DNA of 55,041 nt from Gammaproteobacteria bacterium. GTDB lineage: Bacteria; Pseudomonadota; Gammaproteobacteria; JACCYU01. The notes under the pieces are model-generated. The model was not told where the DNA came from, made no database searches, and worked only from the letters and a program-made list of their open reading frames with translations. The DNA lies in assembly GCA_013695765.1 (NCBI GenBank), contig JACCZW010000006.1, forward strand, positions 1-55,041, read 5' to 3'. Positions 1 through 55,041 of this stretch are shown piece by piece. A program made the translations under genes and the position numbers. How positions within the stretch are numbered: position 1 is the first letter of the stretch; each line of letters starts with the position of its first letter.

Positions 1-771
1 CGGATATTCGTAACGCAATTCGTCCAGCGAAAAACGGCACAGCCGCGCGATATTCATCGTTTCGCTTAGCAGGTCTTGCGGATAGAGCCGTGCCAGGCGC
101 GTACCAGAGCGCAGATGGTGCTCACCGTTGGGATAAAGCGCGAGTCCGAGTTCGGTCAGCGGCTTGCCCAGACGGATGGCGGTCAAGGTATCCTGCAATG
201 GCCGACGTTTGCGATCGTGCATGTGCACGTCGCCGCAGGCGCAGAGCGGCAGCTTGCAAGCCTGGTTTAAAGCCCGCAGTTGTTGCAGACGCTCGCGATC
301 ATTACCCGACAAAAAGAGCTCGACTGCGATCCAGGTCTTGCGTGGAAAAAGCCGCGCCAGCCACAGGCCATCGTTCGTACGGGATACGAAATCCGGCAGC
401 CATAACGCGACGCAGCCGTGTGGGCAATGCGCCTCCAGAGCCGCGCGATCGAGTTGATAACCGCCTTTTCTGGCGCCGCGACGTGCGTGCGTGATCAGCG
501 TCGAAAGCCGGCCGTAACTCTCGCGATCGGTCGCGAGCAGCACCAGCCTGAAACCATCCCGCAGCCGAAACTCCGCGCCGACGATGAGCGGCAAACCGCG
601 CCGCTTTGCCTCTACATGCGCGCGCACCACGCCGGCCAGCGAGCACTCGTCCGTGATCGCCAGCGCCGCATAACCCAGCTCGGCGGCGCGCGCGACCAGC
701 TCTTCCGGATGCGAGGCGCCGCGCTGAAAACTGAAGTTGCTCAAACAATGCAGCTCGGCGTAGCTGACCAT
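1..771 (-). CDS. dnaE2: Error-prone DNA polymerase DnaE2 (partial, C-terminus off the left edge)
   Basis: Only the first 257 codons are present; the gene runs off the window's left end (full family length is roughly 1000 aa or more). The N-terminus reads MVSYAELHCLSNFSFQRGAS followed by HPEELVARAAELGYAALAITDE, the PHP domain start of C-family polymerases of the DnaE2/ImuC type. I chose the ATG at 771 because GAGGA sits 4 bases upstream; an in-frame ATG at 798 is the alternative. It lies 57 bp downstream of imuB on the same strand, the usual imuA-imuB-dnaE2 order. In the family it is the catalytic translesion polymerase acting with ImuB in SOS mutagenesis. Confidence 0.93.
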   Translation of the reverse strand, partial: MVSYAELHCLSNFSFQRGASHPEELVARAAELGYAALAITDECSLAGVVRAHVEAKRRGLPLIVGAEFRLRDGFRLVLLATDRESYGRLSTLITHARRGARKGGYQLDRAALEAHCPHGCVALWLPDFVSRTNDGLWLARLFPRKTWIAVELFLSGNDRERLQQLRALNQACKLPLCACGDVHMHDRKRRPLQDTLTAIRLGKPLTELGLALYPNGEHHLRSGTRLARLYPQDLLSETMNIARLCRFSLDELRYEYP

Positions 772-828
772 GCGTCCTCGTTCAATGTCACGGCGCATCG
801 CAGACAGTACCCGTGGAAGCCCGCATGA

Positions 829-2601
829 CTAAGCAAAGAAACCATGCAGAAACCACGTGCGTGTCTTGCGCAGTTCGCGATAAATCCACAACCGACTGCC
901 ATCCGTGTCGATGGCGATGTAATAGTCGCGGCGCACATCGTGGCCGTCCCACCAACCGTTCTCGATACGTTCCGGACCGCGCTGTATCGACACGGGTCCG
1001 CGTCGCCATGGATGGCCTTGCCGTGTGTTCAATTGTTGCGGGGCGGGCAACAGCCATAGCGGGCGCGGCCTGTTAGCAGTGGCCTCGCTGCGCTGGCCGT
1101 CGGGCTCGATACAACGCCACGCCCGCTCCGGCCGATGATCCGCACAGACCTCCAGACCTCGAACGGCCTCCCGGCCCAGGCGGGCTTGTAGCTGTTCCAG
1201 CAACTGCCGCCAGTCGAGGTTTGATTCGTTGTTAAATCCCCCCCAACCCCCCTTTGAAAAAGGGGGGAGCAAGGCGGGATTTTTTGAAAAGGGGAGGTTG
1301 GGAGGATTCTTTGAAGAAGGAGGGACCAGGAGAGTATCGGATGACCCTTGCTTGGGACACGTTGCAAAACCTGGCTCCCGTTGCCTTCCCCCCTTTGCAA
1401 AGGCCTGTCCTGAGCCTGTCGAATGGAGGGGATAGGAGGAATTTTGTAACCCGCATTTCGCAAATAAAGATTTATTACGCGCGATGAATGGCTGTAGCGA
1501 TGCGGCCGCCAGCCGGAGCTTGAGCACGGGCGCCGGCAGTCTGAAACGGTGCAGATGTTCTTCCGTTAGTTTCAGCAGATGCGCCGCATCGCGCGTGGCG
1601 TGACGGGTGCCGATGCGCAGCCGGCTTGGCGGAGATTTCGCATGATGCAGGTCGAGTTGCAGCCGGTTGACGCCGGCATCGTGCGCGCGCAGAAATTCGA
1701 TGAGTCTTGCGAGCAATTGGCGCGCCGCCTCCAGCAGAGCGTCGGCATCATCGGTTTCCCATGGCAACTCCAGCCCGGTTGTGAAGCGAGGCGGGGAATG
1801 GAAGCCGCGCTGTGGATCGGGCCGCAACCCCAGCGCGCGATCCATGAAATCGAGCAACGTGGGCCCGAGGCGACGCGCCACGCTTTTTCTGGGCAGCCGC
1901 CACAAATCATGGAAGTTGCGCACGCCGGTATGGCGCAGATAACGGATTGCATCCGGTTGCAGTGGCAGCGCGTTGATCGGCAAGCGCCGTAGTTCAGCAT
2001 GCAAGCCCGCCTGGTCGAGAACCTCGGCAGTCTGGCCGACGCTTGCCAGCAACAGGCTGGCCAGCGGCGTGGGCGTTACGGCGACATGCACGTGCGCGCC
2101 CAGCGCCGCCAGACCCTCGTGCAGTCTTGCCTTCAGGTTTTCCAGATTCCCGAAGAGCCGCAGACTGCCGCTGATCTCCAGCAGTAAAGCCCGCGGCGGT
2201 TGCAGGCTGACCGTAGGAGTGAACTGGTTCGCCCATGCCGCCAGCATTTCCAGCCTGCGCGCCTCCGCGGTCGTGTCCCTGGTTTGCGTTTTCAAATGTG
2301 GACATAGCGCATACGCCTGCGCGAGCCCCATGCCCGTCACGACGCCGGCCGCACGTGCCGCCGCGCAGGCGATGTGAACATGACGGCGCGCGCCATGGTC
2401 CTCGACGATCGCGAAAGGTGTCGCCTCGCGGTGCCCGGCTGCTTCCAGGGGCAAGGCCGGAAACCAGGCGCAAAGCCACAGTTGCCGGGCATGAACTGCA
2501 CGCTCGGGGTGCTGCGGGCACGCAGGCTGTGTGTCCGGTGATAACAGCGACGGCAGCGATGCCTGCCGCGCGCGCCGATTCGTTAAGGGAAATGCGGCCA
2601 T
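829..2601 (-). CDS. imuB: ImuB, Y-family polymerase-like mutasome subunit with in-frame repeat insertion
   Basis: 590 aa. The recognisable protein begins near residue 41 (LWLCAWFPALPLEA). The region equivalent to the Y-family active site reads LLLEISGSLRLFG, lacking the catalytic acidic pair, as expected for ImuB, a non-catalytic partner that links DnaE2 to the beta clamp. The C-terminal family block (WRQLLEQLQARLGREAVRGL, then DHRPERAWR) is intact. Between them, residues about 382-459 are low-complexity K/P/G/S-rich sequence encoded by interspersed repeats (1225-1458), foreign to the family, yet the frame stays open. A LexA box lies 16 bp upstream of the ATG, so expression is probably SOS-induced. 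About 160 bp separate it from imuA. Confidence 0.93.
   Translation of the reverse strand: MAAFPLTNRRARQASLPSLLSPDTQPACPQHPERAVHARQLWLCAWFPALPLEAAGHREATPFAIVEDHGARRHVHIACAAARAAGVVTGMGLAQAYALCPHLKTQTRDTTAEARRLEMLAAWANQFTPTVSLQPPRALLLEISGSLRLFGNLENLKARLHEGLAALGAHVHVAVTPTPLASLLLASVGQTAEVLDQAGLHAELRRLPINALPLQPDAIRYLRHTGVRNFHDLWRLPRKSVARRLGPTLLDFMDRALGLRPDPQRGFHSPPRFTTGLELPWETDDADALLEAARQLLARLIEFLRAHDAGVNRLQLDLHHAKSPPSRLRIGTRHATRDAAHLLKLTEEHLHRFRLPAPVLKLRLAAASLQPFIARNKSLFAKCGLQNSSYPLHSTGSGQAFAKGGRQREPGFATCPKQGSSDTLLVPPSSKNPPNLPFSKNPALLPPFSKGGWGGFNNESNLDWRQLLEQLQARLGREAVRGLEVCADHRPERAWRCIEPDGQRSEATANRPRPLWLLPAPQQLNTRQGHPWRRGPVSIQRGPERIENGWWDGHDVRRDYYIAIDTDGSRLWIYRELRKTRTWFLHGFFA
1225..1458. repeat. 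Composite interspersed repeat inserted in frame in imuB
   Basis: Contains CCCCCTTTGAAAAAGGGGGG (near 1252-1267) and related C-rich/G-rich halves, plus CCTGTCCTGAGCCTGTCGAA at 1404-1423, a repeat type that I recall from many environmental bacterial genomes, normally between genes. About 234 bp, a multiple of three, with no stop codon in the imuB frame. Boundaries are estimated from where ImuB-like protein sequence stops and resumes. Confidence 0.8.
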
Positions 2602-2616
2602 GCCTTGTCATCCATA

Positions 2617-2636
2617 TACTGCTTATATAAACAGTA
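2617..2636 (-). promoter_or_regulatory. LexA (SOS) box upstream of imuB
   Basis: TACTGCTTATATAAACAGTA has the CTG-N10-CAG core with flanking TA on both sides and an AT-rich centre. It ends 16 bp before the imuB ATG, so LexA bound here should block transcription of imuB-dnaE2. It is downstream of imuA, not upstream. Confidence 0.92.
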
Positions 2637-2762
2637 TATGTTGAGCACTTGTGACTGACAAGTTTGCACGGCGCGGAAATCAGGACGGCGCGCCTAGACT
2701 GCGGACGACGCTTAGGGATGCCGGGATCTGGTGAGCACCCAGGCGTGCAGCGTGGCAGGAAT

Positions 2763-3400
2763 TTAAAGTTTCAACCGCACACTCTGGCGGTTCGACCCGC
2801 CGCGCGCCTTCAGGATTTGCACTTCAATTCCGTCGTCCAGCGCGTGCAGTCGCAGGCGCAAAGCCGCCGATGACGGTTGGACGGCGTACGCCAAGCCACG
2901 GAACACCAACCCCGGCAGTCGCCCTGCTCGGCCGCCAGTTGCAGACGGCGCAGCGCGCGAAAGTCGGCCGTATTCGGCCAGAGCAAAACGGCGTTGCAGA
3001 GCCCGGAACGCAGCAGTTGCTCGGCCGCCCATAACGCATCGGCCGCCTGCGGCTTGTGTATGAGCATCGTCGCGGCGAGATCGATGCCCACAGCGGCCAG
3101 CGCGGGCGCGTACGGCAGATAAGGTGGCGCGATCCACGCCTGCCAGCGGCCGTCGCCGTGCACCCGCGCGAGCGCCGGCATCAGAAGCCGTAACGCGCCG
3201 CTTGCCTGCGGTTCGCAAAGGATCTCGGTCAGCGCACCAGCCGGCCAGCCGCCCCCCGGCAACGCCGCGTCCAGCGCGGCGAAACCGGTCTCGATGCCAG
3301 CCTTTGAATTATCGCCATCGCGTCCCCGCCAAAGCGCGGGAATGTTTTGTGGAAGCTTGTCCAGTCTGGCGCTCACGGCGGAGAACCGCATTGCCACCAT
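2763..3400 (-). pseudogene. imuA: imuA (SulA/RecA-like mutasome gene), frameshifted
   Basis: The first about 160 codons give ImuA-like protein (VSARLDKLPQ, IETGFAALDAALPGGGWPAG, RRLQLAAEQGDCRG). The frame then goes off into unrelated sequence ending at 2810, whereas the next frame continues the family C-terminus (LVFRGLAYAVQPSSAALRLR to SNRQSVRLKL) to a stop at 2763. One missing base at the C4 tract 2910-2913 (G4 on the coding strand) restores a single reading frame of about 213 aa. ImuA is the accessory partner in the ImuA-ImuB-DnaE2 mutasome. The lesion may be a sequencing error in a homopolymer or real inactivation. No LexA box is visible upstream of this gene. Confidence 0.85.
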
Positions 3401-3565
3401 CTATTCAAGATTCGATATGTTCACGGCCGAATATTTCCAGCTGTGCGGCGGAGACTGGCAAAGGGGTTGAGAGGTTTGAGACGCCTAACCTAAAGCTCAG
3501 CCGCCGCCGGCCCCGGACGTATGGGAGAACCCAGAGATTTGCCCGGCGTCGCTGCAGCGGAATGT

Positions 3566-3925
3566 CTAAAATGGAAACCACGACTTGCGTTTAGGACCTC
3601 TTTTGAGGTGTCGTTTTGCTCGGCTATTTTTGATCAGACTTCGACACATAGGACACATTGTTTCGCCAAGAGGCTCAACTTCGGCGTGCTGAATAAGATC
3701 AATAAGCAGCGCCGCCCTTTCTGTCCTTTTGTAAGGAATGCAATTGTGTTTGCCATCCTCAGGTGGATCAAAAAACACTTTATTGCCGCAAGAACATTCA
3801 AAATAGACGACTGCGGCGTTGCAAAGCTGGCACGCTGTCAGATACGACCTGACCTTGGAGCAGTCTACACTATGCGTTGGAACGTAACTCATATGCGCAT
3901 CAACTCTTACTGAGCTATGTGTCAC
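3566..3925 (-). CDS. Hypothetical zinc-ribbon-like protein
   Basis: 119 aa, family not recognised. Two cysteine clusters suggest metal binding: ACQLC followed by ECSCG and HNC (residues about 34-62), and CPMC near residue 92, after which comes a very basic tail (RAKRHLKRGPKRK) that could contact nucleic acid. The GTG start overlaps the stop of the upstream gene by 4 bp (GTGA), so the two are probably translationally coupled; an ATG 11 codons in is the alternative. Base composition is clearly more AT-rich than the surrounding SOS genes, and the pair sits between lexA and imuA, which points to insertion of foreign DNA. No function is assigned. Confidence 0.6.
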   Translation of the reverse strand: MTHSSVRVDAHMSYVPTHSVDCSKVRSYLTACQLCNAAVVYFECSCGNKVFFDPPEDGKHNCIPYKRTERAALLIDLIQHAEVEPLGETMCPMCRSLIKNSRAKRHLKRGPKRKSWFPF

Positions 3926-4191
3926 GCCGCACGCTCGCTAAGCCGCCCAGGCTTTCGAGAAAAGAAAAACGAGACGCCTCCGAGGACTTCAGCTATTTGA
4001 GGGTCAGAGGGTTTTTCGCCTTTTTCTTCGAGCAATTGCTCCCAGCGTGCTTCAAGATCTCGCCAAGGAGTTTTGCTGAGACGCTCGATGTTGTACCAAT
4101 GATAAAGCTCGCCCCAGCTAATGAAGGTGATTCCGTTGGCGTAGAGATGATCTAGTCTGGCCCAAACCTGGTCTACATGTCGTTTCAACAT
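3922..4191 (-). CDS. Hypothetical protein, first gene of AT-rich pair
   Basis: 89 aa, family not recognised. The sequence is rich in Trp, Glu and Arg and predicted helical (VDQVWARLDHLYANG, WRDLEARWEQLLEEKG). Start set at ATG 4191 because GAGGA lies 6 bases upstream; a TTG two codons earlier is also in frame. It overlaps the next gene by 4 bp. An 18-bp perfect inverted repeat lies 33 bp upstream and may be its operator. Low GC relative to neighbours supports recent acquisition together with the zinc-ribbon gene. Confidence 0.55.
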   Translation of the reverse strand: MLKRHVDQVWARLDHLYANGITFISWGELYHWYNIERLSKTPWRDLEARWEQLLEEKGEKPSDPQIAEVLGGVSFFFSRKPGRLSERAA

Positions 4192-4224
4192 TCTCAATCC
4201 TCAGATCAATGAAACGCAGATAAT

Positions 4225-4266
4225 ACAAGTTAAAAAATTTAATGGCAATTAAATTTTTTAACTTGT
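4225..4266. repeat. 18-bp perfect inverted repeat with 6-base spacer
   Basis: Left arm 4225-4242 (ACAAGTTAAAAAATTTAA) is exactly complementary to 4249-4266, spacer TGGCAA. It stands upstream of the AT-rich gene pair and downstream of the gene ending at 4357. It could be a dimeric repressor operator, a bidirectional terminator, or an end of the inserted segment; sequence alone does not decide. Confidence 0.85.
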
Positions 4267-4356
4267 CACTATTTTATGTGGTTTAGTCGTGACCACGCGC
4301 CCATCTCGACCCAAGTTAACCGAGATTGCATACTAACAAGTAGCGCCTAACGCGGC

Positions 4357-4755
4357 TCAGGAAGCACGGCTTTGTTCATTCGCTGAGAACGGGCGGTCGG
4401 CGAAGCGCGGGCGCGTCGTGGGCGGCAGTTTGCCCAGTTTCTCTAGTCGTGCCTGAACCGCTCCTTCAGTACGATCATGCTGCTGCGCCAACTCTTTGGT
4501 TGACATGGCCGCATCGAAGCGCTCGATCAGCAGCTTGTCTTCTTCATCGTCCCAGGCTTTGCCGGCGTTGCCCGGCAGGCGCTGCTCGCGCCGCTGACGC
4601 TCCTCGGCGTGCTCCAGCGCCTTTACTGCCTCGTACAGCGAACGTATGACGCTCGGATATTGATAAGGACTGTCATCCGGAAACACTTCTCCCGTGACGG
4701 GATCGATGCCATCCGCCAGGGAGCGGACGGTTTGCAGCGCTTGCGAGATTTCCAT
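4357..4755 (-). CDS. Hypothetical protein with Myb/SANT-like helix-turn-helix region
   Basis: 132 aa. The N-terminal part reads MEISQALQTVRSLADGIDPV and TGEVFPDDSPYQYP, a pattern I recall in conserved hypothetical proteins of Gammaproteobacteria. The second half (AWDDEEDKLLIERFDAAMST then KELAQQHDRTEGAVQARLEK) looks like a Myb/SANT-type helix-turn-helix: acidic start, AMST-KELAQQHDRT turn, and a recognition helix. DNA binding is therefore plausible but unproven. It starts 36 bp downstream of lexA on the same strand and could be co-transcribed with it, making it an SOS-regulated gene. Function unknown. Confidence 0.75.
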   Translation of the reverse strand: MEISQALQTVRSLADGIDPVTGEVFPDDSPYQYPSVIRSLYEAVKALEHAEERQRREQRLPGNAGKAWDDEEDKLLIERFDAAMSTKELAQQHDRTEGAVQARLEKLGKLPPTTRPRFADRPFSANEQSRAS

Positions 4756-4791
4756 TTCACGTTCTCCTTAGCTGAGATGGTTGGAACGGCC

Positions 4792-5397
4792 TTAAAGACT
4801 CCGATTTCGAATCACGCCCACGCCCAGCCCCTCGATGTTGAGTGCGGTGTGGCGTAGATCGATTTCAATTGGGGAAAACTCGGGATTCGCCGCCTCAAGC
4901 ACAGCCTTGCGGCCGGCGAGTCGCAGGCGCTTGACCGTCACCTCGTCGTCCAGGCGCGCGACCACGATCTGGCCCGATCTCGCCTCGGCCGTTTTGTGCA
5001 CCGCCAGCAGGTCGCCATCCAGAATGCCGGCGTCGCGCATGCTCGTGCCCTTGACACGCAGCAGGTAATCGGCTTTGGGTTTAAACAGCGCGCGATCCAG
5101 CCGGCAATAAGACTCGATGTGCTGCTCGGCCAGGATCGGACTGCCCGCGGCGACCCGGCCGATAATCGGCAACCCATGATCTTTGTTTTCAATGAGGCGG
5201 ATGCCGCGCGAGGCCGACGGGATCAGTTCGATGGCGCCCTTGCGCGCCAGCGCCTTCAAATGGTCGCGAATGCCGTTGGTCGAGCTTACCCTCATGCCGG
5301 CCGCGATCTCGGACACGGTCGGCGGCATGCCGCGGGTCGCAATTTCATCGCGTATGAATTCCAGAACTTCGGTCTGTCGTGCGGTAAGTGAGTTCAT
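4792..5397 (-). CDS. lexA: LexA SOS repressor / autoprotease
   Basis: 201 aa, the usual length. Residues 1-65 form the winged helix DNA-binding domain ([25 protein letters not shown]). The cleavage site is Ala84-Gly85 (GRVAAGSP), and the Ser119/Lys156 catalytic dyad is present ([16 protein letters not shown]), matching E. coli numbering. The ATG at 5397 was chosen because the longer open frame would run across the LexA box at 5412-5431. LexA represses SOS genes until RecA filaments trigger self-cleavage. The box directly before the gene indicates autoregulation; the imuB-dnaE2 box 2.2 kb away is another likely target. Confidence 0.97.
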
Positions 5398-5411
5398 GCC
5401 GCTTATGCGAA

Positions 5412-5431
5412 TACTGATCTTATAAGCAGTA
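5412..5431 (-). promoter_or_regulatory. LexA box upstream of lexA (autoregulation)
   Basis: TACTGATCTTATAAGCAGTA, a perfect CTG-N10-CAG core with symmetrical TA flanks, 14 bp before the lexA start codon. It has the same outer bases as the imuB box. Confidence 0.92.
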
Positions 5432-5573
5432 TAAACCCTCGCTGTCGCCGCTGACAATCCCGCGCAACTTATCTCGGTAAAGAAAAACCTAGTGCCGCGT
5501 ACCTGAACTTTTTGACGGGCGCAGTTTACCGGATCAAACTCTGGGCGAAGACCGTTATGGAGGGCGCCGGTGT

Positions 5574-5603
5574 TTGACGTAATCGAAAACCGTGTACTAC
5601 GCT
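5574..5603 (+). promoter_or_regulatory. Possible sigma-70 promoter for the DUF1326 gene
   Basis: TTGACG at 5574-5579 and TACGCT at 5598-5603 with an 18-bp spacer, about 38 bp before the start codon at 5642. The -35 is good and the -10 is weak; this is a candidate only. Confidence 0.3.
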
Positions 5604-5641
5604 AGAAGTAACCTCTAATTACATGCTGACGAGGAGTCCTC

Positions 5642-6250
5642 ATGAGCTGGAATCTGCAAGGCACTTACGTGGGAAACTGTAGCTGTGACGTCGTTTGTCC
5701 CTGTACGGCGAGCGGCTTTTCCGCGCCCGCCGACTATGATCGCTGCCAGGTACTGGGGGCGTTTCATATTGTCTCCGATGTAGTGGACGGTACGGACGTC
5801 AGTGATCTCAACGTGGCGGTAGTCGGCGACACGCCGGCGCAGATGTCCGACGGCAACTGGCGTGTCGGCCTGCTCATGGATGAGCGCGCCGACAATACGC
5901 AGGCGCAGAAACTCGCAGCCATTTTTGGCGGCCAGATGGGAGGTCCAATGGCTACTATAGCCCCGCTGATTGGCGAGAACCTTGGGATGGAACGCGCCCC
6001 GATCGAGATCAGCGACAATGGCCGCCGCCACAAGGTCAAGATTGGCGACCAGGTCTTCGTCGAGATCGAAGACGCCGCCTCGCCATTCGATCCTGAAGGC
6101 GAGCCGCCGAAAATCACCGCCTCGCGACACTTCGCCAACGCAACCATGACCGTCGCGCGCGCGCTTGCTTCTAAAGTGCGGGCTTTCGGGCTAGATTTTT
6201 CCCTCGTAGGTCAGAGCGGCTTCTCCACGAATTTCTCCTGGACCGGCTGA
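5642..6250 (+). CDS. DUF1326 domain protein
   Basis: 202 aa. It starts with MSWNLQGTYVGNCSCDVVCP; the cysteine cluster C13-x-C15-x3-C19-x-C21 is the hallmark of DUF1326 and suggests metal or thiol chemistry. GAGGAGT 5-11 bases before the ATG is a strong ribosome site. No signal peptide is seen, so it is probably cytoplasmic. In many genomes DUF1326 genes sit beside DUF2182 genes, as here (65 bp gap). Biochemical function is not established; association with metal handling is inference from the cysteines and partner. Confidence 0.88.
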   Translation: MSWNLQGTYVGNCSCDVVCPCTASGFSAPADYDRCQVLGAFHIVSDVVDGTDVSDLNVAVVGDTPAQMSDGNWRVGLLMDERADNTQAQKLAAIFGGQMGGPMATIAPLIGENLGMERAPIEISDNGRRHKVKIGDQVFVEIEDAASPFDPEGEPPKITASRHFANATMTVARALASKVRAFGLDFSLVGQSGFSTNFSWTG

Positions 6251-6315
6251 TTTCGCTGGCTTCGGCGGGTAACGCTCATTACGCGCGGCGCCAGGACACG
6301 CCGCGCGTCTCCCTC

Positions 6316-7092
6316 ATGGCAATCACAACGTCACTCAAGCGCGTACAGAGACGCGATCGGGTCATCGTGTTGTTGAGCCTGTGCGCGGTGACGGTCCTCG
6401 CCTGGCGCTACCTCGTCGACATGGCAGATATGGAGGATCTATCGGGTGCGATGGCCGCCGCGATGCGCGTGGCGCCGTGGGACTTGACGAGCTTTGCGTT
6501 GATGTTTGAGATGTGGGTAGTGATGATGGTTGGGATGATGTTGCCGAGCGCCGCGCCCATGATCCTCCTGTTCGCCACCATCAACCGCAACAACCGTCCG
6601 CGCGGCAGCGCATATGCGGCGACCGCCACATTCGTCCTCGGCTACGTTGTCGTGTGGATGGGCTTCAGTCTGCTTGCCACACTCGCGCAGGGCGGCTTGC
6701 AGAGCGCCGCGTTGTTGTCGCCCATGCTGGAGAGCACCAGCTCCCAACTCGGAGGCCTGTTGTGCATCGCGGCCGGCGCGTATCAGTGGACGCCTCTGAA
6801 ACACATTTGCCTGAAATACTGCCGCTCGCCGCTCCAGTTCGTGCTGTTTCACTGGCGCGAGGGTACGCGCGGCGCGCTGCGGATGGGTCTCGAGCATGGC
6901 GCTTATTGTCTGGGCTGTTGCGGGTTCCTGATGGGGCTATTATTTGCGGGCGGCGTTATGAACCTGTTGTGGGTGGCTGCCATTGCGCTGTTCGTGCTGG
7001 TGGAGAAACTGGCGCCCGGCGGCGAATGGCTGGGGCGTACAGGTGGTGGGGCGATGATTGCCGCGGGGGTTTACATGGTGTCCGGCGCATGA
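6316..7092 (+). CDS. DUF2182 integral membrane protein
   Basis: 258 aa with about six hydrophobic segments (for example residues 17-33, 57-85, 95-120, 205-235). The block FEMWVVMMVGMMLPSAAPMI is characteristic of DUF2182, described in databases as a predicted metal-binding membrane protein. A cluster of Cys/His residues (HICLKYCRSP, HGAYCLGCCGF) lies between membrane segments and could bind metal. It follows the DUF1326 gene on the same strand and the two are probably one operon. The transport or metal role is inference. Confidence 0.85.
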   Translation: MAITTSLKRVQRRDRVIVLLSLCAVTVLAWRYLVDMADMEDLSGAMAAAMRVAPWDLTSFALMFEMWVVMMVGMMLPSAAPMILLFATINRNNRPRGSAYAATATFVLGYVVVWMGFSLLATLAQGGLQSAALLSPMLESTSSQLGGLLCIAAGAYQWTPLKHICLKYCRSPLQFVLFHWREGTRGALRMGLEHGAYCLGCCGFLMGLLFAGGVMNLLWVAAIALFVLVEKLAPGGEWLGRTGGGAMIAAGVYMVSGA

Positions 7093-7176
7093 GAGTGCGG
7101 CTCGCCGGCGCAATGCGATTGCAATTCAAGGCTGGCCGCTTAAACTCAAAATCCAGGCAACTGCGGAGATCATCCC

Positions 7177-7749
7177 ATGAGCGTCGTCAATCCCAATGTC
7201 CGGTTCACCTACGAGGACTACCAGTCGTTGTCGGAATCCATGGAGAAACGGTATGAGCTATTAGACGGAGACCTCATGATGGTTCCAGCTCCTACCACGA
7301 TGCATCAGAGGGCTTCGCGTAATCTCGAGTTTCTGCTGATTCAGTTCGTCCGTCACCACAAGCTGGGTGAAGTGTTTGATGCGCCCGTAGATGTCGTGCT
7401 CGGCGAAGGCAAGAACAGAGAAATTGTGCAACCCGATCTGATCTTCGTCAGTCACGAACGCAAGGGGATTGTGACCAAAAAGGAAATCCGCGGCGCACCC
7501 GACCTCATCGTAGAGATATTGTCCCCTGGAACGGAAGAACGAGACCGCGGCTATAAAAAAGCACTATACGCGCGCTATGGCGTGCGCGAGTACTGGATTG
7601 TCAATCCGGATGAACAAGTTATCGAAGTGTATGTACCGCAGGCACAGGGTTTTCATCTCGCGGAAGCTTACCGGTCGCCAAGCCGCAGGATATCGGCCAT
7701 GCTGCCTACGTTTGAGATAGAACTCGACGAGGTGTTTCAGGCGCGGTAG
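7177..7749 (+). CDS. Uma2 family (restriction-endonuclease-fold) protein
   Basis: 190 aa. Features of the Uma2/DUF820 family are visible: YELLDGDLMMVPAPTTMHQR near residue 28, VQPDLIFV and PDLIVEILSPGTEERDR (the D...E-x-L pattern of PD-(D/E)XK nucleases), then KKALYARYGVREYWIVNPDE. Uma2 proteins are abundant in cyanobacteria and in many environmental bacteria, often in multiple copies, with unknown biological role. A purine-rich stretch (GGAGAT) precedes the ATG. It is convergent with the acyltransferase gene, only 25 bp between stops. Confidence 0.88.
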   Translation: MSVVNPNVRFTYEDYQSLSESMEKRYELLDGDLMMVPAPTTMHQRASRNLEFLLIQFVRHHKLGEVFDAPVDVVLGEGKNREIVQPDLIFVSHERKGIVTKKEIRGAPDLIVEILSPGTEERDRGYKKALYARYGVREYWIVNPDEQVIEVYVPQAQGFHLAEAYRSPSRRISAMLPTFEIELDEVFQAR

Positions 7750-7774
7750 CGCGCGCACCAGACGCATGATCGCT

Positions 7775-8497
7775 TCACAGCGCGTCCGCGGCTTCCTGGG
7801 ACAACGCGTTCAGCGCATCTTCCATCTCCTGACGAATCGGCTCCAGCGCGTTCGCGGGCACGCCTCGCTCCACGGCTCGGGGTTTGCCGACGGCGATCAC
7901 CACGCGGGTAAACGGGCGCGGGATGACAAACCTGTCCCAACTCCGTAAATGCCATTCTGTTCTGGCGGCATACGAGAGCGGCAGCATTGGCGCGCCAGAG
8001 AGCTGCGCGAGCATTACTGTGCCGGATTTGAATGCATAGGGCGGGCCGCGGGGGCCGTCCGGCGTGGTGACGGGCGAAATGCCGTCGCGCCTGATGGCCT
8101 GATATAAATCGCGCATGGCCTGTGCGCCGGTGCGGGTCGACGAGCCGCGGATAGACTGCGCGCCCCAGGTGTGGATGACCCGCGTGGCCAGTTCGCCGTC
8201 CAGGGAAGGGCTCACCAAAAAACCTAGCTTGAGCCCGCGCGCCTGCAATCCCAGCACGTAGCGCACACAGAACAATTGTCGCTGATGCCAGTAACAGGGA
8301 ATGATGGACTTGCCGCTCGCCAGCGCGGCCTCCGCGTTTGCCTCTCCCAGTACGCGCTCGATGCGGCAGCTGCGCCAGAAGAGTTTCGCCAGCCCGCCGA
8401 TTAGCGGCGCGGCCATATGGGTTACGCGACGGCCTGTGGTCAGGCGGCGAGGCGCGAGTGAGTCTGACGCGGCATTGTTGTCTGGCTTGTCCGTCAC
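7775..8497 (-). CDS. Lysophospholipid acyltransferase-like protein (DUF374)
   Basis: 240 aa from the GTG at 8497, chosen because GAAGGA lies 9 bases upstream; a TTG seven codons earlier is possible. DUF374 signature elements are seen: CYWHQRQLFCVRY, STRTGAQAMRDLYQAIRRDG, TPDGPRGPPYAFKSGTVMLA and PMLPLSYAARTEW. Members of this family resemble glycerolipid and lipid A acyltransferases and act at the inner membrane surface. It lies 37 bp downstream of the phosphopantetheinyl transferase gene on the same strand, so it may move an acyl group made by the neighbouring P450/acyl-ligase pathway to a lipid; that link is inference. Confidence 0.88.
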   Translation of the reverse strand: MTDKPDNNAASDSLAPRRLTTGRRVTHMAAPLIGGLAKLFWRSCRIERVLGEANAEAALASGKSIIPCYWHQRQLFCVRYVLGLQARGLKLGFLVSPSLDGELATRVIHTWGAQSIRGSSTRTGAQAMRDLYQAIRRDGISPVTTPDGPRGPPYAFKSGTVMLAQLSGAPMLPLSYAARTEWHLRSWDRFVIPRPFTRVVIAVGKPRAVERGVPANALEPIRQEMEDALNALSQEAADAL

Positions 8498-8533
8498 ATC
8501 CGGTGTTCCTTCACGCAATTGATAGTGTGCCGC

Positions 8534-9235
8534 TCAATGGTCGGCGAACTCGACGTACGCGATCTCCACCGCAGCCGCGGCGGTCGCAACGTATGTCACG
8601 TAATCGGGATGGATGTTTACGGCGCGCAGCGACCAGGTTTTCGATCCCAGCGTGCCTTGCTCTTCTGCGATTCGCACCGCCCGTAGATTGACGATGCCGC
8701 CGGCGCCATGCGCCTTGACCACCGCTTCCTTCTGCGTCCAAAGCTCGAAAAAACGTTGTCGGTCTCCCCGCAGCCGCGCGTATTCGTGCGTATCAAGAAA
8801 GCGGCCGAAAGCGTTGAGATCGATGTCGCGCACTTTTTCCGTGTCGATGCCTACGTAGCCCTCGGAAGCCAGTGCGCAGGCGACCAGATCCCTGGAATGC
8901 GTAATATTGAAATCGGGGCACGCAGCGCAATGGGGCGCATCGCAACAGGGCTTGCTGCCGCGCGGAAAACGCACCGTGGTAAGCTCGAACTCCGTGCATC
9001 CATGCGCCCGCATGCCGTGCTTCAATAGTTGCAGCCCCAGCAGCGAGGCGGCGCGACCCCTGGCCAGTCGCAAGCGTTTTATCGCCTCACGTTTTTCCAC
9101 GCAAAGCTGTCCCAGCCATCGCGCCTCGCGAGCTGGGGCGAGGTTGTCGGGAATCCAGGTGTAATATACAGTGACTATTGCGGAATCCTGGCCTGTCACT
9201 CCGACCCGTGGGCCGGCTCCACTTCGATCATCCAC
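8534..9235 (-). CDS. 4'-phosphopantetheinyl transferase (Sfp-type)
   Basis: About 233 aa. The catalytic motifs of Sfp-type PPTases are present: FNITHSRDLVACAL, VGIDTEKVRD and FFELWTQKEAVVKAHGAG (W-x2-KE-A-x2-K). It attaches the phosphopantetheine arm of CoA to a conserved serine of carrier proteins. A natural substrate is the carrier domain at the C-terminus of the divergently encoded adenylating enzyme. No ATG is available at the N-terminus; GTG at 9235 or 9199 are the candidates, so the start is uncertain. The upstream region is shared with the divergent P450 gene. Confidence 0.92.
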   Translation of the reverse strand: MDDRSGAGPRVGVTGQDSAIVTVYYTWIPDNLAPAREARWLGQLCVEKREAIKRLRLARGRAASLLGLQLLKHGMRAHGCTEFELTTVRFPRGSKPCCDAPHCAACPDFNITHSRDLVACALASEGYVGIDTEKVRDIDLNAFGRFLDTHEYARLRGDRQRFFELWTQKEAVVKAHGAGGIVNLRAVRIAEEQGTLGSKTWSLRAVNIHPDYVTYVATAAAAVEIAYVEFADH

Positions 9236-9263
9236 GTTCGATAATCCACTTTTAGTCGATTCA

Positions 9264-10571
9264 ATGACTCAATTCCCGGCTTCCCGGCGGCTGCCTGCGG
9301 GCCCCGATCAGCCGTTCGACATCAACCCGGATGACGAGTCCTTCGCGCTGATCGAGCGCCTGTTCGCACGTTTCGGAGACATCTGCAAGCTGGAACCGCG
9401 CGCCCGCAAGGTTCCGGCTTATATCATTCATCATCCCGACTACATCAAGCATGTGCTGGCCGACCGCAACCAGAATTATATCAAGGGGGTCGGCTTCGAG
9501 CGGGTGAAGATGCTGCTGGGCAACGGCATCATCGTCAGTGGTGGCGACTACTGGCGCTCGCAGCGGCGCATGATTCAGCCGGCGTTTCACCGTGCGGTGA
9601 TCGCGCAATTATCCACGACGATGCGGGTTCTGAACCAGCGTCTGCTGGCTCGATGGGAAGCGAAAGCCGCGACCGGCGAACTCATCAACGTTACGAGCGG
9701 CACCAGTGAGCTGGCGCTGGAAACTGTGCTGCGCGCGATCTTAAGCGACGATCTGGACGCGATAATCGCGCGTGCCGGGGGCAATCCGTTCTCGATATTG
9801 AGCGAGGATTCTGTGCGTGACTTGCAATTGGCGTTCAAGTTCCGGGCGCTGACGCGGCAGGTGATAGAAGTCGCGGCGCTACGCCGCGCAGGCGAGCACC
9901 GCCCGCCCGACATTTTGTCGGTGCTGATCGACGCGCGCGACGCGAACGGCAATCCCATGTCCGACAAGGCGCTGGTGGACGAGGTGATGACATTGATTGT
10001 CGCCGGCCACGAAACCACCGCCAGTACCCTGAACTGGGCATGGTATCTGCTATCCGCAAATCAGGCGGCGGAGGCCGAACTGCACGCAGAAATCGACGGC
10101 GCGCCGTTCAATGATATCCTCGGCTTCGACAATTTGCAGCGGCTGGTTTTTACGAAACAGATCATCGACGAGACCTTGCGGCTTTACCCTCCCGTGTGGC
10201 TGTTCAGCCGCAAGGCGCTGGCCGAGGACGACATCGGCGGTTATTACGTCGCGCCCGGCACCGACATTTTCATGGCGCCGTATTTCGTGCATCGCCATCC
10301 GCAGTTCTGGGATGAGCCCGAGGTGTTCAGGCCCGAGCGCTTCGCGCCGGATGCGGGCCGGCAACGGCACAAGTACGTATATTTTCCGTTTTCTATGGGA
10401 CAGCGACGCTGCATCGGCGAGTTTTTTGCTGTGGTGGAGATGCAGATTCACTTGAGCGCGGTGGCGAAGCGTCTGCGTTTGCGTCATGTGCCCGACCGGC
10501 CGGTGGAACTGGAGCCGCACATCAACCTGCGCAGCCGCCATAACCTTTTCATGCGCGCGGAGCCGCGATGA
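9264..10571 (+). CDS. Cytochrome P450
   Basis: 435 aa from ATG 9264; a longer frame from 9171 would overlap the PPTase start and has no family similarity. Key elements: I-helix AGHETT (247-252), ExxR motif E303-R306 (ETLRLYPP), heme-binding FSMGQRRCIG with ligand Cys383. No membrane anchor, so a soluble class-I-type enzyme needing separate redox partners, none of which is in this window. The next gene starts inside its stop codon (ATGA overlap), implying coupled production with the adenylating/carrier enzyme. P450s paired with carrier proteins often hydroxylate carrier-bound acyl or aminoacyl groups; that role here is inference. Confidence 0.96.
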   Translation: MTQFPASRRLPAGPDQPFDINPDDESFALIERLFARFGDICKLEPRARKVPAYIIHHPDYIKHVLADRNQNYIKGVGFERVKMLLGNGIIVSGGDYWRSQRRMIQPAFHRAVIAQLSTTMRVLNQRLLARWEAKAATGELINVTSGTSELALETVLRAILSDDLDAIIARAGGNPFSILSEDSVRDLQLAFKFRALTRQVIEVAALRRAGEHRPPDILSVLIDARDANGNPMSDKALVDEVMTLIVAGHETTASTLNWAWYLLSANQAAEAELHAEIDGAPFNDILGFDNLQRLVFTKQIIDETLRLYPPVWLFSRKALAEDDIGGYYVAPGTDIFMAPYFVHRHPQFWDEPEVFRPERFAPDAGRQRHKYVYFPFSMGQRRCIGEFFAVVEMQIHLSAVAKRLRLRHVPDRPVELEPHINLRSRHNLFMRAEPR

Positions 10572-12562
10572 ACGAAGCGATGTCAGCACAGATTGAAGAG
10601 TACAGGACGCTCAACGACGCGCTTTACGCGAATCGCGAGAGCGAGCGCGGTATCGGTTACATTCAAACGGGCGACCTCGAAACGCGGATCAGTTATCGCG
10701 GCCTGTTTGCGCGCGCCGGTGGCCAGCTTCATCGGTTGCAAAACCGCGGCCTGCACCGCGGCGATCAGTTGATCGTGCTGCTGAACGATAACGAGCGTTT
10801 TATCGAGGTATTCTGGGCGTGCCAGCTTGGCGGAGTCGTGCCGGTGCCGGTCGCGCCCGGCGTCAGCGACGAGCATCGCCACAAGCTTTTCAGGATATTC
10901 GCTCAGCTCGAGCGGCCTTATCTATACACGGATGAGGACATGCTGAACCGGCTCGCGGTGTTTGCCTCCGGCAACGAACTGGATGAGGCCATCGAGCGCG
11001 TTCAGGCAAACACCGTGTTGAGCACGCCGCCTGAAGATACGTCCACACCGGTTAGGGTGATCGAGCCCGATCCGGATGACATTGCTTTCATCCAGTATTC
11101 GTCCGGCTCGACCAGCGAACCCAAGGGCGTGGTGCTCACGCATCGCAATCTCATGACCAATATTAAGGCCATCATCGAAGGCGCCCGCTTTTGCGAGCGC
11201 GACGTGTCGCTGAGCTGGATGCCGCTCACGCACGACATGGGCCTGATCGGCTTTCATCTCAACATGCTCGTGTGCGATATCGATCAATATCTGATGCCGA
11301 CTGAGTTATTCATCCGCCGGCCGCTGCTATGGCTCAAGGCCGCCAGCGACAAGCGCGCAAACATTCTGTGCTCGCCCAATTTCGGCTATAAACATTTCCT
11401 GCGAGTATTCGACAGCAAAGGACTGGATGACATTGACCTGTCGCACGTGCGGCTGATCTTCAACGGTGCCGAACCAATCTCGGTGGATCTGTGTGAGGAG
11501 TTCCTAAGCAAGATGGCCGCGTTCGGTCTGCCGCGTACCTCGATGTTTCCGGTGTATGGTCTCGCCGAGGCGAGTCTAGCGGTGAGCTTCCCGCCCTGCG
11601 GCGAGGAATATCGGCCCGTATATGTGCATCGTGACAGCTTGCACGTAGGGCGCGAGGTGGAAACGCTGGAACGCAATGCCTCTGGCGCGGTGGGGTTCGT
11701 GCCGGTGGGACACCCGATCCGTGACTGCGCGGTGCGCATCGCGGACGAATCCGGTCACGCGCTCGGCGAACGCACCGTTGGACGTATTCTGATCAAGGGC
11801 GACAACGTCACCCGTGGCTATTACGGGAATCCGGACGTCAATCGCGCGGCGTTTTCCCCGGGAACGTGGCTGGACACAGGCGACCTGGGATTCGTGACTG
11901 CTGGCGAACTGGTCATCACCGGCCGTTCCAGAGACATCGTCTTCGTCAACGGTCAGAACTACTATCCGCACGATCTCGAAAATATCGCGCAGCGGGTGCA
12001 GGGTCTGGAACTGGGCAAGCTGGCGGTCGCCGGCTACCGCGCCGACAACGCGACTACCGACGAGTTGCTGGTGTTCGTGTTGTTCCGGGGCCGGATCGAG
12101 GATTTCGCTCCTATTGCCGCGGAAGTCGCGCACCAGATCAACGAACACGCGGGTGTGGAAGTCACACATGTGATTCCGGTCGCGCGTATCCCGAAAACCA
12201 CCAGCGGCAAGGTGCAGCGTCATGCGCTGGCGCGCGATTACGCGAAGGGAGCGTTCGACGAGTCTATTAAGGCGCTCACAAAATTGCGCGAGCCGGCTCA
12301 GGCCGAAGATCAGGACACGCATTCCGCGATCGAGCAGCAGCTCAAGCAGATTTGCGATACTGCGCTCAAAGACAAATCCATCGGCGTCCACGAAAGCCTG
12401 TTCGACGTCGGCACCAGTTCGCTGGTGCTGGTGGAAATCCACGAGGGCATCGAGGCGGCGTATCCCGGCCAGGTGGACATTACCGATCTGTTCGATTATC
12501 CGACCATTGCCGAACTGGCCGCGTTTATGCAGAGCAAGAATGACGGCAATAATCGGGAATGA
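10568..12562 (+). CDS. Acyl-AMP ligase (FAAL-like adenylating enzyme) with C-terminal carrier domain
   Basis: 664 aa. The adenylation domain (about 20-570) has the phosphate loop YSSGSTSEPKG (177-187), YGLAEASLAV, TGDLGF and RDIVFVNGQNYYPHDLE, closest in style to fatty acyl-AMP ligases that load polyketide or lipopeptide systems. The C-terminus (about 585-655) is an acyl/peptidyl carrier domain with phosphopantetheine serine Ser618 in ESLFDVGTSSLVLVEIHE. It would activate an acid with ATP and load it on its own carrier, after modification by the adjacent PPTase. ATGA overlap with the P450 gene. No ketosynthase, condensation or thioesterase domain is seen nearby; the substrate is unknown. Confidence 0.93.
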   Translation: MNEAMSAQIEEYRTLNDALYANRESERGIGYIQTGDLETRISYRGLFARAGGQLHRLQNRGLHRGDQLIVLLNDNERFIEVFWACQLGGVVPVPVAPGVSDEHRHKLFRIFAQLERPYLYTDEDMLNRLAVFASGNELDEAIERVQANTVLSTPPEDTSTPVRVIEPDPDDIAFIQYSSGSTSEPKGVVLTHRNLMTNIKAIIEGARFCERDVSLSWMPLTHDMGLIGFHLNMLVCDIDQYLMPTELFIRRPLLWLKAASDKRANILCSPNFGYKHFLRVFDSKGLDDIDLSHVRLIFNGAEPISVDLCEEFLSKMAAFGLPRTSMFPVYGLAEASLAVSFPPCGEEYRPVYVHRDSLHVGREVETLERNASGAVGFVPVGHPIRDCAVRIADESGHALGERTVGRILIKGDNVTRGYYGNPDVNRAAFSPGTWLDTGDLGFVTAGELVITGRSRDIVFVNGQNYYPHDLENIAQRVQGLELGKLAVAGYRADNATTDELLVFVLFRGRIEDFAPIAAEVAHQINEHAGVEVTHVIPVARIPKTTSGKVQRHALARDYAKGAFDESIKALTKLREPAQAEDQDTHSAIEQQLKQICDTALKDKSIGVHESLFDVGTSSLVLVEIHEGIEAAYPGQVDITDLFDYPTIAELAAFMQSKNDGNNRE

Positions 12563-13148
12563 CGGCAAGCGGCGATGCACTTGGGCGCTGAATTCGGAGC
12601 GGGAAACCGAATATCACGATCACGAGTGGGGTGTGCCGGTATTCGACGATCGCAAGTTGTTCGAGATGCTGATCCTGGAGGGTGCGCAGGCGGGCTTAAG
12701 CTGGCGCACTATCCTCAACAAACGGGCCGCCTACCGTAAGGCTTTCGATTATTTCGATGCCGAACAAGTTGCGAGTTATTCGCCCGACAAGCTCGCCAGT
12801 CTGATGCAGGACGCGTGCATCGTGCGCAACCGGCTTAAGATCGAAGCCGCGGTGGTGAACGCGCGGCGGTTTCTGGAAGTCATAGCGGAACACGGCAGTT
12901 TTCAGAGCTATATCTGGGGATTCACCCAGGGCGCGCCCATTCAAAATCGCTGGCACGGCAAGCAAACGCCGCCCGCATCTTCATCGGAATCCGACGCGCT
13001 GTCAAAGGATCTCAAGCGGCGCGGTTTCAAGTTCGTCGGCACGACCATCTGTTACGCCCTGATGCAGGCTATCGGCATGGTCAACGATCACATGCTCGAC
13101 TGCTTTCGCCATGCGGAGATCGCAAGCCTCGCGGAAAAAGTGCGTTGA
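12540..13148 (+). CDS. tag: DNA-3-methyladenine glycosylase I
   Basis: 202 aa from ATG 12540, which lies inside the end of the acyl ligase gene (23-bp overlap). Family landmarks: RCTWA near the N-terminus, YHDHEWGVPVFDDRKLFEML, EGAQAGLSWRTILNKR, FKFVGTTICYALMQAIGMVN and DHMLDCF. The Cys/His residues of the family zinc site (CTW, YHDHEWG, NDHMLDC) are retained. It removes 3-methyladenine from alkylated DNA to start base excision repair. Its overlap with a lipid-type biosynthetic gene is unusual and may be only a positional accident, but it would couple translation. Confidence 0.95.
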   Translation: MTAIIGNDGKRRCTWALNSERETEYHDHEWGVPVFDDRKLFEMLILEGAQAGLSWRTILNKRAAYRKAFDYFDAEQVASYSPDKLASLMQDACIVRNRLKIEAAVVNARRFLEVIAEHGSFQSYIWGFTQGAPIQNRWHGKQTPPASSSESDALSKDLKRRGFKFVGTTICYALMQAIGMVNDHMLDCFRHAEIASLAEKVR

Positions 13149-13212
13149 TACGCCTGGCTTGCATTATTGAAACGAAACAGTACCATTACAGTCCTAAATG
13201 TGAGAGGCGCCG

Positions 13213-13677
13213 ATGCTGCGATTGAGCAAGATTACCGATTACGGCACGGTCGTGATGACATTCATGGCCATGTCGCCCGAGGCTGTACATACCGCGCGGG
13301 AAATTACCGATCAGATGCACATCGGCCAGCCAACCGTGAGCAAGATCCTTAAACTGCTGGCGCACGCCGGTCTGCTGGAATCGTATCGCGGCGCCGCGGG
13401 CGGCTATCGACTGGCGCGCACGCCGGCGGCCATATCGGTGGCGGAAATTGTCAGCGCACTGGAAGGGCCGATCGGGATTACCGAGTGCAGCAGCAGTCCC
13501 GGTCTGTGTCAGCAGGAAACTATGTGTCCGATACGCCCCAACTGGCAGATGATCAACCGCGCAGTGCTGGCTACCCTGGAACGAATCTCGCTGGCGGAGA
13601 TGCTACGCCCCGCTGTACCCGCGAATTTCAGCGGCGAGTGGAAGCCGGGCCGGACGACGAGTTCTTCAGTTTTATAA
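13213..13677 (+). CDS. Rrf2-family SUF operon regulator (SufR/IscR-like)
   Basis: 154 aa. The N-terminal winged helix (LRLSKITDYGTVVMTFMAM, GQPTVSKILKLLAHAGLLES, GAAGGYRLAR) is typical of Rrf2 proteins, and three cysteines (C-x7-C-x5-C in the CSSSPGLCQQETMC segment, about residues 94-107) are positioned as in IscR to bind an Fe-S cluster. It is the first gene before sufB, 37 bp away, so it probably senses Fe-S status and controls this operon. A weak promoter-like pair (TTGCAT 13159, TACCAT 13181) stands upstream. It corresponds to the gammaproteobacterial SUF-associated regulator family. Confidence 0.92.
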   Translation: MLRLSKITDYGTVVMTFMAMSPEAVHTAREITDQMHIGQPTVSKILKLLAHAGLLESYRGAAGGYRLARTPAAISVAEIVSALEGPIGITECSSSPGLCQQETMCPIRPNWQMINRAVLATLERISLAEMLRPAVPANFSGEWKPGRTTSSSVL

Positions 13678-13714
13678 ATAACAGACAAAGCACATCTCGT
13701 GCTTGGAGTGAGTA

Positions 13715-15163
13715 ATGGCCGCGACATCAAGAGAAATCGACAAGCTCATCAGCCGCGAATATCAGCATGGCTTTTTCACCGATATCGAAGCGGATTCGCT
13801 ACCGCCGGGCTTAAACGAAGACGTCATCCGTGTGATCTCGGCGAAGAAGAACGAGCCGCAGTTTATGCTGGAGTTGCGTCTTGAGGCTTACCGGCACTGG
13901 CTGACAATGCCCGAGCCGAAATGGCCCAATACCTATTATCCGAAGATCGATTATCAGGCCATCGTCTATTACTCCGCGCCGAAGAAAGACGAGGATCGGC
14001 CCAAGTCCTTGGACGAAGTCGATCCCAAGTTGCGCGAGACCTACAACAAACTGGGCATTCCGCTGCAGGAGCAGGAGATGCTGGCGGGTGTCGCCGTCGA
14101 TGCTGTATTCGACAGTGTTTCGGTCGCGACCACATTCAAGAAGAAGCTGGCTGAACAGGGCATCATCTTCTGCTCGTTCTCCGAAGCCGTGCAGAATCAT
14201 CCGGATCTTGTGCGGAAATATCTCGGCTCCGTAGTGCCTTATACGGACAACTTCTACGCCGCGTTGAATTTCGCGGTGTTTACCGACGGCTCGTTCGTGT
14301 ATGTGCCCAAAGGCGTGCGCTGCCCGATGGAGCTATCGACATATTTCCGCATCAACGCCATAAATACCGGCCAGTTCGAGCGCACCCTGATCGTGGCGGA
14401 AGAAGGTTCGTATGTCAGCTACCTGGAAGGCTGCACCGCGCCGCAGCGCGACGAGAATCAGTTGCACGCGGCGGTGGTGGAACTGGTGGCGCTGGACAAC
14501 GCGCAGATCAAGTACTCCACCGTGCAGAACTGGTATCCCGGCGACGAGCAGGGTCGCGGCGGCATTTACAATTTCGTGACCAAGCGCGGCGAGTGCCGCG
14601 GCCAGCACAGCAAGATTTCGTGGACGCAGGTCGAAACCGGCTCGGCGATCACCATGAAGTATCCAAGCGTGGTGCTGAGCGGTGACCACTCGGTCGGTGA
14701 GTTCTATTCGGTGGCGCTGACCAATAATTATCAACAGGCCGACACCGGCACCAAGATGATTCACATCGGCAAGGACACCAAAAGCACCATCATCTCCAAG
14801 GGGCTGTCCGCGGGCCACGGCCAGAATTCATACCGTGGGCTGGTCAAAATCGGCAAAAACGCTGAGCGCGCGCGCAATTACACGCAGTGCGATTCCATGC
14901 TGATCGGCGACAAGTGTGGCGCGCACACGTTTCCGTATGTCGAGGTGAAGAACCCGACCGCGACCGTGGAGCATGAGGCGTCGACGTCGAAGATAGGCGA
15001 GGATCAGATCTTTTATCTCACTCAGCGCGGCATTTCCGCCGAGGACGCGGTATCGATGATCGTGAGCGGTTTCTGCAAGGCGGTGTTCAAGGAACTGCCG
15101 ATGGAGTTCGCCGTGGAGGCGCAGAAACTGCTGGGTGTGAGTCTCGAAGGAAGCGTGGGTTAA
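13715..15163 (+). CDS. sufB: SufB, Fe-S cluster scaffold subunit
   Basis: 482 aa, standard length. Landmark segments: [82 protein letters not shown] and [20 protein letters not shown] near the C-terminus. SufB forms the SufB-SufC2-SufD scaffold that assembles Fe-S clusters using sulfur from SufS/SufU. GGAG 8-11 bases before the ATG. It is separated from sufC by 98 bp containing a repeat, while the rest of the operon is overlapped. Confidence 0.98.
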
Positions 15164-15165
15164 AT

Positions 15166-15245
15166 CATTTACCGCAGAGGCATATAGGGCGCAAGAGAAG
15201 GCATCTTGGTTATCTTTTGCGTCCTTCGCGTCTTGGCGGTGAATT
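15166..15245. repeat. Interspersed repeat between sufB and sufC
   Basis: The segment runs from TACCGCAGAGGC to GCGTCTTGGCGGTGA (15230-15244). The ends are roughly inverted (ACCGCaGAG.../...CTTGGCGGT). It resembles the ACCGC-rAGACGC-AGAGG type of intergenic repeat that I recall in many bacterial genomes. It ends just before the sufC ribosome site (AAGGAG 15251-15256). Confidence 0.55.
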
Positions 15246-15261
15246 TCATTAAGGAGTTTTA

Positions 15262-16029
15262 GTGCTTTCGATCAATAATCTGCACGTCTCGATCGACGAC
15301 AAGGCGATCCTCAAGGGCATCGATCTTGAGGTCAACGCCGGCGAAGTCCACGCCATCATGGGGCCGAACGGTTCCGGCAAGAGCACCTTAGCGCAAGTGC
15401 TTGCCGGCCGCGATGGTTACACCATTACCGACGGCCAGGTGCGGCTGGATGAGGAGGATATGCTGGAGCTGTCGCCGGAGGAGCGCGCACACAAAGGTGT
15501 GTTCCTCGCCTTTCAGTATCCAGTGGAAATCCCCGGAGTCAGCAACATTTATCTACTGAAATCCGCGCTCAACGCCATTCGCAAGGCGCAAGGGCTCGAA
15601 GAGTTCGACGCCATGGATTTGCTCGGCATGGTCAGGGAAAAGCTGAAACTCACCGCAATGAACGAGGATTTTCTCTACCGATCCGTCAACGCGGGTTTTT
15701 CTGGCGGCGAGAAAAAGCGCAATGAGATATTGCAGATGGCGGTGCTGGAACCGCGGCTCGCCATACTCGACGAGACCGACTCGGGGCTGGACATCGACGC
15801 GCTGAAGATCGTCGCCAACGGTGTCAATTCCCTGCGTTCACCCGAACGCGCGTTTGTGCTGGTCACGCATTATCAGCGACTGCTCGATTATATCGAGCCG
15901 GATTACGTGCACGTGCTGGCCGATGGCCGGATCGCGAAGTCCGGCGACAAGAACCTGGCGCACGAGTTGGAACGCAGCGGTTACGGCTGGCTGGAGCAGC
16001 GGGCAGGCGGGGCGCCTAATAATCCATGA
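15262..16029 (+). CDS. sufC: SufC, Fe-S assembly ATPase
   Basis: 255 aa from GTG 15262, set by AAGGAG 5 bases upstream. ABC-type ATPase: Walker A GPNGSGKST (34-42), Q-loop in FLAFQYPVEIPGV, signature SGGEKKRNEI, Walker B LAILDETDSGLD, and H-loop VLVTHYQRLL. It powers the SufBCD scaffold. The stop overlaps the sufD start (ATGA). Confidence 0.98.
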   Translation: MLSINNLHVSIDDKAILKGIDLEVNAGEVHAIMGPNGSGKSTLAQVLAGRDGYTITDGQVRLDEEDMLELSPEERAHKGVFLAFQYPVEIPGVSNIYLLKSALNAIRKAQGLEEFDAMDLLGMVREKLKLTAMNEDFLYRSVNAGFSGGEKKRNEILQMAVLEPRLAILDETDSGLDIDALKIVANGVNSLRSPERAFVLVTHYQRLLDYIEPDYVHVLADGRIAKSGDKNLAHELERSGYGWLEQRAGGAPNNP

Positions 16030-17378
16030 ATAGCGTAGCCATCAAGCAGGATTTCCCCCGCGACGACGGCGTAGCCCATTATCTGGCCGCCTTCAGGCGC
16101 CAGCGAACGTCGTTGCCCGGCAGCGGCATTCCGTGGATGCAGCGTTTGCGCGATCAGGCCGCGGCCTTGTTCGCAAGCCAAGGTTTTCCGACGCCGCGCC
16201 ACGAGGAGTGGAAGTATTCCGACACTAAAACGCTGCGAAAACAGGCGTTCCAACCAGTCACTGACGCGGCCAGTGCAGCGCGCGAGGATATCGAGGCGCA
16301 TCTGTTCAAAGGCCTGAAATCGCATCGGCTGGTGTTCGTCGATGGCCGTTTCTCAACGGACTTGTCACATCTCGACGATCTGCCAGCGGACGCGGTGGTG
16401 ATGCCTTTAAGTCAGGCTTTGCCATTACACGTGGACGCGGTTCAGGCGCATCTCGGGCATTACGCGGCGATGGACATTAATCCGTTCGTGGCAATCAATA
16501 CCATGCTGATGAGCGACGGCCTGTTCGTTCATCTGCCGCCCGGCATGATCGTCGAGACGCCGATTCATGTGCTGTATCTGAGTACGGCTGATGGCGGCAC
16601 ATCGCAGCTTCGCAACCTGGTTGTCGCGGAGCGCGGTGCTGAGGTCACGATTATCGAACACTACGCGAGTTCGGCCGGCGGTGCTTACTGGACTAACACG
16701 GTGACCGAGATCGATCTGTGTGAGAACGCCGGCGTCGAGCATTACAAGCTCGAAGAAGAGGGCGACAAGGCGTTCCACATTGCGACTGTAGAGATCCATC
16801 AGCATCGTGACAGCCGCTTCACCTCGCACAATGTGGCGCTGGGCGGGCGCTTCGTGCGCAACGACATAAACACGCGGCTTGATGGCGAAAACGCGCAGTG
16901 CGCGCTCAATGGACTTTACGTCATCAAGGGCCGCCAGCACGTGGATAATCATACGCGTATCGAGCACGTGATGCCGCGCACCGTCAGCCGCGAGCTGTAC
17001 AAGGGCGTGCTGGACGGCTGGTCGCGCGGCGTGTTCAACGGCAAGGTGATCGTGCACAAATACGCGCAATTGAGCGACTCGGAACAGGCCAATCATAACT
17101 TGCTGTTGTCGCCCAATGCGGAGGCCGACCCCAAGCCGCAACTGGAAATCTTCGCCGATGATGTGAAATGCGCGCATGGTGTTACCGTCGGGCAACTGGA
17201 TGCCGAGGCACTTTATTATCTGCGTTCGCGTGGCGTGCCCAAGTCCGAGGCGCGCAGCTTGCTTACGTTTGCGTTCGCCAACGACGTGATTACCCGCATG
17301 CGAATCGAACCCATGCGCGCGCATCTGGAGAATATCATCCGGATGCGCCTGCCGATTGGAGCAGCCGAGCTACCATGA
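16026..17378 (+). CDS. sufD: SufD, Fe-S scaffold subunit
   Basis: 450 aa. Contains HEEWKYSDTKTL near residue 60, FVAINTMLMSDGLFVHLPPG, NDINTRLDGENAQCALNGLY, DNHTRIEHVMPRTVSRELYK and KCAHGVTVGQLDAEALYYLR, all typical of SufD. It pairs with SufB in the scaffold and is needed for iron acquisition. It is linked by ATGA overlaps to sufC before it and sufS after it, implying fixed-ratio translation. Confidence 0.97.
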   Translation: MNSVAIKQDFPRDDGVAHYLAAFRRQRTSLPGSGIPWMQRLRDQAAALFASQGFPTPRHEEWKYSDTKTLRKQAFQPVTDAASAAREDIEAHLFKGLKSHRLVFVDGRFSTDLSHLDDLPADAVVMPLSQALPLHVDAVQAHLGHYAAMDINPFVAINTMLMSDGLFVHLPPGMIVETPIHVLYLSTADGGTSQLRNLVVAERGAEVTIIEHYASSAGGAYWTNTVTEIDLCENAGVEHYKLEEEGDKAFHIATVEIHQHRDSRFTSHNVALGGRFVRNDINTRLDGENAQCALNGLYVIKGRQHVDNHTRIEHVMPRTVSRELYKGVLDGWSRGVFNGKVIVHKYAQLSDSEQANHNLLLSPNAEADPKPQLEIFADDVKCAHGVTVGQLDAEALYYLRSRGVPKSEARSLLTFAFANDVITRMRIEPMRAHLENIIRMRLPIGAAELP

Positions 17379-18664
17379 ATACGCAAGTCAGCAAAGCGAT
17401 GCGTCCCGAGAGTCGCACGGGCGTCGCAAAAAACAATGGCGCCAAAGGTTATGACGTCTACCGTATCCGCGAGGATTTCCCGATCCTGGCGGAACTGAGC
17501 TACGGCAAGCCGCTCACGTATCTGGACAATGCCGCCACCAGCCAGAAACCACGACAGGTGCTGGAGGCGATGGATTACGCCTATCGGCACACCTATGCCA
17601 ATGTCCACCGCGGCGTGCATGATTTAAGCGAGCGCGCCACCCGCGCGTACGAAGATGCGCGCGGCCGGGTGCAGCGATTCATAGGCGCCAGCGATGCGCG
17701 CGAGATTGTGTTCGTGCGCGGCACTACCGAGGCGATCAATCTGGTCGCCGCCACGTACGGCCGCGCCAATATCCGCGAGGGCGACGAGATTCTGATCACG
17801 GAGATGGAGCACCACTCCAATATCGTTCCCTGGCAGTTACTGCGCGAGCAGACCGGCGCGAAGCTGCGCGTGGTGCCTATCAACGACGCCGGTGAACTGG
17901 TGATGGAGGAATTCGAGAAGTTGCTCAGCGAGCGCACGCGGCTTGTGACTATGGTGCATATTTCCAATGCGCTGGGTACCATCAACCCGGTCAGGCGCAT
18001 GATCGAACTGGCGCATGACGCCGGTGCGAAGGTGCTGATCGATGGTGCGCAGGCAGTACCACATATGCGTGTGGACGTGCAGAATCTCGGCTGCGATTTT
18101 TACGCGTTCTCCAGCCACAAGCTGTATGGTCCGTCTGGCATCGGCGTGCTCTACGGTCGTTACGATTTGCTGGATGCGATGCCGCCGTATCAAGGCGGCG
18201 GCGAGATGATCCGGCGCGTCACGTTCGAACGCTCGGACTTCGCCAAACCGCCGACGCGCTTCGAGGCGGGCACGCCCAATATCGTCGCGCCGGTCGGTCT
18301 GGCCGCGGCGATCGATTACGTCGACAACCTCGGACTTGAGAATATCGCCGTGCATGAGGATAACCTGCTGCGCTACGCGACCGGCATCGCGGCCGACACG
18401 GAAGGTATGCGCCTGATCGGCACGGCCGCGGAGAAAGCGAGCATTCTGTCGTTCGAGTTGCAAGGCGTGCACCCGCACGATATCGGCACTATTGTCGATC
18501 ACGAAGGGGTGGCCCTGCGTGCCGGTCATCACTGCGCGATGCCGGTAATGGATCATTTCAAGGTGCCGGCTACGACGCGCGCCTCTTTCGGTTTGTACAA
18601 CACGCGTGAAGAAGTGGACGCATTGTTTGCGTCGCTGGCCAAGGTGCGGGAGGTGCTGGGGTAA
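17375..18664 (+). CDS. sufS: SufS, group II cysteine desulfurase
   Basis: 429 aa from ATG 17375 (overlapping the sufD stop); the longer open frame upstream lies inside sufD. PLP enzyme: HHSNIVPW, DGAQAVPHM, PLP lysine Lys249 in SSHKLYGPSG, and the catalytic Cys387 in LRAGHHCAMP. It takes sulfur from cysteine and passes it to the SufU-like partner encoded next. Family length is about 406-430 aa. Confidence 0.97.
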   Translation: MNTQVSKAMRPESRTGVAKNNGAKGYDVYRIREDFPILAELSYGKPLTYLDNAATSQKPRQVLEAMDYAYRHTYANVHRGVHDLSERATRAYEDARGRVQRFIGASDAREIVFVRGTTEAINLVAATYGRANIREGDEILITEMEHHSNIVPWQLLREQTGAKLRVVPINDAGELVMEEFEKLLSERTRLVTMVHISNALGTINPVRRMIELAHDAGAKVLIDGAQAVPHMRVDVQNLGCDFYAFSSHKLYGPSGIGVLYGRYDLLDAMPPYQGGGEMIRRVTFERSDFAKPPTRFEAGTPNIVAPVGLAAAIDYVDNLGLENIAVHEDNLLRYATGIAADTEGMRLIGTAAEKASILSFELQGVHPHDIGTIVDHEGVALRAGHHCAMPVMDHFKVPATTRASFGLYNTREEVDALFASLAKVREVLG

Positions 18665-19113
18665 TGTCCGATCTGCGCGAGCTTTATCAGGAAGTTATCG
18701 CCGAGCACAACAAGAATCCGCGTAATTTCCGCTGGATGAAGGACGCCAACCGCATGGCGGTCGGCGTCAATCCGCTGTGTGGCGACAAGCTGACCGTGTA
18801 CATGAAGGTCGATGAGAACGATACCGTTACCGATGTCAGCTTCGAAGGGTCGGGCTGCGCCATTTCCGTGTCGTCGGCGTCGATCATGACGCAGATGCTA
18901 AAGGGCAGGAAGATCGGCGAGGCCGAGCAGTTGTTCAAGGGGTTTCACAAAGCGGTGACCAAAGAGGACCAGCAGCCGGACCTGGAGGCGCTGGGCAAGA
19001 TCGCGGTGCTGGCCGGTGTCAAGGCGTATCCGTCGCGCGTCAAGTGCGCGACCTTGTCGTGGCACACGATGCACGCCGCGCTGGAAGGCGAAGAGTGGGT
19101 TTCTACCGAATAG
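18664..19113 (+). CDS. sufU: SufU-like sulfur transfer / scaffold protein
   Basis: 149 aa. Three conserved cysteines in NPLCGDK, EGSGCAISVSSASIM and RVKCATLSWHT fit the SufU/NifU-N family, and the 18-21-residue insertion before the last cysteine (LFKGFHKAVTKEDQQP) is more SufU-like than IscU-like. It accepts sulfur from SufS. It starts within the sufS stop codon (TAATG). Confidence 0.94.
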   Translation: MSDLRELYQEVIAEHNKNPRNFRWMKDANRMAVGVNPLCGDKLTVYMKVDENDTVTDVSFEGSGCAISVSSASIMTQMLKGRKIGEAEQLFKGFHKAVTKEDQQPDLEALGKIAVLAGVKAYPSRVKCATLSWHTMHAALEGEEWVSTE

Positions 19114-19128
19114 ATGCGAGGTTTAGAC

Positions 19129-19506
19129 ATGACTGAAGAACGGATAGACGAGGCACAATCACGCGCCTACCAGGCACCGGAAGGTGACCCCACCGCCGGC
19201 AACGGAGCGCTTGAAGACGAAGTCGTACGCGCGTTGCGCAATGTGTTCGATCCAGAAATCCCCGTGAATATCTACGATCTGGGTTTGATCTACGCGATCG
19301 ACATTGACGCGGATAACAACGTGGCTGTACAGATGACCCTGACGGCGCCGGGGTGCCCTGTCGCGCAGACATTTCCGGGCACCGTGGAGTCCGCGGTGAG
19401 AGAAGTCGAGGGCGTGAAGGACGCCGCGGTGGAGTTGGTGTGGGATCCGCCGTGGGATATGGGCCGCATGTCCGAGGCCGCGCGACTGCAACTCAACATG
19501 TTTTGA
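19129..19506 (+). CDS. sufT: SufT-like Fe-S assembly protein (DUF59/MIP18)
   Basis: 125 aa from ATG 19129 (GAGG 6 bases before); an ATG at 19114 abuts the sufU stop and is also in frame. DUF59 motifs: FDPEIPVNIYDLGLIYAID, LTAPGCPVAQT, and the terminal VWDPPWDMGRMSEAARLQL. This family assists maturation of Fe-S proteins and is often at the end of SUF operons. The cysteine in PGCPVA is the conserved family residue. Confidence 0.93.
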   Translation: MTEERIDEAQSRAYQAPEGDPTAGNGALEDEVVRALRNVFDPEIPVNIYDLGLIYAIDIDADNNVAVQMTLTAPGCPVAQTFPGTVESAVREVEGVKDAAVELVWDPPWDMGRMSEAARLQLNMF

Positions 19507-19522
19507 CGATGCAAGCGTTGCG

Positions 19523-19843
19523 ATGGCTGAATGGGTAGATGTGGCGCGCGCCGAGAACCTGGCGCCCGGCGATTATGAGACCGTCGATATCGATGATGTA
19601 GAGATTGCCGTCATCAACTGCGACGGCGAGTTCTACGCGATCGAAGATGTCTGCACGCACGACGGGGGCGAGCTGACCGGCGGCGAGATCGAAGGCTGTC
19701 AGATCGAATGCCCGCGCCACGGGGCGCGCTTCGATATCGCTACCGGCAACGCGCTGAGCGCGCCTGCGTACGAACCGGTTACAACGTTTCCGGTACGTGT
19801 TCACAATGGCGTGGTGCAGGTGCGCGACGATCGCTGGGATTGA
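19523..19843 (+). CDS. Rieske-type [2Fe-2S] ferredoxin
   Basis: 106 aa. Rieske cluster ligands are present as C-x-H (VCTHDGGEL) and C-x2-H (CPRHGARFD). It resembles the small ferredoxin subunits of non-heme iron oxygenases often annotated HcaC-like. It closes the SUF operon, 16 bp after sufT. It may be an electron donor for cluster assembly; no oxygenase partner is near. It could also serve the P450 upstream, but nothing in the sequence shows that. Confidence 0.93.
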   Translation: MAEWVDVARAENLAPGDYETVDIDDVEIAVINCDGEFYAIEDVCTHDGGELTGGEIEGCQIECPRHGARFDIATGNALSAPAYEPVTTFPVRVHNGVVQVRDDRWD

Positions 19844-19906
19844 TCATTTTACAATGTGCAAACATAAGTCAATCCCGTGTACATCGGCAGGCAGGGCTTG
19901 TCCACA

Positions 19907-19915
19907 TGCTAATAT
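19907..19915 (+). promoter_or_regulatory. Extended -10 promoter of rnpB
   Basis: TGCTAATAT fits TGn plus a -10 hexamer, ending 6 bases before the predicted 5' end of the RNase P RNA. No clear -35 is present, which an extended -10 can tolerate. Confidence 0.6.
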
Positions 19916-19921
19916 GCGTGC

Positions 19922-20289
19922 GGGAGCTGGCCAGACAATCGCTGCGTTGCAGGTAAATGCAGAGGAAAGTCCGGGCTCCGCAGGGCGAGGCGCCAGGTAA
20001 CGCCTGGGAGGCGCGAGCCTACGGAAAGTGCCACAGAAAAGATACCGCCACGCGCCGCAAGTGGGCGCGCGGTAAGGGTGAAAAGGTGCGGTAAGAGCGC
20101 ACCGCGCCGCTGGCAACAGCGGTGGCAGGGTAAACCCCGCCTGGAGCAAGACCAAATAGGGGAGCAGGTGATTCGTTACCGCGTGCGGCCCGCACAGCTC
20201 CCGGGTAGGTCGCTAGAGGTGCGCGGCGACGCGCATCCCAGATGAATGATTGTCCACGACAGAACCCGGCTTATCGGCCGGCTCCCCTT
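19922..20289 (+). ncRNA. rnpB: RNase P RNA (class A)
   Basis: The 5' end GGGAGCTGGCC pairs with GGCCGGCTCCC at 20276-20286 to form helix P1. Conserved core pieces are clear: GAGGAAAGTCCGGGCTCC at about 19970, CCACAGAAA near 20030, GGTAAGGGTGAAAAGGTGCG, GGTAAACCCC, and AGATGAATGATTG...CGACAGAACCCGGCTTA at the 3' end. About 368 nt, class A. It is the catalytic RNA that matures tRNA 5' ends. It sits between the SUF operon and the dcw cluster. Confidence 0.95.
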
Positions 20290-20490
20290 CCTTTGTCTAG
20301 GGCCGCAAGGTCGCATTTGCTCCTCGATAGCATTAACCATTTGTTGTAAAATCCCCAGTTTTTGTCGTTAAAATCCCACGTTATCATTGTTTATTTTCGC
20401 TGCTGTATGGCGTTAATTTGCCTCGAACTATTAACTCTACCGTTTGTACCCGGAATGCGCGCGCCGGTCCGTTGCGACAGCCGATTCTTC

Positions 20491-20519
20491 TTGACGGGTG
20501 AGGTGGCGCTACCTATAGT
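20491..20519 (+). promoter_or_regulatory. Sigma-70 promoter of the dcw cluster (Pmra)
   Basis: TTGACG at 20491-20496, 17-bp spacer, TATAGT at 20514-20519. Near-consensus elements with ideal spacing; transcription should start around 20525-20527, immediately before the MraZ repeats. Confidence 0.8.
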
Positions 20520-20527
20520 GGCTTCGT

Positions 20528-20552
20528 GTGGGAGGAAGTGGGGAGAAGTGGG
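20528..20552 (+). promoter_or_regulatory. MraZ operator, three GTGGG repeats
   Basis: GTGGG occurs at 20528, 20538 and 20548, exact 10-bp spacing. MraZ is known to bind direct TGGGN repeats separated by 5 bases in its own promoter. Here they lie in the 5' leader right before the ATG and also supply the purine-rich ribosome site (GGGGAGAAG). Confidence 0.85.
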
Positions 20553-20555
20553 ACC

Positions 20556-21035
20556 ATGGGACATAATAATGGAGGGAACGCGAACTTGTTTCGTGGCTCA
20601 AGCGTCCTGAATCTCGATGCCAAAGGCCGCATGGCCATGCCCGCCAGATATCGGGAACAGCTCATAGCGTCGTGTGGTGGCCGTCTGGTTATCACGGTTG
20701 ATCGTGATCGATGTCTGCTCCTCTATCCAATGCCCGCCTGGGAAGAAGTTGAATTTGAACTAAACCGGCTGCCGGGCCTTGATCCGAATGTCCGGCGTCT
20801 GCTACGCAATCTGATGGGAAACGCTGAAGATCTCGAACTCGACGCGCAAGGCCGTATTCGTCTGCCGCCCGCATTGCGAGAGTTCGCGAACCTCGAAAAA
20901 CGCGTGGCGCTGGTCGGTCAGGGCAAAAAGTTCGAGTTGTGGAACGAGGACACCTGGACTGAGCAGCGCGACGCCTGGCTCAAGAGCAGCGAGTCCGACG
21001 AACTCAACGCAGCGCTGGCTTCGTTACCGCTTTGA
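20556..21035 (+). CDS. mraZ: MraZ transcriptional regulator
   Basis: 159 aa from ATG 20556; an upstream in-frame start would lie in the operator. Two SpoVT/AbrB-like halves: LNLDAKGRMAMPARYREQL and LELDAQGRIRLPPALREFA, the duplicated D-x-K/Q-GR-ϕ-P signature. In E. coli it represses its own promoter and the dcw genes. First gene of the cluster, 10 bp before rsmH. Confidence 0.97.
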   Translation: MGHNNGGNANLFRGSSVLNLDAKGRMAMPARYREQLIASCGGRLVITVDRDRCLLLYPMPAWEEVEFELNRLPGLDPNVRRLLRNLMGNAEDLELDAQGRIRLPPALREFANLEKRVALVGQGKKFELWNEDTWTEQRDAWLKSSESDELNAALASLPL

Positions 21036-21045
21036 GCGTACCCGC

Positions 21046-21987
21046 ATGCGCACACCTCACCAGACACTTCATCAACCGGTACTCCTCCAAGAGGCGCTTG
21101 CCGCGCTCGCGATCACGCCGGATGGCGTCTACGTGGACGGCACCTGCGGACGCGGTGGCCACAGCGCCGCCATCCTTGAGCAACTGGATGACACGGGCCG
21201 TCTTATTGGTATGGACAAGGATCCGCAGGCGGTGCAGGCAGTGCGCGCGAGGTTCGATGCCGATAAGCGCTTTTCCGTGGAACTTGGATCTTTCGCGTTG
21301 ATGCGCGTGCTGACAGACCGTCTGGAGATTACCGGTCGTGTTAACGGCATATTGCTCGATCTTGGCGTGTCCTCGCCCCAGCTCGACGATCCAGAGCGCG
21401 GATTCAGCTTCAGCAAAAGTGGACCGCTGGACATGCGCATGGACACAACCGGGGGACTCACCGCAGCCCACTGGCTGGCGCAGGCGGGCGAGGCCGAAAT
21501 CGCCGAGGTACTGAAGGTGTATGGAGAGGAGCGGTTTGCACGCCGTATCGCGCGGGCGATCGTCGATGCGCGCCGCGTCACGCCAATCGAAACGACCACG
21601 CAGCTCACCGATCTCATCGTCGCCGCCTCGCCCCGACGTGAGCGCCATAAACACCCGGCTACGCGAAGTTTCCAGGCCATCCGCATCTTCATCAATCGTG
21701 AACTCGAAGAGCTGACCCAGGTGCTTTTAAACAGCCTCGCGGTGCTGGCCGCTTTTGGCCGTCTGGTGGTGATCAGCTTTCATTCCCTGGAAGACCGGAT
21801 CGTCAAACGCTTCATCCGTCAGCATGCCGGCGGCGCGTCAGTTCCGCGCGGTTTACCCATAACAGGCGGCCAGGCGGCGGGCATGCTGCGCAAACTGGGC
21901 AAGGTCATCCGGCCCTCGACGGAAGAATGCAGACGCAATCCGCGCGCGCGCAGCGCGGTGTTGCGCATGGCCGAGCGCATGCCATGA
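21046..21987 (+). CDS. rsmH: 16S rRNA (cytosine1402-N4)-methyltransferase RsmH
   Basis: 313 aa. SAM-binding region VYVDGTCGRGGHSAAIL, then GILLDLGVSSPQLDDPERGFS, ATRSFQAIRIFINRELEEL, VVISFHSLEDRIVKRFI and a C-terminal NPRARSAVLR, all standard for RsmH (MraW). It methylates C1402 of 16S rRNA. The ftsL start overlaps its stop (ATGA). Confidence 0.98.
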   Translation: MRTPHQTLHQPVLLQEALAALAITPDGVYVDGTCGRGGHSAAILEQLDDTGRLIGMDKDPQAVQAVRARFDADKRFSVELGSFALMRVLTDRLEITGRVNGILLDLGVSSPQLDDPERGFSFSKSGPLDMRMDTTGGLTAAHWLAQAGEAEIAEVLKVYGEERFARRIARAIVDARRVTPIETTTQLTDLIVAASPRRERHKHPATRSFQAIRIFINRELEELTQVLLNSLAVLAAFGRLVVISFHSLEDRIVKRFIRQHAGGASVPRGLPITGGQAAGMLRKLGKVIRPSTEECRRNPRARSAVLRMAERMP

Positions 21988-22253
21988 AATGGAGTGCGGC
22001 CTGGCTTTGTTTACTGTTTGCGGCGGTGCTTGGCAGCGCGCTGGGTGTGGTTTACAGCAAGTACCAGAACCGCAAGCTGTTCATCGAGCTGCAGGCATTG
22101 CAGACGCGGCGCGATGAAATGAGCGTCGAATGGGGGAGGCTGCAGCTCGAACAGAGCACCTGGGCGGCGCACGGCCGGATCGAAACCATCGCCGCGCAAC
22201 GCCTGCGCATGCAGTTGCCGGCGTTCGATTCGATCGTCACGGTGCAGCCGTGA
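21984..22253 (+). CDS. ftsL: Cell division protein FtsL
   Basis: 89 aa from ATG 21984 inside the rsmH stop. Small bitopic protein: short cytoplasmic start, one membrane segment (about 5-22, AWLCLLFAAVLGSALGVVYS), then a periplasmic leucine-zipper-like coiled coil (LFIELQALQTRRDEMSVEWG) and HGRIETIAAQRLRM. It forms FtsQLB and connects to FtsWI. GTGA overlap with ftsI. Confidence 0.93.
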   Translation: MKWSAAWLCLLFAAVLGSALGVVYSKYQNRKLFIELQALQTRRDEMSVEWGRLQLEQSTWAAHGRIETIAAQRLRMQLPAFDSIVTVQP

Positions 22254-23989
22254 GCCCGCTCGGTTACCGGCCGTCCGCGCAAACGCCCGGCTATAACGGC
22301 CGGCGCCGGCTGGTGCTGGCCGTGATGGGGCTTGGCGTTGTGCTGCTGCTTGGCCGCGCGCTGTACTTGCAGTTGCAGGAACGCGAGTTCCTGCTGGGTG
22401 AAGGTGACGCGCGTCACCTGCGTGTGATGCCGATTCCCGCGCACCGTGGCATGATCGTAGACCGCAACGGTGAGCCGCTTGCGATCAGCACGCCGGTCGA
22501 TTCCATCTGGGCCGTCCCGCGCGAGACGCTGGCCGCGCCGGAACAGTTGCCGAAGCTCGCCGCCATGCTGGGCATCGACGCGGGAAATCTCGTGCGGCAA
22601 CTCGCCGCGCGCGCCACGCGCGAATTCGTCTACATCGAGCGCAGGGTCGATCCAGACGTCGCGGCGCGTGCGATGGCGCTGAATATCCCCGGCATCAATT
22701 TGCAGCGCGAGTATCGGCGGTATTACCCCATGGGCGAAGTCGCCTCGCAGCTGCTCGGCTTCACGGACATCGACGATGCCGGTCAGGAAGGTCTGGAGCT
22801 TGCTTTCGATGACTGGCTGAGTGCCGAAGCCGGTGCTAAACGAGTCATCAAGGATCGCCTCGGGCGTATTGTCGAGGATCTGGAGCGTATCAGTGCCGCC
22901 AGTCCCGGCAAGGATTTGCGTCTGAGCCTGGACCGCCGTATCCAGTATCTTGCTTATCGCGAACTTAAGGCCGCCGTGACGCAACACCACGCACGCTCGG
23001 GCTCCGCGGTGGTGCTGGACCCGCGCACCGGAGAGGTGCTGGCGATGGTCAACCAGCCGTCCTTCAACCCCAATAACCGTGAGAACCTGAACACCGAGGC
23101 CACCCGCAATCGGGTAGTAACCGATGTGCTGGAGCCGGGTTCCACAATCAAGCCGTTCGTGATCGCGGCGGCGATCCAGAGCGGTCGCTATGCACCGGAC
23201 ACGCTCATCGATACCTCGCCCGGCTGGTATATGGTGCGGGGACACACGATCCAGGATGAACACGATTACGGACCGCTGAACCTGGCCGGAGTGATTCGCA
23301 AATCCAGCAATGTGGGCGCCACCAAGATCGCGCTGGCGATGACACCAGCCAGATTGTGGGATAGCTATCGGCGCGCCGGTTTCGGGGCATTGACCGAGTC
23401 CGGTTTTCCGGGCGAGGCGGCCGGCGCTCTGAGTAGTTATAAGGGCTGGGGCGATGTCGAACGCGCTACTTTGGCGTTTGGTTACGGCGTTGCGACCACG
23501 CCGCTGCAGATCGCGCGCGCCTACGCCGCCATCGCCGCCGACGGCCTTATGCCCTCTATCTCGTATACGGCCACGGACCAGGCCGCGGTGCGGGCGCGCG
23601 TGATGAGCACCTCTACCGCGCGCCGTTTGCGCGGCATGCTGGAAGGCGTGGTGAGCGTGGGCGGCACCGCGCCGATGGCGAGTGTCGAAGGTTACCGGGT
23701 CGCGGGCAAGACGGGCACCGTGCACAAGTCCGCCGCGGGCGGTTATGCGCAAAATCGCTATGTTTCGATCTTCGTCGGTATGGCGCCGGCCAGCGAGCCG
23801 GCGCTGGTGTCGGTGGTGGTGATCGACGAGCCGGGCGACGGTACTTATTTCGGTGGTCAGGTGGCCGCACCGGTGTTCTCGCGCATCATGGCGGGCGCGC
23901 TGCGGCTGCTCGACGTGCGCCCGGACAACCTGCCACATCTGCAGGCCCATACGCCGCCGGCACCGAGGGTCGCACCCAATGATGCCTGA
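22250..23989 (+). CDS. ftsI: FtsI (PBP3), septal peptidoglycan transpeptidase
   Basis: 579 aa from GTG 22250 overlapping the ftsL stop. One membrane anchor (about 20-40), dimerisation region (HRGMIVDRNGEPLAIST), and a transpeptidase domain with active Ser298 in STIK (298-301), SSN in IRKSSNVGATK, and KTG in VAGKTGTVHK. It crosslinks septal peptidoglycan, the target of aztreonam-type beta-lactams. Overlaps the beginning of murE by 11 bp. Confidence 0.98.
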   Translation: MSPLGYRPSAQTPGYNGRRRLVLAVMGLGVVLLLGRALYLQLQEREFLLGEGDARHLRVMPIPAHRGMIVDRNGEPLAISTPVDSIWAVPRETLAAPEQLPKLAAMLGIDAGNLVRQLAARATREFVYIERRVDPDVAARAMALNIPGINLQREYRRYYPMGEVASQLLGFTDIDDAGQEGLELAFDDWLSAEAGAKRVIKDRLGRIVEDLERISAASPGKDLRLSLDRRIQYLAYRELKAAVTQHHARSGSAVVLDPRTGEVLAMVNQPSFNPNNRENLNTEATRNRVVTDVLEPGSTIKPFVIAAAIQSGRYAPDTLIDTSPGWYMVRGHTIQDEHDYGPLNLAGVIRKSSNVGATKIALAMTPARLWDSYRRAGFGALTESGFPGEAAGALSSYKGWGDVERATLAFGYGVATTPLQIARAYAAIAADGLMPSISYTATDQAAVRARVMSTSTARRLRGMLEGVVSVGGTAPMASVEGYRVAGKTGTVHKSAAGGYAQNRYVSIFVGMAPASEPALVSVVVIDEPGDGTYFGGQVAAPVFSRIMAGALRLLDVRPDNLPHLQAHTPPAPRVAPNDA

Positions 23990-25490
23990 GCAGCGGGTTC
24001 AGCCCGGTTACCCGCTCTTGGCGCTGCTGGATCGTATCGCTTTGGCGCCGGCCGCACAGAATGTGCTCATTCGCGGCCTGTGCAATCACGCGCAGGATGC
24101 CAGGCCGGGCGACCTGTTCGTGGCGCTCGCCGGAGCGCGCACGCATGGTCTACGATATCTGGATGAAGCGCTGGCTAGGGGCGCCGCCGCCGTTGTATGG
24201 GAACCTGCATCCGGCATTGCGCCGCCGGCAGTCGCGTCTGTGCCCGTGATCGCCGTCGACGATCTGGCGCGGCGGCTGGGAATGGTGGCCGATCGCTTCT
24301 TCGGACACCCCTCGCGCGGCATGACGGCAATCGCCGTGACCGGCACAGATGGCAAGACTTCCGTCAGTCACTTCCTTGCGCAGGCGTTGGATGCTCCGGG
24401 GCGCGGTTGTGGCCACATCGGTACGCTGGGCTATGGCATGTATGGCCACCTTGAGCACGGCGCGCATACCACGCCGGACGCGATCAGGCTGCATGCCGAG
24501 CTGGCGTGTCAGCACGCGCGGGGCGCCGCCGCGACAGTCATGGAAGCTTCCTCGCATGCGCTCGCGCAGTACCGTCTGGACGGCGTCGCGCTGGACATGG
24601 CAATCCTCACCAATCTCACGCGTGACCATCTTGATTACCACCTTAGCCACGACGCCTACGCAGCCGCCAAGCGGCGGCTGTTTGCAATGCCCGGATTGCG
24701 GCACGCCGTACTTAATACGGATGACCCATTCGGGGCGGCGCTGGCCGCCGCGCTGCCGCTTTCGGTTAATACGATGGGTTACGGGATCGGCGCCTCGCCA
24801 CTGCCTGACGACCGCAGCGTGCGCGCGACCGACATCGAAGCCACGCGCGGCGGTATGATTTTCGATGTGCTCACGCCGCGGGGCCGCGGCCGGGTGGAGA
24901 GCCGGCTGCTGGGGCGCTTCAATGTCAGCAACCTGCTGGCGGCGCTGGCGGCGCTGCTCGCGCTGGATATGCCGCCGGCGCAAGCGCTTGCGCGCATTAA
25001 TCAAACGCGCGGCGCGCCCGGCCGAATGGAGGCCCATGGCGTTGCCGGACAGCCGCTGGTCGTGGTGGATTACGCCCACACGCCCTCCGCGCTGACTCAC
25101 GCGCTGACCGCTTTGCGCGAGCACTGCGCCGGGCGCTTGTGGTGTGTATTCGGTTGCGGCGGCGACCGGGATGCGGGCAAGCGACCGCTGATGGCGCAGG
25201 CCGCGGAGCTGCATGCTGATGAAATTATCGTTACGGACGACAACCCGCGCGGCGAGTCGCCGGCCCACATCAAGGCCGATATTCTCACCGGCTTTTCGAC
25301 GGGTCGTGCCGTGCGCGTAATCCACGACCGCAGCGATGCGATCGCTACCGCGATAGGAGCCGCCCGCGCAGGCGACGTCGTATTAATCGCCGGCAAGGGT
25401 CATGAGCAGGTGCAGATCGTCGGCGTCGAACAGCGGCCGTTCAGCGACAGCCAGACCGTCGCGGCGGTGCTGGACGAGCGCCCGGCATGA
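23979..25490 (+). CDS. murE: UDP-MurNAc-tripeptide ligase MurE (meso-DAP type)
   Basis: 503 aa from ATG 23979 (ATG 23982 also possible), which lies before the ftsI stop. ATP loop AVTGTDGKTSVSHF, LTRDHLDYH, and the DNPR motif (VTDDNPRGESP), the signature for adding meso-diaminopimelate. It adds the third residue of the stem peptide. ATGA overlap with murF. Confidence 0.98.
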   Translation: MMPEQRVQPGYPLLALLDRIALAPAAQNVLIRGLCNHAQDARPGDLFVALAGARTHGLRYLDEALARGAAAVVWEPASGIAPPAVASVPVIAVDDLARRLGMVADRFFGHPSRGMTAIAVTGTDGKTSVSHFLAQALDAPGRGCGHIGTLGYGMYGHLEHGAHTTPDAIRLHAELACQHARGAAATVMEASSHALAQYRLDGVALDMAILTNLTRDHLDYHLSHDAYAAAKRRLFAMPGLRHAVLNTDDPFGAALAAALPLSVNTMGYGIGASPLPDDRSVRATDIEATRGGMIFDVLTPRGRGRVESRLLGRFNVSNLLAALAALLALDMPPAQALARINQTRGAPGRMEAHGVAGQPLVVVDYAHTPSALTHALTALREHCAGRLWCVFGCGGDRDAGKRPLMAQAAELHADEIIVTDDNPRGESPAHIKADILTGFSTGRAVRVIHDRSDAIATAIGAARAGDVVLIAGKGHEQVQIVGVEQRPFSDSQTVAAVLDERPA

Positions 25491-26872
25491 ACTGGCTGCA
25501 ACTCTCCGACGTTGCGCGGCTCGGGCAAGGACGGCTGATCGGCGATGACGCCGCGGTCGAATCGCTCACGACCGATACCCGCGCAATGAGGCCGGGTCAG
25601 TTATTCGTGGCGCTCGCTGGGCCGCGCTTCGACGGACACGATTTCGTGGCGGGACTCGATTCGACGCAGGCCGCCGGCGCCCTGGTCGCGCGCGAAATGC
25701 GGATTTCATTGCCGCATATCGTGGTGGATGACACGCTAACCGCCTTGCAGCGTATCGCGATGGCATGGCGCCAGCAGACGCAAGCGAAAGTTATCGCCCT
25801 CACGGGCAGCAACGGTAAAACCACCGTCAAGGAAATGATCGCCGCGATTCTCAAGCAAGAAGGCGAGGTGCTGGCGACCCGCGGTAATTTGAACAATCAC
25901 TTTGGCGTACCGCTGACCCTGTTGTCGATACGCTCGAACCATGCCTTTGCGGTAGTGGAGATGGGCGCCAATCATCCGGGCGAAATCGCCGCGCTGACTG
26001 CGATCACCAAACCCGATATCGCGCTGGTCACCAACGCCGCCGCCGCGCACCTGGAAGGTTTCGGCAGCATCGAGGGCGTGGCCAAAGCCAAGGGTGAAAT
26101 CTTCGCGGGTCTCGGCGACGACGGCGCCGCCGTGATCAACGTCGACGACGCATACGCGGATTACTGGCGTTCGCGGGTGCGGGCGCGCACCTGTCTGACG
26201 TTCGGCCTCGATACTAAAGCGGACGTGAGCGCGCGCAAAATCGATGATCGGACGTTGCATGTGGCCACACCCGCAGGCGCCATTAAAATTCGCCTAGCGC
26301 TGCCTGGCGGGCATAACGTCCGCAATGCGCTGGCTGCCGCGGCGGTGGCGATTGCCGCCGGTGCGAGCCTCGCATCGATCCGGACGGGGCTGGAAAAGGT
26401 CACGCAGGTGCGCGGCCGTCTGGTACCGCGCGAGGGCGTGCACGGCGCGCGGCTGCTGGACGACAGTTACAACGCCAATCCCGGCTCGTTCGCGGCGGCG
26501 CTGGAGGTGCTTGTTGCGCAGCCCGGCGCGCACTGGCTGGTGCTGGGCGACATGGCCGAACTCGGCGCCAGCGGCGTCGCGCTGCACCGGATGGTAGGCG
26601 AACTGGCGCGCGACTCTCGCGTTGCGCGGCTGTTTGCGCTTGGCAAGCTCAGTCAGGCCGCGGCCGATGCGTTCGGCTCTGGCGCTACGCACTTCCTTTC
26701 GCATAACGCGTTGATCGAGGTCCTGCACGATGCGCTATGCACTGACGTCAATGTCGGTATCAACGTATTGATAAAAGGTTCGCGCAGCATGCGTATGGAA
26801 CAGGTGGTGGAGGCGCTGCTGGGCAACGGCAAGCCTCGCACACCGGGTGCCGAGCATGATCATGCTGCTTAG
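25487..26872 (+). CDS. murF: MurF, UDP-MurNAc-pentapeptide synthetase
   Basis: 461 aa. ATP loop [43 protein letters not shown] and [13 protein letters not shown] are all typical. It adds D-Ala-D-Ala to the UDP-MurNAc-tripeptide. Its 3' end overlaps the start of mraY by 11 bp. Confidence 0.98.
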
Positions 26873-27944
26873 CCTGTTCGAGTACCTGGGCCAGTTTCAT
26901 GACGGTTTTCTCGTTTTCCAGTACATCACCCTACGGGGGATTCTGGGCGTGCTGACCGCCCTGGTCATCTCGTTCGTGGTGGGACCGCCCATGATCCGTC
27001 GCCTGACCGAATATAAAATCGGGCAGGCAATCCGCGCCGACGGGCCGCAAACGCATCTGTCCAAATCCGGCACGCCGACCATGGGCGGCGCACTGATTCT
27101 GGTGGCGGTGACCGTCAGCGCGCTGCTGTGGAGCGATCTCGCCAACCGCTATGTGTGGGTGGTCATGGCCGTGACCCTGGCGTTCGGGCTGATCGGCGGC
27201 ATCGACGATTACCGCAAGCTGGTGCTGGGCAACAGCCGCGGCATGCCGGCGAGTGTCAAGTACTTCTGGCAGTCGGTGATCGCGGTTTGCGCCGCCACTT
27301 TTCTGTACTTCAGCGCGCAGTCGCCGGTGGAGACGGAACTGATCGTGCCGTTTTTCAAAAGCGTCATAATTGATCTCGGCGCCTGGTTTATCCCGCTGAC
27401 GTATCTGGTGATCATCGGCGCGAGCAACGCGGTGAATCTCACCGACGGTCTGGACGGGCTGGCGATTCTGCCTAGCGTGCTGGTGGCGGGCGCTCTGGGC
27501 ATTTTCGCCTATGCCAGCGGTCACGCGAACTTCTCGGAGTATCTGCAGATCCCGGCGATCGCGGGCGCTGGCGAGTTGACCGTATTCTGCGGCGCGATGG
27601 TCGGCGCGGGGCTGGGTTTTTTATGGTTCAACGCCTATCCCGCGCAGGTATTCATGGGCGACGTGGGGGCGCTGGCGCTGGGTGCTGCGTTAGGCATCGT
27701 CGCCGTCCTGGTCCGGCAGGAACTGGTGCTGCTGATCATGGGCGGCGTGTTCGTGATGGAAACCGTGTCGGTGATGTTGCAGGTGACGAGCTTCAAGTTG
27801 ACCGGGCGGCGCATCTTCCGCATGGCGCCGCTGCACCATCATTTCGAGTTGCGCGGCTGGCCGGAGCCGCGCGTGATCGTGCGCTTCTGGATCATGACGG
27901 TGATTCTGGTGTTGATCGGTCTTGCGACCTTAAAGATCCGTTGA
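26862..27944 (+). CDS. mraY: MraY, phospho-MurNAc-pentapeptide translocase
   Basis: 360 aa from ATG 26862, exactly the E. coli length; GTG 26847 or ATG 26856 are alternatives. Ten membrane segments are expected. Active-site loops: [24 protein letters not shown] (Asp pair), [34 protein letters not shown] and the HHHFEL motif near 325. It makes lipid I at the inner membrane. Confidence 0.98.
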
Positions 27945-27945
27945 C

Positions 27946-29316
27946 GTGTCAGCCGCCGTAGCAGACAACATGGTCGTGAGCCTGCCTCGAAAAACGCTGA
28001 TTATCGGTCTGGGCGCCACCGGTCTGTCGGTCGCGCGTCATCTGGCCGCGCAGCGTTTGCCCTTCGAGGTCGCGGACACCCGAGTCGCGCCCCCGGGACT
28101 GGCGCGGCTGCGTGAGATCGCGCCAAAGGCTACGGTCTATCTGGGCGTGCTCAATCCCGAACTGATCTGCCAGATGTCGCGCGTGGTACTGAGCCCCGGC
28201 GTGTCATTGCGTGATCCGGCCTTGCGGCAGGCATTGGCATCCGGTCTTGAAGTGATAGGCGACATCGAGCTGTTCGCGCGTGAAGCCAACGCGCCGGTGG
28301 CGGCGATAACCGGCTCGAACGGCAAGAGCACCGTGACGACCCTGCTGACGGCGATGGCGCGCGACGCCGGCCGGCTGGTGCGCGCCGGGGGCAACCTGGG
28401 CACACCCGCGCTGGATCTTGTCGAAACGCCGGGCCCCGACCTGTACGTGCTGGAACTGTCCAGTTTTCAACTGGAGACTGCCTACAGCCTGCGCCCGGCC
28501 GTCGCCGCGGTTCTGAACGTGAGCCCCGATCACATGGATCGCTACACCGGCCTGCATGATTACGCGGCCGCCAAGGCACGCATCTATGATCGGGCACAGG
28601 TATGCGTGGTCAACCGTGACGATGCCGCCGTGATGGCTATGGCGCGCGACCGTGGCCATCACGGCGGCATCGTGAGTTTCGGTCTGGATGCGCCGGCCGC
28701 GGAAAATTACGGACTGCGCGTCGCTGACGGCCGCGCCTGGTTGTGCCGGGGCGCGACACGGTTGCTGGCGGAAGACGAACTGCGCATCAACGGGCGCCAC
28801 AACACCAGCAACGCGCTCGCGGCGCTGGCGCTGGGCCATGCGCTGGGCTTCGCGCACGACGCGATGTGCCATACGCTTAAATTGTTCACCGGCCTGCCAC
28901 ACCGCATGCAGTGGGTGGCGGAGAGTCACGGTGTTACCTGGTACAACGACTCCAAAGGCACCAATGTCGGCGCCACGGTGGCGGCGCTCGGTGGACTGCC
29001 GGGGCCGGTTGTGTTGATTGCCGGCGGCGACGGCAAGGGCGCCAACTTCGCGCCCCTGTATCCGGCGGTTAAGACCCGCGTGCGGGCGCTGATACTGCTG
29101 GGCCGCGATGCCGGACGCTTTGCCGCCACGCTCGCCGGCGCCGCGCCGGTAAAGATGGTGGGCGACATGGGGGCAGCGGTCGCACAGGCCGCCACGCTCG
29201 CGCAGCCGGGAGATCAAGTGTTGCTGTCGCCGGCGTGCGCGAGTCTCGATATGTACAGCAGCTACACCGAGCGTGGCGAGCAGTTCATGAGCGCCGTGCG
29301 CAGGCTGTTCCCATGA
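27946..29316 (+). CDS. murD: MurD, UDP-MurNAc-L-Ala:D-Glu ligase
   Basis: 456 aa from GTG 27946; ATG 27970 is an alternative start. N-terminal Rossmann motif IIGLGATGLSVARHL, ATP loop AITGSNGKSTVTTLL, LNVSPDHMDRY, YNDSKGTNVGAT and SPACASLDMYSSYTERGEQF. It adds D-glutamate to UDP-MurNAc-L-Ala. One base separates it from mraY; it overlaps ftsW by ATGA. Confidence 0.98.
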   Translation: MSAAVADNMVVSLPRKTLIIGLGATGLSVARHLAAQRLPFEVADTRVAPPGLARLREIAPKATVYLGVLNPELICQMSRVVLSPGVSLRDPALRQALASGLEVIGDIELFAREANAPVAAITGSNGKSTVTTLLTAMARDAGRLVRAGGNLGTPALDLVETPGPDLYVLELSSFQLETAYSLRPAVAAVLNVSPDHMDRYTGLHDYAAAKARIYDRAQVCVVNRDDAAVMAMARDRGHHGGIVSFGLDAPAAENYGLRVADGRAWLCRGATRLLAEDELRINGRHNTSNALAALALGHALGFAHDAMCHTLKLFTGLPHRMQWVAESHGVTWYNDSKGTNVGATVAALGGLPGPVVLIAGGDGKGANFAPLYPAVKTRVRALILLGRDAGRFAATLAGAAPVKMVGDMGAAVAQAATLAQPGDQVLLSPACASLDMYSSYTERGEQFMSAVRRLFP

Positions 29317-30485
29317 GCGCCGTGCCGCAGGCATCGAGAGAACGGACGATTCTGCCCGCGCGCGCGCGTCAGCGGATCGATGTCAATCTGATCGTATATA
29401 CCGCCTTGTTGCTGGGCGTGGGCCTGGTGATGGTTTCTTCCGCGTCGATTGGCATCGCGGACAGTCTGACCGGCGATCCGCTCTATTGCTTCAAACGACA
29501 GTTGATTTTCATCGTTATTAGCCTGGTCGCGATGGCCGCCGTGTATGGTGTGCCTCTCGAATGGTGGCGCAAGGCCAGCCAGCCCGCGCTGATCGCCGTA
29601 GTATTCCTGCTTGCGTTGGTGCTGATACCGGGTGTGGGCAAGACCATCAACGGTAGCAGCCGCTGGCTCACGCTCGGCGCATTCAGTCTGCAGGTCTCCG
29701 AACTCGCCAAGCTGTTCGTCATCGTCTATCTGGCCGCCTACATCGACCGGCACGCGCTGCGCCTGCGCACCGCTGCGCGTGCGGTTATTCCGCCACTGTC
29801 GGTACTCGGCGTCATCGGCGTCCTGTTATTGATGGAACCCGATTACGGCGCGGCGGCGGTGCTGCTCGCGACCAGCCTCGGCATGCTGTTTCTCGGTGGC
29901 GTGCGGTTGTGGCAGTTCGCGTTGCTGCTGACCGGCGCCGGCGCGACCTTAAGCGCGCTGGCGGTGTCTTCGCCTTACCGGCTGGAGCGCATCACGACGT
30001 TCGTGAATCCATGGGCCGATCCATACGACACGGGCTTTCAGCTCACTCAGTCCCTGATCGCGATCGGCAGTGGTTCGTGGTGGGGGGTCGGGCTCGGCGA
30101 CAGTATCCAGAAGCTGTTTTACCTGCCGGAGGCGCATACAGATTTCCTGTTTGCGGTGGTGGCCGAAGAGCTGGGCCTGGCCGGCATGGCCGGGGTAATC
30201 GCGCTGTACAGTCTGCTGGTGTGGCGATGCTTTTCCTTAGGGCGCACGGCGGAACGCTGCGGACAGGATTTCGCGGCCAGTGTCAGCTTCGGTATCGGCA
30301 TGTGGCTGGGTCTGCAGGCCTTCATCAATATGGGCGTTAATTTAGGGATACTGCCGACGAAGGGCCTGACCTTGCCGCTGATGAGCGCCGGCGGCAGCAG
30401 CATCGTGGTGGTGTGCGTGGCGCTGGGGCTGCTACTGCGTGTGCATCGCGAGTCCTGCGATGCGGCCGCGGAGCAGACGCTGTGA
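29313..30485 (+). CDS. ftsW: FtsW, septal SEDS glycosyltransferase
   Basis: 390 aa from ATG 29313 in the murD stop. About ten membrane helices; SEDS landmarks GSSRWLTLGAFSLQVSELAK, LLMEPDYGAAAVL, DPYDTGFQLTQSLIAIGSG, EAHTDFLFAVVAEELGLAG and LPTKGLTLPLMSAGGSSIV. It polymerises lipid II at the septum together with FtsI. GTGA overlap with murG. Confidence 0.98.
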   Translation: MSAVPQASRERTILPARARQRIDVNLIVYTALLLGVGLVMVSSASIGIADSLTGDPLYCFKRQLIFIVISLVAMAAVYGVPLEWWRKASQPALIAVVFLLALVLIPGVGKTINGSSRWLTLGAFSLQVSELAKLFVIVYLAAYIDRHALRLRTAARAVIPPLSVLGVIGVLLLMEPDYGAAAVLLATSLGMLFLGGVRLWQFALLLTGAGATLSALAVSSPYRLERITTFVNPWADPYDTGFQLTQSLIAIGSGSWWGVGLGDSIQKLFYLPEAHTDFLFAVVAEELGLAGMAGVIALYSLLVWRCFSLGRTAERCGQDFAASVSFGIGMWLGLQAFINMGVNLGILPTKGLTLPLMSAGGSSIVVVCVALGLLLRVHRESCDAAAEQTL

Positions 30486-31615
30486 ACCGCGGCAGGCCGG
30501 TGATGATCCTGGCCGGCGGCACCGGTGGCCACGTCTATCCGGCGCTTGCGGTCGCCCGCAGCCTGCTGCGGATGGGCCAGCCGGTCGTGTGGATGGGCAC
30601 GCGAAAGGGGCTGGAAGCGCGCGTGGTACCGGCGGCTGGAATTCCCATGGTATGGCTGACGGTCGGGGGTCTGCGCGGCAAGAGTGCTGTGACCTGGCTG
30701 CTGGCGCCGCTGAAACTGACCATCGCGATTCTCCAGGCGTTGCATATCGTGTGGCGTCACCGGCCTGTGGCGGTGCTCGGCATGGGGGGCTTCGCTGCCG
30801 GTCCTGGCGGCCTGGCGGCGTTTCTGCTCGGACGGCCACTGCTGGTGCACGAACAGAACGCGCTGGCGGGGCTGACCAATCGGTTGTTGGCGCCACTCGC
30901 TGTTAAGGTACTGCAGGGCTTTCCGGACGTTCTTCGTAGTAAAAAAGCTGTATTCGTCGGCAATCCGGTGCGTAGCGATATCGCCGCGTTACCAGCGCCG
31001 GAGCAGCGTATGCGCGACCGACACGGGCGTCTGCGATTGCTGGTGCTAGGCGGCAGTCTCGGCGCCAGAACCCTGAACGAAGTCGTGCCGGCTATCCTGG
31101 CGCGCCTGCCCGCGGATATGCGTCCCGAGGTTTGGCACCAGGCGGGACGCGATCATATCGATGGCGCGGCGGCACATTACGAGACCGCGCGTGTCGAGGC
31201 GCGAGTAGAAGCGTTCATCGAAGACATGGCCGCGGCCTACGCCTGGAGCGATCTGGTGCTGTGTCGCGCCGGGGCGCTTACCATCGCGGAGCTGGCGGCC
31301 GCTGGCGCGGGCGCGATACTGGTGCCTTACCCGTTCGCCGTGGACGACCACCAGACCGCGAACGCGAAGTTTTTGAGCGCGGCGGGCGCGGCGGTGGTAG
31401 TTGCTGACGCGGCGCTTGCGTCGCGGCTGCCGGCATTGCTCGAAGATTTTACTGCCATTGGTGTCGTCAACCGCGAACGATTGCTGCTGATGGCGCGCGC
31501 CGCGCGCGAGCATGCCAGGGTCGAGGCCAGCGACGAGGTCGCGCGCCTGTGTATGGCAGCGAACGTCGGCGGGGCGGTTTGTTCGTGCGCGCGTGGTGGC
31601 GAGGGGTCGTCATGA
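30482..31615 (+). CDS. murG: MurG, lipid II-forming GlcNAc transferase
   Basis: 377 aa from GTG 30482 (ATG 30503 possible). N-terminal glycine loop [63 protein letters not shown] and the UDP-GlcNAc site [20 protein letters not shown]. Peripheral inner-membrane enzyme that converts lipid I to lipid II. Ends in the murC start (ATGA). Confidence 0.97.
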
Positions 31616-33039
31616 CCCAGCCGCAGGACATCGGCATGCGCCGCATCCGCCGCGTGCATTTTGTGGGCATCGGCGGCGCCGGCATGGGCGGCATCGCGGA
31701 GGTATTATTGAACCTCGGCTACCAGGTGACGGGTTCGGACCTGGTGGAGAACACAATGACCGCGCGCCTGCGCGAGTTAGGCGCGCGGGTGCGCTGCGGT
31801 CATGTGGCGAGCGGCGTGGCCGGCGTTGACGTGGTGGTAGTTTCCAGCGCCGTGCCCGCCGATAACCCGGAGTTGGCCGCGGCGCGCGAGCAGCGCATTC
31901 CGGTGGTGCAGCGCGCCGAGATGCTGGCCGAGCTGATGCGCTTCCGCTACGGCATCGCGGTGGCCGGCACGCACGGCAAGACCACGACCACCAGCCTGAT
32001 CGCAGCACTGCTGGCGCAAGGCGGGCTGGACCCGACCTTTGTCGTCGGCGGCAGGGTCAACAGCACCGCCAGTCATTCGAAACTAGGCGGCGGCCGCTTT
32101 CTGGTGGCGGAAGCCGACGAGAGCGACGCCTCGTTTCTGCATCTGCAGCCGGTGATCGCCGTGGTCACCAACATCGATTCCGATCACTTAAGCACCTACG
32201 GAGGCGACTTCCAGCGACTGCGCGCGGCGTTCGTGGAGTTTCTGCATCACCTGCCGTTCTACGGGTTGGCCGTGTTGTGCGTGGACGATGACCGGGTGCG
32301 CGCCATGCTGCCGTCGATTTCGCGCCCGTTCATGACCTATGGCATTGACGAGAAAGCCGATATCCACGCGCGCGACGTATCGCACGCCGGCACGCAGTCC
32401 CGCTTCCGCGTGAAGCTGCCATCCTCCGGCCCGGAAATCGAGATAGCGTTGAATCTGCCCGGCCGTCACAACGTGCGCAACGCACTGGCGGCAATCGCGG
32501 TGGCGTACGAGCTGGGTGTTGGAGGCGAGGCGATTCAGGCCGCGCTGCTCGGCTTTGAGGGCATCGCGCGGCGGTTCCAGGTGTATGGCGATCTCGTCAC
32601 CCGCGGCGGCACGATCACGATGGTCGATGATTACGGCCACCATCCCACGGAAATGGCGGCTACCCTGGCCGCGGTTCGCGCGGGCTGGCCGGACCGTCGG
32701 CTGGTGCTGGTATTTCAACCGCACCGGTACACCCGCACGCGTGATCTCTTCGACGACTTCACGCAGGTGCTCAACGAGGTGGACGTGGTGGTGCTACTGG
32801 AAGTGTACGCCGCCAATGAGAGCGCAATCGCCGGCGCCGACGGCCGCGCGCTGTGCCGTTCTTTAAGAGTACGCGGCAAGCTCGATCCCATCTTCGTCGA
32901 AGACATCGACGAGTTGCCACGAATTTTGAACGACCTGCTGTGCGACGGCGACCTATTGCTCACCCTGGGCGCCGGCAGCATCGGCGCCGCCGCAGCGGCG
33001 CTGCCCGCACGGCTCGCATCCGAGGCCCGCGTCCAATGA
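31612..33039 (+). CDS. murC: MurC, UDP-MurNAc:L-Ala ligase
   Basis: 475 aa. N-terminal [23 protein letters not shown] loop [44 protein letters not shown] and [14 protein letters not shown]. It adds the first stem-peptide residue. Coupled by ATGA overlaps to murG and murB, as in other gammaproteobacterial dcw clusters. Confidence 0.98.
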
Positions 33040-33944
33040 TGGCCGCGCGTACGACGATGACGGTGCGCGGCGCACTGCGTTCGAACGTGCCGCTCAAGGG
33101 CTTGAACAGTTGGCGGGTTGGCGGACCCGCCGACCGCTTGTTCCGCCCCGCGGACCTGGACGATCTGGCGCTGTTTCTGAGTCAGACCGAAACAAGCGAG
33201 CCGCTGACCTGGCTGGGGCTTGGCACCAATGTGCTGGTGCGCGATGGGGGGGTGCGGGGCACCGTCATCGCCACACACGCGGCGCTCAACGACGTGGTCA
33301 GGCTGGATAATTCACAGGTGCGGGCGCAGGCCGGCGTGCCTTGCGCGAAGCTCGCGCGCAGGAGCGTGGGCTGGAGTCTTGCGGGCGCCGAATTCATGGT
33401 GGGAATCCCCGGCACTCTGGGCGGCGCGCTGGCCATGAACGCCGGCGCGTTCGGCGGTCAGACCTGGGATGTCGTGGCCGCCGTGGACACGATCGACCGA
33501 CGTGGGGAGATTCGGCGTCGCATGACCTCCGAATTCTCGATCGATTATCGGCATGTGGCCCCGCCTGGCGATGAATGGTTCGTGGCCGCCGAACTGGCCC
33601 TCAAGGCCGGCGACATGAACGTATCGAAACGCGAGACTCAGGCGCTGCTCGCGCGCCGCCAGGTCACCCAGCCGCTGGGTGTGGCGAGCTGCGGCTCCGT
33701 GTTCCGCAATCCGCCCGGTGACTTCGCAGCGCGCCTGATCGAGACCGCGGGGCTTAAGCGTCATCGCATCGGGGGGGCGTGTGTATCTGCGCTGCATGCC
33801 AATTTCATAATCAACGATGACCATGCGAGCGCGGCGGATATCGAGGCGCTGATTGGCTTTGTGCAGCGAACGGTCGAGGACGCGCACGGCGTGAGCCTCG
33901 CGCCCGAAGTGCGCATCGTGGGGCGAGCCGGAGTAAGAAAATGA
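33036..33944 (+). CDS. murB: MurB, UDP-N-acetylenolpyruvoylglucosamine reductase
   Basis: 302 aa. FAD-binding segments [19 protein letters not shown] and [20 protein letters not shown], with the catalytic region [20 protein letters not shown] and [20 protein letters not shown]. The terminal glutamate region (LAPEVRIVG) fits a type II-like shorter MurB rather than the 340-aa E. coli form. It completes UDP-MurNAc with NADPH. A hairpin overlaps its stop codon. Confidence 0.96.
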
Positions 33945-33963
33945 CACTTAACGTGTCATTTTC
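33937..33963 (+). terminator. Hairpin at the murB-ddl junction
   Basis: Perfect 11-bp arms GAAAATGACAC and GTGTCATTTTC around TTAAC. The left arm includes the murB stop TGA. The right arm ends with a short T run (TTTTC) so it may be a weak or attenuating intrinsic terminator; the stem is only moderately GC-rich, so an operator or mRNA-processing role is also possible. Confidence 0.45.
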
Positions 33964-34035
33964 CCGGCGAGCGACCGACCACGGATGGTCGGGCTGGACC
34001 CAGGTGCCAAGGACGGCTTGTACCGAAAACTTTAG

Positions 34036-34980
34036 ATGAGCATCGACCTGAACAATCCAAAGACCTTTGGCAAAGTCGCCGTGCTCTACGGGGGCTGGTC
34101 CGCGGAGCGTGATGTTTCGCTCAAGAGCGGTGCGACCGTGCTGGCGGCGCTCAAGCGCAGCGGCGTCGACGCGCATGGCATCGACGCCGGGCGCGATGTG
34201 CTGGAGTTGCTCGTTCAGGGCAGGTTTCAGCGCGTTTTTAATCTTCTGCACGGCCGGGGCGGTGAAGACGGCGTGATCCAGGGCGCACTGGAGGTGCTGG
34301 GTATTCCGTACACGGGCAGCGGCGTGCTGGGTTCCGCGCTGACCATGGACAAGCTGCGCACCAAGATGATGTGGCGGCAAGCAAACTTTCCAACGCCGCC
34401 CTGGGCGGTGGTAAAGGCGGGCGCCGATCTGGACGCCGTAATGCAGACCGTGGGTCTGCCGCTGGCGATCAAGCCCATACACGAGGGCTCCAGCATCGGC
34501 ATCAGCAAGGTGACGCGGGCCGAGGACATGCGGGGCGCATGCGCACTCGGTTTTGAACACGACCACACGTTGATCGCCGAACGCTGGATAGCTGGTGGCG
34601 AATACACCGCCGGCGTCCTGGATACGAAAGTGCTGCCACTAATCCGCATGGAGACACCGCGCGGCTTTTACGATTTTCAGGCCAAGTATCACGCCGACAC
34701 GACTCGCTATCACTGCCCATGCGGATTGCCGCCCGAGCAGGAAAAGCTAATCGCGGCGCTGTGCCGGAACGCATTCGAAGCCGTGGGCGCTGACGGTTGG
34801 GGAAGAGTGGATCTGATGCTGGACAGTGACCACCGGCCGTGGCTGCTGGAGGTGAATACGGTACCCGGCATGACCGACCATAGTCTGGTGCCCAAGGCGG
34901 CCGCGGTTGCCGGCATCGAACTGGAAACGCTGGTGTTGCGCATTCTGGCAACCTCGCTGGAGGCGCGCGCTGAAGCATGA
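34036..34980 (+). CDS. ddl: D-alanine-D-alanine ligase
   Basis: 314 aa. ATP-grasp features: VLYGGWSAERDVSLKSG, LHGRGGEDGVIQGALEVL, YTGSGVLGSALTMDKLRTK, PIHEGSSIGISKV, YDFQAKYHADTTRYHCP and LEVNTVPGMTDHSLVPKAA. It makes the dipeptide used by MurF. It is 91 bp downstream of murB, the largest gap between murE and ftsA. Confidence 0.98.
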   Translation: MSIDLNNPKTFGKVAVLYGGWSAERDVSLKSGATVLAALKRSGVDAHGIDAGRDVLELLVQGRFQRVFNLLHGRGGEDGVIQGALEVLGIPYTGSGVLGSALTMDKLRTKMMWRQANFPTPPWAVVKAGADLDAVMQTVGLPLAIKPIHEGSSIGISKVTRAEDMRGACALGFEHDHTLIAERWIAGGEYTAGVLDTKVLPLIRMETPRGFYDFQAKYHADTTRYHCPCGLPPEQEKLIAALCRNAFEAVGADGWGRVDLMLDSDHRPWLLEVNTVPGMTDHSLVPKAAAVAGIELETLVLRILATSLEARAEA

Positions 34981-34999
34981 AATACGAGGAAATAGACCA

Positions 35000-35800
35000 T
35001 TGGCAACATGGGGATTCGCGCGCTCGAAACGCCGTCAAGGCGCGCAACCGCGCAACAAGCTCAAGGTGTGTGCGTTGTCGTGGCATGACTGGATCGAGGT
35101 GCTTGCCGTGATCGCGGTGCTGGTGCTGCTGGTAATCGGCATCCATAAACTGCGTCAGCCCGACGTGCTGCCGATAGCACACGTCCGTTTCGAACACGGG
35201 GTTAAGGAAAGCGCGGTTTTAAGGAAAATTGTCGGCGCACAGGTCACGGGCAACTTCTTCACCGTCAACCTGCGAGCGATCGAGCGTGCGCTAACGCGAC
35301 CGAGATGGATCGAGAGCGCCTCGGTGCGGCGCGAATGGCCGGACACTTTGAGCATTCGTGTCAGCAGCTATGAGCCGGTTGCGCGCTGGGGCGTGGATGC
35401 GCTGCTGAGCGGCGATGGGCACGTCTTCAGGCCTCGCGATGGTGAGGCCTCCGAAAATTTGCCTGTATTGCACGGGCCGGCCGGTCGCACAACATATCTG
35501 CTGCACGCTTATCGCCGCGTTGCGCGCACTCTGTCGTCCGCCGGACTGACAGCGGGCGCGCTGGTGCAGGACCAGCGGCGGGCCTGGCATTTACTGCTGG
35601 GCGCCGACATACCGGTCGAGCTCGGTCGCGGCGACCCGCTTGCCCGCGTAACACGGCTCGCGCGCGTTTATCCCGAGGCGCTGGCGTCGCGGGCCGCATC
35701 CATTAAGAGCATCGATCTGCGCTACACCAACGGTCTGGCGGTTGCCTGGAAGCACGTGGGCAAGTCTGGCGCGGACGCTTCGAATGCAACCAGCAAGTAA
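35000..35800 (+). CDS. ftsQ: Cell division protein FtsQ
   Basis: 266 aa from TTG 35000, supported by GAGGA 9 bases upstream; no in-frame ATG exists near the expected N-terminus, and the ATG at 34977 is in another frame. Bitopic: basic cytoplasmic start, one membrane segment (about 30-48, EVLAVIAVLVLLVIGIHKL), POTRA domain (IAHVRFEHGVKESAVLRKIV) and FtsQ beta domain. It recruits FtsL-FtsB. The rare start codon may hold its level low. Confidence 0.9.
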   Translation: MATWGFARSKRRQGAQPRNKLKVCALSWHDWIEVLAVIAVLVLLVIGIHKLRQPDVLPIAHVRFEHGVKESAVLRKIVGAQVTGNFFTVNLRAIERALTRPRWIESASVRREWPDTLSIRVSSYEPVARWGVDALLSGDGHVFRPRDGEASENLPVLHGPAGRTTYLLHAYRRVARTLSSAGLTAGALVQDQRRAWHLLLGADIPVELGRGDPLARVTRLARVYPEALASRAASIKSIDLRYTNGLAVAWKHVGKSGADASNATSK

Positions 35801-35806
35801 AGAGTA

Positions 35807-37042
35807 ATGGCGAGAAAATCTGACAAAAGCATGATCGTAGGGCTGGACATCGGCACCTCGAAAGTCGTCGCGATCGTCGGCGAAGTGACCGATGCCGGAC
35901 AGATTGAAATCATCGGCATCGGGCAGCACCCGTCGCGCGGCATGAAGAAAGGCGTGGTGGTCAATATCGAATCCACCGTGCAGTCCATACAACGCGCGGT
36001 GGAAGAAGCCGAGCTGATGGCCGGTTGCGAAATTCATTCGGTCTACGCCGGCATCGCCGGCAGCCACATAAAGAGCCTCAATTCACACGGCATTGTCGCG
36101 ATCAAGGACCGCGAGGTCACGGCCAGCGACGTGGATCGAGTCATCGACGCGGCACGGGCGGTGGCGATTCCGGCGGACCAGCGAGTGCTGCATATCCTGC
36201 CACAGGAATTCGTGATCGATCAGCAGGAAGGCATCCGCGAACCGATCGGCATGTCCGGCGTGCGCCTGGAGGCGAAGGTGCACCTGGTTACGGGTTCGGT
36301 CAGCGCCGCGCAGAACATCATCAAATGCGTGCGCCGCTGCGGCCTGGAGGTCGATGACATCATTCTTGAGCAGCTGGCCTCCAGCTACGCGGTGTTGACC
36401 GAAGACGAGAAAGAACTGGGTGTATGTCTGGTCGACATCGGCGGCGGCACCACCGACGTGGCAGTGTTCACCGAGGGCGCGATCCGTCACACCTCGGTCA
36501 TTCCGCTGGCGGGCGATCAGGTGACTAACGACATTGCCGTGGCGCTGCGCACGCCCACACAGTACGCCGAAGAGATCAAGGTCAAGTACGCCTGCGCCCT
36601 GCGCCAGCTCGCGAACCCGGACGACACCATCGAAGTGCCCGGCGTGGGCGATCGCCCCTCGCGACGGCTGTCGCGCCAGACCCTGGCCGAAGTGGTGGAG
36701 CCGCGTTACGAGGAACTGCTGGCGCTGGTGCATGCAGATCTGCGGCGCAGCGGTCTGGAAGACCTGGCGGCGGCCGGCCTGGTGCTGACCGGCGGCAGCG
36801 CCAAGATGGAGGGCGTGATCGATCTCGCCGAAGAAGTATTTCACATGCCGGTGCGCCTGGGCGTGCCGCAGTACGTGTCGGGGTTAAGCGACGTTGTGCG
36901 TAACCCCATTCATGCAACAGGGGTGGGATTGCTGTTGTTCGGCTATCGCAGCCGCCAGGGGGGCAATGCGGAAAACTTCGCCGATAAAGGATTTTCGGCG
37001 GCCTGGAAACGGATGAAAAGCTGGTTTCAGGGGAACCTCTGA
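35807..37042 (+). CDS. ftsA: FtsA, actin-like Z-ring anchor
   Basis: 411 aa. Actin-fold nucleotide motifs: VGLDIGTSKVVAIVGEV, VCLVDIGGGTTDVAVFTEGA and GLVLTGGSAKMEGVIDLAEE; the 1C domain region VHLVTGSVSAAQN is present. The C-terminus ends with a likely amphipathic membrane helix (AAWKRMKSWFQGNL). It tethers FtsZ to the membrane. 6 bp after ftsQ. Confidence 0.98.
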   Translation: MARKSDKSMIVGLDIGTSKVVAIVGEVTDAGQIEIIGIGQHPSRGMKKGVVVNIESTVQSIQRAVEEAELMAGCEIHSVYAGIAGSHIKSLNSHGIVAIKDREVTASDVDRVIDAARAVAIPADQRVLHILPQEFVIDQQEGIREPIGMSGVRLEAKVHLVTGSVSAAQNIIKCVRRCGLEVDDIILEQLASSYAVLTEDEKELGVCLVDIGGGTTDVAVFTEGAIRHTSVIPLAGDQVTNDIAVALRTPTQYAEEIKVKYACALRQLANPDDTIEVPGVGDRPSRRLSRQTLAEVVEPRYEELLALVHADLRRSGLEDLAAAGLVLTGGSAKMEGVIDLAEEVFHMPVRLGVPQYVSGLSDVVRNPIHATGVGLLLFGYRSRQGGNAENFADKGFSAAWKRMKSWFQGNL

Positions 37043-37081
37043 AGCCGAATTTATTACTGAACGTAAAAACGGGAGAGTGAA

Positions 37082-38236
<1,155 letters not shown>

Positions 38237-38571
38237 TGCCAGGCGTCATGTCAGGTCAGGCGTACGCAACACGGGGGGCGGCAATGTAAGCTTGAGTGCA
38301 CACGAGCGGGCCGGCGGTGGGAATCAATCCCCCGTCGGGCTGTCGTATGGCTTTGTGCCGCGACAGGCCCGTCGGATTGCAAATTGGGGCCGGGATCAGA
38401 CTTGCATGGCAAGCGCCGACTTTCGTCAGCGCACCGGCATGTTGAGGTGCATCTTCAATGCGTGTGACATAATGGCCGGCATGAGCGGGCATTGATGCCA
38501 CCGCGATCCAAGCGCGTGGCCCCATTTTTGCAAAACCTTTTTTCTGTGTGGTTGTTTAGCGGGAAATTCCA
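38237..38571. other. Intergenic region between ftsZ and lpxC
   Basis: 335 bp without a supportable gene. Presumably holds the lpxC promoter; no convincing -35/-10 pair or terminator hairpin was found. A T-rich patch (CCTTTTTTCTG) lies about 40 bp before lpxC. A minus-strand open frame of 89 codons here has no protein-like features. Confidence 0.5.
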
Positions 38572-39486
38572 TTGATCAAGCAACGAACTCTAAAGAATAC
38601 GATCAGGGCTACCGGGGTCGGGCTCCACACCGGCGAGAAAATTTACCTCACCTTGCGGCCGGCGGCAGTCAATACCGGGGTGATTTTTCGCCGCATTGAC
38701 TTGGACGTGCCGGTTGAAATCAAGGCCAGCCCCGAGAATGTGGGCGATACTAGGCTGTCGACCACGCTCGTCAAGGGGAACGTGCGGATATCCACCGTCG
38801 AACATCTGCTGTCGGCGATCGCGGGACTGGGCATTGATAACGCATACGTGGACCTGAGTGCACCCGAAGTGCCCATTATGGACGGCAGCGCCGGACCATT
38901 CGTGTTTCTGGTGCAGTCCGCCGGGATCGTCGAGCAGGCTGCGCCCAAGAAGTTTGTGCGCATCAAGCAGTCCGTCCAGGTGGAAGATGGCGACAAGTGG
39001 GCGCGCTTCGATCAGTTCGACGGCTTCAAGGTCGGACTCACCATCGATTTCGATCATCCGGTGTTCAAGGATCGCGGGCAGTACGCCGAGCTCGATTTCT
39101 CGACAACATCATTTGTAAAAGAAGTCAGCCGCGCGCGCACGTTCGGCTTCATGCGTGATCTGGAGATGTTGCGTGAACGCCATCTCGCGTTGGGCGGAAG
39201 TCTGGACAATGCCGTGGTGCTGGATGACTATCGGGTGCTGAACGAGGATGGTCTGCGCTACGAAGATGAATTCGTCAGACACAAGATTCTGGATGTCATC
39301 GGTGACCTGTACCTGCTGGGCCACAGTTTGATCGGCGCATTCAGCGGTTATAAGTCCGGTCACGACCTCAACAATCGACTGTTGCGCGCGCTGGTGGCGC
39401 GGGAAGACGCCTGGGAGTCCGTGACCTTCGAAGATGAAGCCAGGCAGGCACCGATATCATACAGTCGCCCGCTTGCCGCGGTTTAG
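38572..39486 (+). CDS. lpxC: LpxC, UDP-3-O-acyl-GlcNAc deacetylase
   Basis: 304 aa from TTG 38572; the protein then reads [20 protein letters not shown], as usual for LpxC residue 2 onward, so the non-ATG start is believable. Zinc ligands His78 (STVEHLLSA), His237 and Asp241 ([10 protein letters not shown]), and catalytic His264 (YKSGHDLNN). It performs the committed step of lipid A synthesis. Position after ftsZ is typical of Gammaproteobacteria. Confidence 0.97.
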
Positions 39487-39533
39487 CTGTTTCCGAAAAG
39501 GCGTCAGTCCCGCGCGCACGACGCGGTTCGCAA

Positions 39534-39980
39534 TCAGGATTCAGTGCCGCGGCCGGCAAGTCGTTTCAGCGCTGCCTTGACACCCGCGTCGGCAATGCCG
39601 TCCGCCGTCGAACGTAGTCGGCGGGCATTATCCAACGACAATGAGGGGCGGCGAATGTCTTTGACCGGCGCTTGCGGCATGGGGCGCACCTTTAACTTCA
39701 GCCGCGTGAGCGGCGCAGGCAGTTCCGCACGGAAGCCTTTATTAATGCATTTGAGTATCTCGCCCTGCTGATAATGGACACGAGTCGCGTGGCCGGCATG
39801 GTCCGTCACCACCACGAGAGTTTGATCGCGGATGCCGCCCACCCAGCAATGCATCGCACATTCGGCTTTCAGACACGTGCGCAGTTGCCCGGTCATCGAT
39901 TCGAATACGCGGGCCTGCCGGAGCAGTTCAGGGGCGATCAACCTGTTTAACGTTCGCATCCTAAAGGAACCCTGCATCAT
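39534..39980 (-). CDS. DciA-like DUF721 protein
   Basis: 148 aa. The DUF721 fold is recognisable: LAPELLRQARVFESMTGQLR-like start (IAPELLRQARVF), CWVGGIRDQTLVVVTDHAGH and HYQQGEILKCINKGF. DUF721 proteins of the DciA type help load the replicative helicase in bacteria lacking DnaC. In many gammaproteobacteria this gene faces secA, as here. Start uncertain: ATG 39980 or 39959. Convergent with lpxC, 47 bp apart. Confidence 0.83.
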   Translation of the reverse strand: MMQGSFRMRTLNRLIAPELLRQARVFESMTGQLRTCLKAECAMHCWVGGIRDQTLVVVTDHAGHATRVHYQQGEILKCINKGFRAELPAPLTRLKLKVRPMPQAPVKDIRRPSLSLDNARRLRSTADGIADAGVKAALKRLAGRGTES

Positions 39981-40123
39981 TTCGTGCGGCTAAGGATGTC
40001 ATAAGCTTGCACCCGGTCACCATCGGTTGCAGATACGTTATCATGAAAACTTATCGTAGCCGAGTGCCCCGTTACCGTGCGGCGCTCAGGCGTTTTTTTT
40101 AACTTATACTGGTTTTCTTCCGC

Positions 40124-42850
40124 ATGGTAACCGCCGTATTCAGAAAAGTTTTCGGCAGCCGCAACGACCGCGTTCTCAAGGGCTATCAAAAACAGGTCAG
40201 ACTCATCAATGACCTAGAGCGCGCAATGCAGGCGCTCAGCGATAGCGCGCTGGCTGAAAAAACGATCGAATTCCGGCAGCGCCTGACGCAGGGCGAAAAG
40301 CTGGACGCGCTGCTGCCTGAAGCGTTCGCCACGGTGCGGGAGGCTAGCCGGCGCGCGCTTAATATGCGTCACTTCGACGTGCAGCTCATCGGCGGCATGG
40401 TGTTGCACCAGGGCAAGATCGCCGAGATGCGCACGGGTGAAGGCAAGACACTGGTGGCTCCACTGGCGGTGTACCTGAATGCCCTGGCCGGGCGCGGCGT
40501 GCATGTCGTCACGGTCAACGATTATCTCGCGCGACGCGACGCCGCGTGGATGGGACAGATCTACCAGGCATTAGGGCTGACCGTGGGCGTTATTGTCAAC
40601 GGCCTGGACTCGGCTTCGCGGCGCGCGTCCTACGCGGCCGATGTGACCTATGGCACCAATAACGAGTTCGGCTTCGATTATCTGCGCGACAATATGGCCT
40701 TCGACAAAGCCAGTCGCGTGCAGCGTGGCCTTAACTTCGCGGTGGTCGACGAGGTCGATTCCATTCTTATCGACGAGGCGCGCACGCCGCTGATCATCTC
40801 CGGCCCCACCAATGAAAATTCGGCGACTTATGCCGCCGTCAACCTGCTCATCCCGAAGCTTTCCCGCCAGCAGGAAGAAGACGGGCCCGGCGATTATAGT
40901 GTGGACGAGAAGGTCAAACAGGCGTATCTCACCGAGGAAGGCCACGACAAGGTCGAACAGTTGCTGGCCGGGGCCGACCTGATCAAGCTCGGCGAAAGCC
41001 TTTACGACGTCGGCAATATTGGCCTGATGCATCACCTGAACGCGGCTCTGCGCGCGCACGCGCTGTTCCAGAAAGATGTGGACTACATCGTGCGCAACAA
41101 CGAAGTCATCATCGTGGACGAATTCACCGGGCGCACCATGCCTGGGCGGCGCTGGTCGGAGGGACTGCATCAGGCGATCGAAGCCAAGGAAGGCGTGCCC
41201 ATCCAGAATGAAAATCAGACCCTGGCTTCGATCACCTTCCAGAACTACTTTCGGTTATACGACAAGCTGTCGGGCATGACCGGCACCGCCGATACCGAGG
41301 CCTTCGAATTTCATCAGATCTACAACCTCGAAGTGGTCGTCATCCCCACGCATCAGAACATGGTGCGCAAGGACAACGGCGATCTGGTATACCTGACCAT
41401 CGCCGAGAAATTCCAGGCCATCATCGAAGACATCAAGGCATGTGTTGCCGAAGGCCAGCCGATATTGGTCGGCACCGCGTCGGTCGAGGCATCGGAGACG
41501 CTGTCCGGCCTGCTAAACAAGGGCGGCATCAAACATCAGGTGCTCAACGCCAAGCAGCACGAGGCGGAGTCACACGTGATCGCGCAAGCCGGAAGGCCCG
41601 GCACGGTCACCATCGCCACCAACATGGCCGGCCGCGGCACCGACATCGTGCTGGGCGGCAGTCTGGATGTGGAACTCGCAGCACTTGGCGAAGACGCCGA
41701 TGCAGGCGCCAGACATAAGGTGGAAAGTGAGTGGCGGCAGCGGCACGAGCAGGTGATCGCCGCGGGCGGGCTGCATATCGTCGGCACCGAACGCCACGAT
41801 TCCCGGCGCATCGACAACCAGCTCCGTGGGCGCTCCGGGCGTCAGGGCGATCCCGGTTCGAGCCGCTTTTATCTGTCGCTGGAAGACAATCTCATGCGCA
41901 TCTTCGCCTCCGACAGGGTGAAGGGGCTGATGCAGCGCCTCGGCATGAAAGAGGGCGAGTCGATCGAGCACCCCTGGGTCACGCGCGCTATCGAAAACGC
42001 GCAGCGCAAGGTCGAGGCGCATAATTTCGATACACGCAAGCACCTGCTGGAATACGACGACGTCGCCAACGACCAGCGCAAGGTGGTTTACCAGCAGCGC
42101 AACGAGTTGATTGAGGCCGATGACATCTCGGACAGCATCGTCGCCATACGCCAGGACGTGGTCAACGGCGTGATCAGCCAATACATCCCGCCGGGCAGTA
42201 TCGAGGAGCAGTGGGACGTGTCGGGTCTTACCGAGGCCATAGAGCGTGAGTTCGGCCGCACGATGGCGCTTCAGCAGTGGCTGGACGAGGATCAGGCGCT
42301 GCACGAGGAGCCTTTGCGCGAGCGTATTCTGGCCGAGATCGCCGGCATCTACACGGACAAGGAGCAGCAGATCGGCGCGCACACGATGCGCCGGTTCGAA
42401 CGTGACGTGATGCTGCAGATTCTGGACGGCCACTGGAAGGATCACCTGGCCGCCATGGACTACCTGCGCCAGGGTATTGGCCTGCGCGGCTACGCGCAAA
42501 AAAATCCCAAGCAGGAATACAAGCGTGAGGCGTTCGAGATGTTTCAGCAGATGCTGGAGCAGATCAAGCACGCCGTGGTATCCATCCTCGCCAGGGTACA
42601 GGTGCGCTCCGAACAGGAGCTCGATGAGCTGGAGCGGGAAAACCGCGAGACGCCCGCTATGCAGTACGAGCACGCCGATGCTGGCAGCGCGCTACATCCG
42701 GAGACGGATGCGAACCCCGATGCCGCCGAGCCGGAGACCGAACCCGCGCCACAGCCTTACCGGCGGCAGGGCCGCAAGGTCGGGCGCAATGAACCCTGCT
42801 GGTGCGATTCCGGCAAGAAGTTCAAGCAATGCCACGGCAGGCTGGCCTGA
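40124..42850 (+). CDS. secA: SecA, preprotein translocase ATPase
   Basis: 908 aa. Walker A MRTGEGKT (102-109), DEVD box [61 protein letters not shown] and the C-terminal zinc motif [13 protein letters not shown] (C-x-C-x8-C-H) that binds SecB. It drives protein export through SecYEG. A TATACT -10-like sequence at 40105-40110 precedes it with no clear -35. Confidence 0.98.
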
Positions 42851-42873
42851 TGAATGCTGGCGTTAGCGGGATC

Positions 42874-42920
42874 TCGATATACCCGGTGGAAATTCGATAA
42901 ACTCCAGTAGCATTTCGATA
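42874..42920 (+). repeat. Three TCGATA direct repeats upstream of argJ
   Basis: TCGATA at 42874, 42894 and 42915, spaced 20 and 21 bp (about two helical turns), in the 90-bp gap between secA and argJ. The second and third share the longer ATTTCGATAAA/AATTCGATAAA. Operator-like, but could be chance. Confidence 0.4.
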
Positions 42921-42940
42921 AATTCTAAGCACCCGCGACC

Positions 42941-44170
42941 GTGGCCGTCGGCCTGAATCCGCCCGCGCAGCTGTTGCCGGTCGCTGGCGTGCGGCTGGCG
43001 GCGACAGCGGCTGGTATTCGTTATCAAGACCGTCCGGGCTATCAAGATCGTCTGGATGTCGCGCTGATCGAACTGACACCCGGCAGCCGCATCGCCGCCC
43101 AGTTCACCCGCAACGCATTCCGCGCGGCGCCGGTCGTCATCGCCCGGCTACACCTCGCCGCGGGCGCACCCCGCTATCTGCTTATCAACGCCGGTAACGC
43201 CAACGCCGGAACCGGCGTTGATGGTATCGACGACTGCCTTGTGACTTGCGTGGCGCTGGCCGCAAAGACAGGTTGTAGCGCGGACGAAGTGCTGCCATTT
43301 TCCACCGGCGTCATCGGCGAGCGCCTGCCGGTCGACCGGCTCGTGTACGCGCTTCCCACCGCACTGTCAGAACTCGCGCCGGATGGCTGGTTACGCGCGG
43401 CGACGGCGATCATGACCACCGACACTGTGGTCAAAGGCGCGTCCCGCGTGGTGTCAATCGCAGGCCAGCGTGTGTGTATTACGGGCATCGCTAAGGGCGC
43501 GGGCATGATCCGCCCCGACATGGCGACGATGCTGGTGTTTATCGCGACCGACGCGTCTCTGCCGCAGGGGATGCTGGATGCCGCGTTGCAAGTCGCGGTC
43601 GATGCATCGTTCAACTGCATCACGGTCGATGGCGACACCTCCACCAACGACGCCTGCGTGCTCATCGCCACGGGCCGATCCGGTGTCGATATCGAAACGG
43701 ATTCGGCCCGAGCGCAATTTCAATTATCCCTGAACGAGGTCGCTATCGAGCTGGCGCAGGCGATCGTGCGGGACGGAGAGGGCGCCAGCAAGTTTATTAC
43801 CGTGGCGGTGATTGGCGCGGCCAGCGTGGACGAGGCGCGTCGCGTCGCGTTTACCATAGCGCATTCGCCACTGGTCAAGACCGCGTTTTTCGCCAGCGAT
43901 CCGAACTGGGGCCGGATACTCGCGGCGGTAGGACGCGCCGATGTCGAGGATCTGGCTATCGAAGGCGTGGAAATATCCCTGGATGACGTGTGTGTGGCGC
44001 GTAGTGGTGCTGTGGCGCGGGAGTACACCGAAGCCGCGGGCCGGCGCGTCATGGGCCAGCCGGAGATCGTGCTGCGGGTGGATTTGAACCGTGGCGCCGG
44101 CTCGTTTCGCGTATGGACATCGGACCTGTCGTACGAGTACGTGCGTATCAACGCGGAATACCGCAGCTAG
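42941..44170 (+). CDS. argJ: ArgJ, glutamate N-acetyltransferase / ornithine acetyltransferase
   Basis: 409 aa from GTG 42941. Self-cleaving Ntn-type enzyme: the cleavage Thr is Thr196 in [15 protein letters not shown], with [36 protein letters not shown] and [15 protein letters not shown]. It moves acetyl from N-acetylornithine to glutamate in arginine synthesis. The N-terminal [18 protein letters not shown] fits. 26 bp before the Nudix gene. Confidence 0.97.
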
Positions 44171-44196
44171 TCATCCGGCGCAGCCGCGACCCCGCG

Positions 44197-45141
44197 ATGC
44201 CCGAGACATTCATCCACGTGGTTGCCGCCGCGCTGTTCGACAAGGGCGGTAAAGTGCTGATCGCGCGGCGTCCGGACCATCTGCATCAAGGCGGCAAGTG
44301 GGAATTTCCCGGCGGCAAGGTGGAAGTCCGCGAAACGCCCACCGACGCGTTGGCACGCGAGCTGTTCGAAGAACTTGGCGTGCATGCGCGGGAATTTGCG
44401 CCGCTGATTCAGGTTCGTCACCGTTATACGGACAAGGCCGTGCTGCTGGACGTCTGGAAAGTAACCCGCTACGAGGGCGAGCCCTACGGCAAAGAGAACC
44501 AGGCACTAACCTGGAGTGCGCCGCGCGGCCTTGCGCGCTTCACCTTTCCCGACGCGAATTTACCGATCCTGAAAGCGCTGGATTTGCCCGAGCTTTATCT
44601 GATCACGCCGCCACCCGGACCGGATGCGGCTCGCTTCGTCGAAAATCTGGAAGCAGCTTTAACGAGGGGCATCAAACTCGTGCAACTACGCGCGCCCGAT
44701 ATGAACCAGACCGGCTATGCCAGCCTCGCCCGCGCCGCGCTAGCTCGATGTCGCGCGCATGGCGCGCGCATGCTGATAAACGCTGAGCCCCAATGGGCGA
44801 TGAGTCTCGGCGCCGACGGCGTACACGTCAACAGTGCGCGGCTCGAGCGTCTGCGCACCAGACCTTTGCCGACCGATTACCTGTTGTCGGTCGCCTGTCA
44901 CAATCCGAGGGAGCTTGCCCTCGCTAACACAATTCACGCCGACTTGGCACTCGTGTCGCCGGTCAACGCCACCCTCAGTCATCCGTACGCGACGCCATTG
45001 GGATGGTCCGGTTTTCGCGTGCTGTGCGAACAGGCGATGATGCCGATCTATGCCCTGGGCGGCATGTCGCCGCATGATGCAAGCCGGGCACAACACAATG
45101 GCGGTCAGGGAATCGCGGCTATTCGGTCGCTTTGGAGGTGA
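44197..45141 (+). CDS. Nudix hydrolase (MutT-like) fused to thiamine-phosphate-synthase-like domain
   Basis: 314 aa from ATG 44197. Residues 1-130 form a MutT-like Nudix domain; the Nudix box G40-x5-E46-x7-R54-E55-L-x-E58-E59-x-G61-V62 is complete. Residues about 135-310 resemble ThiE (ELYLITPPPGPDAARF, KLVQLRAPDMNQTGYASLAR, GADGVHVNSARL, YALGGMSPHDASRA). This fusion is known in pseudomonads and relatives. The first half probably clears 8-oxo-dGTP; the second lacks proof of thiamine activity. Confidence 0.94.
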   Translation: MPETFIHVVAAALFDKGGKVLIARRPDHLHQGGKWEFPGGKVEVRETPTDALARELFEELGVHAREFAPLIQVRHRYTDKAVLLDVWKVTRYEGEPYGKENQALTWSAPRGLARFTFPDANLPILKALDLPELYLITPPPGPDAARFVENLEAALTRGIKLVQLRAPDMNQTGYASLARAALARCRAHGARMLINAEPQWAMSLGADGVHVNSARLERLRTRPLPTDYLLSVACHNPRELALANTIHADLALVSPVNATLSHPYATPLGWSGFRVLCEQAMMPIYALGGMSPHDASRAQHNGGQGIAAIRSLWR

Positions 45142-45185
45142 GGTCATCAGAGCGATTAACGGCCTTACGCAAGCTCTGAATAAGT

Positions 45186-45304
45186 CGTCGTTGCGAGGAG
45201 AAGCCTTTAGCCGCGAGCGCAGCGTGGCGGAAAGCGACGGGGCAATCCAGTAAGTAGCTAATCTATCGATATTCTAGATAGCTTCGCTACGCTCGCGATG
45301 ACGG
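45186..45304. repeat. Imperfect palindromic interspersed repeat
   Basis: Left end CGTCGTTGCGAGGAGAAGC, right end GCTTCGCTACGCTCGCGATG and ACGG, forming an imperfect palindrome with inner arms AGCTA/TAGCT. It resembles the CGTCATTGCGAGCGnAGCGAAGCAATCC repeat class that I recall in many genomes. It fills the gap between convergent nudix-thiE and zapD. Confidence 0.7.
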
Positions 45305-45401
45305 GGACGGCGACTTGTTCAGCGGCACATTAGTCCGTCGGCGAAACTTATTGCATAGTAATCGATGCCAGGCGTTGCGCCGGCATGCGCCGGAGGATAT
45401 A

Positions 45402-46172
45402 TCACAGCGCGCAACAGGCGAGCGCGAATTCAAGATCCTTGTCCACCGGTACGCCGCGGGTATCCGGCGAGGGTTGCCGCAGGAAACGGACGGTGAAACG
45501 GTGCTTGCCGGCGCTGACTTCCGGATAATAGCCGGACTTTTCGCCCAGCAGGATGCGGATCAACTGGTAAGGCTGATGCACATCCAGATTCTGCTGATAA
45601 AACCCCGCGGCAGCGCGGGTCCGTTGCGGGGTGGCGCTCTCGCGAACCAGACCGAGTATATCGACGATGGCCGCGTGAATGTCCTTGAACGGCGCGATCC
45701 AGGTGCGCAGCAGGCCATGGCGTGCCGCCACCGGTTCGGACAGCCAATAATGAAAGGCAGGCAGATCGAAATCGCAGGTGCCGCCCGGGATGATGGTGCG
45801 CTGTCTGATGCTGTTCAGGAACTCGTTGCTTTTTAGCGCCGCACCCGGCTGGCCGCTCTGGGCGTGCAGCTTTGCAATCAGTTGTTTGTGCCGCGCCACG
45901 ATGCCTTGCAGCCGGCTGCTGTCCACCATGGGTGCCTGTTCGAGCCGTTCCATGTTCGCGATCTGTCGCTTGAGCTCCATCATCAGTTCGCTTTTCAGAT
46001 CGACTCTGGCCCCCAGGTTCAGGATCTCCAGCAGCAGCATGAGCGCGCTCTGAGTATCCCATGCCGTATCGCGGGCGAGAGAGTGCTCGAAATTATCCAT
46101 GAGCTGTTCGATGCGCAAAAATGTGCGCAGGCGCTCGTTCAACGGTTGTTCGTAGGTGACGATCCGATCCAC
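45402..46172 (-). CDS. zapD: ZapD, FtsZ-associated protein
   Basis: 256 aa from GTG 46172; a longer frame upstream reads into the gap before coaE and lacks ZapD similarity. It begins VDRIVTYEQPLNERLRTFLR, the typical ZapD (DUF1342/YacF) N-terminus, with LEILNLGARVDLKSELMMEL and CDFDLPAFHYWL. It bundles FtsZ filaments at the Z ring. E. coli has the same coaE-zapD neighbourhood. Confidence 0.95.
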   Translation of the reverse strand: MDRIVTYEQPLNERLRTFLRIEQLMDNFEHSLARDTAWDTQSALMLLLEILNLGARVDLKSELMMELKRQIANMERLEQAPMVDSSRLQGIVARHKQLIAKLHAQSGQPGAALKSNEFLNSIRQRTIIPGGTCDFDLPAFHYWLSEPVAARHGLLRTWIAPFKDIHAAIVDILGLVRESATPQRTRAAAGFYQQNLDVHQPYQLIRILLGEKSGYYPEVSAGKHRFTVRFLRQPSPDTRGVPVDKDLEFALACCAL

Positions 46173-46269
46173 TTCGCGATGACCCTGTGATGTGGCGTAG
46201 CGCTGCGGTTGAAATGCCCGTTTCCGCAATCTGCTTATTGCCGCAAAATAACCGGCGGCAGGCCGGGGG

Positions 46270-46881
46270 TCAAGCGCTCCGATCGCGCCCGGCGGCGAGA
46301 GCGAGGTATTGCGTATGGAGACGTTCGACTTCCGCTTCGAGAGGATCGGCGACGTCATCATTAACGATGATATCGTCGGCGACGGCGCGTCGCGCGTCGC
46401 GTGGCGCCTGGGTGGCGATGATGGCGCGGACAGCGGCCGGCGTGCAACCGTCGCGCGTGCTCACGCGCTCGACCTGCCGAATCTCCTCACAATCGACTAC
46501 CAGCACGCGATCCACCGTATTCTGCATGCCGGATTCCACCAGCAGCGGGATCACCGCAATGCCGTACGGCGCGCAAAGCTGACTCAGACGCCGCGAAATC
46601 TCCTCGCGCACGCGGGGATGCAGGATGGCTTCAAGCTGGTGGCGCGCGCGGGGTCGATCGAACACGAGCCCCCGCAACGCGCGTCGATCCAGTTGTCCGT
46701 CGGGGAGCAGCAGATGCGCACCGAAAGTTTCGACGATACGTTGTAGTGCAGGCGCCCCATGGGCGGTGAGTTCGCGCGTAATCACGTCGGCGTCCACCAC
46801 CGGCGCGCCCCGTTTTTCGAACAGCGCCGCGACGGTGCTCTTGCCGCAGCCGACGCCGCCGGTCAGCCCGATGGTAACCAT
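46270..46881 (-). CDS. coaE: Dephospho-CoA kinase
   Basis: 203 aa. P-loop GLTGGVGCGKSTVAALF (residues about 5-21), VVDADVITREL, HPRVREEI, PLLVESGMQNTVDRVLVVDC and the LID-like QVERVSTRDG. It catalyses the last step of CoA synthesis. It lies between pilD and zapD, a common gammaproteobacterial arrangement (pilBCD-coaE-zapD). Confidence 0.97.
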   Translation of the reverse strand: MVTIGLTGGVGCGKSTVAALFEKRGAPVVDADVITRELTAHGAPALQRIVETFGAHLLLPDGQLDRRALRGLVFDRPRARHQLEAILHPRVREEISRRLSQLCAPYGIAVIPLLVESGMQNTVDRVLVVDCEEIRQVERVSTRDGCTPAAVRAIIATQAPRDARRAVADDIIVNDDVADPLEAEVERLHTQYLALAAGRDRSA

Positions 46882-46940
46882 GCGGTTATTGTACGTTAGT
46901 TTCGGGGTACGTCAGCTTCGGGTACGTGGCTCTCCGGTGC

Positions 46941-47813
46941 TCAACTCGCGTGGCGCAAATACCAGTCCGTAATCGGTGTGCCCCACAGCAGCCCGATCCA
47001 TCCGGCCATTGCGAGATAGGGGCCGAACGGTATGGGCACGTTGCGATCACGGCCCAGAACTAATATCAGGCCCACGCCGACGATTGCGCCAATGGCCGAG
47101 GAGAACAATATGATCAGCGGCAGCGCCTGCCAGCCGGCCCACGCGCCCAGCATGGCGAGCAGTTTGAAGTCGCCGTAGCCCATGCCTTCCTTGCCGGTTA
47201 TCAGTTTGAAGGCGTGATATACACACCAGAGGCTCAGATAACCAAAGATCGCCCCCAGCACGCTGGCTTGCAGGTCGGTAAACAGACCGCCCATGTTCAG
47301 CAGCACGCCCAGCCATAGCCCGGGCAAGGTGATCGAATCCGGCAGCAGTGTAGTGTCCATGTCGATGGACGACAGCGCGATCAGCGCCCAGGTAAAAAGC
47401 AGTGCGGCCGCTGTTTCCCAAGCAATTCCGAAGCGCCACGCGACAGCGACGGACAATAACGCGGTCAGCGCCTCGACCAGCGGATAACGCCGCGAGATCG
47501 GCGCGTGACATTTGGCGCAGCGACCGCCCAGCGCCACGTAACTGATGATGGGGATGTTTTCCAGCGCGCCGATGCGGTGACCGCAGTTTGGGCAATGGGA
47601 ACCGGGCGTCAGCAGGTTGTAAGTTTCCTCGCCGTTATCATCGACCGCGCCCTGTTTGCTGTCCAGCCACGCCTGGCATTCAAGGGTCCATGTCCGCCGC
47701 ATCATGACGGGCAGGCGGTGAATGACAACGTTGAGAAAGCTCCCGACAATGAGCCCGAGCAGGCCGGTAGCCAGCAGATATAACAGTGGGTTGGTCTGGA
47801 ATACGCCAAGCAT
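46941..47813 (-). CDS. pilD: PilD, type IV prepilin leader peptidase
   Basis: 290 aa, polytopic. An N-terminal cytoplasmic loop holds the tetracysteine zinc site (CPNCGHRIG ... CAKCHAPIS). The aspartyl protease residues are in SIDMDTTLLPD and the GYGDFKL motif. It cleaves and N-methylates pilins and pseudopilins. Downstream of pilC with a 268-bp gap that contains a repeat remnant. Confidence 0.97.
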   Translation of the reverse strand: MLGVFQTNPLLYLLATGLLGLIVGSFLNVVIHRLPVMMRRTWTLECQAWLDSKQGAVDDNGEETYNLLTPGSHCPNCGHRIGALENIPIISYVALGGRCAKCHAPISRRYPLVEALTALLSVAVAWRFGIAWETAAALLFTWALIALSSIDMDTTLLPDSITLPGLWLGVLLNMGGLFTDLQASVLGAIFGYLSLWCVYHAFKLITGKEGMGYGDFKLLAMLGAWAGWQALPLIILFSSAIGAIVGVGLILVLGRDRNVPIPFGPYLAMAGWIGLLWGTPITDWYLRHAS

Positions 47814-47944
47814 CGTGACTATTCGATTCGCGACGAGATCGTCGCTATAAACAGCGCGCGGGACGCCGCATTCAATGGAGCGTCGTCCAGCGCGGAGGTT
47901 GCTGGCAGAAGAACCCTAAGATGCCTCTGACCAAGTTGCCGTAA

Positions 47945-48020
47945 CCGTCATTGCGTGCATAGCGAAGCAATCCAGAATGCCCGCAGGTCACTTACCTGCT
48001 GGACGCGCTACGTCGCTTCC
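47945..48020. repeat. Diverged copy of the CGTCATTGCG...GCAATCC repeat
   Basis: CCGTCATTGCG and GCGAAGCAATCC at 47944-47973, with a partner half GCGCTACGTCGCTTCCCC at about 48005-48022. Same class as 45186-45304 but degraded. It lies in the pilC-pilD gap (47814-48081), which has no gene. Confidence 0.6.
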
Positions 48021-48081
48021 CCACCACGCTGTTCTCGCGTTTAAGGCTTACTGTCACAATAACGACTTGTTCATCATTTCC

Positions 48082-49386
48082 CTAGACCACCGCGCCCAGT
48101 TTGAAGATCGGCAGATACATGGCGACCACCAGGCCGCCCACCACCACGCCCAGTACCGCCATGATCAGCGGTTCCAGGAGACTGCTCAGGCCGTCCACCA
48201 GATTATCCACCTCGGCCTCGTAGAACTCGGCGACCTTGCTGAGCATGTCGTCCAGTGCGCCGGACTCCTCGCCGATCGCCACCATCTGTACCATCATGTT
48301 CGGAAACAAATTCGCGGAGCGCATCGCCTGTTGCAACTGGGTGCCGGTGGCGACCTCATCTTTTATCTTCAGGGTTGCCTCGCGGTAAAGTGCGTTACCG
48401 GTGGCGCCCGCGACCGAATCCATGGCCTCGACCAGCGGCATGCCGGCGGCGAACATGGTCGCCAGAGTGCGCGCGAAGCGGGCGATCGAGGATTTTTCCA
48501 GAATGTTGCCGACCACCGGTATTTTGAGCGACCAGATGTCCAGCACGCGATTGAACGCCGGCGAACGCCGAGTCGCCTGCTTGAAGGCGTACGCCGCGCC
48601 AACGATGCCGACCAGAACCGCCCACCACCAGGCCTGTAGGGCCTCGGAGAGCTGGATGACAAACAAGGTGAAAGCCGGCAGATCGGCGCCAAATCCCGAG
48701 AACAGTTCCTCAAACATCGGTACGACGAACAGCAGCAGAATGGCCGAGACGATGAAAGCGACCACGACCACCGCGGCCGGGTAAAACAGCGCCTTTTTGA
48801 TCTTGCCTTTAAGCGCCTCGGTCTTCTCCTTGTAGGTGGCGATCTTGTCCAGCAGCGATTCCAGCGCACCGGACTGTTCGCCGGCGTGCACCAGGTTGCA
48901 GAACAAATCGTCGAACTGCCGCGGGTGTTTGCTCAGCGCTTCAGTGAGGTTCGTGCCGCCCTCGATGTCCGCCTTGATGGTGAGCACCAGCGTGCGCATG
49001 GAGGGGTTGTCGTGCCCCTGGCCGATGATGTCCAGCGACTGCACCAGCGGTACCCCGGCCGGCATCATGGTCGCGAACTGTCTTGCGAAAAGGCAGATAT
49101 CTTTGGCGCCGATCTTCTTTTTGCGGGCCAGCAGCGGCTTGGATTTCTTTTTGACCTTGAGCGGGCTGATGCCTTTGCGGCGCAGTTCAGCCTTGAGCGT
49201 CGCCTCGTTGTGTGCCGGCGACTCGCCTTTGATCTTGTTGCCCTGTTTGTTGACACCCTCCCAGACAAACGTCACGGGCTGCTTCGTACGAGCTGACCCC
49301 GCCGGGGTCGCGCGCGCGTTTTGTGTCGTCTTGCCGGCCTGTGTTCCCTGGGCGGGCTGCGATGCCCGCGCCGTCTGTGTCGCCAT
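48082..49386 (-). CDS. pilC: PilC, type IV pilus inner membrane platform protein
   Basis: 434 aa. A Q/A/T-rich N-terminal leader (1-35) is followed by FVWEGVNKQGNKIKGE and two T2SSF domains (LFARQFATMMPAGVPLVQSL; FARTLATMFAAGMPLVEAMD) with three membrane helices (about 195-225, 245-270, 405-430). It anchors the assembly ATPase. It begins 2 bp after the end of pilB. Confidence 0.97.
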   Translation of the reverse strand: MATQTARASQPAQGTQAGKTTQNARATPAGSARTKQPVTFVWEGVNKQGNKIKGESPAHNEATLKAELRRKGISPLKVKKKSKPLLARKKKIGAKDICLFARQFATMMPAGVPLVQSLDIIGQGHDNPSMRTLVLTIKADIEGGTNLTEALSKHPRQFDDLFCNLVHAGEQSGALESLLDKIATYKEKTEALKGKIKKALFYPAAVVVVAFIVSAILLLFVVPMFEELFSGFGADLPAFTLFVIQLSEALQAWWWAVLVGIVGAAYAFKQATRRSPAFNRVLDIWSLKIPVVGNILEKSSIARFARTLATMFAAGMPLVEAMDSVAGATGNALYREATLKIKDEVATGTQLQQAMRSANLFPNMMVQMVAIGEESGALDDMLSKVAEFYEAEVDNLVDGLSSLLEPLIMAVLGVVVGGLVVAMYLPIFKLGAVV

Positions 49387-49388
49387 AA

Positions 49389-51121
49389 CTAATCCTTGGT
49401 TACCCGGTTGATCTCTTCCAGACTGGTGACGCCGCTTTTAACCTTTCTCAAACCCGATTGACGCAGATCGCGAATACCGTCTTTCGCCGCCTGCTCGGCG
49501 ATCTGCATGGCGCTGCCGCCTTCCAGGATGATGTGCGCGATGCTCTCGGTTATGGGCATCACCTGATAGATGCCGCAGCGACCCTTGTAGCCCTTGTTGC
49601 AGCGGTCGCACCGACAGCCTTGTAAATGACCATGCCGTCCAGCTCGCTCTCTTTGTACCCCAGCCCCAGCAGCACATCGCGGGGCACGTTGTCTTCTATC
49701 TTGCAATCCTCGCAAAGACGCCGCGCCAGGCGCTGGGCGATGATCAGGCTGATCGCCGAGGCGATATTGTAGGCGGCCACGCCCATGTTGATGAGCCGCA
49801 TGATGGTCTGCGGCGCGTCGTTGGTGTGCAGGGTCGATAGCACCAGATGGCCGGTTTGCGCCGCCTTGATGGCGATCTCGGCGGTCTCTAGGTCGCGGAT
49901 TTCGCCGACCATGATGACGTTGGGGTCTTGACGAAGAAACGCGCGCAACGCCGCAGCGAAGGTAAGCCCGACACGCGCCTGCACGTTGACCTGATTCACG
50001 CCCGGCATATTGATTTCGGCCGGGTCTTCGGCGGTGGAGATATTGCGATCGGGCGTGTTGAGAATGTTAAGCCCGGTGTAGAGCGACACGGTTTTGCCGC
50101 TGCCGGTCGGGCCGGTTACCAGGATCATGCCGTAAGGTTTGGACAGCGCGTCCAGATAAAGCTGCTTTTGATCCTCCTCGTAGCCCAGCGACTCGATGCC
50201 TACGGTAGCACTGGTGGGATCCAGAATGCGCAGCACGATTTTTTCGCCGAACAGTGTAGGGCAGGTACTCACGCGAAAATCGATGGCGCGCTTTTTGGAA
50301 ATCTGCATCTTGATGCGCCCGTCCTGGGGGATGCGGCGCTCGGAAATATCCAGCCGCGACATTACCTTGAGACGCACGGCAAGGCGCGGCGCCAGCGCCA
50401 CCGGCGGCGAGGCGAACTCTTCAAGGATGCCATCCCTGCGCAGCCGCACGCGGTACATCTTCTCGTAAGGCTCGAAATGGATGTCGGAGGCTTTTTTGTT
50501 GATCGCGTCCAGCAACACCTTGTTGATGAAGCGCACCACGGGTGTGTCGTCGATATCCGGCGCGCCCGCGTCCGGCGTGTCGGTCTCGTCTCCGCCGGTG
50601 ATGCTTAACTCCCCCATCTCCTCGTCGGTCAGTCCCTTCATCGCCGCCATGGCGTTGCCTTCCGACAGCGCGGTTTCGAGCAGCTGAACGAGCTTGGCTT
50701 CCTCGACCAGGATGGGCTCGGTGTGCATGCTGGTGTGGAACTTGATCTCGTCCAGCCCCGCCTGATTCATGGGATCGGAGACGGCGACAAACAAACGCCG
50801 GCCGCGTCTTGCGACCGGTAACGCATGATGCTTGCGTACCAGTCTTTCGTCGATCATATCCTTGGGTATATGGTCGATATCAAGTGCTGCGATGTCGAAC
50901 AGTGGCATACCGAATTCGCTGGAGGCGGCGCGAGCGAGGTCGCCGGAGTCGACCTTGCGCTCTTTGACCAGATGCGTGACCAGAGAGATGCGTTGCTGTT
51001 TGGCCTCTTCTGACGCGATCAGCGCGTCGCCCTGGCTAATCAGGCCCTCGTTAATCAGCCGCCGGGCCAGGCCGTTCAGCTTGAGCTTGGTGATCAGCGT
51101 TGTGGATGCCGGTTGATTCAT
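49389..51121 (-). pseudogene. pilB: pilB, type IV pilus extension ATPase, frameshifted near the C-terminus
   Basis: The frame from 51121 gives PilB to about residue 503 (GSPE-type N-domain, Walker A GPTGSGKT, Asp box STAEDPAEINMPG, Walker B VIMVGEIRDLETAE, CEDC), then turns into AVGATAATRA and stops at 49559. The next frame continues the real C-terminus (CDRCNKGYKGRCGIYQVMPI to LEEINRVTKD) to 49389. One missing base at about 49610 (GGTGCGACC in place of GGTTGCGACC on the coding strand) explains it. Corrected length 577 aa, with a zinc tetracysteine restored. Probably a sequencing error or a recent mutation, since pilC and pilD are intact. Confidence 0.93.
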
Positions 51122-51642
51122 GCGGCGTTATCGTGTCGAGGTTTGTGAACATCAGTTTGGCCGTGACAACAATACGGTCGGCTTGCCCATGACGGGCGTC
51201 ATAATTTCCGGGAGTATGCCGCAGTTATGCACATCGGCTATAACGCACCGGCGGTCGAAGCGACAAGCGGTGCTTATTCGCTGATTGGCGTCCTGTCGAA
51301 AGTGCGCGCAGCCGTGAGAACGTTTACCGCGGCGGTGTGCGTTGCCTGCCTTGATTGCATCCGCGCGCCCGCGTACTTCCAGTGTGGCTGAGTGACGTTG
51401 CTGGCATTTCTTTCGTAGATATCATGCAGCAAACCAGGAGATCGATTCATCAAGTGGCTGATCGTGCTGATGGTGCCGCTGTACGCACTCACGATCGCTT
51501 GCTCGCGGTGCTGTTTTGGTGGCCGCCGGCCCTGGATAAGTAGAGAAGCGTCGTCGGCATTTGGCGGAGCCGTTGACGCGTTCCGCCGTACGTGCTTGTC
51601 CAGGCTGCGCTTGCTGGGCAATGTGGATGATATATTTCCGGC
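51122..51642. other. Intergenic region upstream of pilB, no supported gene
   Basis: 521 bp. Open frames on both strands (115 aa minus, about 60 aa plus) have no family features and overlap one another. The piece CTTGATTGCATCCGCG near 51351 recurs as CTTGATTACATCCGCG near 52462, so it is repeat-derived at least in part. A pilB promoter must lie at its left end, but I could not define it. Confidence 0.5.
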
Positions 51643-51846
51643 ATGAGTGCAATTGCAATGAATCGCAAACTCTACGAGGCACTGCGCTCGATTGGCATTA
51701 AAGACCGGAATGCGGCCGCTGTTTCGGAAGCCTTGTCGGAATATATTGTTGGGCTGAGAAGCGATGTGAAGCTGCTGAAGTGGATGGTCGGCTTTGATAT
51801 TGTTCTTTCGCTCGGCCTGTTATGGGTCGTGCTGCAGATTCTATAG
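51643..51846 (+). CDS. Small helical protein with C-terminal membrane segment (DUF1640-like)
   Basis: 67 aa. Pattern: KLYEALRSIGIKDRNAAAVS (short helix-turn), a charged linker (LRSDVKLLKW), then one membrane segment WMVGFDIVLSLGLLWVVLQIL to the end. The same plan appears at 51979-52197 and 52882-53085, so it is a paralogous set. It resembles bacterial DUF1640 (CCDC90-type) small proteins of unknown function. Start ATG 51643 or 51658. Confidence 0.6.
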   Translation: MSAIAMNRKLYEALRSIGIKDRNAAAVSEALSEYIVGLRSDVKLLKWMVGFDIVLSLGLLWVVLQIL

Positions 51847-51893
51847 TCGCTTCCTTAAAGAGTCGCCGTGCGCGCAGCGCACGTTATTGCCGA

Positions 51894-51975
51894 AAAAAAC
51901 CCTGGCGGGGAGGGGCTTTAGGATTTGATGCTGGGGTTGATTGCATTCACACCAACCTACGCGTGCTTGCTACGC
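51894..51975. repeat. Two-hairpin repeat, copy 1
   Basis: Hairpin-1 region CCCTGGCGGGGAGGGGCTTT, with a degraded left arm, followed by CTGGGGTTGATTGCATTCAC and ACCAACCTACGCG, matching copies at 52307, 53196, 53836 and 54910. Stem 2 has one mismatch here. Lies between two convergent small genes. Confidence 0.75.
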
Positions 51976-51978
51976 TCG

Positions 51979-52197
51979 CTACAACAGTTTTACGATAGCG
52001 CCAAAAATTGCGGTCATGGCGATCATCGTGCCCGCGTTCCATTTGATGATGCGAGTCTCCATCTGATGTAGATCGCTTTTGCTCGCGAGGTGGCTGAGAT
52101 CGCTACCGCTTACGGATTGCGCCGCCTTGAGGGCTACATCATCCGGTACCCCGGCTTGTTTGAGCGCATCGTATAGTTCGGTGACAGCGGTAGTCAC
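51979..52197 (-). CDS. Small helical protein with C-terminal membrane segment (DUF1640-like)
   Basis: 72 aa from GTG 52197 (GGAGG 5 bases before). ELYDALKQAGVPDDVALKAA, then LASKSDLHQMETRIIKWNAG and a terminal hydrophobic helix MIAMTAIFGAIVKLL. The SKSDL-x-ME-x-R-x-IKW stretch is the clearest DUF1640-like signature of the three relatives here. Role unknown; the tail suggests membrane attachment with a helical cytoplasmic part. Confidence 0.75.
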   Translation of the reverse strand: MTTAVTELYDALKQAGVPDDVALKAAQSVSGSDLSHLASKSDLHQMETRIIKWNAGTMIAMTAIFGAIVKLL

Positions 52198-52306
52198 TGG
52201 AGCCTCCGGATCATGTGGGTCTGACTGAATCGTACCACGGCGACCGGCTAATCAGCGCTTGCACAAGGGCATGAAACGGTGCGCGGTACGCGACTCGCAT
52301 TGCTAG

Positions 52307-52397
52307 AAAGAGAAAGCACCTCGAGAGATGGGGCTTTGGGTGGTGCGTAGTTGGGTTGTTGGGGTTCATCGTGTGCACCCCAATCTACGCTCGCTGC
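52307..52397. repeat. Two-hairpin repeat, copy 2
   Basis: AGAAAGCACCTCGAGAGATG then GGGCTTTGGGTGGTGCGTAG, a degraded hairpin 1, followed by stem 2 TTGGGGT (52359-52365) / ACCCCAA (52377-52383) and CTACGCTCGCTGCAAC. Lies between the divergent small genes at 52197 and 52496. Confidence 0.75.
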
Positions 52398-52495
52398 AAC
52401 TCAATCGCGGTACGGGTGTCGCCGACGCGGACGGTAGCCTGAGCGGCGCGAGTAGCCGGTCTTGATTACATCCGCGTGCCTGTTAACATCCGGTG

Positions 52496-52714
52496 ATGGC
52501 TGACGTAGAAAACATCGTTCTCGATCACCTGCGCCACATTCGTGGTGCCGTTGACGGCTTGCGCGAGGACATGCGGGAAGTTAAAACCCGCCTGGGCCAT
52601 GTGGAAGAACAAATTGGTGGCCTTTATGGCCAATATGCCTCTCTTTCACGCCGTATCGACCGCCTGGATGAACGGTTTGAGAGAGTCGAGCGCCGGCTTG
52701 AGCTGGTGGAGTAA
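52496..52714 (+). CDS. Small coiled-coil protein, family B
   Basis: 72 aa from ATG 52496. ADVENIVLDHLRHIRGAVDG, LREDMREVKTRLGHVEEQ and RIDRLDERFERVERRLELVE give an uninterrupted amphipathic coiled coil with no membrane segment. Nearly the same protein is encoded at 54645-54842, with an 8-residue difference in the middle (IGGLYGQ region). Such proteins recur as hypothetical genes in many bacteria; function unknown. Confidence 0.7.
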   Translation: MADVENIVLDHLRHIRGAVDGLREDMREVKTRLGHVEEQIGGLYGQYASLSRRIDRLDERFERVERRLELVE

Positions 52715-52770
52715 GCGACGCGCGCAACGCTTTGCATCTCTTTGCGCGATAAATTTCGCGGCGATGATCG

Positions 52771-52880
52771 ATGCCGGGATGCGCCGGCATGTTGTAGGCT
52801 GGGTTAGCGTAGCGTAACGCGGCATTGGTGAAGCGTCGTTATGCCGGGATTCGCAAACTCATCCCAGCCTACGCTTGCTG
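52771..52880. repeat. Interspersed repeat with GGCTGGGTTAGCG module
   Basis: 52797-52832 matches 53902-53937 with one mismatch over 36 bp (GGCTGGGTTAGCGTAGCGTA then ACGCGGCATTGGTGAA). It is followed by GGGAT (52846-52850) / ATCCC (52861-52865) and AGCCTACGCTTGCTG, the tail of the two-hairpin repeat. Directly abuts the 3' end of the next minus-strand gene. Confidence 0.8.
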
Positions 52881-52881
52881 C

Positions 52882-53085
52882 TTACGACAGGAACAGTTGC
52901 AAAAGAATGGTTACCAAGAGCGCGGTATTGACAGACAGCATCCAACTGTGCAGACGCTGCGTGGATTCGATGTGTGCAAAACGGTTCTCGTAACCGGCGA
53001 TCGCTTCAGCGGCGGCCGCGGCCTGCTGGTCGGGCACATTCGCCGCCCGAAATGCGTCGTAAACCTCCTTGATCATCGTCAGCAT
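52882..53085 (-). CDS. Small helical protein with C-terminal membrane segment (DUF1640-like)
   Basis: 67 aa from ATG 53085 (GAGGGA 5 bases before). EVYDAFRAANVPDQQAAAAA, AGYENRFAHIESTQRLHSWM, and membrane tail LSVNTALLVTILLQLFLS. Third member of the tail-anchored family in this island; they share a helix-V/IxD-x2-A start and a conserved Trp before the hydrophobic tail, but little identity, so the copies are old or independently acquired. Confidence 0.68.
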   Translation of the reverse strand: MLTMIKEVYDAFRAANVPDQQAAAAAEAIAGYENRFAHIESTQRLHSWMLSVNTALLVTILLQLFLS

Positions 53086-53195
53086 GTGATTCCCTCGTCA
53101 TCGGCACAGATAATTCGGGACATTATAGCCGATAGGCTTCTAAAGACCGTACAGGGTTGCGCGAATCACTAAACCCGACCGCAACAGCCCAAAAG

Positions 53196-53264
53196 GAAAG
53201 CCCCTGGCGGGGAGGGGCTTTCGGGTTGAGTTGGGGTTTTTTGCATTCACCCCAACCTGCGAGT
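53196..53264. repeat. Two-hairpin repeat, copy 3 (best preserved)
   Basis: Hairpin 1: GAAAGCCCCT (53196-53205), loop GGCGGGG, AGGGGCTTTC (53213-53222), a perfect 10-bp stem. Hairpin 2: TTGGGGT (53231-53237) / ACCCCAA (53249-53255) with an 11-base loop. Lies upstream of the 52882-53085 gene and at the 3' end of relE, where it could terminate transcription. Confidence 0.85.
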
Positions 53265-53265
53265 G

Positions 53266-53529
53266 TTATCTACGTTTCCGGTAAACCTCGCGTCGATGAC
53301 CTATGCGCACCACAAGAATCAGCAACGCCCGTTCGGTGATTTCGTAGATGACCCTGTAGTCTCCGACGCGGATTCTACGCAAGCCGGTCATCTCGCCCTT
53401 CATCAGTTCCCCTCTGTGAGGTGCATTCCTCAGCGCGTCGATCGCTTCAATCAGCCTCAGTCGGTTCGGTCTGTCGAGTTTGGAAAGCGCTTTCGCGGCG
53501 CTTTGTTTAATCTTGAGCGAGTAGCGCAC
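53266..53529 (-). CDS. RelE/ParE-family toxin
   Basis: 87 aa from GTG 53529. RelE-like: AAKALSKLDRPNRLRLIEAI, DALRNAPHRGELMKGE, and the core LRRIRVGDYRVIYEITE ending in RREVYRKR. Conserved basic residues of ribosome-dependent mRNA interferases are retained. Its start overlaps the 3' end of the antitoxin gene by 23 bp, the usual toxin-antitoxin coupling. It looks intact. Confidence 0.9.
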   Translation of the reverse strand: MRYSLKIKQSAAKALSKLDRPNRLRLIEAIDALRNAPHRGELMKGEMTGLRRIRVGDYRVIYEITERALLILVVRIGHRREVYRKRR

Positions 53530-53728
53530 GCTTCACGTCATCCCAATCCAGCACTGGATCGGTGGGGTCCTGAAGGCGCGCGACCGCGAGCGACAAATCT
53601 TCGTAGTCCTCCAGATAGCGCTCCACAGCCAGCCGCACTACGCCGGCGCGCGAGCGCTTGAGCGCACTGGCCGCGTTATCGAGTGTTTCCAGTAGTTCGT
53701 CGGAAAGGCGCGTTGTTATCTGAACCAT
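53507..53728 (-). CDS. Ribbon-helix-helix antitoxin (RelB-like)
   Basis: 73 aa from ATG 53728 (GAGG upstream; ATG 53749 is less likely). MVQITTRLSDELLETLDNAA followed by RSRAGVVRLAVERYLEDYED is a ribbon-helix-helix DNA-binding domain; the C-terminal part (DPVLDWDDVKRAL) would wrap the toxin. It is expected to neutralise the RelE-like toxin and repress the pair. Confidence 0.88.
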   Translation of the reverse strand: MVQITTRLSDELLETLDNAASALKRSRAGVVRLAVERYLEDYEDLSLAVARLQDPTDPVLDWDDVKRALLAQD

Positions 53729-53835
53729 GGGGATTGCCTCGAAAGTCAATCAATGTCATCGACAGTCATTATAGGAACTCGATTACCGCGCGTCCACACG
53801 GGCAGCGCCCGGATCGCAACTCGCTTTGGTCGAGA

Positions 53836-53937
53836 GAAAGCCCCTCGCGGGGAGGGATTCTGTGGTGCGTTGTTGATGGCGGGGTTCGCCGGCATTTTGC
53901 AGGCTGGGTTAGCGCAGCGTAACGCGGCATTGGTGAA
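53836..53937. repeat. Two-hairpin repeat copy 4 joined to GGCTGGGTTAGCG module
   Basis: GAAAGCCCCTCGCGGGGAGG with a mutated right arm (GATTC for GGGCTTTC), GTGGTGCGTTGTTGATGGCG, then 53902-53937, a 36-bp match with one mismatch to 52797-52832. Its right end cuts into the yoeB remnant. Confidence 0.85.
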
Positions 53938-53952
53938 ACGTGAGTATTCCGG

Positions 53953-54021
53953 ATGGATATTTTTGTCGGTCCGCTGCCAATAGAGATAGTCTTGCCATCC
54001 TCTGGTCGAGGACTTAATCAT
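53953..54021 (-). pseudogene. yoeB: yoeB toxin remnant, truncated by repeat insertion
   Basis: Begins ATG 54021, overlapping the yefM stop by 8 bp as in intact pairs. The first 23 residues (MIKSSTRGWQDYLYWQRTDK then NIH) match the YoeB N-terminus, after which the frame reads into the interspersed repeat (53902-53937) and never resumes toxin sequence. About 60 C-terminal residues, including the catalytic part, are missing, so the toxin should be inactive. Confidence 0.85.
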
Positions 54022-54271
54022 CCTCAAGCAGCGTTCTTTCCGTGGGCTTGCCGGCTTCGACCTCCTCGATGGAGTCCGCCAGGGCGCGCGCGTTCGCCGG
54101 GCTGCGAAGCAGGTACGCGGTTTCTTCCCAGGCGTTGTAATCGTCCAGTGAAACCATGACCACGGACGCGCCGTTTCTGCGCGTGACGATAACCGGTGCA
54201 TGATCCCGGTTAACCTTGTCCATGGTTCTGGCCAGATGCGCGCGCGCTTGTGTATAAGAAATGGCGTCCAT
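54014..54271 (-). CDS. yefM: YefM/Phd-family antitoxin (orphan)
   Basis: 85 aa from ATG 54271. MDAISYTQARAHLARTMDKV, APVIVTRRNGASVVMVSLDD, YNAWEETAYLLRSPANARAL and a short acidic tail fit YefM. It would have bound YoeB and repressed the operon; with YoeB destroyed it may persist as an orphan regulator or neutralise related toxins elsewhere. An upstream AT-rich stretch with GTACATGTAC-like symmetry (ATTGTACATGTACAAT, 54311-54326) may be its operator. Confidence 0.92.
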   Translation of the reverse strand: MDAISYTQARAHLARTMDKVNRDHAPVIVTRRNGASVVMVSLDDYNAWEETAYLLRSPANARALADSIEEVEAGKPTERTLLEDD

Positions 54272-54310
54272 AATATTTCCATAAATCGATGGGCAGTATT
54301 GTACGGTTAA

Positions 54311-54326
54311 TTGTACATGTACAATT
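54311..54326. promoter_or_regulatory. Palindrome upstream of yefM, probable operator
   Basis: ATTGTACATGTACAAT is a perfect 16-bp palindrome about 40 bp upstream of the yefM start. E. coli YefM-YoeB is known to bind palindromes with a TGTACA core, and TGTACA is present twice here overlapping the centre (TGTACATGTACA). Good candidate for the autoregulatory site. Confidence 0.7.
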
Positions 54327-54359
54327 AACTTAATTAAACCGTGGAACGCGCCAACTCGG

Positions 54360-54600
54360 TAGGGTGCGCCGTGCGCACCGTGCGACACGTACGGGGGCGC
54401 CGGACGATTGGTCCGCGTGCGCAACAGCGCACCCTGCGCTTGCTGTAGGGTGGATTAAGGCGCATCGCGCCGACAAAATCGTCTGGAACGATTTTGAACA
54501 GCTTCAGCTGGCCCGCCAGGGCGCGCGCCACGGACGGTGCGCGTAATCCACCGCGGTCGGTGGATACGCCCGCAAAAGCGGCGGCCTTTATCCACCCTAC
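54360..54600. repeat. Nested inverted repeats of the TAGGGTGGATTA class
   Basis: AGGGTGCGC (54361-54369) / GCGCACCCT (54427-54435), then GTAGGGTGGATTAAGGCGC near 54446 facing GCGGCCTTTATCCACCCTAC (54581-54600). A non-coding composite of common interspersed repeats filling the 54272-54644 gap with the yefM operator; ATTTTGAACAG-type filler lies between. No gene supported. Confidence 0.75.
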
Positions 54601-54644
54601 ATAGCTACTTGCTCATCCCAGCCTACGCTTGCTACGATAAAACC

Positions 54645-54842
54645 ATGGTCGACATAGAAAACATTATTCTGGAGCATCTGCGGCATCTTCACACCGCGGT
54701 GGATGGTGTGCGCGAGGACATGAGGGAAGTCAAAAACCGTCTTGGCCATCTGAAAGAGCAGTACGCCTCGCTTTCCCGGCGCATGGATCGTCTCGACGAA
54801 CGTTTCGAGCGTGTAGAGCGGCGGCTGGAACTGGTTGAATAG
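54645..54842 (+). CDS. Small coiled-coil protein, family B
   Basis: 65 aa from ATG 54645. VDIENIILEHLRHLHTAVDG, VREDMREVKNRLGHLKEQ and RMDRLDERFERVERRLELVE, nearly the same as the protein at 52496-52714, lacking the short IGGLYGQ segment. Preceded directly by CCCAGCCTACGCTTGCTACG, the right end of the two-hairpin repeat. Function unknown. Confidence 0.72.
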   Translation: MVDIENIILEHLRHLHTAVDGVREDMREVKNRLGHLKEQYASLSRRMDRLDERFERVERRLELVE

Positions 54843-54909
54843 ACTCATTGCTCCGGTCGAACCACGCGCGTGCTGCTTCGCAACGATCAAGATTAATGAG
54901 GTAGTAAAA

Positions 54910-54980
54910 GAAAGCCCCTCGCAGGGAGGGGCTTCGGGTGGTGCGTGGTTGATGTCGGGATTCTCAGGCTCATCCCAGCC
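54910..54980. repeat. Two-hairpin repeat, copy 5
   Basis: GAAAGCCCCT (54910-54919) / AGGGGCTTC (54927-54935), then GGGTGGTGCGTGGTTGATG, stem 2 GGGAT (54957-54961) / ATCCC (54972-54976), AGCC. Just after the family B gene, where hairpin 1 could act as its terminator. Confidence 0.82.
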
Positions 54981-55041
54981 TTGTGTATTATTTTTCGTGG
55001 TTGTGTGGGTGCAGTCGGAGAGCCCGTCCCAGCCTGGGTCT

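Follow-up and report, generated by a model that had tools for sequence, protein, structure and literature searches.

The imuB gene of this gammaproteobacterium raises the question of how interspersed repeats that normally lie between genes came to be translated inside a protein, and whether the gene is still maintained with its insert. The gene lies at positions 829-2601 (- strand) of the window, the 55,041-nucleotide stretch analyzed here, and forms a single open frame encoding 590 aa. By alignment and Pfam, the product consists of a catalytically dead, Y-family-like core, a long linker, and a C-terminal region, with the polymerase-like domain matching the IMS domain (PF00817, E 3e-9). ImuB is 87% identical to the ImuB of a congener (G001) and 59% identical to that of a member of another genus in the same family (G002); the genome of the window itself is referred to as G000.

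The surroundings are those of an ImuB operon, with lexA (4792-5457), imuA (2763-3400), imuB, and dnaE2 all on the - strand. Only the N-terminal part of dnaE2 (1-798, 266 aa) is present, as the contig end cuts the gene. Upstream of imuB, a LexA-box-like sequence of the form CTG-N10-CAG (2619-2634), putatively bound by LexA, overlaps a promoter-like match (2661-2633). The C-terminal part of imuA lies in another frame than the rest: the Pfam matches to RecA and SulA fall on an open reading frame at 2810-3400, while homology to the ImuA of G001 leaves this frame after AEQGDCRG and resumes in the neighboring one. This split appears to stem from a one-base indel, either real or introduced by assembly; imuA of G001 reads through.

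In an alignment of the window ImuB with 16 other gammaproteobacterial ImuBs (14 repeat-free ones and those of G001 and G002), family conservation ends after KSLF (residues 377-380; 1462-1473, - strand) and restarts at W464. The residues in between, 381-463, form an expanded linker of 83 aa (1213-1461, - strand). Linkers of the 14 repeat-free ImuBs measure 6-17 aa, with a median of 9, which puts the excess in the window at about 74 codons. The first-pass annotation, made from the window alone, had located a run of captured repeats at 1225-1458, where the ImuB family sequence breaks off and later resumes, and these limits prove right to within a few codons. It had also named two kinds of repeat, palindromic units and TTCGACAGGCTCAGGACAGG, both of which are present, and had set the insert after the polymerase-like core and ahead of the C-terminal partner-binding region, in agreement with the alignment.

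The insert is built from palindromes of the form CCCCCTTT..AAAGGGGG..GGGGGATTT with a nested TTCGACAGGCTCAGGACAGG element. One complete 49-nt nested palindromic unit, AAATCCC..CCCCCCTTT..AAAGGGGGG..GGGATTT, occupies 1234-1282 (model R1, E 5.1e-13) and is translated as NPALLPPFSKGGWGGFN. Adjacent to it are the degenerate half-units TTTGAAAAGGGGAGGTTGGGAGGATT and CTTTGAAGAAGGAGGGA (approximately 1283-1326), which fall below the model threshold, were read from the sequence, and are translated as VPPSSKNPPNLPFSK. A short inverted repeat, GGGAGCCAGG / CCTGGTCCC, marks off the following stretch of about 60 nt (approximately 1327-1386), of which a DNA search returned no second copy in G000, G001, or G002. 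A degenerate palindromic unit at 1385-1444 (model R1, E 0.015), translated as SSYPLHSTGSGQAFAKGGR, is split by the second repeat, which is nested within it at 1404-1423 (- strand). The same combination of TTCGACAGGCTCAGGACAGG and palindrome recurs at G001:C275 (L054) and, in G134, within a gene for an RND pump (L227). The insert was also considered as a regulatory RNA element; this was rejected on its MFE z-score of -0.74, an Rfam search of the insert that gave no credible match, and a search for terminator-like sites within it that gave none.

The position of the insert can be related to mycobacterial ImuB, in which a clamp-binding motif (352-356) is followed almost directly by a RecA-NT motif (360-387), the binding site for ImuA' and indispensable for mutagenesis (PMC11791113). 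The domain order is the same in the window ImuB, as judged from the alignment and a structural model: Y-family core, clamp motif, RecA-NT motif, and C-terminal region. From its position at the end of the core and its shape, KSLF would be a degenerate clamp-binding motif; relatives carry NEILF, NETLF, or NEDLF at the same place. Residues 464-485 (WRQLLEQLQARLGREAVRGLEV; 1147-1212, - strand) form a RecA-NT-like helix and strand by alignment, predicted structure, and position, and are expected to be the ImuA-binding motif. Judged by position, the insert would thus separate the clamp-binding motif from the RecA-NT motif, with 83 aa of repeat origin in place of the few residues found in mycobacterial ImuB (PMC11791113). 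An AlphaFold model built on the 16-member ImuB alignment is confident up to residue 373, drops to a pLDDT below 50 for residues 374-462, and beyond the linker recovers a helix (464-475) and a strand (482-485). The linker, rich in Pro, Gly, Ser, and Lys, is therefore predicted to be disordered, as the first-pass annotation had proposed. Its further suggestion, that such a linker would be new, does not hold for the kind of event, as in-frame repeats in DnaE2 and recBCD are described in the main text of PMC3733652.

Close relatives with a linker of ordinary sequence at this place, which would contradict a capture of repeats, were not found. The imuB linkers of G001 (33 aa, NPPQSPFIKGGSKGGF) and G002 (40 aa, NPPLISPFRKGF) consist of the same kind of repeat, at the same site and in the same frame as in the window, while the arrangement of the repeats differs in each of the three genomes. 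Since these relatives share a linker of repeat origin, what looked like a one-off capture is better read as an insertion that appears old and family-wide and was probably enlarged later in the lineage of the window. This family comparison covers two relatives, both carrying the insert, and an empty site was seen in neither. A search of GTDB contigs added only an ImuB match at 42% and the match to recC of Acinetobacter tjernbergiae described below. The complete 49-nt unit of the window matches the unit in imuB of G001 at 44 of 49 positions when inverted and at 30 of 49 when compared directly, the latter being the background expected from the self-palindromy of the window unit. It follows that either the unit was turned around or another one was inserted independently in the opposite direction, and that the frame stayed open. 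Inverting the G001 unit in silico likewise leaves its imuB frame open.

These differing orientations and arrangements would also fit repeats that arrived independently in each lineage, with the linker acting as an insertion hotspot and without a single ancestral event. We regard this as rather unlikely. An inversion in place accounts for the orientation in one step, and old copies at shared sites are common in these genomes: nasA carries an in-frame repeat in both G000 and G001, and the intergenic copy G001:C218 is occupied in G000 as well (G000:C135), with no empty site at that position.

The first-pass annotation had pointed to the length of the insert, a multiple of three without a stop, as a sign that selection may have kept the gene open. 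This gave too much weight to the missing stops. Two of the 6 frames of 1225-1458 contain no stop and 3 contain one, and in random DNA with this G+C content, a run of 78 codons would be free of stops in approximately 9% of cases. Since the repeat is stop-poor, openness is weak evidence, and we rejected it as the sole sign of selection. A constant reading phase of the hairpins was rejected as a sign of selection on the protein too: two phases are about equally frequent, and few copies use the third, a scarcity plausibly due to the stop in CTT TGA. The idea of selection itself is better supported by divergence. Against G002, dN/dS of imuB is 0.27 before the insert and 0.24 after it; against G001, the values are 0.30 and 0.50, the latter based on only 13 changes. 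Linkers of 83, 33, and 40 aa, each of them in frame, and purifying selection on the sequence to either side of the insert together show that the gene has been kept. Synonymous divergence between imuB of G000 and G001 amounts to 0.22 in the part preceding the insert and drops to 0.057 in the part following it (Fisher P approximately 0.001), perhaps marking a recombination break at the repeat.

Part of this evidence could be read as decay of imuB, in which the mutasome has become dispensable and the insert grew in a frame that stayed open merely from its scarcity of stops. In comparison with the congener, nasA has a dN/dS of 0.13, lower than the imuB values, which fits weaker constraint on imuB. 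With imuA looking frameshifted and dnaE2 truncated at the contig edge, the window genome may hold a mutasome in decay. However, the 590-aa frame is intact, the 127 C-terminal residues are near-identical to those of the congener with a low dN/dS against G002, and the LexA-box-like site is kept. The uninterrupted imuA of G001 and the open imuB of all 3 genomes argue in the same direction, and we consider decay improbable.

Genome-wide, copies of the repeat were counted by pattern and covariance-model searches. The strict pattern CCCCTTT-N0-9-AAAGGGG, with matches counted by strand, occurs 10 times in G000, 6 times in G001, and 18 times in G002, while its reversed form, used as a control, gave no match in any of them, which puts the repeat above chance. 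With the covariance model, G000 and G001 have about 10 places each and G002 about 40, most of them outside genes. As the first-pass annotation had supposed, then, repeats that are normally intergenic were captured in frame by imuB, and the genome of the window holds further copies, including the one in nasA. Across the class, the strict pattern is patchily distributed: of 369 gammaproteobacterial genomes, 25 contain it, the richest (G178) with 137 matches; the reversed control had none in all 369. The family therefore resembles REPs in consisting of short palindromes with many dispersed, mainly intergenic copies, and it is at the same time a protein-coding palindromic repeat, with in-frame copies that have conserved protein on both sides. 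In G284 (L185-L192), the repeats lie in regular inverted pairs about 28 nt apart, as in REPINs, and matches to Y1 transposases are weak. Several direct-repeat families, including GCCCCTCGCGGGGAGGGGCTT and CTCATCCCAGCCTACGCTTGCT, cluster at the end of the window (51895-54951).

When 134 merged sites were read in their context, 10 sites in 8 long open reading frames were convincingly intragenic. In-frame copies were found in 13 host genes: imuB, nasA, dnaE2, mnmG, recC, priA, hsdM, hsdS, three DNA methylase genes, and genes for an NAD-dependent epimerase and an RND pump. The copies in mnmG and dnaE2 are those of G002. Homology flanks the repeat on both sides in HsdM, PriA, the epimerase, and the RND pump. 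The repeat falls inside a Pfam domain match in HsdM, the epimerase, the RND pump, and MnmG, and between domains in PriA, NasA, and RecC; for HsdS and the three DNA methylases, the case rests on long open reading frames on either side. Nine of the 13 hosts act on DNA, in a sample that is small and partly biased. dnaE2 of G002 (G002:C141, L048 1-978) contains two palindrome units in frame and part of a CTGGCGGGCCGTTCGCCGGGGCCGATGTTCAACAGACATCGGCC-type repeat, which is also present in G001 (G001:C209, L063 1500-1610). In recC of A. tjernbergiae (L146 1840-5520, - strand), the in-frame copy of the palindrome family reads KSPPAPLFQRGESEEIPLFNKEG.

That palindromic repeats are tolerated within genes, those for DNA repair included, is already known. 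In its main text, the study of Di Nocera et al. (2013; PMC3733652) describes GTAG/CGTC REPs that are mostly intergenic and occasionally lie in frame within genes, among them many replication and repair genes such as DnaE2, recBCD, and uvrABC; some intragenic clusters encode 43-82 aa, and the authors argue that such REPs may occupy flexible linkers. The imuB repeat shares with these its short palindromic form, its chiefly intergenic location, and its occasional in-frame occurrence. However, its consensus (A2) has neither a GTAG nor a CGTC tag and ends in GGGGGATTT, and ImuB is not named in the main text of PMC3733652. Beyond what that text describes, the present case adds a site and frame common to three species and an inverted unit. 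A literature search with the literal repeat sequences gave no relevant match.

In Rickettsia, palindromic elements (RPEs) are translated in frame inside otherwise conserved proteins. The imuB repeat is alike in this respect, by description rather than by sequence, but it belongs to other bacteria and presumably has another sequence, and its copies are mostly intergenic, whereas RPEs often lie in genes. The inverted pairs of G284 recall REPINs and REPs mobilized by RAYTs. A link to RAYTs is nevertheless not supported, and no correlation was seen: searches of G178, with its 137 matches, and of G134 and G002 gave no Y1 transposase (PF01797), despite the many copies there.

We consider it highly probable that a REP-like repeat inserted in an ancestor into a linker able to tolerate it, was later expanded, and is translated as a passive tether. 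A palindromic repeat, probably moving as a unit, would have entered the short imuB linker in an ancestor of the bacterial family. Its survival there would reflect a linker that tolerates added residues and a palindrome so poor in stops that several frames and either orientation can be read through. Later, in the window lineage, the repeat would have grown through further degenerate units and the nested second repeat, with the 49-nt unit inverted relative to the congener. The product would be an 83-aa flexible tether leading from the clamp-binding end of the core to the RecA-NT motif, where ImuA is expected to bind. The protein is presumably made with the linker included and mutasome function probably persists; most likely, the longer tether is passive, and ImuB would still dock on the clamp and hold ImuA and DnaE2.

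The tether could instead be adaptive, with the altered distance between the clamp and ImuA motifs tuning translesion synthesis and mutation rate, and repeats persisting in repair genes for that reason. The two motifs exactly bracket the insert, most of the in-frame hosts act on DNA, and the main text of PMC3733652 reports a similar tendency for other REP families and suggests hypermutability. Yet linker length and sequence vary freely among the three genomes, inverted unit included, as in a neutral spacer; nasA, mnmG, and the epimerase and RND-pump genes are hosts as well; and the sample of hosts is small and biased, making this reading very unlikely. We give little more credence to its extension beyond ImuB, in which one gammaproteobacterial palindrome family would be a recurrent source of disordered linkers kept preferentially in DNA-transaction proteins (ImuB, DnaE2, RecC, PriA, restriction-modification) and, in ImuB, would change the spacing of the clamp- and ImuA-binding motifs and thereby tune mutagenesis.

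What is new is ImuB as the target protein, with an exact functional location, and a repeat family independent of the tagged REPs. Documented cases of interspersed non-coding palindromes turned into protein are few, and this locus adds one more repeat family and target. The tendency toward genes for DNA repair and modification, reported for other REP families, is seen again with an unrelated repeat and is now open to systematic counting. In ImuB, the hub of the mutasome, the insert falls at a site of defined function, between the putative clamp-binding motif and the expected ImuA-binding motif.
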